Assembly: GCF_003258315.1 (NCBI RefSeq)
Contig: NZ_CP030032.1
Coordinates: 2,643,804 to 2,707,803 of the forward strand
From: Bradymonas sediminis
GTDB taxonomy: Bacteria; Myxococcota_A; Bradymonadia; Bradymonadales; Bradymonadaceae
Length of the DNA stretch: 64,000 nucleotides
Reading direction: 5' to 3'
The first letter of the stretch is position 1. Each line of letters begins with the position of its first letter. The translations under genes and the position numbers were made by a program. Of the stretch, positions 1 to 64,000 are shown piece by piece. The notes beneath the pieces were generated by a model that was not told where the DNA came from, did not search any database, and saw only the letters and a list, made by a program, of their open reading frames with translations.

Positions 1-1281
1 GAGCATATCACCTGGATGCCCTCCATTCAGGCGACGACCCTTCTGTCGGTGACCCCCGATAACGCCAGCCCGGACGCGTTTGACCGCAATATCGACCAAT
101 ACCTTGACCTCGACGTCGGGCCTTTTGTGCGCCAGGACCTCAGCATCACGGTGCCGGTCTACACCTTCGGCAAGACCAAGGCGGCGGCCGCGCTGGCCAA
201 ACTTCAGATCGCCAATACCGACCTTGAATTGGAGAACGCGCGGCTCGAATCGGTCGTGCAGACCCAGCGCGCCTACTGGGGCGCGCGCCTGTCGCTGGCC
301 TACCAGGAGATGCTCGAAGAGGGCGCCGAGCTCATCGGCGAGCAGCTCGACATCATGCAGGAGAAACGCGACTTCGGTGAGGTCGACTTCGACATCAAAG
401 ACCTGCGAAAACTCCAGATTTTTAACGCCGAGATTAAAAGTCGTCTGGTCGACAATAATAAGCTCGGGGTGCTGGCCCGCGCGGGGCTGCATTTCCTCAC
501 CGATATCCCGCAGCCCACCGAGATTCAGCTCGAGCCCCTGCGCGACCTGAACTCCCCGCCCAAGCTGCAGCCGAGTGAGTATTATATCGAGCGCGCGCTC
601 GGGCATCGCCCGCAGCTCACCCAACTCGACGCCGCCGCCGAGGCGCGCCGCCAACAGGCCGAGCTGGCGACCTCGGAGTGGTACCCGGATATCTTCGCCG
701 CCCTGCGCTTCGGGTTTAGCTGGTCGACGGCCGACACCGCCTTCCAGGAGATCTGCACGGCGCCGTCGCTCGACGCCGCCAGTGGGTGCGAATTCCCGCG
801 GGATCAGGCGCGTATTGACGGCCAGCCGCTCTTCGCGCGCCCCTACGGCGACCCCTTAAATAGCCTCTCCCTGCAGGTCGGCGTCGGGCTTCGCTGGAAG
901 ATCGAACCCTTCCAACTCTACGCCAAATCCAAGAAGGCCCAGGCCCAGGTCCAGGTCGTCGAGGCCCAGCGCGAGCGCGCGCGAAAAGCCGTGGCCTTCG
1001 AGATCCGCACGCTCTACCAGAAGGCCGCCGATGAGCTCGAAAAGCTCGGGATTAACGAGGGCCGCCTCAAGGCCGCGGAGCGCTGGAGAAATCAATTCGG
1101 CATCTCGAACCAGACCGCCGGCGCCGACCTCAAGGACGCCGTCGACCCGCTGAAGGCCTATTTCGAAGCCCGCGCCCAATACCTGCAGACCATCTATGAT
1201 TATCAGATCGCGCGCGCCGAGCTCGCGCGGGCGGTCGGCGCGCGCGGACTCACCGACGACGGCGAAGTCGTTGACGAATAA
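1..1281 (+). CDS. TolC-family outer membrane efflux protein (5' partial)
   Basis: The frame is open to the left edge (E-H-I-T-W before the first Met at 16), so the true start lies outside the window. The protein has the long amphipathic helices and quasi-repeat typical of the OEP/TolC family: an Ala/Gln/Glu-rich helical region at about residues 55-130, a GHRPQL segment near 200 that begins the second helical repeat, and a second long helix at about 305-400. TolC proteins form trimeric outer-membrane channels joined to a periplasmic tunnel. A MlaC-like gene follows on the same strand 99 bp downstream, suggesting an export or lipid-transport operon whose inner-membrane parts lie upstream. The family call is firm; the substrate is unknown. 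Confidence 0.85.
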   Translation, partial: EHITWMPSIQATTLLSVTPDNASPDAFDRNIDQYLDLDVGPFVRQDLSITVPVYTFGKTKAAAALAKLQIANTDLELENARLESVVQTQRAYWGARLSLAYQEMLEEGAELIGEQLDIMQEKRDFGEVDFDIKDLRKLQIFNAEIKSRLVDNNKLGVLARAGLHFLTDIPQPTEIQLEPLRDLNSPPKLQPSEYYIERALGHRPQLTQLDAAAEARRQQAELATSEWYPDIFAALRFGFSWSTADTAFQEICTAPSLDAASGCEFPRDQARIDGQPLFARPYGDPLNSLSLQVGVGLRWKIEPFQLYAKSKKAQAQVQVVEAQRERARKAVAFEIRTLYQKAADELEKLGINEGRLKAAERWRNQFGISNQTAGADLKDAVDPLKAYFEARAQYLQTIYDYQIARAELARAVGARGLTDDGEVVDE

Positions 1282-1380
1282 AATGAATGAAATCCCCAGT
1301 CGCGCGTCTATCTTATCGACGAACGTATCCGGTCGGGCTCCGAGCGGAGCCTGATTGCCGAACTCATTGGAGAATAAAAT

Positions 1381-2004
1381 ATGTCCCATCCTATCCGAAC
1401 GACTCTCGCCGCGCTGACCTTAAGCTGCGCGGTTCTCTTCGCCGCCCTGCCCGCGTATGCCGGGTCGTCCACCGACTTCATCAAAAAGACCTCCACCGAG
1501 GTCACCACCCTGCTGCAAAAGAAGGACTCCAAGACGCGCCAGGAGCAGTTCACCGCCAAGCTCAACGCGACCGTCGACTTCCGTGAGCTCGCCTCCCGCG
1601 CGCTCGATGAGTATTGGAGCGAGCAGTCGCCCGAAGAGCAACAAAAATTCCTGGACCTGCTCCAGCAATTGCTCGAGGCCAACTACCGCGACAAGCTCGC
1701 CGCCCAGCAGATGGGCAAAGACTATAGCATTGACTATACCGACGAGCGTGAGCGCGACGATATGGCCATCGTAAAGACGGTCATCAAGAGCAAAGATCGC
1801 GCCAAGCCGGTCAACTATAAGATGGTCAAAAAGGACGGGAATTGGGTGGTCTATGACGTCGTCATCGACGATATCAGCCTCGTGGAGACCTATCGCGACG
1901 CGTACACCCAGATCATCAAGAAGGAAGGCTGGGACTCGCTGATTAAGCGCATGGAAAAGAAGGTCGCCCAGCTTGAGAAGGCCAAGGCCGCCCCGAAGAA
2001 ATAA
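1381..2004 (+). CDS. mlaC: MlaC-like periplasmic phospholipid-binding protein (Ttg2D family)
   Basis: The 207-residue protein has a clear signal peptide (cleavage near AYA|G, about residue 27) and then one MlaC/Ttg2D domain at about 35-190, with family-like segments FRELASRAL and the C-terminal GNWVVYDVVIDDISLVETY. MlaC proteins ferry phospholipids between the outer membrane and the MlaFEDB ABC transporter. The ATG is preceded by TTGGAGAATAAAAT, a good ribosome-binding site. A 6-bp GC hairpin (GGCTCC/GGAGCC, 1336-1351) sits in the 99-bp gap after the TolC gene; it could modulate expression but has no T-tract. The pairing with TolC suggests that the permease, ATPase and MCE genes lie upstream of the window (inference). 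Confidence 0.85.
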   Translation: MSHPIRTTLAALTLSCAVLFAALPAYAGSSTDFIKKTSTEVTTLLQKKDSKTRQEQFTAKLNATVDFRELASRALDEYWSEQSPEEQQKFLDLLQQLLEANYRDKLAAQQMGKDYSIDYTDERERDDMAIVKTVIKSKDRAKPVNYKMVKKDGNWVVYDVVIDDISLVETYRDAYTQIIKKEGWDSLIKRMEKKVAQLEKAKAAPKK

Positions 2005-2016
2005 GGCGCCGCCCGC

Positions 2017-3360
2017 TCAGGGCGCGTAGGGCTTGAAGTCGACCTTCTTCTTTTTGAGGGTCGCTTCAAGCTTTTCTATTTCTTGGAGCGCCTCGGCGTC
2101 GCTGGGGCTCAAGGAGAGCGCGCGCGACAGGCTATAATGGGCCTTCGCCAACTCTTCGGAGGTCGCCCGCTTATTCTTCATCGTGCGGCTAGCCTCATTC
2201 TTGAGGTTATACACCAGGGTCTTCTCGACGTGGGCGAGGATGGATTTGGAGCGCTCGTGGGCCACGGTGCCCTCGGCGATATCGAGCAGAATGCTGCGCG
2301 CCTGCTCGTGGCGCCCCTGGGCGCTGAACTCCTCGCCCTGGCGCAGAAGCTCAGCGGCCTTCTGCTCGCGATAAGCACGGTCCTGGAGTTCCTGGGCTTC
2401 CTGGTTACCCGGGGCCAAGGCCAGGGCCTCGTTGGCAAATGACAGCGCCCCGGGCCACTCGTGGCGCCGAAGATTATCGTTGCCCGCGCGCAACGCCGCG
2501 GCGACCCGCCCCTCGACTGAATCCGGCGCCACCGCGTTGACCTGCGATGTGGGCACGTCGTTGGGCTGCATGACGAAATAAATCACCGATGCGGCGACGA
2601 CCACGCCCACGCCGAGCGCGAGGTACGCCAGCATATTATTCGCGCTATTTCCGCTGCGCGCCGCGACCTTCTGGGGCGCATAGGCCGCCACATTCACAAT
2701 CTCGCCGCCCTCGGCGAATACGAATTGGATATCGCCAAACTCGACGACATCCGAGGGCTCAAGGGTCCGCGCCCCGCGCAGCGGCTTGCCGTTGAGGCGC
2801 GTGCCGTTGGAGCTCTCAAGGTCGACGACCGTATAGGAATTCCCCGAGCGAATGATCTTGGCGTGGCGCCGGCTGATGGAGGAGTCCGACAATAGGATGA
2901 AATTCTCGTCGGTGCGCCCGATGGTATTCTCAATCTCCGAGAGGCTAAACTCCTCGCCGGCAAAGGCGTCGTTGATGCGCACCAATTTATGGTGGTCGGA
3001 GCTATCGGAGATGAACAGCGTGTTCAACACGCTCTGGCTGGCGTCCTGCTGGGCCTTAAACTCGACATAGAGGTAGAAATCGCCGACCCGAATCTGGCTG
3101 GCGGTCCCCAAATCGCGCCGCTGAATCACGCGTTGGCCGTCGACAATCACCCCGTTGGCGCTGCCCATATCCTCGATAAAGCAGCGGCCGTTCTCAATAA
3201 AGATGCGGGCATGCTGGCGGCTTACGCTCGTGGAGGGCAATACAATATCGCATTCGTCCAACCGCCCGATCACGTAGGAGCCGTGATCAAAGGAAAACTG
3301 GTCGACAATCTGGGTATTGCTGTCTTCGACGGTCAGCGTGAACATGGTTTCAATACGCAC
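2017..3360 (-). CDS. Two-FHA-domain membrane protein with C-terminal TPR-like region
   Basis: Two forkhead-associated domains are visible: residues about 25-105 (YVIGRLDECDIVLP, SVSRQHARI) and about 135-215 (NTIGRTDENFILL, SISRRHAKI, SSNGTRLNG). Both keep the GR, SxxH and NG residues used for phosphothreonine binding. A single membrane span follows at about 243-267, then a Glu/Ala/Leu-rich helical region that looks like TPR-type repeats. The product should hold cytoplasmic phosphopeptide readers on a membrane anchor with a helical extracytoplasmic part. It lies 48 bp downstream of the FHA-CpaF gene on the same strand, so co-transcription is likely. The start is GTG at 3360 or ATG at 3345; neither has a strong Shine-Dalgarno. 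Its stop codon sits in a small hairpin loop (2010-2025). Confidence 0.8.
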   Translation of the reverse strand: MRIETMFTLTVEDSNTQIVDQFSFDHGSYVIGRLDECDIVLPSTSVSRQHARIFIENGRCFIEDMGSANGVIVDGQRVIQRRDLGTASQIRVGDFYLYVEFKAQQDASQSVLNTLFISDSSDHHKLVRINDAFAGEEFSLSEIENTIGRTDENFILLSDSSISRRHAKIIRSGNSYTVVDLESSNGTRLNGKPLRGARTLEPSDVVEFGDIQFVFAEGGEIVNVAAYAPQKVAARSGNSANNMLAYLALGVGVVVAASVIYFVMQPNDVPTSQVNAVAPDSVEGRVAAALRAGNDNLRRHEWPGALSFANEALALAPGNQEAQELQDRAYREQKAAELLRQGEEFSAQGRHEQARSILLDIAEGTVAHERSKSILAHVEKTLVYNLKNEASRTMKNKRATSEELAKAHYSLSRALSLSPSDAEALQEIEKLEATLKKKKVDFKPYAP

Positions 3361-3408
3361 TAATCAGGGGTTTAATACCACAAACTTCTGCACTCGGGCG
3401 CAACCCGA

Positions 3409-5556
3409 TCAATCCCGGAAGATATCGAAATCGACGTCAACTCCGGCATCCCTCAAGTCTTCGTAGAACAGCGGGATGTAGCCGGTGGGATGAAATTGCT
3501 CCTCGTTGCCGTCCACGCGGTGGTAGAAGACATCGTTGAGGCGGAACGCGTCGAGGTCGACCCCCTGCAGTTCGCTGATCTGGCGCACGCGAAAGCCCAT
3601 GTCATCGCTGCGGTTGAGCACCACGACGAAGTCGATGCCGCGCGCGATCTGCTCGCGCAGCCCGCGCGGGTTGCTCGCCGGGTTATCGAGCAAGCACAGG
3701 CTCTCGATGCGCTCAAGCGCGCTGGCCGCGCTGATGCCGTGGGCGGTCACCATGCTGCCCTCGGTTCCGCTGGCCGCCGACGACACCCACTCGTAGGCCT
3801 CTTCGCCGACGCATTCGTCGAGCAAAATGCGCTGCGGGTCCATCGCCACTGCGGTGCGCACCAGGGTCTTAAGACCGTAGCCGACCGCGGGGTTTGCCTC
3901 CAGTCGCACCACCGAATCCTGGGGCAACTGCAGATGCGCCGACTCTTCGATAGTGATAACGCGCGTGCCCGGCGCGATATGCGCGGCCATCGCGCCGAGC
4001 AAGGTCGTCTTGCCGGCCCCCGCAGGGCCAGCGATCAACACGGATCGCCCTGCCCGCACGAGGTGCTCCAAGAAGTCACGGATGCCCGGGGAGAAGACGT
4101 TGCGCTCCAGCAGGTCATCCAGGCTCAGGTGAGCAACCGGCGGTTTGCGCACCGTAATGGCGGGTCCGTCGACCGCGATCGGCGGCATGACCACGTGAGC
4201 GCGGGTGCCATCGCCGAAGCGAATTTCGTCGGTAAAGGTCACCGGCTCCCGGGTCCCCAGCAGGCGGAACGCGGCGAGCATCAAAAAGCTGGGGTGACTG
4301 AAGGCGCGCTCGGCGACGCTCAGCGTGCCGTTTTTCCGAACCAGGATACGGTCGGCGCGTTGGATATAAATATCCTGAACTTCCGGGTCATCGAGATATT
4401 GGTCAAGCACGCCCAGGCCCACACATTCGTGGGTCATCAGGTCGACAAGCGCCTCGCGGTCGACCGAAGGCGCGACCACGTCGACCGCGGCGCTGACCTC
4501 TTTCTTAAAGCTGTCGAAGACGTCGGACTCCGGCGGGTATTCAAGGACCATTTCGTCGAGCGAGACGGACTCCAGCAGCACCCGCGCGACGTCGTGCTGC
4601 GCGGCGTGGAAGTCCTCGTCAAACTCGGATTGAATCGACTGCGGCGGAATCGTGGGCCGATGCGCGGCGCGCTCTCCGGAGTCCCCGCCGAGGCGACCGG
4701 CGGGCAATCCCGCCCGCGGTCCCGCGATCGGTGCGTTCGGCGGTGCCGGGCGGCCCGCCAACACCGCGTCCATGGAGCGACCGGGCGATGAGATCGCCTC
4801 GTGCTCGACGGGCGGAGCCGCGCCGAAGCCGCCGGAGTCGCGCCGAGACGGCGCCGCGCCAAAGCCACCCGATTCGCTCAGGGGCGGCGCCGGCGGCACC
4901 GGACTGGGGCCGCTGGGGCGGCGGCGAGGAGCCGGTCCGGGCCCAGGCGCGACAGCGGGCGCGGGCGTCTTGGACTCCTCATCGAACTCCCCAGTCGCCG
5001 CGCCATACCCGCCAGAGTCGCGCATCACCGCAGACTCACGGATCGTATTGCGGCTGGGTCGATGCCCCGGACCGTCGGTGTCCCCGCCGAAGAGGTCGTC
5101 GACCGAGCCGGCGAACCCGGACGGCCCGTCCAGGCTCGGCGCCATCGGCGCGACCGGCGGCGCGGGCGGGCGTGGGCCACCCGGCGCCATGCCCGGCCCC
5201 GAGAAGTCGGCGTCGGAGATATTCGCGTTTTGCTGCGGCGGCATCGGCGGCCCCGCCTGCCCCGCAACTTTAGCCTGCACCTGGAGAATAAAGTCCCCGA
5301 TATAGATCTTATCGGTCTCACTCAGCGGTTGCTCGCCGGCGACCTTGCGGCCGTTGACGTAGGTGCCGTTGGTGCTGTTCATATCCGAGATGAAGAGCTG
5401 CCCATCCAACACCGATATACGTGAGTGCTTTTTGGAGACATTTCCTTTGGGCAACACGATGTCGTTGCCCTTCATTCGGCCGATGGTGATCGCTGCAGTG
5501 CTAAAATCATATTGGGACTGCTGCCCACCTTTTTCGCTTATCGTTACGATCATCAT
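3409..5556 (-). CDS. FHA-CpaF fusion: phosphopeptide-binding secretion-type ATPase
   Basis: Residues about 1-100 form an FHA domain (ITIGRMKGNDIVLP, NVSKKHSRI, NSTNGTYVNG). A long Pro/Gly/Ala-rich linker (about 105-325) follows, then a CpaF/TadA-type ATPase (about 335-650) with Walker A GPAGAGKTT, a Walker-B-like RILLDE and the TEGSMVTAH segment matching the His box of type II/IV secretion ATPases. CpaF enzymes power Tad pilus or secretion machines, but no tadB/C, pilin or secretin gene is present here. The start is supported by GAGGAG seven bases before the second of two ATGs. The FHA head, a neighbouring FHA protein and a divergent Ser/Thr kinase suggest phospho-regulated ATPase activity (inference). 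Confidence 0.85.
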   Translation of the reverse strand: MMIVTISEKGGQQSQYDFSTAAITIGRMKGNDIVLPKGNVSKKHSRISVLDGQLFISDMNSTNGTYVNGRKVAGEQPLSETDKIYIGDFILQVQAKVAGQAGPPMPPQQNANISDADFSGPGMAPGGPRPPAPPVAPMAPSLDGPSGFAGSVDDLFGGDTDGPGHRPSRNTIRESAVMRDSGGYGAATGEFDEESKTPAPAVAPGPGPAPRRRPSGPSPVPPAPPLSESGGFGAAPSRRDSGGFGAAPPVEHEAISSPGRSMDAVLAGRPAPPNAPIAGPRAGLPAGRLGGDSGERAAHRPTIPPQSIQSEFDEDFHAAQHDVARVLLESVSLDEMVLEYPPESDVFDSFKKEVSAAVDVVAPSVDREALVDLMTHECVGLGVLDQYLDDPEVQDIYIQRADRILVRKNGTLSVAERAFSHPSFLMLAAFRLLGTREPVTFTDEIRFGDGTRAHVVMPPIAVDGPAITVRKPPVAHLSLDDLLERNVFSPGIRDFLEHLVRAGRSVLIAGPAGAGKTTLLGAMAAHIAPGTRVITIEESAHLQLPQDSVVRLEANPAVGYGLKTLVRTAVAMDPQRILLDECVGEEAYEWVSSAASGTEGSMVTAHGISAASALERIESLCLLDNPASNPRGLREQIARGIDFVVVLNRSDDMGFRVRQISELQGVDLDAFRLNDVFYHRVDGNEEQFHPTGYIPLFYEDLRDAGVDVDFDIFRD

Positions 5557-5649
5557 GAAGGAAGGTTCTCCTCAAAAGACATAAATCGTACCATCGGGTG
5601 GCCTAAAAGCGGCCGGATGGTAGAAATAGATGGGCCATCGACTTTAATT

Positions 5650-5663
5650 GTGAGTCAACTCAC
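5650..5663. promoter_or_regulatory. Operator-like palindrome GTGAGT-CA-ACTCAC
   Basis: Perfect 6-bp inverted arms separated by two bases, in the divergent intergenic region about 95 bp upstream of the FHA-CpaF start. The size and symmetry suit a dimeric DNA-binding regulator. No regulator gene is adjacent, so the binder is unknown. Confidence 0.4.
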
Positions 5664-5761
5664 TGTACAAGGCGGGATGGTTGCATCGGCATCAATTTCT
5701 GTCAAGAAACGCCTCCAAACTTTAAGGGCTCAGGGCTGGCGCGCGGGCGGGGCGTGCAGGA

Positions 5762-5790
5762 TTGCCAAGAGCGCCCCGACCCGTGACAAT
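5762..5790 (+). promoter_or_regulatory. Possible sigma-70-like promoter for the zinc-ribbon kinase
   Basis: TTGCCA (-35, five of six consensus bases), a 17-bp spacer and GACAAT (-10, four of six), about 115 bp upstream of the kinase start. The match is only moderate. Confidence 0.3.
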
Positions 5791-5907
5791 CAGGTCGCGA
5801 AACGTTGCTTATTTGAAAAGACGCTCCATCGTGGCAAACTTAGCCGGTGGGCATTTCCACCCGTGGCAACCGAGTTTGCGACGCACGCGCTGTAATGAGA
5901 GTCAAAA

Positions 5908-8175
<2,268 letters not shown>

Positions 8176-8213
8176 GCGCGGGGCGCGCAAGACCAACGAG
8201 CGCATCACCAAAG

Positions 8214-8247
8214 AAAACGGCACGCCCCGATGGGACGTGCCGTTTTT
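8214..8247. terminator. Bidirectional intrinsic terminator
   Basis: Perfect 11-bp stem (AAAACGGCACG / CGTGCCGTTTT) around a short loop, with a T-tract on both strands. It sits between the convergent kinase gene and the secreted-protein gene at 8298-8861 and can serve both. Confidence 0.85.
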
Positions 8248-8297
8248 CGATCGCCTGCGGCCCGGTCATGGCCCAGCCAAATCAACCCGGGCCGAAC

Positions 8298-8861
8298 TTA
8301 TTCGAAGTCCACGACGCCGGAGTCCTGGGCCTTCTTCTCGCCCTTTCGCCGCAGCACAAATTTGGTGCTGGCCAGGGGCTTTTGCCCGTACCCAAGGCTA
8401 AAGACCATCAGGTATTTGCGGTCGGGCGAAAACTTCGACGCCGAGAGTTCGGCGTGCCCCGCAAGAATCTTGTCGCTTCGGTCACTCGGATAAAACGCGA
8501 AGGTTTCGATATATTTTTGCGAGCCTTTCACGGTGATATCGTAATAGGTCACCGCCGCCTTGAGCGTGGAAACCGGCTTGGGCAAAAACGCCATATACTC
8601 AAACTCCCAGCTCTCGTCGCCCTGGGCCGTCAAGGTCTTGGTATTGACCTTCTTCATGTGGCGCACAAATTCGTTGTCACTCTTAAAGCGACTCGGAAAG
8701 CGCTCGGTGCTGATGATGATGTCTCCCTTGAATTTCTTCTCGGGCTTGACCGCCCAGGCCGTTTGAACGCTGGCGAATACAAACAACAGAAAAACCAGGC
8801 TTGAGACAACACGCACGCCGACACGCTTCGAATTCGCTCCAGGGGCAACTGAATCAATCAT
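8298..8861 (-). CDS. Secreted protein of unknown function
   Basis: I do not recognise this family. The 187-residue product has an N-terminal signal peptide ending near TAWA|V and a mature part of about 150 residues rich in beta-prone stretches and aromatic residues. The only cysteine-free, basic C-terminal section includes VLRRKGEKK. The ATG at 8861 is chosen over an upstream in-frame start (8891) because GGAG lies seven bases before it and the signal peptide then begins correctly. It stands alone between a terminator (8214-8247) and the divergent DUF3800 gene, with a plausible promoter at 8990-9018. Confidence 0.7.
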   Translation of the reverse strand: MIDSVAPGANSKRVGVRVVSSLVFLLFVFASVQTAWAVKPEKKFKGDIIISTERFPSRFKSDNEFVRHMKKVNTKTLTAQGDESWEFEYMAFLPKPVSTLKAAVTYYDITVKGSQKYIETFAFYPSDRSDKILAGHAELSASKFSPDRKYLMVFSLGYGQKPLASTKFVLRRKGEKKAQDSGVVDFE

Positions 8862-8989
8862 ATAATCTCCGAGGACGCGTTGCGGCCACACTCCACGCGC
8901 CAGGGAACCCTACAAAGCTCCAGGCAGGAATCAATGAGCCAAGCAACGACGAGATGAATGGAAGACGCGCTTTGTACGCGATAATGACA

Positions 8990-9018
8990 ACTTTAGCCTC
9001 CACGGGCATTTCTGCCAA
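8990..9018 (-). promoter_or_regulatory. Possible sigma-70-like promoter for the secreted protein at 8298-8861
   Basis: Reading the minus strand: TTGGCA (-35), 17-bp spacer, TAAAGT (-10). It would give a leader of about 120 nt before the ATG at 8861. Nothing else supports it. Confidence 0.33.
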
Positions 9019-9053
9019 CCCGTTTTTCATACAGACACGGGCAAAAGGAAATT

Positions 9054-9857
9054 ATGACGCAGAGAATAACCGTTTTTTGTGACGAAACCGGCGCTCATGA
9101 TTGCCGGTATTTTGGCTGGGGTTCAATCTGGTGCCCGAGCGAATCGGTGGATGAGCTGAACCAGACGCTGGATTATTTCTGCAGCAAATCCAACCAGAAA
9201 AACGAATTAAAATGGAGCCATACCGGCGACGGTGGGGCGCGAAACGAGGCCATTCGCTGGTTCTTTGAGACCCCCTGGCTCTGCTTCCAGTCGATGTGGG
9301 TGCGCCGCTCGACCCTGGGGCAGCTGACGCGCAAAAACTCCACCTTCGCCTATCGCAAGCTATTATACGCGATGCTCGGCGCACGCATGCACCAATTCGA
9401 CCAACTGCCCGGAGGACCGCGCGAATTCGAGGTGCGCGCCGACCAGGTTGATGGGCGCAATCCTGCCCGCACCCGCAAAGAGTTCCACCTGCTCCAGGGG
9501 GTGTGCGCGGCTCAGTCGAAGAGCGAGCGCCAACTATTGATTGACTTTCAGCGCGTCGACAGCCGACAGCACCGCGGCATCCAGCTCGCGGACCTGCTGG
9601 TCGGCGCGATTCGCAGCTCCTGGGAGGGCATGCCCACCGGCACCAAGCGCGCGATCTGCACCACAATCTCGAACCACCTGGGCTGGCAAGACCTGCGCGC
9701 GACCACCGATAATAACCTGAAATTTCATATCTGGATGCCCCGGGATTTCGGCATCAAGTCCCGCGACCCACAACTGCGCGCCCTGGCGCTCACGGACCGC
9801 CACGGCGACCCGAGGCGCGTCTTCGGCGCGCCAAGCGACGAGACTATCGGTCTTTAA
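9054..9857 (+). CDS. DUF3800 family protein
   Basis: The 267-residue protein matches DUF3800: an N-terminal beta strand with CDETG (Asp10, Glu11), a central FxxxLxAM region, FEVRADQVDGR and the hallmark QLADLLVGAI near residue 180. The family is predicted to have an RNase H-like fold with acidic catalytic residues, and it is frequent in phages, plasmids and defence neighbourhoods; its biochemical role is not settled. The ATG follows AAAGGAAATT, a good ribosome-binding site. It stands alone here with no transposase, toxin or restriction partner. It is convergent with the YfcE-like gene. Confidence 0.82.
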   Translation: MTQRITVFCDETGAHDCRYFGWGSIWCPSESVDELNQTLDYFCSKSNQKNELKWSHTGDGGARNEAIRWFFETPWLCFQSMWVRRSTLGQLTRKNSTFAYRKLLYAMLGARMHQFDQLPGGPREFEVRADQVDGRNPARTRKEFHLLQGVCAAQSKSERQLLIDFQRVDSRQHRGIQLADLLVGAIRSSWEGMPTGTKRAICTTISNHLGWQDLRATTDNNLKFHIWMPRDFGIKSRDPQLRALALTDRHGDPRRVFGAPSDETIGL

Positions 9858-9909
9858 TGATGGGAGAGTTTGCGCAGGTGGGCCGCGGCGAGATGACGCG
9901 CCGCGCATT

Positions 9910-10431
9910 TCAGGGCTTCTTGAAACCCGCGACGCGTGAGCCCAGATGAATGCGCTCCATCTCGAGCTCACCGCTGTCTTCGTCAACATATAAAAAGAGC
10001 GCGAAGCACAGGTCATGAAAACCCACTCGCCCGCAGGCGCCCGGGTTCACCCATAAGGTCTCTTTGACTCGGCCGACCACGGGGATATGGCTGTGGCCGC
10101 AGATAAAGATATCGGGTTTATGCTCGGCGATAAGCCCGCGCGCGGCCATATTCGGGCTGCGCGGCGAGCCGGCGATATGGCGCAGGACGAATTTGCGCGG
10201 CCCCACCAAAAATACCAGCGTCTCAGGAAGAAAGCGCAGGTCGCCGCCGTCAATATTACCCTTGACGATCTTCAGCTCGGCGAGCGCCTCGAGCTGGTCG
10301 ATAACCTCCTGGTTGCCGATGTCACCGGCATGAATCAGCAGGTCTACCTGCTTGTCCTGGAAGAGCTCGACCAGCTCGGGGTCGAGCCAGCCGTGGGTAT
10401 CTGACAAAATGCCTATCTTAATCTTAGCCAT
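9910..10431 (-). CDS. YfcE-family metallophosphodiesterase
   Basis: The 173-residue protein carries the calcineurin-like metal-binding motifs in order: SDTHG (D-x-H), HAGDIG (GD), KGNIDGG (GNxD), CGHSH (GHxH) and a final VNPGACG. This is the YfcE/MJ0936 group of small Mn/Zn phosphodiesterases, cytosolic and active on model phosphodiesters; the natural substrate is often unknown. The ATG follows TTAGGTCGCG. It lies 28 bp downstream of the 800-residue DNA-binding-domain protein on the same strand, so the two are probably co-transcribed, though no functional link is known. Confidence 0.88.
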   Translation of the reverse strand: MAKIKIGILSDTHGWLDPELVELFQDKQVDLLIHAGDIGNQEVIDQLEALAELKIVKGNIDGGDLRFLPETLVFLVGPRKFVLRHIAGSPRSPNMAARGLIAEHKPDIFICGHSHIPVVGRVKETLWVNPGACGRVGFHDLCFALFLYVDEDSGELEMERIHLGSRVAGFKKP

Positions 10432-10459
10432 CGCGACCTAATCGTACGAAGAAGCGAGA

Positions 10460-12862
10460 TTATCGAATCGAGCGAATCTTCTCGAGCTGATTGCGATGAC
10501 CATGCTCTTCATAATAGCTGGCAAGAAGGCGCAGCACGCGCTGCGGGGTGCTGGCGAGCTCGGAGCTGCGCGAAAGCCGCACGATCTCGCGGTCGCGCTG
10601 GGCCATCGCCTCCAAGATCTCCTCGTTGCTCCCTTCGGTCACATAGAGGGACTCGGGCAGGCGAAGCAGACGCCCTTCCTCGGCGCTGCGCGTCAGCGAA
10701 CCGAAGACCGCGGAGTCCGACCCGCCGTAGCCGTATTGGGTGCGCAACTCGCTGCGGACCTCGCGCGGATAAGCGGCGCCGTAGTCCCCGACGATCTGGC
10801 CGATCGCGGTGCGCAGCACGTGCTGGCTTTCGCTGCCGGTGTCGCGAGCGACCAACTCACCCGGCCCGCAGACGACCTTCTCATGCTCGCGCAGCAGGCC
10901 CCAGAGCAAACCGGAGCCATATTCGCGAATCGCCAACCCGCGCGCTTCGGCCATCTCGCTGAGCTCGCTGAGCAAATCCGCGCAGGACATCGGCGTGCCG
11001 TCGGCCGGCAGCGTGTCATGAACCGCGTCGAGCAGGCGAACCCGCCGGTTCTCACTGAGCCCGACGAAGGAAAGATGCACGAAGCGATTATTGCCCATAT
11101 TCAGCGAGAACGGCGCCGACAAAAGCGTCGTATAGATGGACATTCGATGGTAGTCGATTCCCTCGGGCAGCAGGTCGATGACGTCTTCGACCGTCAGCGG
11201 CGCGCTCGCTTCGACCAGCACGGTCTCCACGCGGTCGGCCAGCGTTTTGCCGCTCTCCTCGAAGGTCGCCGCGTGGGCCACCAGGTAGGTATTCTTAAAG
11301 GTCAGCACGTCCGAATGCCGGCTCAACGCGTCCTTGAGCAGATACGGCGTCAAGCCCTCTTCGGTCTTGCCAAGCTCGTCCAATTCGCCCAGCAGATATT
11401 TGGTGCTGATCTGGCCGGACTCGCCGTGCAGGCGCTTGACGCACCACTGCACGACCGAATCCAGGGCGTCCAGCGAAATCGGCAACGCGCTGGCGTGGAC
11501 ATAGGTGCCGCGCTCGATGGTATAGATATCCTCATGGCGATGCAGCAGGCCGTTTAGGGCGCGCTCGCTGATCTCATTGATCCCGTGCTCGTGCTGCTCG
11601 AAGGACTCCAGGCGGGTCAGGATTTCCTGCGCGCTCATGGGACTGGCGACGTCCTCCAGGACGTTGGCCACGTGGTCACTGCGGCGAGCCCAGGGGTTCT
11701 TGATCGAGCGGGACTTGCCGATATCGACCTCCCAGGCGACCTGGAAGAGATGGGTAAGCCCGGCGCGGTCCATGCGCAATCCGGCGCGATGCGAGAAGTT
11801 CTTGACCTGCTCAAAGGGCAGGACCGCCCGGCCGGTCTCGACAATCGCGTCGCGCAAGCGGCGCAGCTTGATGTCGATCTCGCTCTGGTGCAGCGAGGTA
11901 ATAAAGACCCCCTGCCAGATCCGGAACTCCACGAGCCCTGCCAGATGCAGCGCGAAGAGAATGCGGTGCAAGTCGTTGATCTCGGTCAACTCCGTGACGC
12001 GATCCGCGGGCAACAGGCCACCGGCCTTCTCTGCCGCCTCGACCACCGGCTCTAAGAGCACCTCGGCCTCGGGCCGAAAATGATAACTCAGGGTCTCCAC
12101 CAGGGTGTCGAAGCGGGCCTGGATGGCCTGGAAGCTGACGTCATAATCATCGCCGATATCCCCGAAGGTATCGCCCACGAAGAAGCGGCGCTCCACGATA
12201 TCGCGGTCACTCTCCTCCAGGGTGTCCAGGGCCTGCTCGATCAGGTCGTGCAGGTTCTCCGGGCGACCGCGGTCGCCGAAGAGATAGGCGTCGAGGCCGT
12301 GGTTCGCGATGGTCTCCAAAATCTCATGCACTCGCGTGAGGGTCTTGGGGCCGAAGTTGGGCAGCCGGCCCAGCTCGCCGCGCTCAAACGCGTTGACCAG
12401 GTCTCGCACCGAGGTATAGCCGACACTCTCGAACGCGCCGCGCGCGCGCGTCGGCAGGACGCGAAGAACCCGCTCCCACGGCTCATCCATACCCACGCCG
12501 CTCTTCCCCAGACGGTCGCTCAACAGCTGGGTTTCGCTCGCCTCGCTAAGCCCCTGGCTCGAGAACGCAAGTTCGTTGCGCGCGCGCACCTTCAGGTCGC
12601 CGATTACGTCGATCTTCTTGGCCCCGACGCCGCGCGCGTCGCGCAGCACCGTCTCGCTAAGCTCGAGCAGGTCTCCCACCGTTCCCACTTCAAAACGTTC
12701 CAGAACATTCTGAATCAACGTCGGCGGATTTAGTACCGAGACCGGCACATAGAATGCTCCTTCGGGCACACCTCCCGTGAATTCAGCATCGTCTGAGACC
12801 TGAAATCCGGAGTCATGTTTCGATGAAGCGCTACTGGATTCGTGCTTGCCGTTGGCTGTCAT
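10460..12862 (-). CDS. Alpha-CTD-like / sigma-region-4-like / winged-helix fusion protein
   Basis: The N-terminal third holds two helix-hairpin-helix modules resembling the RNA polymerase alpha-subunit C-terminal domain (about 40-95, with VGDLLELSE then GVGAKKIDVI; and about 128-186, with LPNFGPKTLTRV). Next is a sigma-70 region-4-like helix-turn-helix (about 205-260: LEESDRDIVERRFF). The rest (about 265-800) contains several predicted winged-helix segments near 400-455 (ending RGTYVHA), 545-600 and 684-750, reminiscent of HARE-HTH domains. There is no catalytic domain and no core-binding sigma region 2. It is probably a nucleoid or transcription-associated DNA-binding protein. Domain calls come from motif reading only; the function is unknown. 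Related architectures exist in bacteria, as far as I recall from domain surveys. Confidence 0.72.
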   Translation of the reverse strand: MTANGKHESSSASSKHDSGFQVSDDAEFTGGVPEGAFYVPVSVLNPPTLIQNVLERFEVGTVGDLLELSETVLRDARGVGAKKIDVIGDLKVRARNELAFSSQGLSEASETQLLSDRLGKSGVGMDEPWERVLRVLPTRARGAFESVGYTSVRDLVNAFERGELGRLPNFGPKTLTRVHEILETIANHGLDAYLFGDRGRPENLHDLIEQALDTLEESDRDIVERRFFVGDTFGDIGDDYDVSFQAIQARFDTLVETLSYHFRPEAEVLLEPVVEAAEKAGGLLPADRVTELTEINDLHRILFALHLAGLVEFRIWQGVFITSLHQSEIDIKLRRLRDAIVETGRAVLPFEQVKNFSHRAGLRMDRAGLTHLFQVAWEVDIGKSRSIKNPWARRSDHVANVLEDVASPMSAQEILTRLESFEQHEHGINEISERALNGLLHRHEDIYTIERGTYVHASALPISLDALDSVVQWCVKRLHGESGQISTKYLLGELDELGKTEEGLTPYLLKDALSRHSDVLTFKNTYLVAHAATFEESGKTLADRVETVLVEASAPLTVEDVIDLLPEGIDYHRMSIYTTLLSAPFSLNMGNNRFVHLSFVGLSENRRVRLLDAVHDTLPADGTPMSCADLLSELSEMAEARGLAIREYGSGLLWGLLREHEKVVCGPGELVARDTGSESQHVLRTAIGQIVGDYGAAYPREVRSELRTQYGYGGSDSAVFGSLTRSAEEGRLLRLPESLYVTEGSNEEILEAMAQRDREIVRLSRSSELASTPQRVLRLLASYYEEHGHRNQLEKIRSIR

Positions 12863-13275
12863 TGTCTAAATCACCGTCAATTAGGGAACTACCCAGGTGG
12901 GCTTATTTATATCGCCCAACTATTTTTATCATGTCGCGCAGTGTTCGCGGCCTGATACCTTCATCTACTGCAAGGTTACTGAGCCAGTTTTATCGGGGTG
13001 CTTTCACGAGCATTACCCGAAACTGTCCAAGATTTACAGCATCCAACGCGCCAGCACCAGAGCTTTTTTAGTTTTAACTGCTCCGCAACCCAGCGCAAAC
13101 ACTTTCCACTATGCAGCAGCAAAATATTCCAGCGCTAAATTTTCTTATTGAGACGCGCCCCTGACATCGTTTTCAAGCCAGCCAGCCACTTCTAATGATA
13201 GAGAATGGTCGCGCCAGCTCATCTACAAAATAAGCATTTCCTGCCTTACAAACACCCTTAGCTCTCGAATTCGCG

Positions 13276-13304
13276 TCGACTTTCTGATTGAGTATCAAAG
13301 TCGA
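13276..13304. promoter_or_regulatory. Inverted repeat TCGACTTT-N13-AAAGTCGA
   Basis: Perfect 8-bp arms, about 105 bp upstream of the hydrolase ATG and upstream of the proposed -10 element. It could be an activator site or a cruciform. Confidence 0.4.
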
Positions 13305-13337
13305 ACTCGTTAATGTGTTTAACAGTGGCTTTTATTC

Positions 13338-13367
13338 GATAATTTCTTTTTGATATCCCAGATATCA
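13338..13367 (+). promoter_or_regulatory. -10-like element overlapped downstream by a palindrome
   Basis: GATAAT (13338-13343; five of six -10 bases) is followed by a perfect palindrome with arms TGATATC (13351-13357) and GATATCA (13361-13367) placed at the expected transcription start. The arrangement is that of a repressor operator. No good -35 is visible 17 bp upstream. The ATG is 40 bp further on. Confidence 0.4.
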
Positions 13368-13407
13368 TCGCCACGACTCCCAGATAACCCTTATTTCAAG
13401 CGACATT

Positions 13408-14712
13408 ATGCCTTCCACCCCCTTTTCAAAGCATATCTTCTTTATTCTCGTCGCGGTCTCTTTTTCACTCGTGCCCAGCGGTTGCGGGTCGGATACGGAT
13501 GATAAGAATACGAGTCCAGCGGATACCTACTCGGCGGACGTCGCCGGCGACGGCGAGGGGGACGAAGACGCAACGGTTGCCGATGGGGGGGCGGCGGACG
13601 CCGACGCGCAGCTCGAAGAACCGCTGCCGCCCCGCCCCTGGTCGGTGAGCGAGCCGGGGCCCTACCAGGTTGGGTATACTCAGCGCGAGGTGATTTATGA
13701 CGCGCGCGGCACCGATGAGCCGCGCGAGTTGCGCCTGGCGGTCTGGTACCCCACCACCGACGTCGAAGGCCAGGAGTCGCGCTATTGGGAGCGCATCAAG
13801 CGCAAAGAGGCGTTCCGAGACGCGAGCATCGCCATCGACCCCGCCGAGCCCGCGCCGCTGCTCGTCTTCTCCCACGGCAACGCGGCGATGGCCGAGCAGA
13901 GCTATTTTATGGCCGAGTTCTTCGCCAGCCACGGCTGGGTGATCGTGGCGCCGGACCATCAGGGCAACACCCTGCTGGACACCGTGGGCGCGATCGACCT
14001 GACCTCGGCGGTCTTTCGCTCGCAGGACATCACCGCGGTGCTCGACTATGTGCTCGGATTTGACGCCGAAGAGCCGCTATATGGGGCCATCGACGCAGAG
14101 AAGATCGTTTTGTCCGGCCATAGCTTCGGCGGATTCACCTCGCTTGCCAGCAGCGGCGCGACCTTCGCGGTCGACGAGTTAATCGCCTTTTGTGAGGTCG
14201 ATGACGACAACTTCTGCGAGATTCTGGAGGGGCGCGAGGATTGGAGCGATATTTTGCGCGACGGCTTTTATGACGCACGCATCAAGGTCTCGATTCCCCA
14301 GGCGCCCGGCGGGTACCAGGCGTTTCGCGGCGGACTGGCCAACATCCAGATGCCAACCCTGCTGATGACCGGGCGCATGGACAACACCCTGAAGCCCGAC
14401 GAAGAAGGCAACCCCATCTGGGCGAATATGAGCGGCTCGCAACACCTGCGCGTCGACGTCCTAAAGGCCGGCCACTTCACCTTCTCGAATATGTGCGCCC
14501 TGGTCGGCGGGACGATCGATGAGCTAAAAAATGACGGCTGCAGCCCCGACTTTATCGACGTTGAGTTGGGCTACGAGATCATCAACGCCTACTCCCTGGC
14601 CTTTGCGCGCGCCCACCTATTTGGGGACACCTCGGCCGACGCGCTGCTGAGCGGCGAAGACACACGTTACGCGGATTCGGTCGAGCTGATGCGACTCGAA
14701 GATACGCCCTGA
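13408..14712 (+). CDS. Secreted or lipid-anchored alpha/beta hydrolase (PAF-acetylhydrolase-like)
   Basis: A hydrophobic leader ends in a weak lipobox-like VPSGC (Pro at -3 is atypical), followed by an Asp/Glu/Ala-rich linker to about residue 75. The hydrolase core starts with an LAVWYPTTD strand. It has an oxyanion-type VFSHGN, the nucleophile elbow GHSFGG and a late AGHFTF that supplies the catalytic His; the Asp is probably in MTGRMD. The layout suits the platelet-activating-factor acetylhydrolase/chlorophyllase-like group of esterases. Three Cys after the elbow may form disulphides, as expected outside the cytoplasm. It has its own upstream regulatory region and ends at a strong terminator. 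The substrate cannot be told. Confidence 0.85.
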   Translation: MPSTPFSKHIFFILVAVSFSLVPSGCGSDTDDKNTSPADTYSADVAGDGEGDEDATVADGGAADADAQLEEPLPPRPWSVSEPGPYQVGYTQREVIYDARGTDEPRELRLAVWYPTTDVEGQESRYWERIKRKEAFRDASIAIDPAEPAPLLVFSHGNAAMAEQSYFMAEFFASHGWVIVAPDHQGNTLLDTVGAIDLTSAVFRSQDITAVLDYVLGFDAEEPLYGAIDAEKIVLSGHSFGGFTSLASSGATFAVDELIAFCEVDDDNFCEILEGREDWSDILRDGFYDARIKVSIPQAPGGYQAFRGGLANIQMPTLLMTGRMDNTLKPDEEGNPIWANMSGSQHLRVDVLKAGHFTFSNMCALVGGTIDELKNDGCSPDFIDVELGYEIINAYSLAFARAHLFGDTSADALLSGEDTRYADSVELMRLEDTP

Positions 14713-14723
14713 ATCCGCACAAT

Positions 14724-14750
14724 AAAAAAGGCGCCGCCAGGCGCCCTTTT
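14724..14750. terminator. Intrinsic terminator between convergent genes
   Basis: Stem AAAAGGCGCC / GGCGCCCTTTT around GCCA, with A/T tracts on both sides. It terminates the hydrolase gene on the plus strand and may also act on the minus-strand gene that ends at 14754. Confidence 0.8.
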
Positions 14751-14753
14751 ACC

Positions 14754-15200
14754 CTAAGCGTCCTTCTTGGACGCTTTTTTTGTGCCCGGCGGCTGCGGCA
14801 CCGGCAGCTTAATGCGCGGCACCTCCGCCGCGCTCATGCACGACTCCGCCACCGACTCACTGGCAAGGTCGAGGACCGAATCCAGCGAAACCTCGACCTC
14901 ATCGAGCTCATCCTGGCACACGATCTCGACCCCATCGGCGCGAATCTCCAGGCGCCAGTCATCGCCCGTAATTTGCTGGGCGTGTCGCAACGCCTGCTGG
15001 AGTTCGCGCACGAAATCGCTGTCCGCGATGCTCGCCAGATACCCGCGCACTTGCGCGCCCTGGGATGTGCGCAAGGTCGGGCTTTCGATCTTCTTAGCAC
15101 CTTCCTTTTCAGCCAGCGCCGCCTCCAAATCCCCCTCGGCCCCCCTATCATTCCTATTATTCTTAAGCTCGTCTTCTTCTTTTTGGATCATTTCGGTCAT
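14754..15200 (-). CDS. Small acidic protein of unknown function
   Basis: I do not recognise this 148-residue cytoplasmic protein. It begins with a charged, probably helical stretch (Glu/Asp/Asn/Lys-rich, residues 1-40), has a more ordered middle (about 45-115: YLASIADSDFVRELQQAL, then DWRLEIRADGVEIV) and ends in a Pro then Lys-rich tail. There is no signal peptide. The coding potential looks real and no better frame overlaps it. Its last codons form a GC hairpin with a run of seven T on the plus strand (about 14756-14782). No operon partner. Confidence 0.55.
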   Translation of the reverse strand: MTEMIQKEEDELKNNRNDRGAEGDLEAALAEKEGAKKIESPTLRTSQGAQVRGYLASIADSDFVRELQQALRHAQQITGDDWRLEIRADGVEIVCQDELDEVEVSLDSVLDLASESVAESCMSAAEVPRIKLPVPQPPGTKKASKKDA

Positions 15201-15363
15201 CAGCTACCTCGCCTGACAGGGGCACGACTCAAATACATCACCCCCTAAGTTCTAGAATGTGCGCGCCGCCCAAACATAGGACTCGAGCGAAACCGGCACT
15301 CCGTGATGACGGAACGCATCCCCTGTCTTGCGCGCCCCAAAAGGTCCCGACCACCCAACCGCC

Positions 15364-16662
15364 CTAACCCACGCCCATGATGCGGACCAATACGAGTGAT
15401 AGGTCTTCCCAAAAGGTGATCACCATCAGGGTCCCAAGCAATAGCGCGAGGAAAGGAAGTACGGTTTTGCACAGATAAACCACGGGCTTATCGAAGGCCA
15501 AAGAGCCGATAAACAGGTTCAGCCCCACCGGCGGGGTGATATAGCCAATCTCGAGGTTGGCAAGGAAAATAATCCCCAGGTGTACCGGGTCGACGCCATA
15601 TTCCAGCGCCACCGGCGTGATCAGCGGGACCACCACGGCGATGGCGCTGAAGATATCCATCATAAACCCGACGATGAGCAAAAAGATCGTCAGCACGATT
15701 AAGAAGGTCGTCTTGGAGTGGATATACACCTGGATAAACGCCAGGATTTTCATCGGAACTTCTTCCTGGATCAAGAAGTTCGTCAGCCCCATCGCCACGC
15801 CCAGAATGACCAGGATCGCCCCGACCATCACCATCGCCTCGTGGATGACCGTGGCCAGGTCCTCGCGCGGGGTGTCGTCGGCAAAGATGGCGATATCCTT
15901 GAAGATAAATACCTCCACAATCAGCACATAGAGCGCGGCAATCGCCGACGCCTCGGCCACCGTGACGAAGCCGCCGTAGATGCTCACGAGCACCACCACC
16001 GGCACCATCATCTCCCACTTCGCCTCCCACAGGGCGTCCATCGCGGGTTTCATCTCAAATTTGGTGCGCGCGACCTTGGAGCGGCGCGCCGTAAAGACCG
16101 CGTATCCGCCGAGCACCGTGACCATCAACATCCCCGGCAGCACCCCGGCCACGAAGAGCTTGTCGATGCTCGTCATCGCCACGATGCCGTACAAAATAAT
16201 CGGCAGCGACGGCGGAAAGAGCAGGCCAATCGAGCCGCTCGATGTGATCAGCCCGTGGCTAAACTCCTCGGGATACCCGTCGGCCACCATCATCGGAAAG
16301 AGCAGCCCGCCCAGCGCCACGATGGTCACGCCCGAGGCGCCGGTAAAGGTCGTAAAGAACGCGCAGGACGCGATCACCACAATCGCCAACCCGCCCGGCA
16401 TCCAGCCCAACAGCGCGTCGCTGACCCGCACCAGGCGGTCGGCCGCGTTGCTCTTGGCCATCAAAAACCCGGCGAAGGTGAACAGCGGAATCGTGATCAA
16501 ATGCGGGCTCGTCGCGAGCTTATAATTCTCCTCGCTGAGCACCACGAGCGCGGTGTCCGCGCCCGAAAAAAGCACGATGGCCAGGCCGGCAAGAATCACA
16601 AAGAGCGGCGCTCCGAAGAAGGCCAACACCAATAATAACACACCGAGTAGCGCGCTGATCAT
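15364..16662 (-). CDS. dctM: TRAP transporter large permease (DctM/TatM)
   Basis: The 432-residue protein is uniformly hydrophobic, with about 12 membrane segments and family landmarks such as PLFTFAGFLMAKS, the GxSGxT-like TGASGVT and the C-terminal EIGYITPPVGLNLF. It is the sodium-coupled transport subunit of a tripartite ATP-independent periplasmic transporter. Its ATG overlaps the dctQ stop as ATGA and is preceded by GGAGG, so the two are translationally coupled. With dctQ, dctP and tatT upstream it completes one transporter. The substrate is unknown; TRAP systems commonly take up organic acids. Confidence 0.95.
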   Translation of the reverse strand: MISALLGVLLLVLAFFGAPLFVILAGLAIVLFSGADTALVVLSEENYKLATSPHLITIPLFTFAGFLMAKSNAADRLVRVSDALLGWMPGGLAIVVIASCAFFTTFTGASGVTIVALGGLLFPMMVADGYPEEFSHGLITSSGSIGLLFPPSLPIILYGIVAMTSIDKLFVAGVLPGMLMVTVLGGYAVFTARRSKVARTKFEMKPAMDALWEAKWEMMVPVVVLVSIYGGFVTVAEASAIAALYVLIVEVFIFKDIAIFADDTPREDLATVIHEAMVMVGAILVILGVAMGLTNFLIQEEVPMKILAFIQVYIHSKTTFLIVLTIFLLIVGFMMDIFSAIAVVVPLITPVALEYGVDPVHLGIIFLANLEIGYITPPVGLNLFIGSLAFDKPVVYLCKTVLPFLALLLGTLMVITFWEDLSLVLVRIMGVG

Positions 16663-17741
16663 GAGGCACCTCCTTGCATGGCACTCGCCTCGCCGGGCAG
16701 GTCGCCCTCCTCGGGCTCTTGCGGAAAATCATTGTCCATAACGCGTTTGACCGACTCGAAGACGCGCACCAAAAAGTGCAGACCGATAAGCCCCCAACCG
16801 ATCGGAAAAATGAGCTGGAATTGCCATTGAGTGATCCAGGGAATCACCTGTTGGGGAAACTCGATCCCCAGCTTCACCAGGTCCATGCCCGACACGGCGA
16901 GCAACGCGCACACCACCACGGCGGCCGCGCTGGTAATCGCCTGGCCGACCTCGAACGCGCGTCCCTTGAGCATCTTTCCGAAGATATCGATCGTAATATG
17001 ATTGCGCTGGCGCGCGGCGAGCATCGCGCCGAGGAAGCCGCAGATGATGACGAGTTGGCGCAAGAGGCTGTCGATCCAGCTAAATTTGAGCGCGTCGATA
17101 AGCCCGACGATCATCGCCGAGACCGAGCCATCTTCGGGCGGGCCGCCCGGGACCTCTGTGGGGGTAAGCAGCTCGACCGCGCGCGGCTCAGGGGCCGGCG
17201 CCTCGTCGAGATTGGCAGCCGCAGACTCGACCTCCTCGACTTCATCGTCGCCGAAGCCTCCACCAAATCCGCCGCCGAAACCCTCTTCGACCTCTTCACC
17301 TTCATCGCCAAACCCACCGCCAAATCCGCCGCCGAAGTCGTTGGAATCAGCGACTTCTTCTTCGGCCGAATCATCCGCGGAGTCGTCTCCGAACCCACCT
17401 CCGAATCCACCGGCGAAGTCGTTGGATTCGTCGACTTCTTCTGCAGCCAAATCCTCCGCGGCGTCGTCGCCGAAACCGCCGCCAAACCCACCGCCGAAGT
17501 CATCGGCATCCTCGCCGATCAACTCTTCCGCACCGCCCTGCTCGGCCGGCGTATCTTCGGGGGTATCGAGCATCACCACCGGCGGCCCGCTGACCATCAG
17601 CTTATTTTGCCAGGGCACGAGCAGGTTGCGATAGAAGACGTTATATGCCGCCAGGAGCAACATACCGATCACGAATAAGACGAGCAGACCGCGCTCCACG
17701 CGCATCAGACCATCTTCGAATTTCAACAGCGCTTTGAGCAT
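16659..17741 (-). CDS. dctQ: TRAP transporter small permease (DctQ) with acidic Gly/Phe repeat insert
   Basis: The ends look like an ordinary four-helix DctQ: helix 1 at about 14-37, then helices from about 208 to 335 with the family's RQRNHITIDIF segment. Between helices 1 and 2 is an insert of about 155 residues (50-205), rich in Gly, Phe, Asp and Glu, built from a 27-residue tandem unit (see repeat entry). Usual DctQ proteins are about 160-200 residues; this one is 360. Start: ATG at 17741; an in-frame TTG at 17750 lies in the T-tract of the upstream terminator and is less likely. In known TRAP topology the helix 1-2 loop faces the periplasm, where DctP docks, so the insert may affect docking or bind cations (inference). 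Confidence 0.88.
   Translation of the reverse strand: MLKALLKFEDGLMRVERGLLVLFVIGMLLLAAYNVFYRNLLVPWQNKLMVSGPPVVMLDTPEDTPAEQGGAEELIGEDADDFGGGFGGGFGDDAAEDLAAEEVDESNDFAGGFGGGFGDDSADDSAEEEVADSNDFGGGFGGGFGDEGEEVEEGFGGGFGGGFGDDEVEEVESAAANLDEAPAPEPRAVELLTPTEVPGGPPEDGSVSAMIVGLIDALKFSWIDSLLRQLVIICGFLGAMLAARQRNHITIDIFGKMLKGRAFEVGQAITSAAAVVVCALLAVSGMDLVKLGIEFPQQVIPWITQWQFQLIFPIGWGLIGLHFLVRVFESVKRVMDNDFPQEPEEGDLPGEASAMQGGAS
17241..17501 (-). repeat. 81-bp (27-residue) tandem repeat inside dctQ
   Basis: The encoded unit starts at DFGGGFGGGFGDD and recurs every 27 residues (Asp81, Asp108, Asp135 of DctQ); a shorter fourth GFGGGFGGGFGDD block starts at about 154. The spacers between Gly/Phe blocks are Asp/Glu/Ala/Ser-rich. 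The DNA repeats are imperfect but clear, so copy number could vary between strains. Confidence 0.85.
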
Positions 17742-17751
17742 AATATCCAAT

Positions 17752-17779
17752 AAAAACGCCCGCCGAGGACCGGCGGGCG
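17752..17779 (-). terminator. Terminator between dctP and dctQ
   Basis: Perfect 9-bp stem (CGCCCGCCG / CGGCGGGCG) followed on the minus strand by TTTTT. It lies between dctP and dctQM within what is otherwise one operon. It probably makes partial termination, so that the binding protein is produced in excess of the permeases. Confidence 0.82.
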
Positions 17780-17813
17780 GCCGGAATAGGTGACCGAGGG
17801 ATTCGAGGCGATA

Positions 17814-18872
17814 TTAACGCACGTCCTTAAGGTGGCCGTACATCTCGTCGACCAATTCTTTGGGGAAGAGCTTGCCGGTGAGTCGCTTGCGCGCCTCTTC
17901 GGCCATGGCGGTCCAGGCTTTCATATCGGTCGGCTCGACCGTCTTGATGCCGGATTTACCGATGGTCTTGATGGCCTGGGCGTTGTCCTTTCGGATCTGC
18001 GAGAGCAAGACCTTGCCTTCTTTTTCGAAGGCGTCGAGCACGATCTTGCGCTGGTTCTCGGAGAGCTTCTCGAGGGATTTTTCGCTGATAATCACGCCAC
18101 CGATGACCACGGCCAGGCGCAGGTTCGTGACGAATTTGGCCTGGGTGTACCACTGCAGCGCGACCGCGCCGTAGGGGGAGTTCAAGAAGGTGTTGATAAC
18201 GCCGGTTTGCAGACTCGACAGCACGTCCGGGACCCCGAGGGCGACCGCGTTAATCTTGGCCGCCTTCATGACCTCTTTGGTCACCGGGTCGGTGTCCCAA
18301 ACCCAGGGCTTCGTCTGGCGCAAATCGGACGGCTTTTTGACCGGCGTCTGGGTGAAGAGATAGTTGAAGCCGACATCGCCCCAGGTCAGCAGGCGAAAGC
18401 CCTTGGCCCCCAGAATCCCCTGGAAGGTGCCCGACATCTTGTCGCGCACATAGTCGAGCTCTTTATAGTTTTTGAAGGTCAATGGAAGCTGCAGGACGAG
18501 CAACTTCTCGTCGATATGGCCGAGGCCAACGCTGGTCACCGCGGCGCCGTCGAGCTGGCCGGTGCGCATCTTTCGCACCATCGCGGACTCATCGCCCATC
18601 ACCCCGCCGGCATAAAATTTAAGCTTAATCTTGCCGCCACTTTCTTTGGCGATGGTGCGCTTGGCGGCCTCAAAGGACTTCATCCAACTCGACCCTTTGG
18701 GCGCGAGGCTCGCGATGCGAAGCGTGTGGGAGGTCTCTTCTTTTTCGGCCGCCTTCGCGTCGGCGCCGCCCTCCTGGGCGCTGAGCGTGCCGACCCCAAA
18801 AAAGAGCCCGACTAAGGCCATCGTGAGAATCAGCGTGAGGCGGCGAGTTATCGAAAATGCGCTGGCGTTCAT
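17814..18872 (-). CDS. dctP: TRAP transporter substrate-binding protein (DctP/TatP)
   Basis: The 352-residue protein has a signal peptide (cleavage near LSA|Q) and a DctP-family periplasmic binding fold: LRIASLAPKGSSWMKSFE at the start, KFYAGGVMGDESAMVRKMRTG in the first lobe, a TQTPVKKPSDLR segment with the family's usual selectivity region, and the long cross-lobe helix towards the C-terminus. The ATG at 18872 is chosen over the in-frame 18920 because AGGAG sits five bases before it and the signal peptide then starts properly. The gene lies 48 bp downstream of the TatT lipoprotein gene. In treponemes such binding proteins (TatP) associate with TatT; the same pairing is likely here. Confidence 0.93.
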   Translation of the reverse strand: MNASAFSITRRLTLILTMALVGLFFGVGTLSAQEGGADAKAAEKEETSHTLRIASLAPKGSSWMKSFEAAKRTIAKESGGKIKLKFYAGGVMGDESAMVRKMRTGQLDGAAVTSVGLGHIDEKLLVLQLPLTFKNYKELDYVRDKMSGTFQGILGAKGFRLLTWGDVGFNYLFTQTPVKKPSDLRQTKPWVWDTDPVTKEVMKAAKINAVALGVPDVLSSLQTGVINTFLNSPYGAVALQWYTQAKFVTNLRLAVVIGGVIISEKSLEKLSENQRKIVLDAFEKEGKVLLSQIRKDNAQAIKTIGKSGIKTVEPTDMKAWTAMAEEARKRLTGKLFPKELVDEMYGHLKDVR

Positions 18873-18920
18873 GGTCACTCCTGCGATGCGATTAATGAGG
18901 CGTTGGGCAAAAATTATCAC

Positions 18921-19892
18921 TCAAAAGAATAGGTCGTCTTCGTGCGCCAACCAGAACTCGGCGTGTAATTTTGCGACTTCGTTATTGAGCCGCAGCTCCG
19001 GATATTTGTCGAAGTCCGCCTCGATCACTTCGCCAAGAAGGCGCTGAAAGAGCTCGCGGTCCTGGACGCCGGCGGCGGTCGCGTAAAAGCGCGCATAGAG
19101 CGCCGGGGCGACCATATTGCGGTCCCCATAGAGCTTCATCGCGCGCTCGAAATGCTCTTTTGCAAGCTCGGGGCTGCCGCCATACATCACCGGTCGGCTG
19201 CCGTAATAAACGCCGAAGAACAGATGCGCGCCGCCAAAGAAGAACTTCTCGTCGAGCTCGATGGTCCGCTGCATAATCGCCGCCACGATGGGCAGCGCCG
19301 CCACCAGATCGGTGCGATTCTGGGCCAGATTGGCCGCCGAACCCCAGCCATAGGCGGTCCAAAAAAGCCCGGGCACGTCGTCCTTGTCCATCTCTTTGAG
19401 CAGCGACTCAATGCGCTTGACGTCCAGGTTTTTCGCGGCCTTGCTGAACTCTTCATTGCCCAGAATCCGCAGCCCGTAGCGATGTGATTTCAGGTAATGA
19501 ATCACCGCGCGCTCGCGCACCGCGTCGATCTCCTCGGTCGTCGCGTCCCCGTATTCCATCTCCAAAAGGTCGTGCTCGAGGAAGGCGAATGAATAGGAGA
19601 AATACCCCTTCGCCAAGATCCGCAGCAGCTTCTTATTCTCCGGCGCGCTCGCCAAAAAACTCTCGACCGTCTTCATGCTCGCCGGGAGCGCGTCGCGCGT
19701 AAATTGCGGGTCTTCTTCGCCCTCCAGCGCGCTGCTGCCCTGCCAGAGGACGTCCGCGGTTTGGTTCACGGTGATCTTCTGAAGACTGCACCCACCCAGG
19801 GTTGTCACGAGGAGTGCGGCGAGGAGCGCGCGAATACAAAACGAGGTCGCCGGGCGCGTCGCGGGATGCGGCTTCGCCAAAAAATCGGTCAT
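18921..19892 (-). CDS. tatT: TRAP-associated TPR lipoprotein TatT
   Basis: A lipoprotein signal ends in LGGC (Cys about 35). The mature protein is helical, with the family's KRLLRILAKGY-like segment (here NKKLLRILAKGYFSYSFAF), a GWGSAANL stretch and FFGGAHLFFGVYYGSRP, typical of the TRAP transporter T-component family. The characterised treponemal TatT is a trimeric, TPR-like lipoprotein with a pore that binds the partner TatP and may feed it hydrophobic ligands. Here it is the first gene of the T-P-Q-M cluster, with a GGAG ribosome-binding site. This suggests that the transporter handles a hydrophobic substrate such as fatty acids (inference from the family, not shown). Confidence 0.88.
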   Translation of the reverse strand: MTDFLAKPHPATRPATSFCIRALLAALLVTTLGGCSLQKITVNQTADVLWQGSSALEGEEDPQFTRDALPASMKTVESFLASAPENKKLLRILAKGYFSYSFAFLEHDLLEMEYGDATTEEIDAVRERAVIHYLKSHRYGLRILGNEEFSKAAKNLDVKRIESLLKEMDKDDVPGLFWTAYGWGSAANLAQNRTDLVAALPIVAAIMQRTIELDEKFFFGGAHLFFGVYYGSRPVMYGGSPELAKEHFERAMKLYGDRNMVAPALYARFYATAAGVQDRELFQRLLGEVIEADFDKYPELRLNNEVAKLHAEFWLAHEDDLFF

Positions 19893-20048
19893 TATCTAGA
19901 CTCCAACTTACCAAATAGAGCTCGCGTGGCGAGCGTCCCTCGAAAACCACCTGGGCTTCGAGAACCATACATCAAATGATGGCCCTACTATGGCAGCCGG
20001 AGGCCCGGGCTGCAAGGCGCTGCAAGCCCAAGCGGCTTGTCCCCGACC

Positions 20049-20076
20049 AAAAAAAACGCCGGCCTAATGGCCGGCG
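20049..20076 (-). terminator. Intrinsic terminator after the Lys/Thr-tailed kinase
   Basis: Perfect 8-bp stem CGCCGGCC / GGCCGGCG with loop TAAT, followed on the minus strand by eight T. It starts about 12 bases after the kinase stop codon. Confidence 0.88.
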
Positions 20077-20087
20077 AGTTCTTCGAG

Positions 20088-21533
20088 TTATTTCTTCGTG
20101 TCCGTCTTTTTGGGTGCCGCCTTCTTCTTGGTGGTCGGCTTCTTCGTCGTGGTCTTCTTTGAGGTTGGCTTCTTCGTGGTCTTCTTTTTGGTCGTCGCCT
20201 TCTTCTTTGTTGTCTTCTTCGTCGCCGGCGCTTTCTTCTTGGTGGTCTTAGCGGGCGCGCTGACCGCAGCGCTCTGGCCGGTGATTTGATTCCACAGGCG
20301 CGCTCCGGCAGGGAAATCAAGCCAGAAGGTCATCACCACCACGATGCTCGCGATCACCAAACTAAGCAGCACAAAAAACGCAATCCAAAGGCCCTTGCCC
20401 GATTTCTTAGGCGCCTTCATCGCCTCGGTGACGCGCTGAGGCGCCGCCTGACGCGCGCCCTGCGCCATGCCAGGCGCGTCCACGGCCAACGTGGCCGGAT
20501 TATTATGATTGCCAGCCTGAGCGGCGGCCTGCTGGGCCTGTGCGAGGTTAATCTGCGCGCTCTGCGCGGCGTTCATCGGCGCCGATTTCGTGGCCACAAC
20601 GCGCGCGCCGCCGCTCGGGTCGCGCCCGTCGCCGACCTTCGCCGGGTCGATCTTGTCGATGGCATCGGCGAAGGCGAGCGCGTCCGGGAATCGCTCACTC
20701 GGCTCGTATTCCAGGGCCTTTGAGATGATCGGCCCGAGCTCACCATCGAGAATCGCCGACGGAATCACCAACTCGCCGGTGGCGTGTTTGAGCGCGCATT
20801 GCCAGGGGTTCTCGTCGTCGACCACGGTGCGCCCGGTGAGCAACTCCACCAGGACCAGCGCCATCTGGTAGACGTCCATCTCAGGGCCGACCGTCTGGGT
20901 CTGCACGTATTCAGGCGACAGATATTGCGGGGTGCCGAACATCGCGCCGGTCTGGGTCATGCGACTTTCGTCGGTCCCGCCAATATGAGCGATGCCAAAG
21001 TCGACGACTTTGAGCATCTCATTTCGGGTCCCGGGGCGACTGATAAAGAGGTTCGCGGGCTTGATATCCTTATGAACAATCCCGAGGCGATGCGCCTCGC
21101 CCAGGGCTTCGAGCGCGCCGAAGAAAAGCGGCAGCGCCCGCTCGGGCGCCATGCCGCCGTTCATCCTCACTTCTTCTTGCAGATCGTGGCCGTCCAGCAT
21201 CTCCATAATGATATAGGGCATGGCTTTGCCCTCAATCACGCCAAAATCATAAATCTCAACGACGTTGGGATGATGAATGCGCGCGGCGAGTTTGGCCTCG
21301 CGCTTGAAGCGCTCAAGGAAGGGTCCCATCTCGGCGCCAGGCGCCGTAACCGCGGCGATATTGAGCACTTTGATGGCCACCTGACGCTCGATATCGCGGT
21401 CAAAGGCGTGGAAGACGGCCGCGAAACCACCCGAGCCCAGCAATTTCACCACTTCATAGCGCCCGGCAATCACGGTGCCCGGCCCAAGACCAAGGGCAGA
21501 TTTCGAGTCGCTGGAGGATGCAATATCGTTCAT
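20088..21533 (-). CDS. Transmembrane Ser/Thr kinase with Lys/Thr-rich tail
   Basis: The kinase domain spans about residues 24-300: glycine loop GSGGFAAVF, Lys55, HKDIKPAN at 154-161 (Lys in place of the usual Arg of HRD), DFG at 178-180 and a SPEY activation segment. A Gln/Ala-rich linker precedes a membrane helix at about 383-406. The last 55 residues are almost entirely Lys, Thr and Ala/Pro in a TKK-type repeat, like histone H1-type tails. With standard topology this basic tail lies outside the membrane, where it could bind anionic wall or envelope polymers; if topology is reversed it could bind DNA. A strong terminator follows. The kinase call is secure; the tail's role is unknown. Confidence 0.92.
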   Translation of the reverse strand: MNDIASSSDSKSALGLGPGTVIAGRYEVVKLLGSGGFAAVFHAFDRDIERQVAIKVLNIAAVTAPGAEMGPFLERFKREAKLAARIHHPNVVEIYDFGVIEGKAMPYIIMEMLDGHDLQEEVRMNGGMAPERALPLFFGALEALGEAHRLGIVHKDIKPANLFISRPGTRNEMLKVVDFGIAHIGGTDESRMTQTGAMFGTPQYLSPEYVQTQTVGPEMDVYQMALVLVELLTGRTVVDDENPWQCALKHATGELVIPSAILDGELGPIISKALEYEPSERFPDALAFADAIDKIDPAKVGDGRDPSGGARVVATKSAPMNAAQSAQINLAQAQQAAAQAGNHNNPATLAVDAPGMAQGARQAAPQRVTEAMKAPKKSGKGLWIAFFVLLSLVIASIVVVMTFWLDFPAGARLWNQITGQSAAVSAPAKTTKKKAPATKKTTKKKATTKKKTTKKPTSKKTTTKKPTTKKKAAPKKTDTKK

Positions 21534-21677
21534 AATTTTGCTTAACTACGGGTGTTTGAGCCAACGAGGATGCTGAGGCAACGCGCGTCATAGTCAGCGC
21601 GAGCTTACACCGCAATGGCGCACAGTGCGAGGAAAAGAGCGTAGGGCAAAAATTTGCAGGCGGCGCGCGCCCTTGAG

Positions 21678-21700
21678 TTATTCAGCTCGAAGTTGAATAA
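21678..21700. promoter_or_regulatory. Inverted repeat TTATTCA-N9-TGAATAA
   Basis: Perfect 7-bp arms in the 254-bp divergent region between the Lys/Thr-tailed kinase (minus) and the FG-GAP-like gene (plus), about 90 bp before the latter's start. The size suits an operator for a dimeric regulator. A TTGAGT overlaps its left edge. Confidence 0.4.
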
Positions 21701-21787
21701 GCGGGCGGGTTGCCTAGTTCTATAGGACACGTAGCTGTGTCGCCCCGACGCTATATGACCATGTATTTTTCCTATCGGGTAACTCTT

Positions 21788-23137
21788 ATGCGATTCCAAA
21801 CATCAACGCCAAGGCGGCGGTTTTTCGCTCACAACCCGGCGGCCCTGGCGATGGTTCTGCTTGTTGTGTTGCCGGCGCTAAGCGCTCCGGCAACCGCCGA
21901 GGTCAACCCAAAGAGCCAGCCCAACCCAACGGGCTCAAACGAATTGGCGCGCCAAAAACTTCCTGACGACGCCCATAAATCGCCCGCAAAGCTAAAAGAT
22001 GACGCCTCACCCAGCGAGGCCCTCAGATGGCTGGCGGCCGCACAAAAGCAGAATAAACCACTTGAGGCGATACGCAAAAAACTCGTAGAGACCCGGGTCA
22101 ACGGAGTCAACGGAGTCAACGAAGCCGACGCGGCGGCATCACAAGAGCACCCTCAGGTCGACAGCGGCGACTACGATGGTGATGGGCGCCGCGATCTGGC
22201 GGTGGTGATGCCGAACCCCTGCGCCGAGGACTGCTCGGCCCAAGGCCCCGCCTGGAGCGCCTTTGTCCTCTGGGGCGACCAGAGCTGGACAGAGCTCTAC
22301 GCGGTTGAAGCACGCACGGTCGCCCTGCTCCCTCAAACCGACCTCACCGGCGACGGACTTGTCGATATCGCGCTGAGCGCGGAGACTTGCGGCGCGCATA
22401 CCTGCTTTAAGGATGTGAAAATCTATAGCGTCGCCCCTCGACCGAATAAAGGCGCCCCGTCACTTCGACTCATCTTTGATAGCCAGCGACAAAACGATAT
22501 CGCCACCCGCGGCGTCGAACTTCGAGGCGACAAAAAGCCGGCCGAAGTCACTCTATCGAGCGGCAATATCGGCTCGGTTGGCGCTGGCCCATTCCAGCGA
22601 AACCTCAGCGTGACCTATCAATGGAACCCCAAAGCACAGAAATTTAGCCAGCGCTCAAAGCGCTGGGAGAAGTCGAATCTTCGCCTGCACCGCCTCCACG
22701 ACGCGCTGAATTTTATCGCCGAGAACGAGCCCCAAAAGGCCGAAACGGCGCTGCAGGAAGTGATCGATGGGCGCGGGCTCAAAGACCTCCCGGACGCACT
22801 TAAAGGCGACGCCAAGCTCGCCGATCTGATGCGTCGACAGCTCCCGCTGGTCGCCCGCTTCGAGCTCGCGATGCTCGCCGCGGCCCAGGGAGACACCGCG
22901 CGCCTGGACGAAATCCGAAAGAAGTTAGAGGCCGACGCTCCCACCAGCCCCGCGACGGCGGCCACGCGAGAGTTCGCGCGCGCGTGGAAAAAAGACGGCG
23001 ACCTAAAGTCGGCGTGTGAAGCAGCCGCTGCCCGCTTCGCTCAAAGCACTGACAAAACATGGACGCTCACCGCGCTTCAGCTCGGCTATAACTCCCCAGT
23101 GAAATTCGACGCCGCTGGATTATGCGTGGCCAATTGA
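21788..23137 (+). CDS. Secreted FG-GAP/VCBS-like repeat protein
   Basis: The 449-residue protein has a signal peptide (about residues 1-38). Two calcium-binding-type FG-GAP motifs follow, in DSGDYDGDGRRDLAVV (about 122-137) and TDLTGDGLVDIALS (about 182-195), with a four-Cys stretch near CAEDCS and CGAHTC. The C-terminal third is helical, with TPR-like spacing. FG-GAP repeats form beta-propeller blades in integrin-like proteins; two blades alone cannot close a propeller. A short in-frame triple repeat encodes V-N-G-V-N-G-V-N-E (22097-22123). The ATG at 21788 is preferred to 21710 because the signal peptide begins there. Function unknown. Confidence 0.72.
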   Translation: MRFQTSTPRRRFFAHNPAALAMVLLVVLPALSAPATAEVNPKSQPNPTGSNELARQKLPDDAHKSPAKLKDDASPSEALRWLAAAQKQNKPLEAIRKKLVETRVNGVNGVNEADAAASQEHPQVDSGDYDGDGRRDLAVVMPNPCAEDCSAQGPAWSAFVLWGDQSWTELYAVEARTVALLPQTDLTGDGLVDIALSAETCGAHTCFKDVKIYSVAPRPNKGAPSLRLIFDSQRQNDIATRGVELRGDKKPAEVTLSSGNIGSVGAGPFQRNLSVTYQWNPKAQKFSQRSKRWEKSNLRLHRLHDALNFIAENEPQKAETALQEVIDGRGLKDLPDALKGDAKLADLMRRQLPLVARFELAMLAAAQGDTARLDEIRKKLEADAPTSPATAATREFARAWKKDGDLKSACEAAAARFAQSTDKTWTLTALQLGYNSPVKFDAAGLCVAN

Positions 23138-23199
23138 GCGACACCAACGCCCAAGCGATGAAGATAGCGAGCAGCCCCCGCCTTTGATAGAGTCCGCGC

Positions 23200-24552
23200 A
23201 TGAAGTCCTTCCCCTTAAAAACACCTCAAAATAAAGACTCCAGCTTCGGCGCCCGGTGGCGCCGCTGGACGCGTCCGCCGCGGCGACTCAGCTTCACTAC
23301 GGCGGGCAAATATTTTGTGCTCATCACCATCGGCATCGGCTTTGGCGCCATCAATACCGGCGACAACCTCCTCTTCCTTTTGCTCGGGATGATGCTCTCG
23401 CTCATCCTGGCCAGCGGCATCCTGAGCGAGACGGTGATTCGGCGCCTCCACGCCCAGCGCAACCCACCGCACCGCGTCTTCGCCGACTCCAACGCGCCCG
23501 GCACCTTTCGGGTCACCAACCCGGCGGGCTGGCCCTCGCTGAGCATCGAGGTCGCCGAGCGCAGCGCGACCGGACTCAAAGGCCCATTGGCCGGGCGAAA
23601 GATCGGCCCCCAACATATCCCCTGGTGGAAGTTCTGGCGGCGAAAGAAGCGAAAATCAAAGGACGCCGAGAGCCCGCGCACCGACGCCGCGATTGCCCAG
23701 GCCTATACAATGCGCGTCGAGGCCCGCGACCGCCAAGACCTGCCGACCCGCTATATCTTTCCGGCCCGCGGAAGATACGAACTTCCGGGGCTCGATATCA
23801 TCACGCGCTTTCCATTCGGGCTCTTCGAGAAGCGGCGCGAGCTCGACGAAGCCGCGCAGATTACGGTGTATCCGGCGGCCAGTGAGGCGCGCGAGTGGCT
23901 CTCGGATATCCACGCTCATTTTGGCGATATCACCCGCCACAAACGCGGCAGCGGCGAGGACTTCTTCGGGCTTCGCGACTACCAGCCCGGCGAAGACCAG
24001 CGGCTGATCCACTGGAAGGCCACCGCCAGGCGCGGCGAGGTCGTGGTGCGCGAGACCGAGAGCACTGAGCAGCGCAGCGTGGAGCTCTTTTTACTCAACA
24101 CCACCGGCCTTCCCGCGCAGCAGCGCCACACTGTGAACGCCGACTTCGAGGTCGGCATCCAGCGCACCTTCGGTCTTATCCAAACGCTTTTGCAGGCAGG
24201 TTGGCGTGTGGGACTTCGCACCCTCGACGCCCACCTTCCGGCCAGCAGCGCCTCGAATCATTTCGAACGCATGCTCGAGACCCTGGCCCTCATCGACCTT
24301 CGCGACGGGCACGCAACTTCGCCTGTCGGCAGCCGCGCTGCGGGCGCCAAATCAGGCGCGACGGGTCGGCCAAAAGACGCGCAGATCCTCATCGGTCTGG
24401 AGGGCCCAACCTCGCTTATCGCCGCTGATTTCGACCTGGTTCTGGCCGTCGAGAAAGGCGCGGTCTCGACCGTATTGCCGAATCATGCGGCCAAGCCTGA
24501 GGACGCGCTCCCCATGAATTCAGCGCAATCAAAAGCGGAGGAAGCCGCGTGA
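23200..24552 (+). CDS. DUF58 domain protein
   Basis: Two membrane helices lie near the N-terminus (about 36-75, with the family's GxxNTGDNLLFLLLGMMLS). A long cytoplasmic part ends with the DUF58 core at about 255-300: FFGLRDYQPGEDQRLIHWKATAR is the family signature and leads into a VWA-like fold. DUF58 proteins are nearly always next to MoxR AAA ATPases and transglutaminase-like membrane proteins, and are thought to act in assembly or metal insertion of envelope complexes. Here the transglutaminase gene overlaps its stop codon, and moxR lies two genes on in opposite orientation. Confidence 0.9.
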   Translation: MKSFPLKTPQNKDSSFGARWRRWTRPPRRLSFTTAGKYFVLITIGIGFGAINTGDNLLFLLLGMMLSLILASGILSETVIRRLHAQRNPPHRVFADSNAPGTFRVTNPAGWPSLSIEVAERSATGLKGPLAGRKIGPQHIPWWKFWRRKKRKSKDAESPRTDAAIAQAYTMRVEARDRQDLPTRYIFPARGRYELPGLDIITRFPFGLFEKRRELDEAAQITVYPAASEAREWLSDIHAHFGDITRHKRGSGEDFFGLRDYQPGEDQRLIHWKATARRGEVVVRETESTEQRSVELFLLNTTGLPAQQRHTVNADFEVGIQRTFGLIQTLLQAGWRVGLRTLDAHLPASSASNHFERMLETLALIDLRDGHATSPVGSRAAGAKSGATGRPKDAQILIGLEGPTSLIAADFDLVLAVEKGAVSTVLPNHAAKPEDALPMNSAQSKAEEAA

Positions 24553-26732
24553 ATCTCAAGATGCAACAACACCTGGCGGGGCTTCATAAGGGCGGCATCT
24601 ACGCGGTCGTGCTCATCGCATTTTTATGCGCAGCGTTTGGCGGAGGCGTCGGGGCGCTGACCGGCGCCGGCTTTATCATCGCCACGCTGGCGAGCTGGTT
24701 TACGAGTAAAAACAAGCCAGCAGACGCCACGCCCTCGCGCTGGTGGAACGTGGTGACCCTGGGCTTTATCGCCTTTACGGCCTTCCAATTATTGGCCACC
24801 TCCGAGCCCATCATCGTCGCAGCGCTCCGCTTTGTGCTGGTGCTCATCGCCATCAAATTATTCGGGCGCTTTCGCACCCGCGACGACCTGCAAATCTATG
24901 CGCTGACCCTGCTCGTTTTTGCCGCCTCGACCGCGCTCAGCCAGGACATCGTCTACGGGCTCTTCTTTGGGCTTTACGTCATCGCCGGCACCTTTAGCAT
25001 GGCCCTCTTTCACCTCAACTCCGAGGTGAACCCGGACGAGAAATCCGCTCAGCGGGTCCAAATATCGAGCAGCTCGCGCTCGCCATTTGACCGGCGCTAT
25101 ATGCTGGTGCTCGGGGCGATTAGCCTGGTCATCTTCGTGTCGAGTTTGACGATCTTTTTTGTATTCCCGCGCGTCGGCCTGGGCTTCTTCGTCAATAAAT
25201 CCCGCGACTCGATGTCTGTGACGGGCTTCTCGGATTCGGTGGAATTGGGCTCTCACGGCGCGATTCGCGACAACCCCGAAGTCGTCATGCGCGCCGAATT
25301 TCCCGACGGTCGCCCCGAGAATTATCAGAGCCTACATTGGCGCACGATGACCTTCGACCATTATAATGGTGCCACCTGGTCGCAGAGCGTCGACGACTCC
25401 GAGCGAAGCCTCCCGACCGCAAAGAAAGGCTATCAATTCACCCCGATTCAGACCGAAAAGTGGAAGCCCGCCGCGGCAGGCGGCCCGGCGCAACAGGTTG
25501 ATATTTATCTGGAACCGCTCGGGGTCAACTTGCTGCCGCGCCTGTGGCCGACCGGCAATGTGCGCTACGGAAATAACGCGTTGATGGTCTCATGGAACCC
25601 GCTTAAGGGCGGGTTCACCATCGACGCCTATAGCGACCTGCGCCACACGCTTGAGTCCGAGGTAGGCGTCGCCTATTCGATCCAGCAGCTCACCTTGCCC
25701 AACGCCGAGGAGCTGCGCGGCCAGACCTATGAGACAGAGCAGCGCCGCCCCGATGCCCAATACCTCCAGCTTCCGAACCTCTCCCAGGACTTCCTAAGCC
25801 TGGCCGAGCAGGTGAGCCGCGGCGCCGAGACGCCCTACGAAAAGGCCGAGGCGATCGTCGCGCACCTGAGCACCAGCTACGGCTATACCACCGACCTGCC
25901 GCCGGTGCGCGACGACGAGCCCATCGAGAGCTTCGTCTTCGACACCAAGCAGGGCCATTGCGAGTATTTCGCCAGCACGGCGGTGCTGATGCTTCGCGCC
26001 CGGGGCGTGCACGCCCGCCTGGTCACCGGGTTTTTGGGCGGCGCTTGGAACTCCATGGGCGGCTATCTGGGGGTGCGCCAGGGCGACGCACACGCCTGGG
26101 CCGAGGTCTACGTGCCCAATTATGGCTGGGTTCCCATCGACCCGACCCCGGCCGCCGACGTGCTACCGGTTCAGCGCGGCCCGATGGAGACCTGGCTTCG
26201 AAACGCCTACGACGCCGCGCGCCTCAACTGGATGAAATGGGTCATCGAATACGACCTTGGCGCCCAGATCGCGTTGGCGCAAAAGGCCGCGAAATTCTTT
26301 GGGTCGGGCGCGCGCTCTAACCCGGATTCTCCCCAGAAGAGCGACGACAAGTCGAAGAGCGACCTGAACCTCGGCGCCCTCGCCTACGGTATAATCTTGC
26401 TGGCGGCCCTGGCCATTTTGGTCTGGCTTAGCCGCCGTTGGCTCTTTCGCACCCAGGCGTCGAAGCTGCAGGAGATCTTCGCGCGCGTCGAGCGCGCGGG
26501 CGCCTCGGCCGGCGTCGAGCGGCGCGCCGATGAGGGGCCCGGCGTCTATCTAGAGCGACTCAGCCAGGCGTTCCCCGACGCCGCGCCCGAACTCGCCGCG
26601 CTACGCCAGCGCTACCTCACCGCCCGCTTCGGCGGGCGCGAGCCCGGCCCGATGCAGCTGGCCGGCATGCGCGAGTTGGTGGCCGCGCTCCGAAAGAAGC
26701 TGCCCAGGAAGCCGCGCGACTCCGGACGATAG
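24549..26732 (+). CDS. TgpA-like membrane transglutaminase-fold protein
   Basis: The 727-residue protein has five or six N-terminal membrane helices (about 15-225), a large extracytoplasmic region with a transglutaminase-like domain, and a final membrane helix (about 613-635) followed by a DUF4129-like cytoplasmic tail. The catalytic triad is intact: Cys in GHCEYFAS, His in DAHAWAEVY and Asp in PIDPTP. TgpA from Pseudomonas is an essential periplasmic member of this family. The GTG start overlaps the DUF58 stop and has GGAGG seven bases before it, so translation is coupled. Confidence 0.92.
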   Translation: MNLKMQQHLAGLHKGGIYAVVLIAFLCAAFGGGVGALTGAGFIIATLASWFTSKNKPADATPSRWWNVVTLGFIAFTAFQLLATSEPIIVAALRFVLVLIAIKLFGRFRTRDDLQIYALTLLVFAASTALSQDIVYGLFFGLYVIAGTFSMALFHLNSEVNPDEKSAQRVQISSSSRSPFDRRYMLVLGAISLVIFVSSLTIFFVFPRVGLGFFVNKSRDSMSVTGFSDSVELGSHGAIRDNPEVVMRAEFPDGRPENYQSLHWRTMTFDHYNGATWSQSVDDSERSLPTAKKGYQFTPIQTEKWKPAAAGGPAQQVDIYLEPLGVNLLPRLWPTGNVRYGNNALMVSWNPLKGGFTIDAYSDLRHTLESEVGVAYSIQQLTLPNAEELRGQTYETEQRRPDAQYLQLPNLSQDFLSLAEQVSRGAETPYEKAEAIVAHLSTSYGYTTDLPPVRDDEPIESFVFDTKQGHCEYFASTAVLMLRARGVHARLVTGFLGGAWNSMGGYLGVRQGDAHAWAEVYVPNYGWVPIDPTPAADVLPVQRGPMETWLRNAYDAARLNWMKWVIEYDLGAQIALAQKAAKFFGSGARSNPDSPQKSDDKSKSDLNLGALAYGIILLAALAILVWLSRRWLFRTQASKLQEIFARVERAGASAGVERRADEGPGVYLERLSQAFPDAAPELAALRQRYLTARFGGREPGPMQLAGMRELVAALRKKLPRKPRDSGR

Positions 26733-26830
26733 GTCGCAACGCCTCGAATTCGCCCTATAATTTGAGCAACAGCGCGCCTCGATGGCAGCCCTGTCGACCA
26801 GACAACCCTCATCGATTGACTCGGGACGAT

Positions 26831-27757
26831 ATGAATCACCTCAAGCTCATCTGGGCCCGCATCATGGAGGTCTACCAGGAATGGGACGAGGACGACGCGC
26901 AGACCTGGGCGGCGTCTGTCACCTTTTATACCACCTTCTCCCTGGCCCCGCTCGTGGTGCTGGCCGTGGCCATCGCCGGGTTCGTCTTCGGTGAGGACGC
27001 CGCGCGCGGCGAGCTCGCCCGGCAGCTCAACGGCATTATGGGGAGCGCGGGCGCCGAGCTGCTCCAGAGCACCATCGCCTCGGCGGGCACCCCGGGCTCC
27101 AAATCGGGCCTCATCGCCACCGTCGTCAGCCTCGGATTGCTCTTTTTCGGCGCCAGCAAGGTCTTCGGCGAGTTGCGCAGCGCGCTGAACCGCATCTGGA
27201 GCGTGCGCATCGACCCGGAGGCGAGTTGGAAGGTCACCGTGAAGAAGAAACTCGGCGGCTTTGTGATGGTCTTGTCGGTCGGATTCTTGCTGCTCGTCGC
27301 CATTATCCTGACGACCTTCCTCAAGGCGATCCTGGGCTTCATCGGCGGGGTCGCCGAGGCGAGCTGGTTCCTGAAAACGCTGAACTTCGGCGGCTCCTTT
27401 GTGGTCACGACCCTGCTATTTGGCGCGCTGTTTAAATACGTCCCCGACGTCAAGATTCAGTGGAAAGATGTTGCGTTTGGCGCGTTTTGGACGGCGGTAT
27501 TTTTCACCATCGGCAAGACCGCGCTGAGCCTCTATATCACCCACGGGAACCTGGGCTCGGGCTACGGCGCGGCGAGCTCGTTGGTCGTGTTGTTGGCCTG
27601 GATCTTCTATTCAGTGCAGATCTTCTTCGTGGGCGCCGAGTTCACGCAGGTACACGCGCGCCACCATGGTCACAAAATCGTGCCGGACAAACACGCCGTC
27701 ATGGTCGAGCTGCACTTCACCAAGCCCGGCGCTAAAACCCAGCCGCCCGAACTCTAA
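26831..27757 (+). CDS. YihY/BrkB-family inner membrane protein
   Basis: The 308-residue protein has six membrane helices and the family pattern: DDAQTWAASVTFYTTFSLAPLVV at the start, GASKVFGELRSALNRIW in the middle and SYGAASSLVVLLAWIFYSVQIFFVGAEF-like residues at the end. YihY/BrkB proteins are widespread and were once mis-assigned as RNase BN; their transport role is unproven. The ATG at 26831 is chosen because the conserved N-terminus begins there. It sits 98 bp after the transglutaminase gene and is convergent with moxR. Confidence 0.9.
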   Translation: MNHLKLIWARIMEVYQEWDEDDAQTWAASVTFYTTFSLAPLVVLAVAIAGFVFGEDAARGELARQLNGIMGSAGAELLQSTIASAGTPGSKSGLIATVVSLGLLFFGASKVFGELRSALNRIWSVRIDPEASWKVTVKKKLGGFVMVLSVGFLLLVAIILTTFLKAILGFIGGVAEASWFLKTLNFGGSFVVTTLLFGALFKYVPDVKIQWKDVAFGAFWTAVFFTIGKTALSLYITHGNLGSGYGAASSLVVLLAWIFYSVQIFFVGAEFTQVHARHHGHKIVPDKHAVMVELHFTKPGAKTQPPEL

Positions 27758-27765
27758 TCCCCCAC

Positions 27766-28743
27766 TCAGGTCGGCGCCGCGATGCCCGACACGATCTCCT
27801 CGATGATCATCTCCGACTTCTCTTTGGTGGCGTCTCCAGCCGCCCCGCCCAACGCGATGCGGTGGGCAAAGCACGGCACAAAGAGCGCACGCAGGTCATC
27901 CGGAATACAGAAGTCGCGCCCTTCAATCAGCGCCCTCGCCCTCGCCACACGCGCCAGGGCCAGCGCCCCGCGCGTACTCACGCCGATGCGAATGCGCGCG
28001 TCCAGCCGGGTGCGCTCGACCACCTCCATCAAATAGTCGACCAGGGTCTCCTCCAGGCGCACCGCCGCCGCGCGCGCCTGCAGCGCGCGAAACCGCTCGG
28101 CGTCCAACACGCTCTTGAGCGCCGCGACCGGCGCGCTCAGCCCGCGCTCCACCAGAATCCGCCGCTCCACCGCGCGCGCCGGATAACCGATGGACAGGCG
28201 CATCAAAAACCGGTCGAGCTGACTCTCCGGCAACGGATAAGTCCCGTGGTGCTCCAGCGGGTTCTGGGTCGCGATGACCAAAAAAGGATTCGGCAAATCA
28301 TGGGTGAGATTATCCACGCTCACCCTCCCCTCGCTCATCGCCTCGAGCAGGGCCGACTGGGTGCGCGGCGTCGTTCGGTTGATCTCGTCGGCGAGCACAA
28401 TCCCGGCGAAGATCGGCCCGGGCTTAAACTCGAAATCACCGCTCTCGGGCCGATAGACCGACACCCCAACGATGTCGCTGGGGAGCAAATCGCTGGTGAA
28501 TTGCACCCGCTGAAAGCTCAGCCCAAGGCTGCGCGCGAGCGCCAACCCGAGCGTGGTCTTCCCCACCCCGGGCACGTCTTCGAGCAGCAAATGCCCGCCG
28601 CCCAGAAGACAGGCCAGCGTATGCCGAACGACCTGGGGTTTGCCGCGAAATACCGACTCGATATTTTGCTGCAAATCCCGGAGCAATCGCGCGGCGTCAT
28701 CGGCGGTGATGCGCAGAGAATCATTCGGAGCAGATATATTCAC
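27766..28743 (-). CDS. MoxR-family AAA ATPase
   Basis: Walker A is in EDVPGVGKTTLGLALA (about 55-70), Walker B in GIVLADEINR and sensor 1 in ATQNPLEHHGTYPLPESQLDR, the MoxR signature; a C-terminal lid domain follows. MoxR ATPases act as chaperone-like motors, usually with DUF58/VWA partners. The partner DUF58 and transglutaminase genes are about 1-5 kb away on the opposite strand, so this copy is transcribed separately, unlike the usual single operon. The start is GTG with no clear ribosome-binding site. Confidence 0.93.
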   Translation of the reverse strand: MNISAPNDSLRITADDAARLLRDLQQNIESVFRGKPQVVRHTLACLLGGGHLLLEDVPGVGKTTLGLALARSLGLSFQRVQFTSDLLPSDIVGVSVYRPESGDFEFKPGPIFAGIVLADEINRTTPRTQSALLEAMSEGRVSVDNLTHDLPNPFLVIATQNPLEHHGTYPLPESQLDRFLMRLSIGYPARAVERRILVERGLSAPVAALKSVLDAERFRALQARAAAVRLEETLVDYLMEVVERTRLDARIRIGVSTRGALALARVARARALIEGRDFCIPDDLRALFVPCFAHRIALGGAAGDATKEKSEMIIEEIVSGIAAPT

Positions 28744-28803
28744 GTTCGGCCATATAGATAAGAGGAACCCAGATACGCACGGACTTTATACCCCAGCGGC
28801 GCC

Positions 28804-30573
28804 CTATTTGCGTCGAAATAAGCGAACAAACGGACTCACCCGCAATTTCGTGCGCGCGCTGCCGCCGACGATATGCCAGGTCAGCGCCCACCAGAATAGA
28901 CCCAGGGCGATGGCGGCCAGCAGGAACCCGCCGATGACGGTGACCGGCGTGCCAAATACCTGGTATTCAAAGCCGCGCAGAAGTTGGGCGGCGGACACGG
29001 CGAGGCCGGCGGCGATGATGCCCAGGAAGACGCGGGTGCCCAGGGTATTTAAGAAGGTGCCGATCTCGTCGATCGAGTCATTCTTGATGGTGATGGTGAG
29101 GTTACCGCTCTCCAGATCCATCATGATCTGGTCCATCTGCTGGGGGATCTGCTGGACAAATCCCGAGAAGCCCATCGAGGAGTTCACCACCCCCTGCATG
29201 ATCTTTCGCGCCGAGAAGCGCCGCGCCGCCAATTGCTTGGCGTAGGGCATGCCCTTGGCCATGATATCGAGGTCGGGCTCAAGCTCGCGCATGATCCCCT
29301 CGATGGTCATCGCGGCTTTACTCAGCACGGCGTAATTCGTGTTGATGCGGATGCGGTGCGTTTGCGCCGCGCCCATGATCTCCTGGACCAACTCACCGAC
29401 CTCGATATCACCGAGATTCATCGCCAGATATTTGTCGCGGATGGTGCGGATATCGGCCTTGAACTCGCGCAAATTCACCCGCCCCATGGGCTTACCCATG
29501 GCCAGGAGCGTGCGCGAGATGCCGTCGATATCGCCCGTGAGCACGGTCAGCACCAGGTCGATGATCGCGTCCTGCTGGCTCTCACTGAGCCGGCCGACCA
29601 GGCCGAAGTCGATAAATACGACCGTATTATCCTCGCGCACCAGGATATTTCCCGGGTGCGGGTCGCCGTGGAAGAACCCATCGTAGAGCACCATCTTGAC
29701 CAGCGAGCTGAGCAAGGTGTCGAGCACCTCGATCGCGCGCTCGGAGCCGCCTTCAAGCTCCGAGAGCCGGTCCGCGTCGATAAACTCCATGGTCAGGATT
29801 TCGGCGCTGGTGAAGTCATGGAAGACCTCGGGCACCTCAATTTTTTCGACCTCCGCGAAGTTGCGCCCGAACTCCTCGATATTCTGGGCTTCCTTAAGGA
29901 AGTCCAACTCGTCGAGAATCGCGCGCTCGAACTCGCGAACGATGGCGGTCGGGGTATAGAGCTCGACCTCCTCGATGGTCGCCTCGAGCAGGCGCGCCAG
30001 ATAGTAGAGGATATCAAGGTCGCTTCGGATCTTGGCGCGAATCCCGGGGCGCTGCACCTTCACGATGACGTCTCGCCCGTCGCACAGCGTCGCCAGATGC
30101 GCCTGGCCGATGGAGGCCGCGGCGAGTGGTTTCTCGCGAAATTCGGCGTAAAAATCCTCCATATTGCCGCCCAGGCCGGTCTCAACCTGAGCCTTTATCT
30201 GCTCAAAGCTCAGCGTCGGCACGCGGTCCTGAAGATGTTTTAGCTCCAGGATAAACTCGGGCGGCAAAATATCGGGGCGCGTCGAGAGCACCTGGCCCAA
30301 CTTCACGAAGGTCGGGCCAAGCTCCTCGAGCACCTTTCGGAATCGCTCGGCCGCCTGGCGGCGGTCCTTGCCGAATATCTCATCACCATCAAGCGTTTCG
30401 GCTTCGGGGTCCGCGCCGTCGCGCTCGAACTCATCGGCCGCTTCGGGCTCGCCTAATAGCCGCCCGAGGCCCATGCGCCGCGCCACCGCCGAAAAACCGT
30501 GACGCGTCAGAACACCGCTGATCTCGCGGAGACGCTTAATATCTTTGACCGCCGCTTTAACCGGGGAAACCAT
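28804..30573 (-). CDS. UbiB/AarF/ABC1 atypical kinase-like protein
   Basis: The 589-residue protein has all hallmarks of the family: VKLGQ (KxGQ motif, about 91-95), the Ala-rich loop AAASIGQAH that replaces the glycine loop, FHGDPHPGNIL in the catalytic loop and FIDFGLVGRL with the metal-binding Asp. Two membrane helices close the C-terminus (about 520-575), as in UbiB. The family supports ubiquinone or isoprenoid-lipid metabolism through ATPase activity. Its 5' end faces the divergent hydrolase gene. It is not in a ubiquinone gene cluster here. Confidence 0.93.
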   Translation of the reverse strand: MVSPVKAAVKDIKRLREISGVLTRHGFSAVARRMGLGRLLGEPEAADEFERDGADPEAETLDGDEIFGKDRRQAAERFRKVLEELGPTFVKLGQVLSTRPDILPPEFILELKHLQDRVPTLSFEQIKAQVETGLGGNMEDFYAEFREKPLAAASIGQAHLATLCDGRDVIVKVQRPGIRAKIRSDLDILYYLARLLEATIEEVELYTPTAIVREFERAILDELDFLKEAQNIEEFGRNFAEVEKIEVPEVFHDFTSAEILTMEFIDADRLSELEGGSERAIEVLDTLLSSLVKMVLYDGFFHGDPHPGNILVREDNTVVFIDFGLVGRLSESQQDAIIDLVLTVLTGDIDGISRTLLAMGKPMGRVNLREFKADIRTIRDKYLAMNLGDIEVGELVQEIMGAAQTHRIRINTNYAVLSKAAMTIEGIMRELEPDLDIMAKGMPYAKQLAARRFSARKIMQGVVNSSMGFSGFVQQIPQQMDQIMMDLESGNLTITIKNDSIDEIGTFLNTLGTRVFLGIIAAGLAVSAAQLLRGFEYQVFGTPVTVIGGFLLAAIALGLFWWALTWHIVGGSARTKLRVSPFVRLFRRK

Positions 30574-30781
30574 AACTCAATTCGACTGCTAGAGAATATG
30601 ATGAGGGCCGGAAATCCGGCCGATAATTTCTGCTGCAACCTAACACGCCCCGTGGTGTGCGCAAGAGATTCCGGCGCCTCCGATCCCCCAGGCGCTGGAT
30701 TGACAGCCCAATAGCCCGCGATTATGAGCGACCGTGGCCTCGGGCCGCCCTCGCCTCACTCTTCCTACACAGGTCTTCCTC

Positions 30782-31675
30782 ATGCCAACCAACGCCCCAA
30801 ATGACACCGCCGCCCAAGAAATCACAATCCAGGTGCCCGGCCTCACCATCAGCGCGAAGGTCTGGGGGCCCGAAGACGGCCGCCCGGTGCTCAGCGCCCA
30901 CGGCTGGCTGGACAACGCCGGCAGCTTCGACGCCCTCGCCCCAATGCTCGAGGGCTTGCGCATTGTGGCCTTCGACTTCCCCGGCCACGGCCACTCGTCG
31001 CACCGAGCCGCCGACGCGTCCTATCATTTCATCGACACGGTCGCGCTGTTTATCCAGATCGCCGACGCCCTGGGCTGGTCCAAATTCTCTCTGCTCTGCC
31101 ATTCCATGGGAGCCTGCGCGGCCGCGCTAGTGGCCGGAGCTTACCCGGATCGCGTCGAGCGCATGGTACTGCTGGACGGGTTTGGCCCCAATAGCGCGCC
31201 GCCAAAAGATGCCCCCGAGAACCTGGTCAAGGCGATCACCGAGCAACAAATCCTGGCCGCCAAATCCTCGCGAAAATTCGCCTCGCCGGCCGAGGCGACC
31301 GCGATCATCGCAAAGATCTACGGCGTCACCGAGAAAAGCGCGGCGCTGCTGATGAAGCGAGGGCTTGAAAAAGTGGAGCCCGACGAAGATGAGGCGGCGT
31401 ATTGGCGATTTACCTACGACCTGCGCCTGCGCGGTGCGACTCACCTCTATATGAGCGAGCCACAGGTTATCGCGTTCTTTGCCGCCATCACCTGCCCGAC
31501 GCTGCTGGTGCGCCCCGAGCAAGGCTGGCCCGTGGAGTCCGCCGACATTCAGCCTCGCCTGGACGCGGTGGCGAACCTGGAGGTGCTCAAAATTGAGGGC
31601 AATCACCACGTCCACCTGGACCACCCCGAGCGCCTCAACGGCCCCATCCAGGAATTCCTCAGCAAGCCAGCATAA
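30782..31675 (+). CDS. Alpha/beta hydrolase (MEST/serine-hydrolase-like)
   Basis: The 297-residue cytosolic protein starts with a beta strand, then LSAHGWLDNAGSFDALAPML (oxyanion HGW), the nucleophile elbow CHSMGA, PTLLVRPEQGWP with a likely acidic residue, and GNHHVHLDHPE supplying the catalytic His. This pattern matches the serine hydrolase-like/MEST group. The ATG at 30782 is taken as start because conserved sequence begins just after it. Substrate unknown. Confidence 0.88.
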   Translation: MPTNAPNDTAAQEITIQVPGLTISAKVWGPEDGRPVLSAHGWLDNAGSFDALAPMLEGLRIVAFDFPGHGHSSHRAADASYHFIDTVALFIQIADALGWSKFSLLCHSMGACAAALVAGAYPDRVERMVLLDGFGPNSAPPKDAPENLVKAITEQQILAAKSSRKFASPAEATAIIAKIYGVTEKSAALLMKRGLEKVEPDEDEAAYWRFTYDLRLRGATHLYMSEPQVIAFFAAITCPTLLVRPEQGWPVESADIQPRLDAVANLEVLKIEGNHHVHLDHPERLNGPIQEFLSKPA

Positions 31676-31842
31676 GCGCCGCGGGGAACTATCTTGCGCC
31701 GGAGCATCCTTCTTGCTTGCTTGGCGAAATAGTGGGACTAGGTTATACGTTCATCATCGTACCGCGGTTTTAGATAACCCGGTCAGGGCTCAATTTCTGG
31801 GCCCACGGTTCACTTTATTTTCCAAAAACATAGGGATTAATT

Positions 31843-32388
31843 ATCGCAAGACCTTCAAGCAGGAACCAGAACAGCCGCAATAGTGACACGCACCGCACCA
31901 ATCGCGAGATTCGCTATGATGAGGTCCGCCTCATCGGTGCCGACGGCGAGCAACTGGGAGTTTTAAGCTCGCAGGAAGCACTATTGAAGGCGCAGGAAGA
32001 AGACCTCGACCTGGTCGAAGTTGCACCCAACGCAAAGCCGCCGGTCTGCCGAATCATGGATTATGGTAAATATAAATACCAACAATCCAAGAAAGAATCG
32101 AAGAAGACCGACAACGTGTCGCTCAAGACGGTGCGCATGCGCCCGAAGACCGACGATCATGACCTGCAAACCAAGCTTAACCGGGCACAGAAGTTCCTGG
32201 AAAAGGGCAATCAGGTTCGCTTCGTGATGCAAATGCGTGGTCGAGAGCGCAAATACACCGACATGTGGGTCGAGTCGCTCGGCAAAATCATGGCGGACCT
32301 CGGCGAACAAATGACGCGAGACATCAAGGTTGTCGCGCCGCCCCAAAGTCAGGGCTGGCAGATCACCTCGATTGTCGAGCCGGCATAA
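31843..32388 (+). CDS. infC: Translation initiation factor IF-3 with a non-AUG start
   Basis: The IF-3 N-domain signature begins at NREIRYDEVRLIG and runs through LDLVEVAPNAKPPVCRIMDYGKYKY, followed by the C-domain (VKTVRMRPKT-like region to the end). The frame is blocked by a TAG at 31831 and contains no ATG, GTG or TTG before the conserved sequence. The only plausible starts are ATT at 31840 or ATC at 31843; AGGGA at 31832-31836 is better spaced for ATC. infC genes are known for AUU starts (E. coli) and, as I recall, AUC in Myxococcus xanthus dsg; IF-3 represses its own rare-start mRNA. The product would be 181 residues, normal for the family. rpmI and rplT, which usually follow, are absent. 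Confidence 0.93.
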   Translation: MARPSSRNQNSRNSDTHRTNREIRYDEVRLIGADGEQLGVLSSQEALLKAQEEDLDLVEVAPNAKPPVCRIMDYGKYKYQQSKKESKKTDNVSLKTVRMRPKTDDHDLQTKLNRAQKFLEKGNQVRFVMQMRGRERKYTDMWVESLGKIMADLGEQMTRDIKVVAPPQSQGWQITSIVEPA

Positions 32389-32425
32389 CCCGGGGTCGAG
32401 TCTCTCACGCCAGCACGGAAAGGGA

Positions 32426-33208
32426 CTAAAAACGCATCGACAAACCGATCTCAAAAGCAGGAGCCGGCGCCCTAAGGGCGGCCGGCTTCTCGCTTTCTTG
32501 CGACGCATTATTGCCCAGATAGACCAGGCTCAGCCCGCCCAATGTGCTCAGCGTGCCCGCGCCGTAAAGCGTCGGCACCGCCCACTTCGCCGCCCCGTCA
32601 AGGCCGTCCGCGCTCAGATGATACGCCCCGGTCCCTATGAGCACCGCCGCGCCCACGCTCACCAGACCCCAACCAAGGCTTACCCGGTCTAAGTCGCCCT
32701 CGGCCCCATTGACGCGCATCTCAATGAGTCGCATCCGCGCCCCGGCGAGTCGCTGCTTGACGCGCGCATCGGTACGAACGGCGTCCACGCGGGCAATGAT
32801 AGCTTCGGCGCGGTCGACGTCTCCCGCCGCGAACGCCCTGTCGGCTTGGTCGAGCTGGCAATGCCCCCACACCGAGCGCGCCTCGTCGCGGTCCTGGCGC
32901 AGCGTCCCCTCTGCCAGCAAAAAGAACACCGCCGCCTCGCTCGCCTCGACGCAACGCTCAGCCTTAAACCAGGCAATGGCCGCATTCTTGCGCAAAATCG
33001 GGTCCGCGACATAGTCATGGGCGGCCTCAAACTTCCGGGCTGCCCGCAGGTAATCCTCCTCGCCAAACGCCGCGAAGCCCTGCTCATTAAGCTCCAACAT
33101 CCGCGCGTTGGAATCTGCGTTCGAATGCGCCCACGCAGCGGTCGGCCCCAGACCCAATAGGCCCAGGGCGAGCGCGAATTGCCACATTAAATTACGCGGT
33201 GGAGTCAT
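32426..33208 (-). CDS. Secreted or membrane TPR-like protein paired with a kinase
   Basis: A signal peptide (cleavage near AWA|H) is followed by helical repeats of TPR type at about 35-165 (GFAAFGEEDYLRAARKFEAA, then PILRKNAAIAWFK) and two hydrophobic helices at about 175-235. The C-terminus ends in EIGLSMRF, an aromatic-terminated stretch as often seen in outer-membrane proteins. The gene starts 15 bp after the stop of a Ser/Thr kinase gene on the same strand, so the two form an operon; similar kinase/TPR pairs are common in myxobacteria. Function unknown. Confidence 0.7.
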   Translation of the reverse strand: MTPPRNLMWQFALALGLLGLGPTAAWAHSNADSNARMLELNEQGFAAFGEEDYLRAARKFEAAHDYVADPILRKNAAIAWFKAERCVEASEAAVFFLLAEGTLRQDRDEARSVWGHCQLDQADRAFAAGDVDRAEAIIARVDAVRTDARVKQRLAGARMRLIEMRVNGAEGDLDRVSLGWGLVSVGAAVLIGTGAYHLSADGLDGAAKWAVPTLYGAGTLSTLGGLSLVYLGNNASQESEKPAALRAPAPAFEIGLSMRF

Positions 33209-33223
33209 AGTCTGAGAACGGGC

Positions 33224-34798
33224 TTAATATGTTAGTTCGAGCTTTCGAGGACGCGCCTTCGCTGGCCTCGATTCTACCCGAGGTGCGGGCTCGGAGGAAG
33301 GCGACGCGGCGGCGTCCGAATTAACATCATCGTCGGCATCACCCAGCACATCGGCAGCTGCTCCGACATCTGCTCCCTGCGCGTCCACCGCTCGTATCGC
33401 GGGCGCGTTGTCGGCGGCGATCACACCCCCCTCACCGCCTTGTGCGGCCGCCTCGCTCACCGCGGCGCTCTGATCCGATGCGCGCTCGAGATGCTCCGCG
33501 ACCTCCGCTCCATCACCGCCGGTCGAGCTACCGCTTATCGCCCAAACCAATCCCCCAACCACCATAAACCCAACGAGGAGCGCCAGCGCGATTCGCCCCG
33601 AGCCCTCCTGCGCCGGCTCAAACTCGTCTTCATCATCCGGCGAGGATTCCTCTGGATTCGCCTCCTCAACGCGCACCGACGGCTCAATAATCGCGGCTCG
33701 CGGAATCGGCGTTTCCAACGGGTCGAAATCCGCCAGCGTCTCCGCGCCGGATTGGGCGACCGCAGACATCGGCGTCGGCGTCGGCGCGCGGAACCGGTCA
33801 AGGCTGGTCAACGAAAGGTCTTCGACGCGCTCCCTGGACATATGCGCCCGCAAAACCCCCAGGACCTCCTGGCTCGACTGCAAGCGAAACTCAGGGTTCT
33901 TCCCCATGAGCCGGTAGATCATGTCCTCGACCTCGGTCGGGATATCGGCGCAAGTCATCGGGGGAATCGGCTCCTCCAAATGCATCGACAGCAATTGCGC
34001 GACGCCCTCGGCACGATAGGGCAAATGCCCCTCGAACAGCTCGTAGGCGAGCACCCCGAGGGCGTAATAATCACAGGCAGGGGTGAGGTCTAAGTCCCCC
34101 CGACACTGCTCCGGGCTCATATACGCCGGGGTGCCATTGAGCTCGCCAAAATGTGTTAAGCGAAATGGCTCGGGCGTATGCTCATCGACACGCGGTGTCG
34201 CAGGCGCCACCAGGCTCCCGGCGGGTTCGGCTTCCCCCGACGTGCCCGCCTCCTCGCGGATACGCGCCAGGCCAAAGTCGAGCACCTTCACCGTCTCAAA
34301 GCTCCCCTCCTCGCTCTGGGGCGAGCGGACCAACATGATATTTTCGGGCTTGAGATCGCGATGCAAGATGCCGCATTCGTGTGCGTGGGCCAGCGCGGTG
34401 GTGACCTGAAAGAGCACATAATAGATCTGGTCGACCTCGAGGGCGCGGCTCGCGCGTTGCTCGGCAAGGGTGAGGCCCTCGACGAACTCAGTCACCATAT
34501 AAAAGCAATTGAGCGACTCATCGAGCCCGAAGTCGAAGAGCGTCAGGCAGCTCGCGTCACTCAGGCGCGCGACGGCCTTCGCCTCACGCAAGAAGCGCTC
34601 CGTGCCGAGCTCTCGCCCCCGAACCGATGGATGCAATAATTTAATGGCGACCTTTCGGTCGACGGCGAGCTGGGTGCCCGCGTAGATCTTGCCGATGGCA
34701 CCGGCGCCAATCACCGCGTCGAGCCGATAGCGCTCGTCGAGGGTTTTCCCAAGGTATTCATCCCCTGGGGCGTGCTGCGCGTTGGATGCCATGGTCAT
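33224..34798 (-). CDS. Transmembrane Ser/Thr protein kinase
   Basis: The kinase domain (about 24-310) has glycine loop GAGAIGKIYAG, Lys53, HRDLKPEN, DFGLAR and an SPEQ activation segment, so it should be active. The segment between DFG and SPEQ is long and Glu/Pro-rich (about 40 residues), which is unusual. A membrane helix lies at about 402-425, followed by an Ala/Asp/Glu-rich extracytoplasmic tail of about 100 residues that ends in a basic Arg/Pro/Lys stretch. Either of two ATGs (34798, 34792) could start it. It is followed directly by the TPR-like protein gene. Confidence 0.92.
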   Translation of the reverse strand: MTMASNAQHAPGDEYLGKTLDERYRLDAVIGAGAIGKIYAGTQLAVDRKVAIKLLHPSVRGRELGTERFLREAKAVARLSDASCLTLFDFGLDESLNCFYMVTEFVEGLTLAEQRASRALEVDQIYYVLFQVTTALAHAHECGILHRDLKPENIMLVRSPQSEEGSFETVKVLDFGLARIREEAGTSGEAEPAGSLVAPATPRVDEHTPEPFRLTHFGELNGTPAYMSPEQCRGDLDLTPACDYYALGVLAYELFEGHLPYRAEGVAQLLSMHLEEPIPPMTCADIPTEVEDMIYRLMGKNPEFRLQSSQEVLGVLRAHMSRERVEDLSLTSLDRFRAPTPTPMSAVAQSGAETLADFDPLETPIPRAAIIEPSVRVEEANPEESSPDDEDEFEPAQEGSGRIALALLVGFMVVGGLVWAISGSSTGGDGAEVAEHLERASDQSAAVSEAAAQGGEGGVIAADNAPAIRAVDAQGADVGAAADVLGDADDDVNSDAAASPSSEPAPRVESRPAKARPRKLELTY

Positions 34799-34878
34799 GG
34801 GTAGAGTCGCTCCGGGTCAATCTGAGCGCCGCCGGTGCGGTGGGCGCGTACCCGACGCAAAATTGCGCCAGCAAAATG

Positions 34879-34906
34879 ATCTTAGATAACCCCGTCATTT
34901 ATGCAA
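34879..34906 (-). promoter_or_regulatory. Possible promoter of the kinase/TPR operon
   Basis: On the minus strand: TTGCAT, 16-bp spacer, TAAGAT, about 80 bp before the kinase ATG. The match to the sigma-70 consensus is moderate. Confidence 0.33.
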
Positions 34907-34926
34907 TCAAAGCGCGACTTCGGTCA

Positions 34927-34958
34927 GCCGCGCCGAGGCAATCAGGCCTCGGCGCGGC
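34927..34958. terminator. Perfect 13-bp hairpin after sthA, without T-tract
   Basis: Arms GCCGCGCCGAGGC and GCCTCGGCGCGGC with a 6-base loop, 20 bp past the sthA stop on the minus strand. There is no run of T, so it may be a T-less or Rho-assisted terminator, or an mRNA 3'-end stabiliser. Confidence 0.55.
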
Positions 34959-34978
34959 AAATGACAGGGAGCGCGTGC

Positions 34979-36373
34979 TCAGCGAGCCTTCACTCGATTG
35001 ATGCCGTTGAGCGCCGCGACGCGGTACGCCTCGGCCATCGTCGGATAGTTAAACGTCGTGTCCGTGAAATACCGGATATCATTGGCTCCATTGGGCTGGC
35101 TCATAATCGCCTGGCCGATATGCACAATCTCAGACGCCTGGTAGCCGAAGCAATGGATGCCAAGAATCTGATAGGTCTCGCGATGAAAGAGAATCTTAAG
35201 CATCCCGATCGGGCTCTTCACGATTTGCGCGCGCGCCAGGCTTCGGAACAGCGCGTGTCCCATCTCATAGGGAATCTGCTTCTCGGTCAGCTCGCGCTCG
35301 GTCGGCCCGATACTGCTGATCTCGGGGCTGGTATAGATGCCAGTGGGGATATGCTCGACCAGACGACGGTCGTCGATTCCCAGAATATGGCTCGCCGCAA
35401 AACGCCCCTGGTCGTAGCTCGCGCTGGCCAGGCCGGGGAACCCGACCACATCGCCCACCGCGTAGATATGGTCGACGCAGGTTTGATAATGCTCGTTGAC
35501 GTCGAGCTGCTTTCGCGAGTTCGCCGGGCAGCCGACGTTCTCAAGACCCAGCCCGTCGGTGTTGCCCGTGCGCCCCTGCGCCCAGAGCAAATAATCGCTG
35601 TGTAATTTCTTGCCCGACTTCAGGTGAAGCGTCACGCCGTCATCGTGGGTCTCGACGCGGTCATAGGTCTCATTGTGGCGAATAATCGTGCCCTGGTCGC
35701 GCAGGTGATAGCTCAGCGCGTCGATGATCTCGTCATCGAGGAAGGACAGCAATTTATCGCGCGTGTTGACCAGGTCGAGTTTGCACCCGAGATGTCGGAA
35801 AATAGACGCATATTCGCAGCCGATAACCCCGGCGCCGTAAATAATGATCGAGCTGGGCGTCTCGTCGAGCAGCAGCACCGAGTTGGAATCCACCACCCTT
35901 GGGTGATCGAAGTCGATGTCGTTGGGCTGCCAGGGGTTGGTGCCGACCGCGATGATAAAGTGCTTGGCGCTGACATCTTCGGTATTGCCCGCCGCGTTGG
36001 TCACGCGCACCGTATTGGGGTCCAAGAAGCTGGCGTGCCCGTCGATGATGCGCACATCATTGCGCTCATAGAACGCGCGGCGTTGCTTGACCTGTTGGGT
36101 CACGACGCCCTGGGCTGCGCGCAGCATATCCGGATATTCGATATCCAGATATTTCATCGCGGGCTGAAAAAGCGGGCTATTGCGGAACTCATCGTAGCGC
36201 TGAATCCCGTGGCGCAAGACCTTGCTGGGAATGGTCCCCCAATGCACGCAACCACCGCCGATTTCATCTTCTCGGTCAATAATCGCGACCGACAGGCCAT
36301 TCTTGGCTGCGGTCATTGCCGCGCCCTCTCCGCCGGGGCCACTGCCGATAACGACGACATCGTAATTCTTCAT
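34979..36373 (-). CDS. sthA: Soluble pyridine nucleotide transhydrogenase
   Basis: The 464-residue flavoprotein follows SthA along its length: FAD-binding [12 protein letters not shown], then [17 protein letters not shown] in which the second redox Cys of lipoamide-dehydrogenase relatives is replaced by Thr, NAD(P)-binding [14 protein letters not shown], the second FAD motif [14 protein letters not shown] and the C-terminal interface [17 protein letters not shown]. SthA transfers reducing equivalents between NADPH and NAD in the cytosol. The length is normal for the family. It is transcribed alone and ends at a perfect hairpin (34927-34958). Confidence 0.95.
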
Positions 36374-36437
36374 ATTTTATAACTTCGTGTTGAGGTTCTT
36401 AGTTCTATTAATCGAATTCAACGGCCCGATTTGGCGC

Positions 36438-36878
36438 TTAGCCTTCGAGGGCCTTGATCGCGCGCAGCCACTCCTGGGGCACCGGGACCGAGGCGTTTTT
36501 TGTGAAGTCAAAGCTCACCACACGCGCCTCGCCCAGCGCCGCGATAATCCCCAAATTCTGGCTGGCCACCGCGTGCTCGACCGTAAATCGGTCCTCCTCG
36601 ATATCGACCACGCGCGCCCCCACCCCCAGGTAGTCGGGAAATTTCAACGGCGCCCGAAATCGACACGAGGTGGAGGCCAGGACCGGACCGATGCCGGAGG
36701 CCATCCCGCTGACTTCGGCGACCTTGGCCTGGGCAAAATACGCAATACGCGCGTCCTCGAAATAGCCAAAATACCGCTTGTTATTGACGTGCCCGAAGGC
36801 GTCCATATCGCCCCAGGAAACCGGCATCTCAATGACAACCGGATATGCGCTGAGTATCTCTTTTACGCTCTTACTCAT
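36438..36878 (-). CDS. Hotdog-fold acyl-CoA thioesterase (YbgC/4HBT type)
   Basis: The 146-residue protein has the single-hotdog pattern of the 4-hydroxybenzoyl-CoA thioesterase group: WGDMDAFGHVNNKRYFGYFEDAR near residue 22, where the Asp of DAFGHVNN is the catalytic residue, followed by the central helix and beta sheet. Such enzymes hydrolyse acyl-CoA thioesters in the cytosol as tetramers. It lies 64 bp upstream of sthA on the same strand and may share its transcript. No strong ribosome-binding site. Confidence 0.9.
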   Translation of the reverse strand: MSKSVKEILSAYPVVIEMPVSWGDMDAFGHVNNKRYFGYFEDARIAYFAQAKVAEVSGMASGIGPVLASTSCRFRAPLKFPDYLGVGARVVDIEEDRFTVEHAVASQNLGIIAALGEARVVSFDFTKNASVPVPQEWLRAIKALEG

Positions 36879-36946
36879 CTTCTGGGGCCTCGCTGGTACT
36901 TTCTCGATTAAGTGAAACCGGTCACGCCTGGCTGAGCGACGCCCGC

Positions 36947-37492
36947 TCAGGGCGCCTCAAAGAGCGTCGCCTTGATGATATCGCGCTGGTGGCAACTCAG
37001 GGCGTCGCGATTGGCGATGATCAACGCCTCGTCGCAATCTTGTCCCTCTTCGCGCGCGAACTCGCCGGTGTATTGGCGCACTTCAATCTGGATATTATCG
37101 CCATTTAACGGCGATGCAACTCGCTCGGCGAGTTGGGCGTTGCATGTCTCACGCCGCTTGGTCGCCGACGCCTTGATTCCCGTCCACTCGGCGCCGTCGC
37201 GCTGCTTGAACTGACGGCTCGGGTCCGGGTCATGACAGGTATCGGCCAATTCACAGGTCTGATAGCGCAGCACGCCGTCTTTCTTCGACAGCTTAAATAA
37301 GGTGTCCCCATCGAAGGGAGCCCCCTCTTTGGCGCAATCACCGAGGCTGCGCGTATGAGACGCGACCTTATAAACGCCCTCAATCGACTCTTCCGGGCCA
37401 TCTCCACTGTCGCCGCAGGCTCCCGCCAACATTAGAATAAGAGCCATCCCGCTAGTTTTTGCCAGGGCGCGCACTACAATCATCATCATCAA
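36947..37492 (-). CDS. Putative lipoprotein of unknown function
   Basis: The 181-residue product has a hydrophobic leader with a weak lipobox (LAGAC; Ala at -3), then a Gly/Asp/Glu linker. The mature domain contains six further Cys (GDCAKEG, TCELADTCHDP, TCNAQ, DCDEAL, SCHQRD), suggesting disulphides outside the cytoplasm. Four near-consecutive Met codons at the start leave the exact start open; AGG lies four bases before the first. The stop codon sits in the loop of a small hairpin (36940-36955). Not a family I recognise. Confidence 0.65.
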   Translation of the reverse strand: MMMMIVVRALAKTSGMALILMLAGACGDSGDGPEESIEGVYKVASHTRSLGDCAKEGAPFDGDTLFKLSKKDGVLRYQTCELADTCHDPDPSRQFKQRDGAEWTGIKASATKRRETCNAQLAERVASPLNGDNIQIEVRQYTGEFAREEGQDCDEALIIANRDALSCHQRDIIKATLFEAP

Positions 37493-37619
37493 ACCTGAAG
37501 TCGAATATTGAGCAGATAGAGTATTTTCAATGTTCCAGAGCCGAAATACCTATCTCACATAACAAGCGACTCCAACTCGGGACGCCAGGAAGATACGCGA
37601 CTTGGGCCCTATTTTCACC

Positions 37620-38153
37620 CTATTTCTTTTGAGCCGAGGATTTCGGCTGTGAGAGCAGCCTCTCGATATCCTTTTTAAGCTGCGCCTCGGAGCCTTTGTC
37701 GAAGCCCGTATAGACCTCACGTACCACACCCTTGGGGTCAATCAAGTAGCCTGTCGGGATCGACGGAGGGCCGAATTGGCTGGCCAGCGGGTGCTTCTTT
37801 TCCCATAGGATATTGAACCCCTGTTGAGTGCGCGCCTGAGGAAGCAACGCGTCCATAAATCTCAGCATATCTGCCCGGTCGCCGTCGATGCTCACGGCGG
37901 CGACGACAAATTTCCCGTCGTACGCGTCCACCAGCTTCGAGTAGACTGGCAACGCCTTGCGGCAGGGGCCGCACCAGGTCGCCCAGAACTCGACCAACAC
38001 GACCTTTCCGCGCTGCTCTTTCAGGTCAAAGGGTGTGGCGTGCGCCGTCTGGCTTTCGACCTGCGGGGCATCCCCCACCTTCACGCCGGCGAGCGCGGTC
38101 GAAGCGGCGAAGATACTTCCGAGAATGCAAATAAGCAGGAATGCGTGACGCAT
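37620..38153 (-). CDS. TlpA-like periplasmic thioredoxin
   Basis: A signal peptide (cleavage near ALA|G) is followed by a TlpA/ResA-type thioredoxin domain: VVLVEFWATWCGPCRKALP with the CxxC active site, then SIPTGYLIDPKGVV carrying the family's cis-Pro region. Such proteins reduce disulphides in the periplasm, often in cytochrome c maturation. The ATG at 38153, with AAAGGTGTCTTA before it, is chosen over an upstream in-frame start that would bury the signal peptide. There is no cytochrome gene nearby, so the partner is unknown. Confidence 0.9.
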   Translation of the reverse strand: MRHAFLLICILGSIFAASTALAGVKVGDAPQVESQTAHATPFDLKEQRGKVVLVEFWATWCGPCRKALPVYSKLVDAYDGKFVVAAVSIDGDRADMLRFMDALLPQARTQQGFNILWEKKHPLASQFGPPSIPTGYLIDPKGVVREVYTGFDKGSEAQLKKDIERLLSQPKSSAQKK

Positions 38154-38304
38154 TAAGACACCTTTAGTGAAGAGGCATGGGACTGCCAGCGGAATGGTCC
38201 GCGCGTCGCATCGAGAGGGCCGGTCAAACGGCCCCGGCTGCAGCTTGATATTCTCGAAGTTGAAGCATAAATTGCGCCGACCCAACAGCATCCTATATCG
38301 CGAC

Positions 38305-38328
38305 TTGCCCGGTGATACCACCGGGCAA
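38305..38328. promoter_or_regulatory. Inverted repeat of ACCGGGCAA half-sites
   Basis: Arms TTGCCCGGTG and CACCGGGCAA are perfect complements around ATAC. The half-site ACCGGGCAA recurs as a single copy at 38410-38418, so the sites flank the promoter at 38358-38386. This pattern suits a dimeric regulator of the divergent genes. As RNA the inverted repeat would also be a strong hairpin. Confidence 0.5.
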
Positions 38329-38357
38329 ATCAATTATTTGGCGGCAGACCTCTGTGC

Positions 38358-38386
38358 TTGATGGAAGCATCTACTGACAATATAAC
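38358..38386 (+). promoter_or_regulatory. Sigma-70-like promoter for the macroglobulin-pbpC operon
   Basis: TTGATG, 17-bp spacer, TATAAC; both elements match four or five of six consensus bases with ideal spacing. The leader to the ATG at 38515 would be about 120 nt. Confidence 0.5.
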
Positions 38387-38514
38387 AAGGCCCTTGCTCC
38401 CCCCGAACAACCGGGCAATTCGATCTATTCAATGTTGCGCCCTAAAAGCAGATAAAATGCACACCGGCCACATCGCACATTCTACTCTCGAACTTTTTGT
38501 CTGATATATACGCT

Positions 38515-41500
38515 ATGTTTACTCAAAAGATATTGTCGCGCGCTGCTCTCTCGACGCTCGCATTTGTGAGCCTTGCGGGCGCGCTGTCAGGCTGCACGGC
38601 AAAGGGTGAGCTGGGCGAGCCCGAGCACGAATTGAGCAGCTATGGCGCCTTCCCGGCGAGCAGCGCCACGAGCGCGGACGCCGACGCGCCGCTGGTAGCC
38701 CAGGTCACTCAGCCCTCGACCGAACAGCTCCTCTCGAATGTCATCAGCGTCTCGTTTAATAAGCCGATGGTCGAGGCCTCGCTGCGCGAGCAGAAGTCAG
38801 ACACGCCGCTCTTTGAGATCGACCCGCCGGTCCCCGGCACCTTCTCCTGGGTCGGCACGCGCATGGCGGTCTTCCACCCCGCCGAGCCCTTTGCCCCGTC
38901 GACCTATTATACGGTGAGGGTCCCCGCGGGCGTCGAAAGCGCCGACGGCACGCTGCTTAAGAGCGAGGCGAATTTCAAATTCCACACCCCATTCCTATCG
39001 GTCTGGGCGCGCACCAACACCGAGAAGTTAAAGCCCGGCTCCGTGCTCAAGGTTCACTTTAACCTGCCCGTAGAGCTGAGCGATCTCCAAAAACATCTCG
39101 AACTGCGCCGCGACTCCGAACCGCTGGAAACGAATATCACCGCGCTGGATGCCCACCAATCCGCCGTGTCCGGCGGCGCCAGCTTCATCGTGGAGCCCGT
39201 CGAGGGGTTTAAACTCCACGCGACATACACGTTAAACGTCGACGGCGCGCTGCGCGCGCGAGGTGGCACCGAGTCCCTCGCCTTCGGGATCACGAACAAA
39301 AAGGTGGCCCTCGGCAACGCGCAAAAGAAGCGCTACCAACAGCGATATAGCGAGCGCGGCTACCAGGCAGTATTCGAGGCCTATGGCGACTTCACCATCA
39401 CCAATATCGACTGCGGCTATAGTGACCAATGCTGGCGCTCCTCGAGTTGGAAGGTCACCTTTAGCAATCCGATCGACCCTAAATCAGCGGATAAGTGCAT
39501 CCGATTCGCCTCGGCGAAGACCAATAAAGGTCTCGACCACTACACCTATCAGAGCCGTGTTCACGTCTCCCCTCAGAACGTCACGCAAGGCGCGACCGAA
39601 ACCCTAATCGTAAGCCGCGACTGCGTTGACGTCTTCGGCAACCGCCTCGACAAGGGGCAGCGCTATAGCCGGAAGGTCAACTATAATAGACCCAATTTGC
39701 AGATGTCCTCTGGCGGGGTGCGCGTCATCGAGAACGCCAGGGAGCAACAGGTGCCGTCGATCCCGCTCAGGCTGGAGAATATGGCGCAGCCGACGCGCAT
39801 TAAGGTCGCCGAGATCCCGCCGGCGCGACTGCCCCTGTTATACGCCAACTTCTGGGACCTCGACTCGAGCTCGCTGCCCGACGGGCTGGGTGAGCCGAAG
39901 ACGCACACGCTGGGTAAGAGCCAGAAGTTGGGCAAGGCGGAAATCCACGATATCGACCTGTCGCAGACCCTCAAGAAACCTCACGGCGCGGTCTATATCC
40001 AAACTATCGCGCCCGACCTGGCCAGCGAGCATCACGACGGCACGAACAAGTCGATCCTCATCTTCACCGACCTTGGCATCACCCTAAAAAAAGACGCGCA
40101 GTCGGCGCTCATCTGGGTCACGCGCCTGTCTACCGGCGAGCCGGTGGCCGACGCCGAGGTCGCGCTCTGGCATACAGATGGGGCGAAGAAATGGCGCGGC
40201 AAGACCGATAAAAACGGCCTCGTTACCGCAGCCCTTGTCGGCGACGACGCCGCCGGCATCAGCGTCATCAGCGCCGCAGCCGGCGATGATATGACCGTGC
40301 TCGAGCTCGACGACTGGTCGGCCAGCGTCAGCATGTACGGCTTCGACGTCTATTATTACCCCGGCATGGCCTCTGTGGCGGCGAAGACCTTTATCTTCAC
40401 CGAGCGCGGCGTCTATAAAGCCGGCGACACGGTCCATATCAAGGGCTATACGCGCCTGCAAAATCGCGGCAGCCTCGAGGAGATGCCCGCCAAAGAGCTC
40501 ACCCTCGATATCCGCGACCCGCGCGGGCAAAATATCGCGCTCGAGACCGTCGAGCTTAGCCCGCTTGGCGGCTACTCCCTGGACCTCAAGCTGCCCGCGG
40601 ATGCCCGCCTTGGCAGCTATCAAATCAAGGCCACGCCCGTCCTTAGCGACGCCGCAAAGGCCGGCACTCCAGGGCTCGACGACCTTGAGAGCGACGACAC
40701 CGGCAGCTTCCGCGTCGAGGCATATCGCACCCCGGAATTCGAGGTCCTCGTCGAGCCGAAAAAGCCCGCGGTTTTAGATGGCGCCAACACCTCGGTCGCC
40801 ATCCGCGGGCGCTACCTCTTTGGCGCCCCGATGCGCGGCGCGACCACGAACTGGAACGTGCGGCGCGAGCATAGCTGGTTTTATGCCGCGGACTTCCCGG
40901 CGTTTAGCTTTCGGCCGGACACCAAAAACTATTGGTATTATGACGCATCGGAGTCACGCACGCTCAGCGATGATAGCGGCGTGCTAAGTGACGACGGCCG
41001 CCTCGATGTCGAGATCGCCATCCCTAAAGACAAGGATTTCCAGGGGCCCCAACGCGTCCAAATCGAGGCGAGCATCACCGATATCAATCGCCAGGAGTTG
41101 AGCGGGCGCGCGAGCATCAAGGTCCACCCGGGCCAATATTATGTCGGTGTTTCTCAGCCCGAATATCTTGTGCGCGACGACGAAGTTGTCCAACCCAAAG
41201 CCATCGCAACCGACCACCAGGGACGCCCCGTCGCGGGCAAAAAGATCACCCTGCGCGTGCTTCGACGCAAGTGGAAGACCGAGCGCAAAAAGAACACCAG
41301 CGGCGATTATAGCTGGGTCTCGTCGACCGAGGATACTCCCGTTGACTCCTGCATTCTGACCAGCAAATCAACCCCCGTCGGTTGCGATTTTAAGCTCGCC
41401 GGGACCGGCTCCTACCGCGTGTTGGCGGAGTCGACCGACGCGCTGGGCAATAAGCTTCAGAGCGCCGACTCCTTCTATGTCTACGGCGGCGGTTCTTTCG

Positions 41501-44370
41501 TCTGGGACCGCAACGACACCGAGCGAATTGAGCTGGTGGCGAACGCCAAAAAATATAAGGTCGGCGAGGTCGCGACCCTGATGATTCAGTCGCCCTTCGA
41601 GCAGGCGAACGCCCTGATAACCGTCGAGAAAAACTCAATTATTCAGCAATTCACGACCGAGCTCAAAGGCAATAGCCCCACCGTCGAGATTCCCATCACC
41701 GACGCGATGAAGCCCAACGCCTTTGTGTCGGTCTCGCTGATCCGCGGGCGCACCGACGCCAAGCCCAGCGCCAACCCCAAGCCCGGCCAGAATCGAAATG
41801 ACCCGGGCCGCCCAAGCTTTAAGATCGGCTACACCGAGATCAAGGTCGACCATAGCGATAAGGTCCTGGCGGTCAGCGTCGAGCCAGACAAGCAAACCTA
41901 TCGCCCGGGCGCCAGGGTCCGCGCCAAAGTCCAACTTCGCGACCACCAGGGCGCCCCGAGCAGCGGCGAGGTTACCTTCATGGCGGTCGACCAGGGTGTG
42001 CTCAGCCTGACTGGCTACCAGACGCCCTCTCCCGGCGAGTATTTTTTCGCGAGCGTTCCACTCGGCGTGCGAAATAGCGACACGCGCCTGATGCTGGACA
42101 CCCACGCGGACCTGGCGGCCCAGCGAGCCGGCATGAAGTCGGACTCGGGCGGCGGCGGCGGCGGCGGCGTGGCGACGAATTATCGCAGTGATTTCGCCGC
42201 GGCGGCGACCTTTAAGGCGCTGGTCACGGTCGACGCGAGCGGCGAGGCGACCGTTGATTTCGACCTGCCCGATAGCCTCACCTCCTACCGCCTGATGGCG
42301 GTCGCCGTCGGCCCCAAGAACCGCTTTGGCTCGGCCGACACGCGCATCACGGTCAACAAGCCTCTGATGGTCCGCCCCGCCCTGCCCCGCTTCGCCTCGA
42401 CCGGCGACGCCTTTGAGGCACGCGCGGTCATCCAGGCCATGGCCGAATTCAAGGGAAAGGTTGAGGTTCAGGTGAGCATCGACGGCGCGCTTATCCTTGG
42501 CAAAGAGACTAAAAAGACCATCACCCTTAAAGCCGGCGGCAACCAGGAAGTTGGGTTCCCCGTGAGCGCCGGTCTCCCCGGCGAGGCGAAGATCCGATTC
42601 GTGGCGACCGCCGTGGATGCCCCGGCGACCACCGACGCCGTCGAGGTCACCCTGCCGGTCAAATACCCCGCCGCCGAGGACACCTATCTGCAGACCGGCA
42701 CCCTCGCCCTGGACCAAACCTGGGCGAAGCCGACGATGCGGCGGCGCATCGAGCTGCCCGACACCATCCGAAAGGACGTCGGCGGGCTTGAGATTACGCT
42801 GTCATCTTCGCCGTTCGCCGAACTTCTGCCGGGCCTCGACTACCTGGTCCAATACCCCTACGGGTGCACCGAGCAGGTCACGAGCCAGGTCCTGGGACTT
42901 ATCTCGATGCGCGACGTGGCCAAGGGATTGGATATCCCCGGGCTCACCGCCGATGCCATCGACAAAAGGGTCGACCAGGGACTCAAAAAGGTGATGAAGC
43001 GCCAGACGCGAAAAGGCGGCATCGCCTATTGGTCAGGCCAGTCCCACGCCCACGCATGGTCCAGCGTCTACGCCGCGCTCGCCGCGGTGCGCGCGCGCGA
43101 GGCCAGCGCGCATCAGGTCGATGGCAGGCAATATGTCGAGCTTATCGACTATCTGCGCGGCATCCTTCGCCAGCAGACGCCGCTGCCCAAAGACGGGATG
43201 CGCTCAGCGCTTGCGACCAAGGCATTCGCGGCGTGGGTGCTGGCCGAAGCGGGCGTGCCCGAGCCGGCCTATCATGTCGAGCTCTACCAAAAGCGCGACA
43301 ATATGCCGCGCAGCGCCCAACTATTCCTGGCCATGGCGATGCATAGCGCCAACGCCACGCCGAAATATCGAACGCAACTTTTGGACGACGTCCTTGCGTT
43401 TGCCGAGGTGGATCTGGGGGGCGATGGTGGCGCCGCGACGCTTCAGGGCGTGGACTACCGCGACCCCTATAGCTGGCAAATCTGGCAGAGCGCGACCCGC
43501 GCAAACGCGGTCGCCCTCATCGCGCTGATGCGCATGCGCCCGGATGACGCCCTGGTCCCCAAATTCGCCCAGGGATTGCTGCGCGAGCGCGCCAATGGGC
43601 ATTGGCAAAACACTCAGAACACCGCCTTCGCCCTGATGGCGCTCGGCGAGTATTTCGGCCGCGCCCAGCAGCAAAAACCCGACTATGAGGTGCTGGTCGG
43701 CACCGGGCAAACGGTGGTCGCGCGCGAGCACTTCGACAAGTTAGAGATTCGCCCGCGCAAGGTCTTTATCCCCATGAAAGATCTGGCGAAATTCGAGGGC
43801 CAATTGCTCACGATTAAGCAGGTAGGAAGCGGCGGGCCACTCTATTATAGCGCGAAATTAACCTCGACGCCCACCGAGCCGCCCACCCGGGCGTTTGACG
43901 GCGGCCTTCACCTTCATCGCGAGTATTTTGCCACCGACGGCCCCGACGCCGGCAAAGCCATCGCGTCGGTTCGCCCCGGTCAAGTCGTCAAGGTTCGCCT
44001 CACGTTGACCGTCCCCGAAGAGCGCCATTATATCGCGGTCGAAGACCCGCTGCCGGCCGGGTTCGAGGCCATCAACACCAGCTTTGAAACCACGTCGCGC
44101 GCGCTCGAAAAGCGGGAATTGGCCGGCGAAAACGGCACCTACGCCGGCTGGTGGTGGTCCTATTGGCCCATGAACTTCGACTTTAGCGAGCAATTGGACG
44201 ACCGCGTCACCCTATTTAAGTCCCGGCTGACCCCCGGCATCTACCGCCACGCGTACCTGGCTCGCGCCACCACGCCCGGCAAATTCACGGCGCCCGCGGC
44301 CAAAGTTGAGGCGATGTATGACCCGACGATTTACGGCCTGAGCGACGCCCGAAAAGTGGATATCGACTAA
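38515..44370 (+). CDS. Alpha-2-macroglobulin family lipoprotein
   Basis: The 1951-residue protein has a lipoprotein signal (lipobox LSGC, Cys about 27) and the multi-domain bacterial macroglobulin layout: repeated MG beta domains (about 60-1200), a seven-Gly run near 1211-1219, the A2M core and the complement-like thioester domain. The thioester motif is present as YPYGCTEQ (Cys1451), with Gln three residues on, so covalent trapping is possible. Bacterial A2Ms trap attacking proteases in the periplasm. pbpC starts immediately after the stop codon, the classic yfhM-pbpC pairing. ATG is preferred to an in-frame TTG at 38497. It has its own promoter and possible operator upstream. Confidence 0.95.
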   Translation: MFTQKILSRAALSTLAFVSLAGALSGCTAKGELGEPEHELSSYGAFPASSATSADADAPLVAQVTQPSTEQLLSNVISVSFNKPMVEASLREQKSDTPLFEIDPPVPGTFSWVGTRMAVFHPAEPFAPSTYYTVRVPAGVESADGTLLKSEANFKFHTPFLSVWARTNTEKLKPGSVLKVHFNLPVELSDLQKHLELRRDSEPLETNITALDAHQSAVSGGASFIVEPVEGFKLHATYTLNVDGALRARGGTESLAFGITNKKVALGNAQKKRYQQRYSERGYQAVFEAYGDFTITNIDCGYSDQCWRSSSWKVTFSNPIDPKSADKCIRFASAKTNKGLDHYTYQSRVHVSPQNVTQGATETLIVSRDCVDVFGNRLDKGQRYSRKVNYNRPNLQMSSGGVRVIENAREQQVPSIPLRLENMAQPTRIKVAEIPPARLPLLYANFWDLDSSSLPDGLGEPKTHTLGKSQKLGKAEIHDIDLSQTLKKPHGAVYIQTIAPDLASEHHDGTNKSILIFTDLGITLKKDAQSALIWVTRLSTGEPVADAEVALWHTDGAKKWRGKTDKNGLVTAALVGDDAAGISVISAAAGDDMTVLELDDWSASVSMYGFDVYYYPGMASVAAKTFIFTERGVYKAGDTVHIKGYTRLQNRGSLEEMPAKELTLDIRDPRGQNIALETVELSPLGGYSLDLKLPADARLGSYQIKATPVLSDAAKAGTPGLDDLESDDTGSFRVEAYRTPEFEVLVEPKKPAVLDGANTSVAIRGRYLFGAPMRGATTNWNVRREHSWFYAADFPAFSFRPDTKNYWYYDASESRTLSDDSGVLSDDGRLDVEIAIPKDKDFQGPQRVQIEASITDINRQELSGRASIKVHPGQYYVGVSQPEYLVRDDEVVQPKAIATDHQGRPVAGKKITLRVLRRKWKTERKKNTSGDYSWVSSTEDTPVDSCILTSKSTPVGCDFKLAGTGSYRVLAESTDALGNKLQSADSFYVYGGGSFVWDRNDTERIELVANAKKYKVGEVATLMIQSPFEQANALITVEKNSIIQQFTTELKGNSPTVEIPITDAMKPNAFVSVSLIRGRTDAKPSANPKPGQNRNDPGRPSFKIGYTEIKVDHSDKVLAVSVEPDKQTYRPGARVRAKVQLRDHQGAPSSGEVTFMAVDQGVLSLTGYQTPSPGEYFFASVPLGVRNSDTRLMLDTHADLAAQRAGMKSDSGGGGGGGVATNYRSDFAAAATFKALVTVDASGEATVDFDLPDSLTSYRLMAVAVGPKNRFGSADTRITVNKPLMVRPALPRFASTGDAFEARAVIQAMAEFKGKVEVQVSIDGALILGKETKKTITLKAGGNQEVGFPVSAGLPGEAKIRFVATAVDAPATTDAVEVTLPVKYPAAEDTYLQTGTLALDQTWAKPTMRRRIELPDTIRKDVGGLEITLSSSPFAELLPGLDYLVQYPYGCTEQVTSQVLGLISMRDVAKGLDIPGLTADAIDKRVDQGLKKVMKRQTRKGGIAYWSGQSHAHAWSSVYAALAAVRAREASAHQVDGRQYVELIDYLRGILRQQTPLPKDGMRSALATKAFAAWVLAEAGVPEPAYHVELYQKRDNMPRSAQLFLAMAMHSANATPKYRTQLLDDVLAFAEVDLGGDGGAATLQGVDYRDPYSWQIWQSATRANAVALIALMRMRPDDALVPKFAQGLLRERANGHWQNTQNTAFALMALGEYFGRAQQQKPDYEVLVGTGQTVVAREHFDKLEIRPRKVFIPMKDLAKFEGQLLTIKQVGSGGPLYYSAKLTSTPTEPPTRAFDGGLHLHREYFATDGPDAGKAIASVRPGQVVKVRLTLTVPEERHYIAVEDPLPAGFEAINTSFETTSRALEKRELAGENGTYAGWWWSYWPMNFDFSEQLDDRVTLFKSRLTPGIYRHAYLARATTPGKFTAPAAKVEAMYDPTIYGLSDARKVDID

Positions 44371-46506
44371 GTGAAACGCCGCGCAAAAATCCCTTTAATC
44401 TTGGCGGTAGTTTGCGGGGTCTGCGCGCTGTTTTTCGGCGCGTGGGTCTGGTTTACGCCCTTCGATGACCGGCTGCTCTCCGCGCAAAATATCACCAGCA
44501 CCCGCATCGTCGACCGCTACGGGCGGGGGCTGCGCGAGGTGCTCGGCAGCAGCCAGGGGCGCGCGCGCCAGGTCGAATTGGAGCAGATATCCGACCACCT
44601 CATCAACGCCACGGTCCACGCCGAAGACCGCCGATTTTGGGCGCATTCTGGCGTCGACCCGCTCGCTATTGGGCGGGCGAGTTGGCAAAATATGCGCAAC
44701 CTGGAGGTCATCAGCGGCGCCTCGACCCTCACCCAGCAGGTCGTAAAATTGCTGCGCTCGGGCAACGCCTCGCGCAACCTCCTCAATAAATTCAGCGAGG
44801 CGGTGCTGGCGATTCGCCTGGAGAAGAGCGCGTCTAAACAAGAAATCCTCGCGCAATATCTCAACCGCGCGCCCTACGGAAACCAGCTCTTCGGGGTCAG
44901 CGCGGCATCGTGGATGTATTTTGACAAACCGCCCGCCCAGCTCAGCCTCGCCGAGGCCGCCCTGCTCGCGGGCATCCCGCGCGCGCCCAGCCTCTACAAT
45001 CCCTACGAGGACCTCGCCGGCGCCAAAAAAGTTCAAGAGCGCATCCTCAATCTTATGCGCGAGCGCGGTGTTATTTCGGCAATCCAATACGAAACCGCGG
45101 TCGCCGAAAAGCTCGTCATCCTTCGGCCCGACCGACGCGTCCTCGCCCCGCATTTTAGCGAATATGTGCTGACAGAGTTGCGCAATCGAGGCGCCGAAGA
45201 CGACCTCAACGCCCACCCTAAACTCATCCGAACAACGCTCGACCTGGACCTTCAAAAGACGGTGCAGGATATCGTGCGCGCCGAATTATCGCTGCTTGAA
45301 AAAAAGAATGTCCACCAGGCCGCGGTCGTCATTTTGGATACTCAAACCAGCGAGGTGCTCGCCTGGGTCGGCTCTCAAGACTATTGGGCTGAGGAGCATG
45401 GCGGCGCAAACGACGGCGTCCTCGCCCTGCGCCAGCCGGGCTCTGCGCTTAAGCCCTTCGTCTTTGGCGCGTTCTTCGAGCAGGGCTATCGCGCCGCCGA
45501 AACCCTGGCCGACTTCCCCACAGAATTCCCAACCGAGAAGGGTGTCTATATCCCCAAAAATTATGACCGCGCCTACCACGGCCCGGTCAGCGCCCGCGCG
45601 GCCCTGGCGAGCTCGCTCAATATCCCGGCGGTGATGGTGGCCCAAACGGTCGGCGTCAAAAAGGTCCTCGACACACTGCGCGACTTCGGCATGGACACCT
45701 TTGACCAGGACGACGCGCATTATGGCCTGGGCGTCGCCCTGGGAAACGGTGAGGTGCGGCTCCGCGACCTCACCGCCGCCTACGCCACCCTGGGGCGTCT
45801 GGGGACACGAAAAGAGCTTCGCATCTTTTTGGACGACGCCCTGCCTGCGCCCACTAAGCCGACCTTCCGAACGTCGGTCAAAGACGCGCAGATATTCAGC
45901 CCCGAGACCGCCTATATCCTCATGGATATCCTCAGCGACGACGCCGCACGCGCGCAGGGTTTCGGGCGATATAGCGCGCTGTATTTTCCCTATCGCGTCG
46001 CCGCAAAGACCGGCACCAGCGACGGCTTTCGCGATAATTGGACCTTCGCCGTGACCCCGGAATATACCATCGGCGTGTGGGCCGGAAATTTCGACGCTTC
46101 GCCGATGCAACGCTCCAGCGGCATCACCGGCGCGGCGCCTATCATGCGCCAGGTGACCCAGGCGCTCTACCCCGACGCCGCCAACGCGGGCGATGTCCCC
46201 TGGTTTCCGCGCCCCGACGCGGTCGAAACCCATCGCGTCTGCACCCTCAGTGGGCACAAACCCGGCCCCCATTGCCCGACCACTCGCCTTGAATTGTTCA
46301 GCGCCGAGGCCGCCCCCGAAGAAGCCTGCGCAATCCACAAATCCCTGGCCATCGACACACGAAACGGGCTGCTGGCCAGCCCGGAGTGTCCGGCCGAGTT
46401 CGTGCGCGACGAAGTCTTCACCAGCATCCCGCCCGATTGGGTGGACTGGGCGCGACGACGCGGCGAGCGACTGCCGCCAACCCGGACTTCGGGCCTGTGT
46501 CACTGA
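44371..46506 (+). CDS. pbpC: Penicillin-binding protein 1C
   Basis: One N-terminal membrane helix is followed by a GT51 glycosyltransferase domain (about 55-230, with AEDRRFWAHSGVDPLAI and GASTLTQQVVKLL) and a transpeptidase domain (about 290-600) with Ser358 in SALK, SLN and KTGTS at 546-550. The VCTLSGHKPGPHC segment typical of PbpC is present, but the chain ends about 80 residues later, so the usual BiPBP_C domain seems absent or reduced (711 versus about 770 residues in E. coli). It polymerises and cross-links peptidoglycan at the periplasmic face, probably repairing damage while the upstream macroglobulin traps the attacker's proteases. GTG start, directly after the macroglobulin stop. 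Confidence 0.95.
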   Translation: MKRRAKIPLILAVVCGVCALFFGAWVWFTPFDDRLLSAQNITSTRIVDRYGRGLREVLGSSQGRARQVELEQISDHLINATVHAEDRRFWAHSGVDPLAIGRASWQNMRNLEVISGASTLTQQVVKLLRSGNASRNLLNKFSEAVLAIRLEKSASKQEILAQYLNRAPYGNQLFGVSAASWMYFDKPPAQLSLAEAALLAGIPRAPSLYNPYEDLAGAKKVQERILNLMRERGVISAIQYETAVAEKLVILRPDRRVLAPHFSEYVLTELRNRGAEDDLNAHPKLIRTTLDLDLQKTVQDIVRAELSLLEKKNVHQAAVVILDTQTSEVLAWVGSQDYWAEEHGGANDGVLALRQPGSALKPFVFGAFFEQGYRAAETLADFPTEFPTEKGVYIPKNYDRAYHGPVSARAALASSLNIPAVMVAQTVGVKKVLDTLRDFGMDTFDQDDAHYGLGVALGNGEVRLRDLTAAYATLGRLGTRKELRIFLDDALPAPTKPTFRTSVKDAQIFSPETAYILMDILSDDAARAQGFGRYSALYFPYRVAAKTGTSDGFRDNWTFAVTPEYTIGVWAGNFDASPMQRSSGITGAAPIMRQVTQALYPDAANAGDVPWFPRPDAVETHRVCTLSGHKPGPHCPTTRLELFSAEAAPEEACAIHKSLAIDTRNGLLASPECPAEFVRDEVFTSIPPDWVDWARRRGERLPPTRTSGLCH

Positions 46507-46637
46507 GCAAGCGCGGCGCCGCCGGGCTTATTAAACCAAAAGTCTCGACTATCCAGAAGGCGCGAAACTCGATACCCTATGCGCAGATATTTTGACCTGC
46601 CTTCACCTCTAATTCTTGCCCCTCAAAGCGACGAATC

Positions 46638-48569
46638 ATGCACCTTTCAAGCCTCAGCATTCGACTCACCAGCTCCACCTGCCTCGCCGCGCTCACCCTG
46701 ACTCTTTTCGCGGGTTGCGGCGACGCCGAAGTCGACGCGAGCGCCGAGGAACCTGCGCGGGTAGAGGCGGCCGACGGCGACCTGAAGCCGCGCTATGAGC
46801 CGAGCAAAACGGACTTCTACCGGATGCCATGGCCCTCCGACGCGCGCCTGCACCCGGATGGCGGGGTGGACCTGTCGGACTTGCCCCACGCGAGCGAGAA
46901 TTTCGTCGCCAAATATATCGACGCCGTTCGCGCGGTGCGCGGGTATTCGAATCTTCCGGTCATCTATATTCCCTTTAGCCAGGCGCAGGGGCTCAGCGCC
47001 GACGCGCTGCCCACGCCCAAGGAGACGCTCAAAGCCGAGGCCGACGTCCAATTGATAAACCTCAGCGAAGACGCCTGCGGTGAGCGCACCCCGCTCGAGG
47101 TCGTCTTCGACGCGGAGGCCACGAGATTTATCGACGCCCAGACCCTCAAGGTCGCGCCGATGCCTGGCTGGGTCCTCGCCCCGGCAACCCCCTACGCGCT
47201 GGTCGTCAAGACGAGCTTCGGCGGGCCGAACCTGTCGACCGCCCGCCCGCAGGCATTCGCCGACGCGTTCAATGGCGACGGCGATGACGACACGCTCAAC
47301 GCAAGCTTCGCCCCGCTGCGCGATTGCCTGCCCAATGCCGGCCTGAGCGCCGACGATATCGCCGTCGCCACCGTCTTTCACACCCAGGACCCGGTCGCCG
47401 ATTTGCGCGCGATGCGCGAGGTTGTCTGGGACGAAACGACACCGGTCAAAGACCACAGCGGCCTGGTCTTCGACGACTCGATCTCCAACGATAAACGACA
47501 CGTCTATGTCGGCTATGCGCCCTTCCCGATCTTCCAAAAAGGCGAGCCCCCCTACAGCACCGAGGGCGGCCTGGAATTCGACGACCAGGGCAAGCCGGTC
47601 ATCCAACGCTGGGAGAACGTCCCGTTTATCGTCACGGTACCTCCGAACCACCCGGGTCCGCTTAAATTATTGGTCTGGAGCAGCGGCACCGGCGCCGTGC
47701 TGGGCAATAACGTGAGCCGGCGCCACTGGCTGGCTGCGCTGGACAACGGCTTCGCCATCGCCGAGTTCGTCGCGCAATTTCATGAATTTCGCGGCGAGCG
47801 CACCTTCGACCCGACCATGGACTCGTTCAACTTCTTAAACCCGGTCTCCGGGCGCACGGTGTTTCGCCAGCAGGCCGCCGAAACCAGCTATTTTATCCGC
47901 TTCTTAAGCGAGAAGATCGCCAACGACCCCGACCTGCCCAGCATCGAGACCGACCGCGTCTTTTATGGCGGGCACTCCCAGGGCGCGCTGGTCGGCACCC
48001 TGGTCGCGGCGAGCGAGCCGCGCATCGACACCTATCTATTCAACGGCGTGTCGGCCTACCTGACCGAGACGATTCTCTCGCGAAAAGACCCCTTCGATAT
48101 CGTCGCGTTGCTCGGGCAATTGCTCAAGGATAAGAGCGAGTTAGACCGCTTTCACCCAATCATTCATATGGCCCAACTTGGCGCCGACGTCGTCGACACC
48201 CAGAACTACGCACCCCATTGGGCCGGCTGGCCCGCGCATCCGGGCGGCTCCAACGTCTTCATCATCAACGGGCAACACGACGACACCACCTCGGTGCTCG
48301 GCATGAACGCGCTGCTGACCGCCGGCGATATCCACCCCGTCAACCAGGCCGGCTGGGAGATCGATCCCTACGGGCTGCGGGCCATCGAGTCCTACCCGAC
48401 GCCGGTGAAAGCCAACCGCGCCGCCTTCAACGGCGATGCGCTCACCGCCGCGGCGTACCTCAACCCGGACACCGGCCACTTCACCCTGTCCTCAGACACC
48501 GATGCGAACGACGCCGCGGTCAACTTCCTGGTGAGCTCGGCCGAAGGCGAAGCGGTCATCGATTATTGA
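46638..48569 (+). CDS. Large lipoprotein with alpha/beta-hydrolase-like domain
   Basis: The leader ends in a lipobox-like FAGC (Cys about 31). The first half (about 55-330) is beta-rich, with FYRMPWPSDAR and a YIPFSQAQGL-type region that resembles an Ig-like or Big_5 domain. The second half has LLVWSSGTGA, then the nucleophile elbow GGHSQGA (about 448-454), a GQHDDTT segment for an acidic residue and DTGHFTL for the catalytic His, so a serine hydrolase is likely. Such proteins are frequent in myxobacteria-like genomes, with no assigned substrate. It follows pbpC by 131 bp on the same strand, but may have its own promoter. A 12-bp hairpin follows the stop. Confidence 0.78.
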   Translation: MHLSSLSIRLTSSTCLAALTLTLFAGCGDAEVDASAEEPARVEAADGDLKPRYEPSKTDFYRMPWPSDARLHPDGGVDLSDLPHASENFVAKYIDAVRAVRGYSNLPVIYIPFSQAQGLSADALPTPKETLKAEADVQLINLSEDACGERTPLEVVFDAEATRFIDAQTLKVAPMPGWVLAPATPYALVVKTSFGGPNLSTARPQAFADAFNGDGDDDTLNASFAPLRDCLPNAGLSADDIAVATVFHTQDPVADLRAMREVVWDETTPVKDHSGLVFDDSISNDKRHVYVGYAPFPIFQKGEPPYSTEGGLEFDDQGKPVIQRWENVPFIVTVPPNHPGPLKLLVWSSGTGAVLGNNVSRRHWLAALDNGFAIAEFVAQFHEFRGERTFDPTMDSFNFLNPVSGRTVFRQQAAETSYFIRFLSEKIANDPDLPSIETDRVFYGGHSQGALVGTLVAASEPRIDTYLFNGVSAYLTETILSRKDPFDIVALLGQLLKDKSELDRFHPIIHMAQLGADVVDTQNYAPHWAGWPAHPGGSNVFIINGQHDDTTSVLGMNALLTAGDIHPVNQAGWEIDPYGLRAIESYPTPVKANRAAFNGDALTAAAYLNPDTGHFTLSSDTDANDAAVNFLVSSAEGEAVIDY

Positions 48570-48577
48570 GCCCCAAT

Positions 48578-48609
48578 CGAGGCGAGCAGCGCTCACCCTG
48601 CTCGCCTCG
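48578..48609. terminator. Perfect 12-bp hairpin after the lipoprotein gene, without T-tract
   Basis: Arms CGAGGCGAGCAG and CTGCTCGCCTCG around an 8-base loop, starting 8 bp past the stop codon. No T-run follows on either strand. Probably a transcript end or mRNA 3' stabiliser. Confidence 0.55.
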
Positions 48610-48725
48610 AAACACGCGCCAACGATTGTCATGACAAACGCGCGCCCCGCGTGCTAGGTCTGGCGACGATAAAATGTATCGACCTCTTAAGTGTCGCTTT
48701 AGCATCTTTCGAAGTTGGAAAAACC

Positions 48726-49712
48726 ATGTCGAAAAAACGTAGCCTCTCCGGCATTAAACCCACCGGATTTCCGCATCTTGGCAATTATCTGGGCATGATT
48801 CGCCCCGCGATTGACCTTCAAGATGAGTACGAAGCCTATTATTTCGCGGCCGATTACCACGCGCTGACCACGGCGCGCGACCCGAAGGCCATGCGCGCGT
48901 CGGTCTATGAATTGACCTCTTATTTCTTGGCCTTTGGACTCGACCCCGAAAAATCCGCGTTTTTTCGCCAATCCGATATCCCCGAGGTCTGCGAGCTGAC
49001 CTGGCTGCTAAGCTGCGTGACCCATATGGGCCTGCTCGAGCGCGCCCACGCCTATAAGGCGGCCGACGCCGAGGGGCGCGGCAAAGAGATCAGCCACGGG
49101 CTCTTCAGCTATCCGGTGTTGATGGCGGCCGATATCCTCATCTACGACTCGGATATCGTCCCGGTCGGCCAGGACCAGATTCAGCACCTCGAGATGACCC
49201 GCGACATGGCGCAGAAGTTTAACGCCGCCTTCAACGTGGACGCGCTGAAATTGCCGGTCGCCAAGGTCCAAGAGAACGTCGCGACGGTGCCCGGCACCGA
49301 CGGGCGAAAGATGTCGAAGTCCTACGGCAACCTAATCGAGCCGCTCTTGCCGCCTAAAAAGCTGCGCAAGCAATGCATGGCGATCGCCACCGACTCCACC
49401 CCGCTCGAAGACCCCAAGGACCCGGACACCTGCAACGTCTTCACACTCTATAAACTCTTCGCCACGCCCTCCGAGCTCGAAGACATGCGCCAGAATTACC
49501 TGGGCGGCGGCTACGGATACGGCCACGCCAAGCAGGCGCTCTTCGAGAAGCTCGACGCCTATTTTTCGCCCTATCGCGAGGAATACCAGCGCCTTCGCGC
49601 CGACGAAGCTTACCTCGAAGAGGTGCTTCAAAGCGGCGCCGAGCGCGTGCGCCCTGCCGTCGAAGAAGTCATGGACCGGGTGCGCCGGGCGACCGGAATC
49701 GGACGCCGCTAA
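48726..49712 (+). CDS. trpS: Tryptophanyl-tRNA synthetase
   Basis: The 328-residue class I synthetase has the HIGH-type motif as PHLGNYLG (after SGIKPTG), the KMSKS motif in GRKMSKSYGN and the family's VGQDQIQHLEMTRDMA. It charges tRNA-Trp in the cytosol. The ATG at 48726 follows TTGGAAAAACC and matches the usual family N-terminus; the longer open frame upstream is spurious. The length is typical. No T-box or trp-leader structure was seen upstream. Confidence 0.96.
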   Translation: MSKKRSLSGIKPTGFPHLGNYLGMIRPAIDLQDEYEAYYFAADYHALTTARDPKAMRASVYELTSYFLAFGLDPEKSAFFRQSDIPEVCELTWLLSCVTHMGLLERAHAYKAADAEGRGKEISHGLFSYPVLMAADILIYDSDIVPVGQDQIQHLEMTRDMAQKFNAAFNVDALKLPVAKVQENVATVPGTDGRKMSKSYGNLIEPLLPPKKLRKQCMAIATDSTPLEDPKDPDTCNVFTLYKLFATPSELEDMRQNYLGGGYGYGHAKQALFEKLDAYFSPYREEYQRLRADEAYLEEVLQSGAERVRPAVEEVMDRVRRATGIGRR

Positions 49713-49832
49713 ATCCGCCCGAATTGCCGCGTTTCGCCCCGGGTTGTCCTTGTACAGACAGCCTCAAAATGGCATAATCCCGCGCGAAACGCACTTCCAA
49801 GCGCCCATCACATTGCAGCAGAGGCCACGCCG

Positions 49833-50645
49833 GTGTCTCAAACACACGACCAGAAATCAGCTCTTCAAGACTCAACAGGCACCCCGGACTCGGGATTTGT
49901 CTGGCCCGAAAACTGGGCCGATCTTGACCTCGCCGTATTGGACGTGGAGACCACCGGCCTCGACTGTAACCAGGACCGCATCATTGAGATCGGTATCCTG
50001 CGCTTCGTCGGCGGTGAGGTGGTCGATAGCTACGAACAGCTTATCGACCCGGGCTGTGAAGTCCCCCAGGAGGTCGTCGACCTCACGGGCATCAAGCCCG
50101 AAGACCTGGTGGGCAAGCCCCGCTTCGAAGAGGTCGCCCAGGAAGTCCATGATTGGCTTCAGGGCGTCGGCATCGTCGCGTATAACTTGAGCTTCGATAA
50201 AGGCTTTATCGCCGCCGAATTAGAGCGTTGCGGGCTGCAATGGCCGGAGAACGCGCCGACCTTCGACCCGCTGATCTTCGCGCGACAATTCTTCAAAAAC
50301 CTGGGCCGAAAGAACCTCGGCCGCATCGCCAAAGAGCTCGGCATCGAGGCCAAAGAGGCTCACCGGGCGACCGAAGATGCGCGGGTCGCCGGGCGCGTAC
50401 TTTTTGCCTTCGCCGATCGACTTCCCACGAACCTCAATGACGTTCAGGTGCTCCAGGCACAATGGGAAACCGCGCAACTCCAGGCGATGCGGTGGCGCAG
50501 CCGCGCCCCCTCCAGCGACACCATGGCCGACGCGTTTAGCGAACAGGCCGCCGGGCTCGGGCCCGGCTATATCTATGGCGATGAGGCGGACCCGTTTCGC
50601 GCCCTTTTCGCCAGCGTCCCCGAAGCCAAAGAACGCGAGTACTAA
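49833..50645 (+). CDS. DnaQ-like DEDDh 3'-5' exonuclease
   Basis: The exonuclease domain (about 28-190) has ExoI VLDVETTGLD (Asp and Glu), ExoII NLSFDKGF and ExoIII HRATEDARV (His-x4-Asp), the DEDDh set of the DNA polymerase III epsilon family. The remaining C-terminal 80 residues are unassigned and lack a clear polymerase-binding motif. It may be the proofreading subunit or a stand-alone exonuclease. The start is GTG at 49833. Confidence 0.88.
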   Translation: MSQTHDQKSALQDSTGTPDSGFVWPENWADLDLAVLDVETTGLDCNQDRIIEIGILRFVGGEVVDSYEQLIDPGCEVPQEVVDLTGIKPEDLVGKPRFEEVAQEVHDWLQGVGIVAYNLSFDKGFIAAELERCGLQWPENAPTFDPLIFARQFFKNLGRKNLGRIAKELGIEAKEAHRATEDARVAGRVLFAFADRLPTNLNDVQVLQAQWETAQLQAMRWRSRAPSSDTMADAFSEQAAGLGPGYIYGDEADPFRALFASVPEAKEREY

Positions 50646-50701
50646 GATTTAATTAACGTTAGTTTAGAAGCTCATTCCCCACCCTTTAGCTCAGAAATAA
50701 C

Positions 50702-52048
50702 ATGTTGCCATCGAACGCCTTAACACGCACTTTTAGTCGGCTACGCGAATTCTCCGCTTTCCTGCTTATCGGCACGGTCCTCGCGCTTATCTGGGCCAAC
50801 GTCGATCAGGCTACCTACCATGCGGTCATCGAAGCCCCGCTCTCGGTACTCTTTGAAGGCGGGATCACAGCCGGCCTCCAATGGATCACCGACCAGGCCA
50901 ATATTGTGGCAAATGGCGGCGAAGCCGAACATGGGATGAGCTTCCATTTCATCGTCAACGATATCTTCATGGTGCTCTTCTTTGGCATGGCGGCCAAAGA
51001 AGTCTCCGAGAGTCTGCTGCCCGGCGGCGCCCTGTCGAGCGTCAAAAAAGCCGCGCTCCCCGCGATCGCAACCGCCGGTGGCGTGCTTGGGCCGGTCGGC
51101 GCGTTCTTCCTGTTCCACGCGATGCTGGGCATCGAAGCCGACGTCGCCAGCGCCGCCTGGGCCGTCCCCACCGCCACGGATATCGCCTATTGCTGGCTGT
51201 TCGCCGGGCTGATCTTCGGCCGCTCTCACCCCGCCGTCACCTTCCTGCTGGTGCTCGCCGTCCTTGACGACCTCATCGGCATGTTGATCCTGGCGGTCTA
51301 TTATACCCCGGAAGTCCACGTGCAGTGGCTTGGCCTGGTCGTCTTGGCCATCCTTATCTGCGAAGGCATGCGCCGCAAGGGCGTCAAGAGCTTCTGGCCC
51401 TACCTGCTCATCGGTGGCCCGCTGTGCTGGTTCGGCCTGCACAACACCGGCGTGCACGCCGCGCTCGCCCTGGTCCCGGTCGTCCCCTTTATGCCGCATG
51501 CTGAGCGTGACGCCGGCCTCTTCAAGGCTTCCGAGAACCCGCATAACGACACCATGGAGCAATTCGAGCACTTCATCTCCCCCATCGTTGACGTCGGCCT
51601 GTTGACCTTCGGCCTGGCCAACGCGGGCGTGCTGCTCAACGGCGAAGCCCTCACCGGCTCCATCACCTGGTTGATCTTCCTGTCGCTCATCGTCGGTAAA
51701 ACCGTCGGCATCTTCGTGTTCACCCTGGCCGGCCAGAAAATGGGCCTTCGCCTGCCGCACCCCATCACCATGCCCCAGGTGGCCGTCATCGGTTGCGTGG
51801 CCGGTATCGGCTTTACCGTCGCGCTCTTCGTCACCACGGTCGCGCTCAGCCAGGCCCCGGCCCAGGGCTGGCATATCGACGAGACGACCGCAGGCATGCT
51901 CAAATTGGGCGCGCTCTTGAGCTTCGCCGCCGGTCCCCTGGCCTGGTTGTTGTCGCTCGCGACCCATGTTGAGAAGATCAACACCCCCGAGGAAGCCGCG
52001 GCCGCCGCGGCCGCCGGTGAGGCTGCAGCCGCTGCTGCCGGCCACTAA
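50702..52048 (+). CDS. nhaA: NhaA-type sodium/proton antiporter
   Basis: The 448-residue membrane protein has 11-12 helices and NhaA landmarks: FFGMAAKEV, the ATDIAY segment with the conserved Asp, the VLDDL pair of Asp used for ion binding and GIGFTVALF near the end. It exchanges sodium for protons at the inner membrane in pH and salt homeostasis, which fits a salt-exposed habitat. A C-terminal poly-Ala tail of about 20 residues is unusual. A perfect 13-bp palindrome lies 29 bp after the stop. Confidence 0.95.
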   Translation: MLPSNALTRTFSRLREFSAFLLIGTVLALIWANVDQATYHAVIEAPLSVLFEGGITAGLQWITDQANIVANGGEAEHGMSFHFIVNDIFMVLFFGMAAKEVSESLLPGGALSSVKKAALPAIATAGGVLGPVGAFFLFHAMLGIEADVASAAWAVPTATDIAYCWLFAGLIFGRSHPAVTFLLVLAVLDDLIGMLILAVYYTPEVHVQWLGLVVLAILICEGMRRKGVKSFWPYLLIGGPLCWFGLHNTGVHAALALVPVVPFMPHAERDAGLFKASENPHNDTMEQFEHFISPIVDVGLLTFGLANAGVLLNGEALTGSITWLIFLSLIVGKTVGIFVFTLAGQKMGLRLPHPITMPQVAVIGCVAGIGFTVALFVTTVALSQAPAQGWHIDETTAGMLKLGALLSFAAGPLAWLLSLATHVEKINTPEEAAAAAAAGEAAAAAAGH

Positions 52049-52077
52049 TCCCCTCCCGGCATCACAAGAGCGTTGAC

Positions 52078-52115
52078 ATTTGCACCCGGCATGCGCCAAA
52101 TGGCCGGGTGCAAAT
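52078..52115. promoter_or_regulatory. Perfect 13-bp palindrome between nhaA and the helicase gene
   Basis: Arms ATTTGCACCCGGC and GCCGGGTGCAAAT with a 12-base loop. It covers the first possible GTG of the helicase gene (52108). It could be a T-less terminator for nhaA, an operator, or a hairpin controlling helicase translation. TTGACA overlaps its left edge but no matching -10 was found. Confidence 0.5.
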
Positions 52116-52140
52116 CAACCCTCTACTGAACAAATCAACT

Positions 52141-54126
52141 GTGACCGAATCCATCGACGATATCCTGGGGAAGGACGGGCTCTTGAGCCGCGTCCTTGAG
52201 AATTACGAGTTTCGTGCTCCTCAGCTAGAGATGGCGAAGGCGGTCGAGAACTCCATAAAATCCCGCCGCCCACTCCTCGTCGAGGCCGCCACCGGCACCG
52301 GCAAAACCCTCGCCTACCTGGTCCCCGCGCTCCTGTCGCGAAAACGGGTCATCGTCAGCACCGGCACCAAAGCGCTGCAGGGGCAACTCTTCGAGAAGGA
52401 CCTGCCCTTTCTGCGCAAGCATTGGCCGCGCCCCTTCGATATGGTGCAGCTCAAAGGGCGGCGAAATTACCTCTGCCTGGCGCGCTTCGAGGATATGCAG
52501 CAGCGCCCGCATTTCCGCCGCCACCAGGACGCCCCCCACTGGTCCACCATCGTCAAATGGGCCGAAAAGACCACCACCGGCGACCGCGCCGAGATCCCGG
52601 GACTCCCCGATGATTTCGCCGCCTGGAACGACCTGTCGGTCGGCTCAGAGCAATGCCTGGGGCAAAAATGCCCGTATTATGACGACTGCTTCGTCTTCGG
52701 CGCGCGCGAGCGCGCCCAGGAAGCCGATATCGTCGTGGTAAACCACCACCTTTATTTCGCCGACCTGGCGCTGCAGGGCCGCGGATTCGCCAATATTTTA
52801 CCCGAATACGACGCCGTCATCTTCGACGAGGCCCATCACCTCGAAGACGTGGCGACCTCTTATTTCGGCATCCAGGTCTCGAATTATCGCATCCGCGAGC
52901 TCAGCGGCGATATCGAGCGGGCCATGGCCGATGAGAATGTCGAGTCCGCCAAGGTCGACGCGGCGCTCTCCACCCTAAAGACGGTGCAGACCGACTTCTT
53001 TAGCTTCGCGAGCTTCGGCCTGTATAACGGTCGATACCCGCTGCAGGAGATTCTCGAGGGGCCGCAATCCGACAAAATCGACGAGAGCCGGCTGAAATTC
53101 GGCGAGGCCCTCGACGCGCTGCAGCGCGCGGTGTCGGGGCTCTCGGAGCTTGGCGAGACGCGCCAGCGCCTCACCGAGCGCTGCCACGAGATTAAGACCG
53201 ACCTGGCGATGATCCTCGGCCAGAAGCATAGCCAATACGCCTATCTGATCGAGAAGCACGACCAGGGTATCTTCTTGCAGGCCGAGCCCATCAACCTGGC
53301 CAGCCTGCTGCGCGAGCGCCTGCTCGACGTGCACGACACCCTGGTCTTTACGTCGGCCACGCTGTCGACCGGCGGGCATTTTGATTTCTTCAAAAAGCGC
53401 CTGGGCATGACCGGGCCGGGGCAAAAAGGCTTTAAGGTCGATGAGCTCGTCCTCGAGGCGGTCTTCGACTATCAGAACCAATGCGCGCTCTATATCCCCA
53501 AAAAGCTGCCACCGCCGAACTCCCCTGATTTTGCTGAAAATGTCGCCACCATCGTCGAGTACCTGGTCGGGGTGACCGAAGGCCGCGCGTTCATCCTATT
53601 CACCAGCTACGCGAATATGAACGCGGTCTACGACCTGGTCGCCCACAAGCTCGACTATACGGTGCTCAAACAAGGCGAGACCTCGAAGTCCGAAATCCTG
53701 GAAAAATTCCGCGCCGACACCCACTCGGTGCTCTTCGCCACGAGCTCGTTTTGGGAGGGGGTCGACGTCGAGGGCGAGGCGTTGAGCCTGGTGATTTTGG
53801 ACAAGCTCCCCTTCGGAAACCCCTCCGACCCGCTCACGCGCGCGCGCCTCGATGATATCGAATCGCGCGGCGGAAATTCCTTCCGCGACTTCTCGATGCC
53901 CCAGGCGGCGCTGACCCTGAAGCAGGGCTTTGGTCGGTTGATTCGCTCGCGGCGCGACCGGGGGATCGTCGCGATCTTGGACTCGCGCATCGCCAATAAG
54001 AGCTACGGGGCGTACTTCCTCGACTCGCTGCCGCCCGCGCCGCTGGCGTGGACCGCCGGGTCGGTGAAGCGCTGGTGGCAAAAGCTGCACGACGACGACG
54101 CAAAAGAAGAGAGCAGCGAGCCTTAA
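52141..54126 (+). CDS. DinG/XPD-like ATP-dependent DNA helicase with Fe-S cluster
   Basis: Superfamily 2 helicase motifs are present: Walker A AATGTGKTLAYLVP, DEAH in VIFDEAHHL and motif VI QGFGRLIRSRRDRG. Four Cys between motifs I and II (NYLCLAR, then QCLGQKCPYYDDC) form the Fe-S cluster of XPD/DinG enzymes. It unwinds DNA 5'-3', often at R-loops or damage. The start is uncertain: GTG at 52141 is listed because the alternative GTG (52108) lies in a perfect hairpin; neither has a Shine-Dalgarno. Protein length 661 (or 672). Confidence 0.92.
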   Translation: MTESIDDILGKDGLLSRVLENYEFRAPQLEMAKAVENSIKSRRPLLVEAATGTGKTLAYLVPALLSRKRVIVSTGTKALQGQLFEKDLPFLRKHWPRPFDMVQLKGRRNYLCLARFEDMQQRPHFRRHQDAPHWSTIVKWAEKTTTGDRAEIPGLPDDFAAWNDLSVGSEQCLGQKCPYYDDCFVFGARERAQEADIVVVNHHLYFADLALQGRGFANILPEYDAVIFDEAHHLEDVATSYFGIQVSNYRIRELSGDIERAMADENVESAKVDAALSTLKTVQTDFFSFASFGLYNGRYPLQEILEGPQSDKIDESRLKFGEALDALQRAVSGLSELGETRQRLTERCHEIKTDLAMILGQKHSQYAYLIEKHDQGIFLQAEPINLASLLRERLLDVHDTLVFTSATLSTGGHFDFFKKRLGMTGPGQKGFKVDELVLEAVFDYQNQCALYIPKKLPPPNSPDFAENVATIVEYLVGVTEGRAFILFTSYANMNAVYDLVAHKLDYTVLKQGETSKSEILEKFRADTHSVLFATSSFWEGVDVEGEALSLVILDKLPFGNPSDPLTRARLDDIESRGGNSFRDFSMPQAALTLKQGFGRLIRSRRDRGIVAILDSRIANKSYGAYFLDSLPPAPLAWTAGSVKRWWQKLHDDDAKEESSEP

Positions 54127-54168
54127 CGCCCGCTGCCCTCCGCTCACGCCCCGCCCACAGCGCCCCGC

Positions 54169-54819
54169 TCATTCGGGCTTCTTATCCCTGGCGAGCCGCT
54201 CGCCGAGGCGCGTGTCGAGGTAGCCGCGCATAAAACGCGGCTCTTCGAGCAGCGCGCAGCCAACCAGTTCAACCCACAGCGCATCCCCGCCGTCCTTGGG
54301 CAGCGCCCGCGGGAAATTCTTGCGCGGCCAGATAATATTATTGCTCCCCGGCGTATAGAGGCGCGTCGAGCGGTCGATCGTCTCGACAATCTTCATGCTA
54401 TCGCCCCCACGCCCGTAGAACGCGCCGACGTCGCTCACCGCCAGACAGCCGTCCACGCTCAGTTTCAGCAGCAGGCTGGAGTTCTCGGCGAAGACCGTAT
54501 GCGTTTCGACGACCTCGCCTTCGGTATTCGAGATGATCACCTCACTCTCGCCGCCCATCAATTCGACCAGATGCGCGCCCTCCGACTCGACCTCGATCGG
54601 GTCTCCCCCGGCCACGCTCACCAGCAGCTTCTCGGGCCCCATATTGAGCAAATAGATATCGTTCATGCCGTAGAGAATCTTGCGGTAGCCGAACCAACCC
54701 GCGCCGGCCAAATGCCCCACCGCTCCGACCGCTCCCAGCGCCACCAACACCGTGGTCACGAGCACGATCAGCCCCAATTTACTTTTTTTGCCGCTTTCTA
54801 AGAGGATATCGTCGGACAT
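54169..54819 (-). CDS. Small membrane-anchored protein of unknown function
   Basis: A single N-terminal membrane helix (about 13-38) anchors a beta-rich domain of about 170 residues. Recognisable stretches are YRKILYGMNDIYLLNMG, then SEVIISNTEGEVVET and GSNNIIWPRKNFPR. There is no lipobox. Not a family I recognise. It is convergent with the DinG-like gene (42-bp gap) and its promoter must lie in the 232-bp gap towards 55052. Confidence 0.65.
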   Translation of the reverse strand: MSDDILLESGKKSKLGLIVLVTTVLVALGAVGAVGHLAGAGWFGYRKILYGMNDIYLLNMGPEKLLVSVAGGDPIEVESEGAHLVELMGGESEVIISNTEGEVVETHTVFAENSSLLLKLSVDGCLAVSDVGAFYGRGGDSMKIVETIDRSTRLYTPGSNNIIWPRKNFPRALPKDGGDALWVELVGCALLEEPRFMRGYLDTRLGERLARDKKPE

Positions 54820-55051
54820 AATGCTTATTTCGCCAGAGAGGGTTCAGTTTGAGGACTTCAGACGCGCTTAGCTATATCACCAAAACCGCGACATTCGCCA
54901 ACCCGCGCCGCTGCCCATCCAATGATAATCACCAATTCAGCTCAAAGATCCGCCAGGCAATCTATCGGTTTGCAGCCACCGCCAATACGGAGTATGTCAG
55001 CGGAGTGAGGTGATTTTACCGACGCGCATGGCTTTTATTGTGGCGTATCCG

Positions 55052-55975
55052 ATGTCAAAAACGAATCTATCTTATCAAGGTGTCGCGGCTTTCTGCGCGA
55101 TGAGTTTGCTCCTGATTGCCTGCGAGCAGCAACCCAACCCGGCCGAGCCTAACGCCGACGAGGCGCTCAAGGCGCGCCTGGAAGCGGCCGCCAGCAAGCG
55201 CACCAAGCGGGCGTCGATGAGCTTCGGGTTTATCCATAAGCTCGACGGTATCCCGGACGGCGGCCCCGTGGCGCTTGAGCTTGGCGACGGCACGAAGGTC
55301 GAGGTGCAGCAGGCTTACCTGGTCGTGTCGGCCATCGAGGCGCATCTGTGCGAGCCGGGCGCCGGCGACACGCCGACCCAAAACGCCCCGCAGGGCGCCG
55401 ACCTGGGAGCTCCCGCCAAACCCGGTATCCCGAAGCTTTTGGGGCACCTGAGCGATTGGCTGATCGCGCCCGCCTATGCGCATGTCCCGAGCTCGGCGAC
55501 CCGCCTCGGGACGCCCTTCGTCGAGGATCTCTTGGCCCCCGGCCAGGCGCGCATCATCGACGAGATCGCCCCGCCGATGGCGACCTATTGCACGCTCTAC
55601 GCCGTGGTCGCGCCGGCCGATGACGATGTCGTGAACCTGACCAACCTCGCCACCGCCGAGATCGAGGGCAAGACCCTGCTGCTGCGCGGGCGCTACCGTT
55701 TGGCCGCCGATGACGAGGCCGAGTGGCAGGCGTTTGAGTCGGCCTCCGAGGCCCGCGACATCATCCAGGTCGACGCGGTCGACCCCCAAACCGGCGCCTC
55801 GCCGCTGAACCTGGACAGCGCGAACGCCTCGCGCATGATGCTGCTGGATAAACGCGTGTCCCCTGACCTATTTGAAGGACTGGCGCGCGAGGATTTCGAC
55901 GGCGCCGCGGCCGCAGACCAGGTGCTCAAACGCCTCGAAGCACGCTTCAAGATCTACCAATACGAGCGTAAATAG
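55052..55975 (+). CDS. Lipoprotein of unknown function
   Basis: A good lipobox (LIAC, Cys about 22) follows a hydrophobic leader. The 307-residue product has an Ala/Glu-rich linker, a SMSFGFIHKLDG strand region, a HLCEPG-x-YAHVPSS region with His residues that could bind metal, and a beta-rich end. The ATG at 55052 is preferred to 55010 because the leader begins there. The gene ends six bases before the 24-bp tandem repeats. Function unknown. Confidence 0.68.
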   Translation: MSKTNLSYQGVAAFCAMSLLLIACEQQPNPAEPNADEALKARLEAAASKRTKRASMSFGFIHKLDGIPDGGPVALELGDGTKVEVQQAYLVVSAIEAHLCEPGAGDTPTQNAPQGADLGAPAKPGIPKLLGHLSDWLIAPAYAHVPSSATRLGTPFVEDLLAPGQARIIDEIAPPMATYCTLYAVVAPADDDVVNLTNLATAEIEGKTLLLRGRYRLAADDEAEWQAFESASEARDIIQVDAVDPQTGASPLNLDSANASRMMLLDKRVSPDLFEGLAREDFDGAAAADQVLKRLEARFKIYQYERK

Positions 55976-55980
55976 ACCCA

Positions 55981-56100
55981 CCGTACACGTCCCTGGCACC
56001 TGTACCGTACACGTCCCTGGCACCTGTACCGTTCACGTCCCTGGCACCTGTACCGTTCACGTCCCTGGCACCTGTACCGTTCACGTCCCTGGCACCTGTA
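55981..56100. repeat. Five exact-length 24-bp tandem repeats
   Basis: Units start at 55981, 56005, 56029, 56053 and 56077. Each reads CCGT(A/T)CACGTCCCTGG followed by CACCTGTA. The first two carry A and the last three T at the variable base. Each unit can fold back imperfectly (GTACA against TGTAC in the A type). Because 24 is a multiple of three, several frames stay open through the array. It lies directly after a lipoprotein stop codon. Confidence 0.97.
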
Positions 56101-56162
56101 CGAATTGCGCAAATCGCCCGGGATTTCGACATATAAACCAAACACTTACCCACGATAAACCT

Positions 56163-56963
56163 ATGAGCCAGCCCATCCTAAAAGCCACGCCAGATAGCTT
56201 CGTCGGAGTCGCCCCCGTCAACTGGGGCATCGAGAATGTCGCCCTGCTCGAGGAGACCCACGGCATCCAGTGGCTCGAAGACTCCACCTTCAGCCTCGCC
56301 CCCACCGACGCGAAGGCCGACGCCGACGCCGGCATCCTCGCCCGCGGCACCATCACGCTGGAGGACGGCGTCGAGGCCCAGCTGATGGTCGAGGAGCCCA
56401 TCGGAGAGCTTCACACCCTGGCCAGCCGCAGCAAGGAGCCCTACACGCCGACCGAGGTGGTGCTCCTGAAGAGCCACACCGCCGCCTGGCGATTCGTGGT
56501 CAAGGGCGGCACCTCCCGCTGCCCCAAGGCCGCGCGCGCCTTCGCCCGCATCGCTGCCACCCTGGTCGACGCCGGCGCCGCCGGCATCTTTATGCCCGGG
56601 CTGACCGCCCTGCACTCGCCGCGCTTCGTCAAATATATGACCATGCACCTCAACCAGCCCGAGAACCTGGCCAACCTGCTGGTCCACGCCTGGCACCAGG
56701 ACGGCTGGATGATGACCCGCGGCCTGACCGCCTTCGGGCTGCCCGAGCTCGAGACCCCCATCTCCGACGGCATGAACGACGCCTATTTCCGCGTCATGGA
56801 CGTCGCCGCCAATATGATCACCATCAACCGCCCCTTCCCCGACGAGTCCGACCTGACCCTAGGCTTTAAGAATTACCGCATCTTCGACGAGCAGCGCGGC
56901 CCGCGCGATGAGCAGGTGCCCATGAGCGGGACGTTTGGGGTGCAGTCGATCGTGGGGAAATGA
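56163..56963 (+). CDS. Possible DUF4261-like protein
   Basis: The 266-residue cytoplasmic protein has no signal peptide. It has a beta-rich first half and the helical ARAFARIAATLVDAGAAGIFMPG; a TRGLTAFGLPELETP segment then precedes NRPFPDESDLTLGF. The GLPELE and RPFP features recall DUF4261, but the match is from memory. The frame is open back to 55872 through the repeat array; the ATG at 56163 is chosen because the upstream extension is only repeat translation. No clear ribosome-binding site; expression may depend on the repeat region. Confidence 0.68.
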   Translation: MSQPILKATPDSFVGVAPVNWGIENVALLEETHGIQWLEDSTFSLAPTDAKADADAGILARGTITLEDGVEAQLMVEEPIGELHTLASRSKEPYTPTEVVLLKSHTAAWRFVVKGGTSRCPKAARAFARIAATLVDAGAAGIFMPGLTALHSPRFVKYMTMHLNQPENLANLLVHAWHQDGWMMTRGLTAFGLPELETPISDGMNDAYFRVMDVAANMITINRPFPDESDLTLGFKNYRIFDEQRGPRDEQVPMSGTFGVQSIVGK

Positions 56964-57071
56964 GCTGAGTCGGCGCGGCGGTCATGGGTGCGCGCGCAGG
57001 CGATGCCCTCCCCCGCGCCCAGGGCACGCGGCTCCCGCACAAAAACGGGGCTCTTCAGGCTATAAAAATAA

Positions 57072-57145
<74 letters not shown>

Positions 57146-57191
57146 GAAAACGCGCGATTTCTATCACGCGTTTCTCAATCATACAACGCAG

Positions 57192-58397
57192 TTATTTGAC
57201 CGGCGCCTGCGCCGCCTCTTGCTGCTTAACCTCCTCTTCGACCTCTTCCTGCGCGACCTGTGGCTCGGGCGCCGCGATGGCCTCATATTCCTGCTCATCC
57301 TCACACAGCTCGTCGACCGACAGGTTCTGAAATTGGACCTCGTCGGCGAATTGCTCGAGCTGGGCGAGCGACTCGGTGAGGCCGAGGTCGCTGACGGCGT
57401 GGCTGGAGTGCTGGACCAGGGTCAGGTGCAGCTTCTCAAGGGTCGTCACGCAGCGTTGCTGGCGGGTCTCCAGGCGCACGCAGGCCAGGTCCAGGCGCTC
57501 GCGCATCTGGGCCTGCTCGCGGGCGTCGTCGCGCGCCTGGGTGAGTTCGCGGGCGATGGCCGGGTTGGTCGTGGCGGCGATGCGCTGGTTGAGCCGGTTG
57601 ATGCGGCGGGTGAGGCGCTCGGAGCCGGTGGCCTGCAAGGCGGCGCGCAACTCGCGGGAGCGCTGGGCGAAGCGCAATAGCGAGTCGATGGTCTCACGGG
57701 CGATCTCGCCGGCGCGCCGGCGCGCGTCGGCGCTCTGGCTGCGCTCGGACTCGCGCAGCACCTGCTGGTGTAATTCGCGCGCCGACTCCAGATAGTCGCG
57801 CACGGGCTGCTGGTGCTCGGCGATCGCGCGGTCGAGCAAGGCGAGCTGCGCGTCGTTCTCGGGGCGAAGGTCGCTGAGGCCCGCGGCCACGGCCATAAAG
57901 ACGCCCCAGGTCGCGCCAATGAGCGCCTGGCGGCCAAAGACCGGCTCCAAAAATTGCAGCGCACTCTCGGGAAATAGCACGCCGCTGCTAAAAACGCCGG
58001 CGGGCAGCGCCAGGGCAAAGAGCGCGATGCCCAGCCACTTTCGGACCGTCGACTCCTGGCGGTCGAAGGTCACCGCGGCGCCGATAAACCCTCCGCCCAC
58101 CGCCGCGGCGACCAACGGCGCGCCCGCGAACCCGAGCGGCAGAATAAGCCCCATCAAAACCCCGCCGATCAACGCAAAAATAAGCCGCACGAGCGCGCTA
58201 TCCTCGCGCGGGTCGGCCTGGTTAATCGCCAGCCCCACCACCGCCGCAAAGCTCAGCGCGCCCATCTGCGGAAGCTGCTCGCCGATCACCAGCCCGAGCA
58301 CCCCGCTGACCACGCCCGCGACCAGCCCGCCGCCCACAAGCGCCACCAGGTGGCGGTCAAAGATTGATTCATTTCTCAGCGTCATTTGCGTCGACAT
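57192..58397 (-). CDS. Membrane protein with long coiled-coil cytoplasmic domain
   Basis: The first 175 residues hold about six Gly/Ala-rich membrane helices (for example ALVGGGLVAGVVSGVLGLVIG). The remaining 225 are highly charged, Arg/Glu/Gln/Leu-rich and predicted to form coiled coils (about 185-345), ending in an acidic Glu/Gln tail. I do not recognise the family; general resemblance to FUSC-like or mechanosensitive proteins is weak. It is transcribed towards the tRNA gene. Confidence 0.68.
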   Translation of the reverse strand: MSTQMTLRNESIFDRHLVALVGGGLVAGVVSGVLGLVIGEQLPQMGALSFAAVVGLAINQADPREDSALVRLIFALIGGVLMGLILPLGFAGAPLVAAAVGGGFIGAAVTFDRQESTVRKWLGIALFALALPAGVFSSGVLFPESALQFLEPVFGRQALIGATWGVFMAVAAGLSDLRPENDAQLALLDRAIAEHQQPVRDYLESARELHQQVLRESERSQSADARRRAGEIARETIDSLLRFAQRSRELRAALQATGSERLTRRINRLNQRIAATTNPAIARELTQARDDAREQAQMRERLDLACVRLETRQQRCVTTLEKLHLTLVQHSSHAVSDLGLTESLAQLEQFADEVQFQNLSVDELCEDEQEYEAIAAPEPQVAQEEVEEEVKQQEAAQAPVK

Positions 58398-58449
58398 GGG
58401 CGTTCCGGTGTCAGGGGTGAGGGTGCTTGAGCCGCGGGGTGAGCGTGTC

Positions 58450-58477
58450 GGCGGACCTCCCGTCGAGGAGGCCCGCC
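58450..58477 (-). terminator. 11-bp hairpin after the VWA gene, without T-tract
   Basis: Arms GGCGG-x-CCTCC and GGAGG-x-CCGCC; the middle pair is G-U in minus-strand RNA, so the stem is complete only in that orientation. It starts 10 bp after the VWA stop codon. Confidence 0.5.
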
Positions 58478-58487
58478 GGGGCCGATA

Positions 58488-59936
58488 CTACCAGAGGTCG
58501 ATGGAGTCGGAGCGCTTCATGTTGCGACTCTTCGACTTCTTATATTTGACCGTGCGCTCGCGCTCCTCAAAGGTCGCCGCCGGCTTATTCACCGCGTCGA
58601 GCGCGTCCTTAAGCTCGCCGCCCGCCCGGCCGACCGCCTCGGACTTGAATTGATATTTGTCACTGGCGGCCTGGACGCGCCGCTGGCTTTTGCGCAGCAC
58701 CTCTTTGGCCTCCTCGTCGCGCCCAGCCTCGTAGGCGGTCATCGCGTCTTTGAGGCTCTCGGCCACCTCGATTTGCTGCACCCGCCCGATGACCTCGACG
58801 TTGACCTTGCTCTTCGCCAGCTCGACGTCCTCGGTGCGCACCGACTCAAGCGCGACGATCTGGGTATTGAGGTCGCTCTGCTGCATATCTTTGTAGCTTA
58901 GGGTCGCGTTCATCAGCGGAAACACGCCGCCTTTGGACGGGTCGACCCGAAGCTTAAGCAGGATATTCTTATTCTCACCGCTTTGGAATTCCGCCAATGA
59001 AATCGCGACCTTAGAGCCAACATTCTGATGCGCGAAGCCGTAGACATCTTCGAGGATGACGCCGTCGCCAAAGGAGAGCAAGACGGCGGTATTTTTGGCC
59101 ACGGTCTTGGCCAGGCTGTCCAATTCGCGCTCGAAAATCGCGACGGCGCTGCTCGGTGCGTCGACGAAATAATAATTGCCCGCACCCTCGTCGGCCATGC
59201 CAGCCATCAGGTCCTCATTATAGTCCAGGCCGACGCCGATGGTGCTCAGCGAGACCCCCTGAGCCCGGTAGGTCTGGGCCATCTTGCGGAATACATCGGG
59301 GTTCGTATTGCCAATCGTCGCCTCGCCGTCGGAGACCAAAATAACGCGATTAATGGTGTCATCGCGCATGAATTTTTTGACCTCTTCGACCCCATAGGTA
59401 TAGCCGCCGGCGATATTGGTGCCGCCGGCCGCCCGCATATCTCGAATCTGACGTTGCATCGCACCAATATCGGTCCCCCTGGCCATCGTCGAGGGCATCG
59501 TCACCTCAACATCGGTGGCGTAGCTGACAATCGAGATCCGATCCTGCGGGCGAAGCTTGTCGATCAGCGCGATCGCCGCCGACTTCGCGTTCTCCATTTT
59601 GCTGCCGCGCATCGACCCCGAGCGGTCGATGACCAGAGAAATATTGAGCGGTGGGCGCTCACCGCCGTCGATCTGCTGCGCGGCGATGTCGATGGCCGCG
59701 TAGACCTCCTGCGCGCTATCGCTGAGCATATATCCGTGGGAGCTGTCGGCGCTCAGCGTCAACACGCCAGCCTTGGTGGCGTGCATGGTCGGGGTCGGCG
59801 GCGCCGTCGGACGCTCGGTCACCGGTGGGGTCGGCGTGCGAGTATCCGGCGTCGCTTCTTCGCCCCGAAAGCGATAAAAAAGCGCCGTCGCCAACAATAG
59901 CGCCGCGATCACTGCAACAGTTCCAAAACGTTTCAT
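58488..59936 (-). CDS. Von Willebrand factor A domain protein
   Basis: An N-terminal leader/anchor helix (about 5-22) is followed by a Pro/Thr-rich linker and a VWA domain (about 97-265) with a complete MIDAS: DRSGS (104-108), Thr in AGGTN and SDGEAT. The C-terminal half resembles the Ca-activated chloride-channel-like bacterial VWA proteins, with beta-rich then helical segments and a basic KYKKSKSR end. Such domains bind ligands through a divalent cation, outside the inner membrane. AGGGAG six bases before the ATG supports the start. A hairpin follows the stop. Confidence 0.88.
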   Translation of the reverse strand: MKRFGTVAVIAALLLATALFYRFRGEEATPDTRTPTPPVTERPTAPPTPTMHATKAGVLTLSADSSHGYMLSDSAQEVYAAIDIAAQQIDGGERPPLNISLVIDRSGSMRGSKMENAKSAAIALIDKLRPQDRISIVSYATDVEVTMPSTMARGTDIGAMQRQIRDMRAAGGTNIAGGYTYGVEEVKKFMRDDTINRVILVSDGEATIGNTNPDVFRKMAQTYRAQGVSLSTIGVGLDYNEDLMAGMADEGAGNYYFVDAPSSAVAIFERELDSLAKTVAKNTAVLLSFGDGVILEDVYGFAHQNVGSKVAISLAEFQSGENKNILLKLRVDPSKGGVFPLMNATLSYKDMQQSDLNTQIVALESVRTEDVELAKSKVNVEVIGRVQQIEVAESLKDAMTAYEAGRDEEAKEVLRKSQRRVQAASDKYQFKSEAVGRAGGELKDALDAVNKPAATFEERERTVKYKKSKSRNMKRSDSIDLW

Positions 59937-60187
59937 TTATGCTCCCTGGGGCGTCGTCGCCGATGAGGTTAATATGCCATCATCGGTTCAAACGAGCGAT
60001 CGCCCGAAGCGATCTAATTTATTTTAATTTCTATCAAAAACGGATTCTCGGCTCCATTTCTGAGGCGCCGCACGGGGTGGGATGATGGGACTTCGCCGGG
60101 CGCGGGTTAGCGGTTATCCTGACGCGGCGAGTACAACCTCGAGGGTTAGAACACGATTTAAGCGAATTTCATTGCCTGGCGATAAAT

Positions 60188-61348
60188 ATGATCCGACAAA
60201 GCGGCCATTTGGGGTGGGGAGTCCGGCTGGCGAGCGTCGCGCTCGGGGCGGCGGTCTGGGGCGCGCCGAGCCTCGGCGACGCGGGCACCTGGCCCGCCGA
60301 GGAGATGCGCGCGCCGCGCATCGCCCCGTCCCAGCGCACCTATTTTGAAGCCGGCGGCCTGCGCGTGCCGGTCGAGGATTTCCCGATTCGCATGGTGCAC
60401 CTCGGCGAGCCGCCCCCGGGAATGACGCAGGCCCAGATCGACGCCGCCGCCCGCGCGGCCACCGAGTCCTGGTCCCAGACGCCCTGCTCCTTCGCCCGGA
60501 TGGACTACGCCGGACAGCGCCACTCCATCGACGAACTCGGCCCCAATGAGATTCCCTTTATGTTCACGGAACCCGGCGGCGCGGGCTGTCTTCCGACCGG
60601 GTCCATCGGTTGGACCGCGCTGACCTGCGGCTCCGACTTCCCCATGAATAGTGTCTTTCTAAACGTCGCGGAGTTCGTCTGGGCCGACAAAGCCCAGCCC
60701 TTCGATATGCCCGACGCGGACCCCACGAGCGAGAAGTTAACGGTGGAGCTTCGAAGCGTCCTCGTCCACGAATTCGGCCACGTGCTGGGCCTTCTGCACA
60801 CCGACGACCCGCTCGCCACGATGGCGCCGACCTATCGGCCAGATGGCGGCCAGCGAAGCCTCGCCGTCGATGACAAATTGGGGCTCTGCGCGCTCTACCC
60901 GGCCACAAATCCCGTCGACGAATGTCGAAGCGGCCGCGACTGCGAGCCCCAACAACGCTGCGATCACGTGCACCTGCAATCGCTCGACGGCGTCGAGACT
61001 GACCAGCGCATCGCGTTGTGCCGGGAATTGCGCGGTGCTGTTGGCGATGCCTGCGCGCCGGATCGTCTGATCTGTGAGGAGGAATGTGTCTTCGCGGCGC
61101 AGCCTAAAGACTATGGTTATTGCACCGTGAGTTGCGAGGCAGGTGGGTGCCCGAGCGATTATGAATGCAGCGAGGGGCTGCTTCGCCCGGGCGAGTCGCA
61201 TTGTCGGCAGCCTCGACAGGTTGAGCGCTCGAGCTGCAGCTCCGCGCCAGGCGCCCCGCCCTCGCCGTGGACCGTGTGGCTTTGCGGGGCAGCGGGCGCG
61301 CTGTGGCTCAGCAAGCGCCGGTTCAGTCGACCTTCAAGGACTCGATGA
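60188..61348 (+). CDS. Secreted matrixin-like metalloprotease with MYXO-CTERM-like tail
   Basis: A signal peptide (cleavage near GDA|G) precedes a metzincin catalytic domain with HEFGHVLGLLH (three zinc His and catalytic Glu) and, shortly after, TMAPTY for the Met-turn. A Cys-rich region follows (about 240-350, over ten Cys). The C-terminus has a Cys-containing SSCSSAPGAPPSP, one hydrophobic helix and SKRRFSR, as in MYXO-CTERM sorting signals, so the enzyme is probably processed and held on the cell surface. The last 26 bp overlap the convergent gene at 61323. Confidence 0.85.
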   Translation: MIRQSGHLGWGVRLASVALGAAVWGAPSLGDAGTWPAEEMRAPRIAPSQRTYFEAGGLRVPVEDFPIRMVHLGEPPPGMTQAQIDAAARAATESWSQTPCSFARMDYAGQRHSIDELGPNEIPFMFTEPGGAGCLPTGSIGWTALTCGSDFPMNSVFLNVAEFVWADKAQPFDMPDADPTSEKLTVELRSVLVHEFGHVLGLLHTDDPLATMAPTYRPDGGQRSLAVDDKLGLCALYPATNPVDECRSGRDCEPQQRCDHVHLQSLDGVETDQRIALCRELRGAVGDACAPDRLICEEECVFAAQPKDYGYCTVSCEAGGCPSDYECSEGLLRPGESHCRQPRQVERSSCSSAPGAPPSPWTVWLCGAAGALWLSKRRFSRPSRTR

Positions 61349-61862
61349 CCTTCTTAAAATCACCATAATATTTGTCGCGTCCCTTGGCCGGGAAGAATCC
61401 CACGACCAGATACGCTGCATCATCCTGCTGAAATTGCCAGATGATCATCTTAAACTCTTTTTTGCCCGAGGTGGTCTTATACTCGGTCTCCACGCCGGTT
61501 TTCCCCTCATAGGTCTGCTTTTCGCGCACTTCGTCGCGGGTAAAGCCGGCTTTTTGAAGGCTGGAATGAAAGGAGGCAAAGAAGATCTCACCCTGGTCTT
61601 CCTTCACGTGCGGGCTCAGGCGCACCTCAATCTGCGCCTTCTTATCGCCAGCGGCGTGGAAGGTCGCGAGCACGCCCTTGCCGGATTTCCCCTGAACCCA
61701 TCCATCCGGACGCGTCACGGCGCTGCCACTTTCACTATCCTTGATCACTTTTGCGCGCATATCGGGCGTATCCGTTTTGGATTTGCCGTCTTGGGCAAAC
61801 GCGGTCGAGCTCAACGTGAAGCTCATGAGAAGAATCGCAACCCAGCTAATTCGGACAGACAT
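61323..61862 (-). CDS. Secreted protein, paralogue of the gene at 62030-62539
   Basis: A signal peptide (cleavage near AFA|Q) is followed by a domain of about 140 residues with DGWVQGKSGKGVLATF, QIEVRLSPH, FFASFHSSL, MIIWQFQQDDAAYLVVGFFP and YYGDFKKVIESL. The pattern recalls PsbP/DcrB-like folds (DUF1795 type), proposed only from pattern. The start has GAGG six bases before it. The stop lies inside the convergent protease gene. The next gene upstream on the same strand is its paralogue. Confidence 0.75.
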   Translation of the reverse strand: MSVRISWVAILLMSFTLSSTAFAQDGKSKTDTPDMRAKVIKDSESGSAVTRPDGWVQGKSGKGVLATFHAAGDKKAQIEVRLSPHVKEDQGEIFFASFHSSLQKAGFTRDEVREKQTYEGKTGVETEYKTTSGKKEFKMIIWQFQQDDAAYLVVGFFPAKGRDKYYGDFKKVIESLKVD

Positions 61863-61959
61863 AATGGCCTCGCTTAAAAGCAGATATGGAGCATCACTAA
61901 GACGCGCCCGGGCATCAAATGTTCATTAGTATGGCAATTTTTTAGCCGCCGCGCACGCG

Positions 61960-61990
61960 AAAAAGCCCCAGGGGTTTCCCGCCGGGGCTC
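61960..61990 (-). terminator. Intrinsic terminator after the gene at 62030-62539
   Basis: Stem AGCCCC / GGGGCT with an inner GGG/CCC pairing, followed on the minus strand by TTTTT. It separates the two paralogous genes into their own transcripts. Confidence 0.8.
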
Positions 61991-62029
61991 TCGCCCGGCA
62001 CGCGGGCTTATATTCGCTAAAGCTTCGGC

Positions 62030-62539
62030 TTATTCAGCGGCAGCTTTAAATTTCATATTCTCAACGACGGACTTAAAGTCGCCGATATAATCGGCTTTGT
62101 CCGCGTCCTGCATATAACCGACGGCCAACCAGGCGGTGGAGTCGCGCAGGAACTCGAAGACGACCACTTCGAGCGTGACGCCCGAGTGGGTGAATTTGTA
62201 GCTGGTCAGCATGCCTTTGGACCCACCAAGGGTGGTCTCTTCCTGGCTGGTTTGCTCGAAATCCGACTCGGTCAGCGTCTTGTGGAAGGTCTTAAAGAAG
62301 ACATCCGCCACGTCCGGCGTGACCAATTTGGTACCAACGACTTCGATCTGACTCTGCGAACCCTGGTGCTTAAAGCTCGCGACGGCCTTGTCGTTGCCCG
62401 GCGTTACTTCCCATTTCGCCGGCGGCGTAATGGTCACGCCGAACTCTGCGTTCTCGACGGGTTGGCTCTCTTGAGCGACTGCCGGCGAGGCGAGCAATAA
62501 AGCGACGAAAAGGGTGCTAAAGAACTGGGCAAACTTCAT
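62030..62539 (-). CDS. Secreted protein, paralogue of the gene at 61323-61862
   Basis: A 169-residue protein with a signal peptide (cleavage near AVA|Q) and the same domain plan as its neighbour: PAKWEVTPGNDKAVASF, QIEVVGTKL, FFKTFHKTL, VVFEFLRDSTAWLAVGYM and YIGDFKSVVENMKF. Both are small secreted proteins with a conserved aromatic hairpin (FFxxFHxxL). GAGGAG seven bases before the ATG is a strong ribosome-binding site. Function unknown; a lipid or envelope role is a guess. Confidence 0.8.
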   Translation of the reverse strand: MKFAQFFSTLFVALLLASPAVAQESQPVENAEFGVTITPPAKWEVTPGNDKAVASFKHQGSQSQIEVVGTKLVTPDVADVFFKTFHKTLTESDFEQTSQEETTLGGSKGMLTSYKFTHSGVTLEVVVFEFLRDSTAWLAVGYMQDADKADYIGDFKSVVENMKFKAAAE

Positions 62540-62667
62540 CGTGTTTCTCCTCTCAAAATACCCGCTAATTGAAGTGGCTCGGGCAGCGCGCCATCGATTC
62601 CACGCGAAGTGTCCTATAACAGCCTACCGTGGGTCAAGCAACTTATACGGCAAACTGCGCGATTCAA

Positions 62668-64000
62668 TCAATCAGCAGGCAGGTATTTACGTAAATAATT
62701 AAAATTCTCTTCGTTGAATACAGCTGGTCCCTGCCCATTTAACTCCGCCCGCTCATCAAATGGGCGCTGGGCACCGGGATCCATAATATAGGGGCCATAC
62801 TCGATATTATGAAAGATATTTGTCGGACTTTCTTCGTCCCCGGGCACAAAAGGCAGCCCCATCGAATGGCCAATCTCGTGAGAGACGGTGTTTCCAAGCA
62901 CGTTGCCGACCATCAAAATCGCCGCCGCAATCTTATCGCTGCGCGGCCCCTGCGGCCACTCCGTGCCCCGCACGACCTCACCGCCGAGCGCCGGCATAAA
63001 CGGGCGCATGATGCGATCAAATTCCTCGGAGGCATGCGAATTATGCGGATTCAACTCGAGGCTAAAGAACGAGAAAGACTCCAGAAAGATTCCGCCGTAG
63101 GGATTATTAAATTCCTGAGCACTCTGAGCATTAAGGCCCCCCAGATAATCATTGAGATAGAGGTTTCCGGTGTCTTTGGCCACCCCATTAAAGGTGTTGT
63201 CGTAGCCAAAGGCGTTATGACCGCTGGGATCCGGGCCGCCCAATTCGATGGTCGCGTAGTGGATATAATCGTCGGGGGCGTCTTCGCGAAACTCGACATT
63301 GGTCCCGTCATAATCGCGGGTCACGACCTCCATAATGCGGCGGCGAATCTCAAGCTCAACATTGCGCAGGCCGTATTTTTCCAGGCCCTTCGAGAAGGAC
63401 GGCAGATATTTAAGATAGACGACCTGCTTGGTCGGGAGCACCCGGAATTCGCCCTGCCAGCCGATGCCCTGTTGCTCGCCCCATGGGTCAAAAAACTCGG
63501 GCGTGATGGTCCCGCTAAAGACGCCAGGCACCGCGCCCAGCCCGCTCAAAACCCGCCCCTCCTCGATTGTATACCACACATTTTGCTCGGCGATTTGCTC
63601 GTCAATCACCCGGTCGGGGACACTCACGACAGGCACCGATTGACCAAACTCAAGGCTGGGCAGCGCCGGGTCGTCGGGCGTCAGAACGCCCGCATAATGC
63701 AGGAGCATGCCGTAGCCGAAGTCGGCGTTGGTGGGCACCATGCCGCGCCCGGTCAAAGTGATCTTCTGCCCGCGGCTGCCAGCCTCGGGCGCCAGCGTCG
63801 CCAAATACGGCTGCTGCAGATTTCCGCTGATATCGAAGACCTCGCTGCCCGGCCATTCGGTCGAATTCTCCAGGCGATTGACCAGATGAATCGTCGCCGT
63901 AAACGTCGCGACCTGGACGCCAAAGACCGCGGGGTTCACCGGGAGAAACGCGCGCTCGCGACTCCCTGCCCACTCGAGCGCCAGGCTCTCACCGGTAATA
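62668..64000 (-). CDS. Secreted metzincin-like metalloprotease (5' partial)
   Basis: The frame runs open to the right edge of the window, so the N-terminus is missing. The visible 443 residues contain an IPT/TIG-like beta domain (about PEAGSRGQKITLTGRGMVP), a beta-rich middle, then the protease domain with HEIGHSMGLPF and Met-turn YIMDPG. The usual third zinc His of HExxHxxGxxH is replaced, so the third ligand must come from elsewhere (perhaps the His in NIFHN) or zinc binding is altered. The acidic GGPDPSGHNAFGY region resembles matrixin structural-metal loops. It is the second metzincin in 4 kb. Confidence 0.8.
   Translation of the reverse strand, partial: ITGESLALEWAGSRERAFLPVNPAVFGVQVATFTATIHLVNRLENSTEWPGSEVFDISGNLQQPYLATLAPEAGSRGQKITLTGRGMVPTNADFGYGMLLHYAGVLTPDDPALPSLEFGQSVPVVSVPDRVIDEQIAEQNVWYTIEEGRVLSGLGAVPGVFSGTITPEFFDPWGEQQGIGWQGEFRVLPTKQVVYLKYLPSFSKGLEKYGLRNVELEIRRRIMEVVTRDYDGTNVEFREDAPDDYIHYATIELGGPDPSGHNAFGYDNTFNGVAKDTGNLYLNDYLGGLNAQSAQEFNNPYGGIFLESFSFFSLELNPHNSHASEEFDRIMRPFMPALGGEVVRGTEWPQGPRSDKIAAAILMVGNVLGNTVSHEIGHSMGLPFVPGDEESPTNIFHNIEYGPYIMDPGAQRPFDERAELNGQGPAVFNEENFNYLRKYLPAD

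Follow-up and report, generated by a model that had tools for sequence, protein, structure and literature searches.

A possible PglW-type DNA-recognition scaffold built from RNA-polymerase-like folds in Bradymonas sediminis

Introduction

What might a protein do that joins DNA-binding pieces of RNA polymerase to a row of winged helices? The question is raised by a gene of Bradymonas sediminis within the 64,000-nucleotide stretch of DNA that we analysed (hereafter the window), from a genome of 5,045,683 bases in a single contig. An earlier note, made from the sequence alone, had read the gene product as two alpha-CTD-like domains, a sigma-region-4-like helix-turn-helix (HTH) and several winged helices with no catalytic part, and had proposed a promoter- or chromatin-associated factor that mimics the holoenzyme and touches UP-element and -35-like DNA at once; it named structure prediction as a check. 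Here we describe the domains, relatives and gene neighbourhoods of this protein, which raise a testable question, namely what such modules read: DNA, marks of modification, or the interference of phages with transcription.

Results

The gene and the parts of its product map to the window as follows.

10460..12862, minus strand: whole gene, 800 residues, ATG at 12862 and stop at 10460, with a syntenic ortholog of 76% identity in genome G013
12883..12902, minus strand: 20-base block 5' of the start codon, shared with G013 and containing a short inverted repeat
12764..12862, minus strand: low-confidence tail, residues 1-33 (pLDDT below 50 for 1-32)
12557..12763, minus strand: alpha-CTD-like domain 1, residues 34-102 (Pfam, structure match, hhalign), Leu at the R265 equivalent
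12278..12490, minus strand: alpha-CTD-like domain 2, residues 125-195 (Pfam, hhalign), R265 and G296 equivalents kept
12260..12277, minus strand: linker with GRP motif, residues 196-201, GRP in most family members (alignment A1)
12077..12259, minus strand: sigma-70 region-4-like HTH, residues 202-262, recognition helix degenerate, net charge of 200-262 -11
11888..12079, minus strand: winged helix 1 (wH1), residues 262-325 (model), one long helix continuous from sigma-4
11687..11887, minus strand: winged helix 2 (wH2), residues 326-392 (model), net charge +4
11483..11686, minus strand: winged helix 3 (wH3), HARE-like, residues 393-460 (Pfam, model, hhalign)
11255..11476, minus strand: winged helix 4 (wH4), residues 463-536 (model, hhalign)
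11060..11251, minus strand: winged helix 5 (wH5), residues 538-601 (model, hhalign)
10838..11059, minus strand: winged helix 6 (wH6), residues 602-675 (model, hhalign)
10628..10837, minus strand: winged helix 7 (wH7), residues 676-745 (model, structure match)
10463..10627, minus strand: C-terminal helices, residues 746-800 (model, low to middling confidence)

The domain order given in the earlier note was correct, and structure prediction recovered the folds it had named: two alpha-CTDs, a sigma-4 domain and winged helices, the "several" of which number seven in the AlphaFold model (residues 262-745). The full-length model, built from five alignment rows, had a pLDDT of 76.7 (around 90 in the sigma-4/wH1 part), and a model of residues 33-330 alone reached 83.2. 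Two stretches of the protein matched the Pfam model RNA_pol_A_CTD (PF03118; 1.1e-8, 35.1 bits against a curated cut-off of 23.8), and residues 38-96 of the model superimposed on the alpha-CTD of S. coelicolor with Z 8.5 (1.5 Å over 57 residues, 32% identity); a VIA-align Z below 8 may reflect a common arrangement, and this value lies only just above, with the sequence in agreement. Aligned with each other by hhalign (96.5%, 7.7e-10), the domains are shown to be duplicates as far as profile comparison can tell, and against RpoA of the same genome they gave 89% and 94%. The HTH matched Sigma70_r4 (PF04545) at 7.7e-5 and 22.6 bits, slightly below the cut-off of 24.1; it is matched at family level too, and its fold is alike (Z about 10), the comparison with sigmaA region 4 carrying the beta flap tip yielding Z 10.4 (2.4 Å over 91 residues) and Z 9.9 (2.6 Å over 92). 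Among the matches listed for the N-terminal model, sigma factors were overwhelmingly represented.

At an E-value of 0.1, Sigma70_r4 was matched by 11 of the 15 family members in alignment A1 (best 6.5e-12), RNA_pol_A_CTD by eight (best 2.3e-10) and HARE-HTH (PF05066) by three (best 1.3e-6). Within A1, L018 and L013 lack sigma-4; alpha-CTD is missing there from these two and from L007 and L008, and L016 lacks alpha-CTD1. The 800-residue protein itself matched HARE-HTH at 0.013 and 16.3 bits, below the curated cut-off of 25.9, and the likeness lies in wH3 and its related repeats. Profile comparison identified wH3, wH4, wH5 and wH6 as mutually related (best pair wH3-wH5, 1.4e-13) and detected no relation of wH1 to the other winged helices.

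Structural matches came one domain at a time: no full-length relative was found by Foldseek at E 0.001 or better (both models against the PDB, the full model against a viral library), searches that leave room for other families. The protein has none of the N-terminal assembly domain of the RNA polymerase alpha subunit, and, in contrast to sigma-70 factors, no other sigma region was found in it; Pfam, followed up to E 10, gave no region 2 model, and region 4 was the sole part that NCBIfam sigma models matched. NERD and Ser/Thr kinase domains were absent from the Pfam scan, and no catalytic domain emerged from the Pfam, NCBIfam and PADLOC scans, which bears out the earlier reading; that such a combination of modules is plausibly a DNA-associated factor was also rightly seen.

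Residues R265 and G296 of alpha-CTD contact UP DNA, and residues of the sigma-4 recognition helix read the -35 element. In alpha-CTD2, the equivalents of R265 and of G296 are each present in 11 of 11 rows; in alpha-CTD1, the R265 equivalent is absent from all nine scorable rows. The recognition helix reads VSFQAIQARF in the 800-residue protein and its closest ortholog, as against LTRERIRQIE and VTRERIRQIE in the genome's own sigma factors. A motif of the (T/S)RxR[VI]RQ type is kept in 9 of the 13 sigma-4-bearing members of A1, including L016 (TTERVRQ), and has been lost from the window protein, the G013 ortholog, L007 and L008. The net charge of sigma-4 is -11 in the window protein, -9 in the G013 ortholog, -4 to +3 in other members, and 0 and +5 in two of the genome's own sigma factors. 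Nearly all domains are acidic, and among the ten that fold only wH2 has a positive net charge; family members are often acidic too, and the genome's own alpha-CTD has a net charge of -2. This weakens the proposal that UP-element and -35 DNA are read at once: the alpha-CTD2 arginine is kept, but the sigma-4 motif is lost and alpha-CTD1 has no such arginine. The linker between alpha-CTD2 and sigma-4 carries RGRP (12260-12277), which we take to be an AT-hook-like motif.

Alignments to the sigma-4/beta-flap-tip chimeras reached residue 313, that is, into wH1, and covered 80-92 residues, as against about 57-72 for most rows with sigma-4 alone. These alignments hint, in the model, that the polymerase-docking groove is filled within the protein, where wH1 may occupy the position of the flap tip.

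The G013 ortholog is syntenic and 76% identical over the whole length, with the highest values in wH5 (88%), alpha-CTD2 (86%) and wH7 (85%). Searches with the single protein matched 12 of the 26 genomes of the order, and a profile search of the phylum (E 1e-14, three candidates scored per genome) found a patchy spread over 17 of 282 genomes. No relatives were found in genome contigs by the single protein, and none in plasmids or viral contigs; a search with a closer subset, A4, gave four named loci in genome contigs, with Lujinxingia vulgaris TMQ2 (L072) the only named close record. The family is uncharacterised; besides this class, a few other representatives of the phylum have it. The literature searched, including sections of PMC12839542 and PMC10853773, yielded no description of it, and one may exist elsewhere.

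In a tree of the 15 members, the window protein and the G013 ortholog group with L007, L008 and L018 (support 92/93), and throughout this group the sigma-4 motif is lost or sigma-4 is absent. Defence-linked members are scattered over the tree, some branches of which are long. Some relatives carry extra N-terminal parts, among them TerB (1.3e-16, in the member linked to Dnd-Pbe), DUF7226 and DUF3644. Two genomes of family f2 encode proteins of about 395 residues (L064, 5004-6185; L066, 7449-8636) that the family profile matches over alpha-CTD2 and sigma-4; they are shorter than the 800-residue family and distinct from it.

A profile of ten PglW-like C-terminal halves matched A1 with a probability of 98.3 (E 1.2e-14) over 360 columns, corresponding to residues 38-441, whereas the controls gave 0.1 (reversed), at most 0.1 (20 column shuffles) and 0.3 (N-terminal half of PglW). 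The alpha-CTD pair carried most of the match (97%, E 1e-10; sigma-4 alone 61.6%, E 7.8e-5), and the winged helices of PglW found no match in this family by profile, so that the core is common to both and the winged-helix arrays may differ. In the opposite direction, the family HMM matched single PglW-like ORFs at 9e-13 (model positions 12-378) and 7.4e-13, and the PADLOC and NCBIfam PglW models touched several relatives (best 3.3e-9 and 7.5e-9). The PglW search had given fifteen loci, of which L099-L101 (kinase half only) were not used and L095 and L097 had no qualifying ORF, leaving ten profile rows; since only 3 of the 140 genomes searched scored above the curated cut-off, some of these rows are PglW-like rather than PglW.

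Judged by these sequence profiles, the two alpha-CTDs and the sigma-4 fold are shown to be homologues of a portion of PglW's DNA-binding half. The C-terminal half of PglW of BREX type 2 (NF033442, PADLOC PDLC02512) has the same order of alpha-CTD, alpha-CTD and sigma-4-like domain, but the 800-residue protein stands alone, has neither the NERD nuclease nor the kinase domain, and its winged-helix array is not detectably homologous. A BREX survey describes in PglW an alpha-CTD-like domain, three winged helices and an inactive STAND domain, and its PglW section names no sigma-4 part (PMC12839542). Several relatives also matched the C-terminal sigma-4 region of MzaA (NF041931), the sigma-like protein of the MZA anti-phage system; the match is limited to that region and lies far below the cut-off.

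Among 18 loci of relatives with examined context, six are fused to or lie near type IIG, type I, Dnd-Pbe or BREX-like genes. In L027 (G002), the family member forms a fusion with a type IIG methyltransferase (4.2e-215), and a DrmD-like helicase (4e-49) comes next; in a second fusion, in L033 (G019), the partner is the C-terminal part of a methyltransferase that has 59% identity to the one in G011, where a type IIG C-terminus lies about 7 kb from the family member (L026). Type I restriction-modification genes lie nearby in L030 (G007), a Dnd-Pbe cluster is found in L032 (G009; PbeA 2e-195, PbeC 4.8e-127, DndB 8.5e-157), and the sole BREX-like neighbourhood, L084 (G201), has a PglX-like gene (9e-148) paired with a weakly matching BrxC-like one (7.7e-8). 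In L032, the protein at 8559-11282, which combines TerB with the alpha-CTD/winged-helix module, is encoded immediately 5' of PbeA and PbeC, in the same orientation.

The other 12 loci, that of the nearest ortholog (G013) included, showed no specific defence system, five of the 12 ending short on one side. Their 98 neighbouring ORFs matched chiefly kinase models among the matches listed (25 of 35 families), which also held a protein with matches to cysteine desulfurase models (SspA/DndA) and a single match to IetA. In 16 control windows, of whose 152 ORFs the 62 longest were scanned, the matches listed (25 of 28 families) comprised kinase models, RtcR-like proteins and one WGR_XIII match, the last in a control ORF among L105-L120 (3.4e-296). 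We selected the defence proteins at the linked loci by visual inspection, so the enrichment is not a blind test; given this and a control scan covering 62 of 152 ORFs, we claim no p-value. Contigs L012 and L067, like the G018 fragment, are too short to show a gene neighbourhood.

Scanned with Pfam only, the immediate neighbours in the window are a phosphoesterase downstream, followed by a DUF3800 gene, a divergent hydrolase gene and one gene with no family; further genes look by eye like transporter genes. G013 has the same core gene order without DUF3800. The DUF3800 gene itself (window 9054-9854, 2.7e-11) has no counterpart that we saw at the syntenic locus. Neither a defence gene nor, specifically, a BREX gene was found among the Pfam-scanned neighbours in the window, and no BREX model was among the matches listed for the neighbours of the G013 ortholog. 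We rejected the downstream metallophosphoesterase as a telling functional partner: 22 of the 26 genomes of the order carry it (13 of the 13 good ones), and it adjoins this family only in the window genome (G000) and G013.

No promoter or terminator was found between 9850 and 13450. The inverted repeat of 12883-12902 varies compensatingly in its stem (CCCA/TGGG against CCCG/CGGG), and the block is a possible operator or leader hairpin. A regulon marked by it was rejected, as it occurs once per genome in the two genomes, at this gene only; a backwards control of the pattern gave 2 and 3 hits.

Discussion

The reading that we favour, with a probability of about 0.4, makes the gene product a non-enzymatic scaffold of the PglW type, standing alone, with a predicted role in recognising or sensing DNA. 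Within such a scaffold, alpha-CTD2, whose arginine is invariant, and some HARE-type winged helices would touch DNA, perhaps as sensors of modification or of DNA from invaders, and alpha-CTD1, the degenerate sigma-4 and wH1 would form a structural core or a protein-docking surface. In relatives, the module presumably serves a methyltransferase, a helicase or a kinase. Since the scanned neighbours include no defence gene and the gene keeps the same chromosomal place in two genera, the window protein may act alone, act with a partner encoded elsewhere, or have taken on a role in regulation or in the nucleoid. This would connect an uncharacterised family with the half of PglW that does the sensing; it also suggests that DNA-binding pieces derived from RNA polymerase form a module that can be reused across several defence systems based on DNA modification.

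How do other explanations compare? A promoter-associated holoenzyme mimic, reading UP-element DNA through alpha-CTD2 and -35-like DNA through sigma-4, would account for the homology of both domains, the arginine of alpha-CTD2, the reading motif of nine family members and, as its operator, the conserved upstream block. It is an unlikely explanation, however: the window protein itself has lost the motif and carries a sigma-4 of strongly negative charge, alpha-CTD1 has no arginine, and the presence of some relatives in defence contexts, together with the core common to PglW, points away from promoter regulation. The defence-linked relatives and the lost promoter-reading residues make sensing or gripping of DNA likelier than imitation of RNA polymerase at promoters. 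Somewhat less probable still is an architectural protein of the nucleoid or chromatin-like kind, whose ten DNA-binding folds would cover DNA, or bridge it, largely regardless of sequence; the tandem array of seven winged helices and the synteny between G000 and G013 fit such a protein, but the domain charges are predominantly negative, and occurrence in 12 of 26 genomes of the order is patchy, unlike that of a core nucleoid protein.

That the gene is the drifting orphan relic of a lost defence system, as its degenerate sigma-4 and the lack of a defence gene found beside it or the G013 ortholog might suggest, seems quite improbable given the intact frame and the high identity to that ortholog, above all in wH5, alpha-CTD2 and wH7; at 76%, the protein is conserved like the adjoining phosphoesterase, which is 72% identical between the two genomes. 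We give very little weight to RNA binding of the kind by which SelB winged helices bind SECIS RNA. Structures of RNA-bound SelB and Egalitarian winged helices were among the Foldseek rows, but these rows were weak and the winged helix is a common fold, and both the alpha-CTD and sigma-4 domains and the fusions to methyltransferases speak for DNA.

T4 enzymes ADP-ribosylate R265 of alpha-CTD, and T4 AsiA binds sigma-4. There is thus a slim chance, slightly better than that of RNA binding, that the alpha-CTD/alpha-CTD/sigma-4 cassette is an integrated decoy of RNA-polymerase surfaces attacked by phages, so that tampering by a phage would trigger the attached effector; its carriers would be PglW kinases, type IIG methyltransferases, Dnd-Pbe and BREX-like systems. 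The invariant arginine of alpha-CTD2 (11 of 11) and the decay of the -35-reading residues in one branch fit a decoy as well as they fit DNA binding.

Besides the scaffold protein, the same genome encodes two HARE-HTH proteins: in one (L121, 1501-3216), a long basic linker connects two HARE stretches, and the other (L122, 1051-2523) reads by eye as HARE-HARE-Mrr nuclease, differing in this from the 800-residue protein, to which no nuclease is attached.
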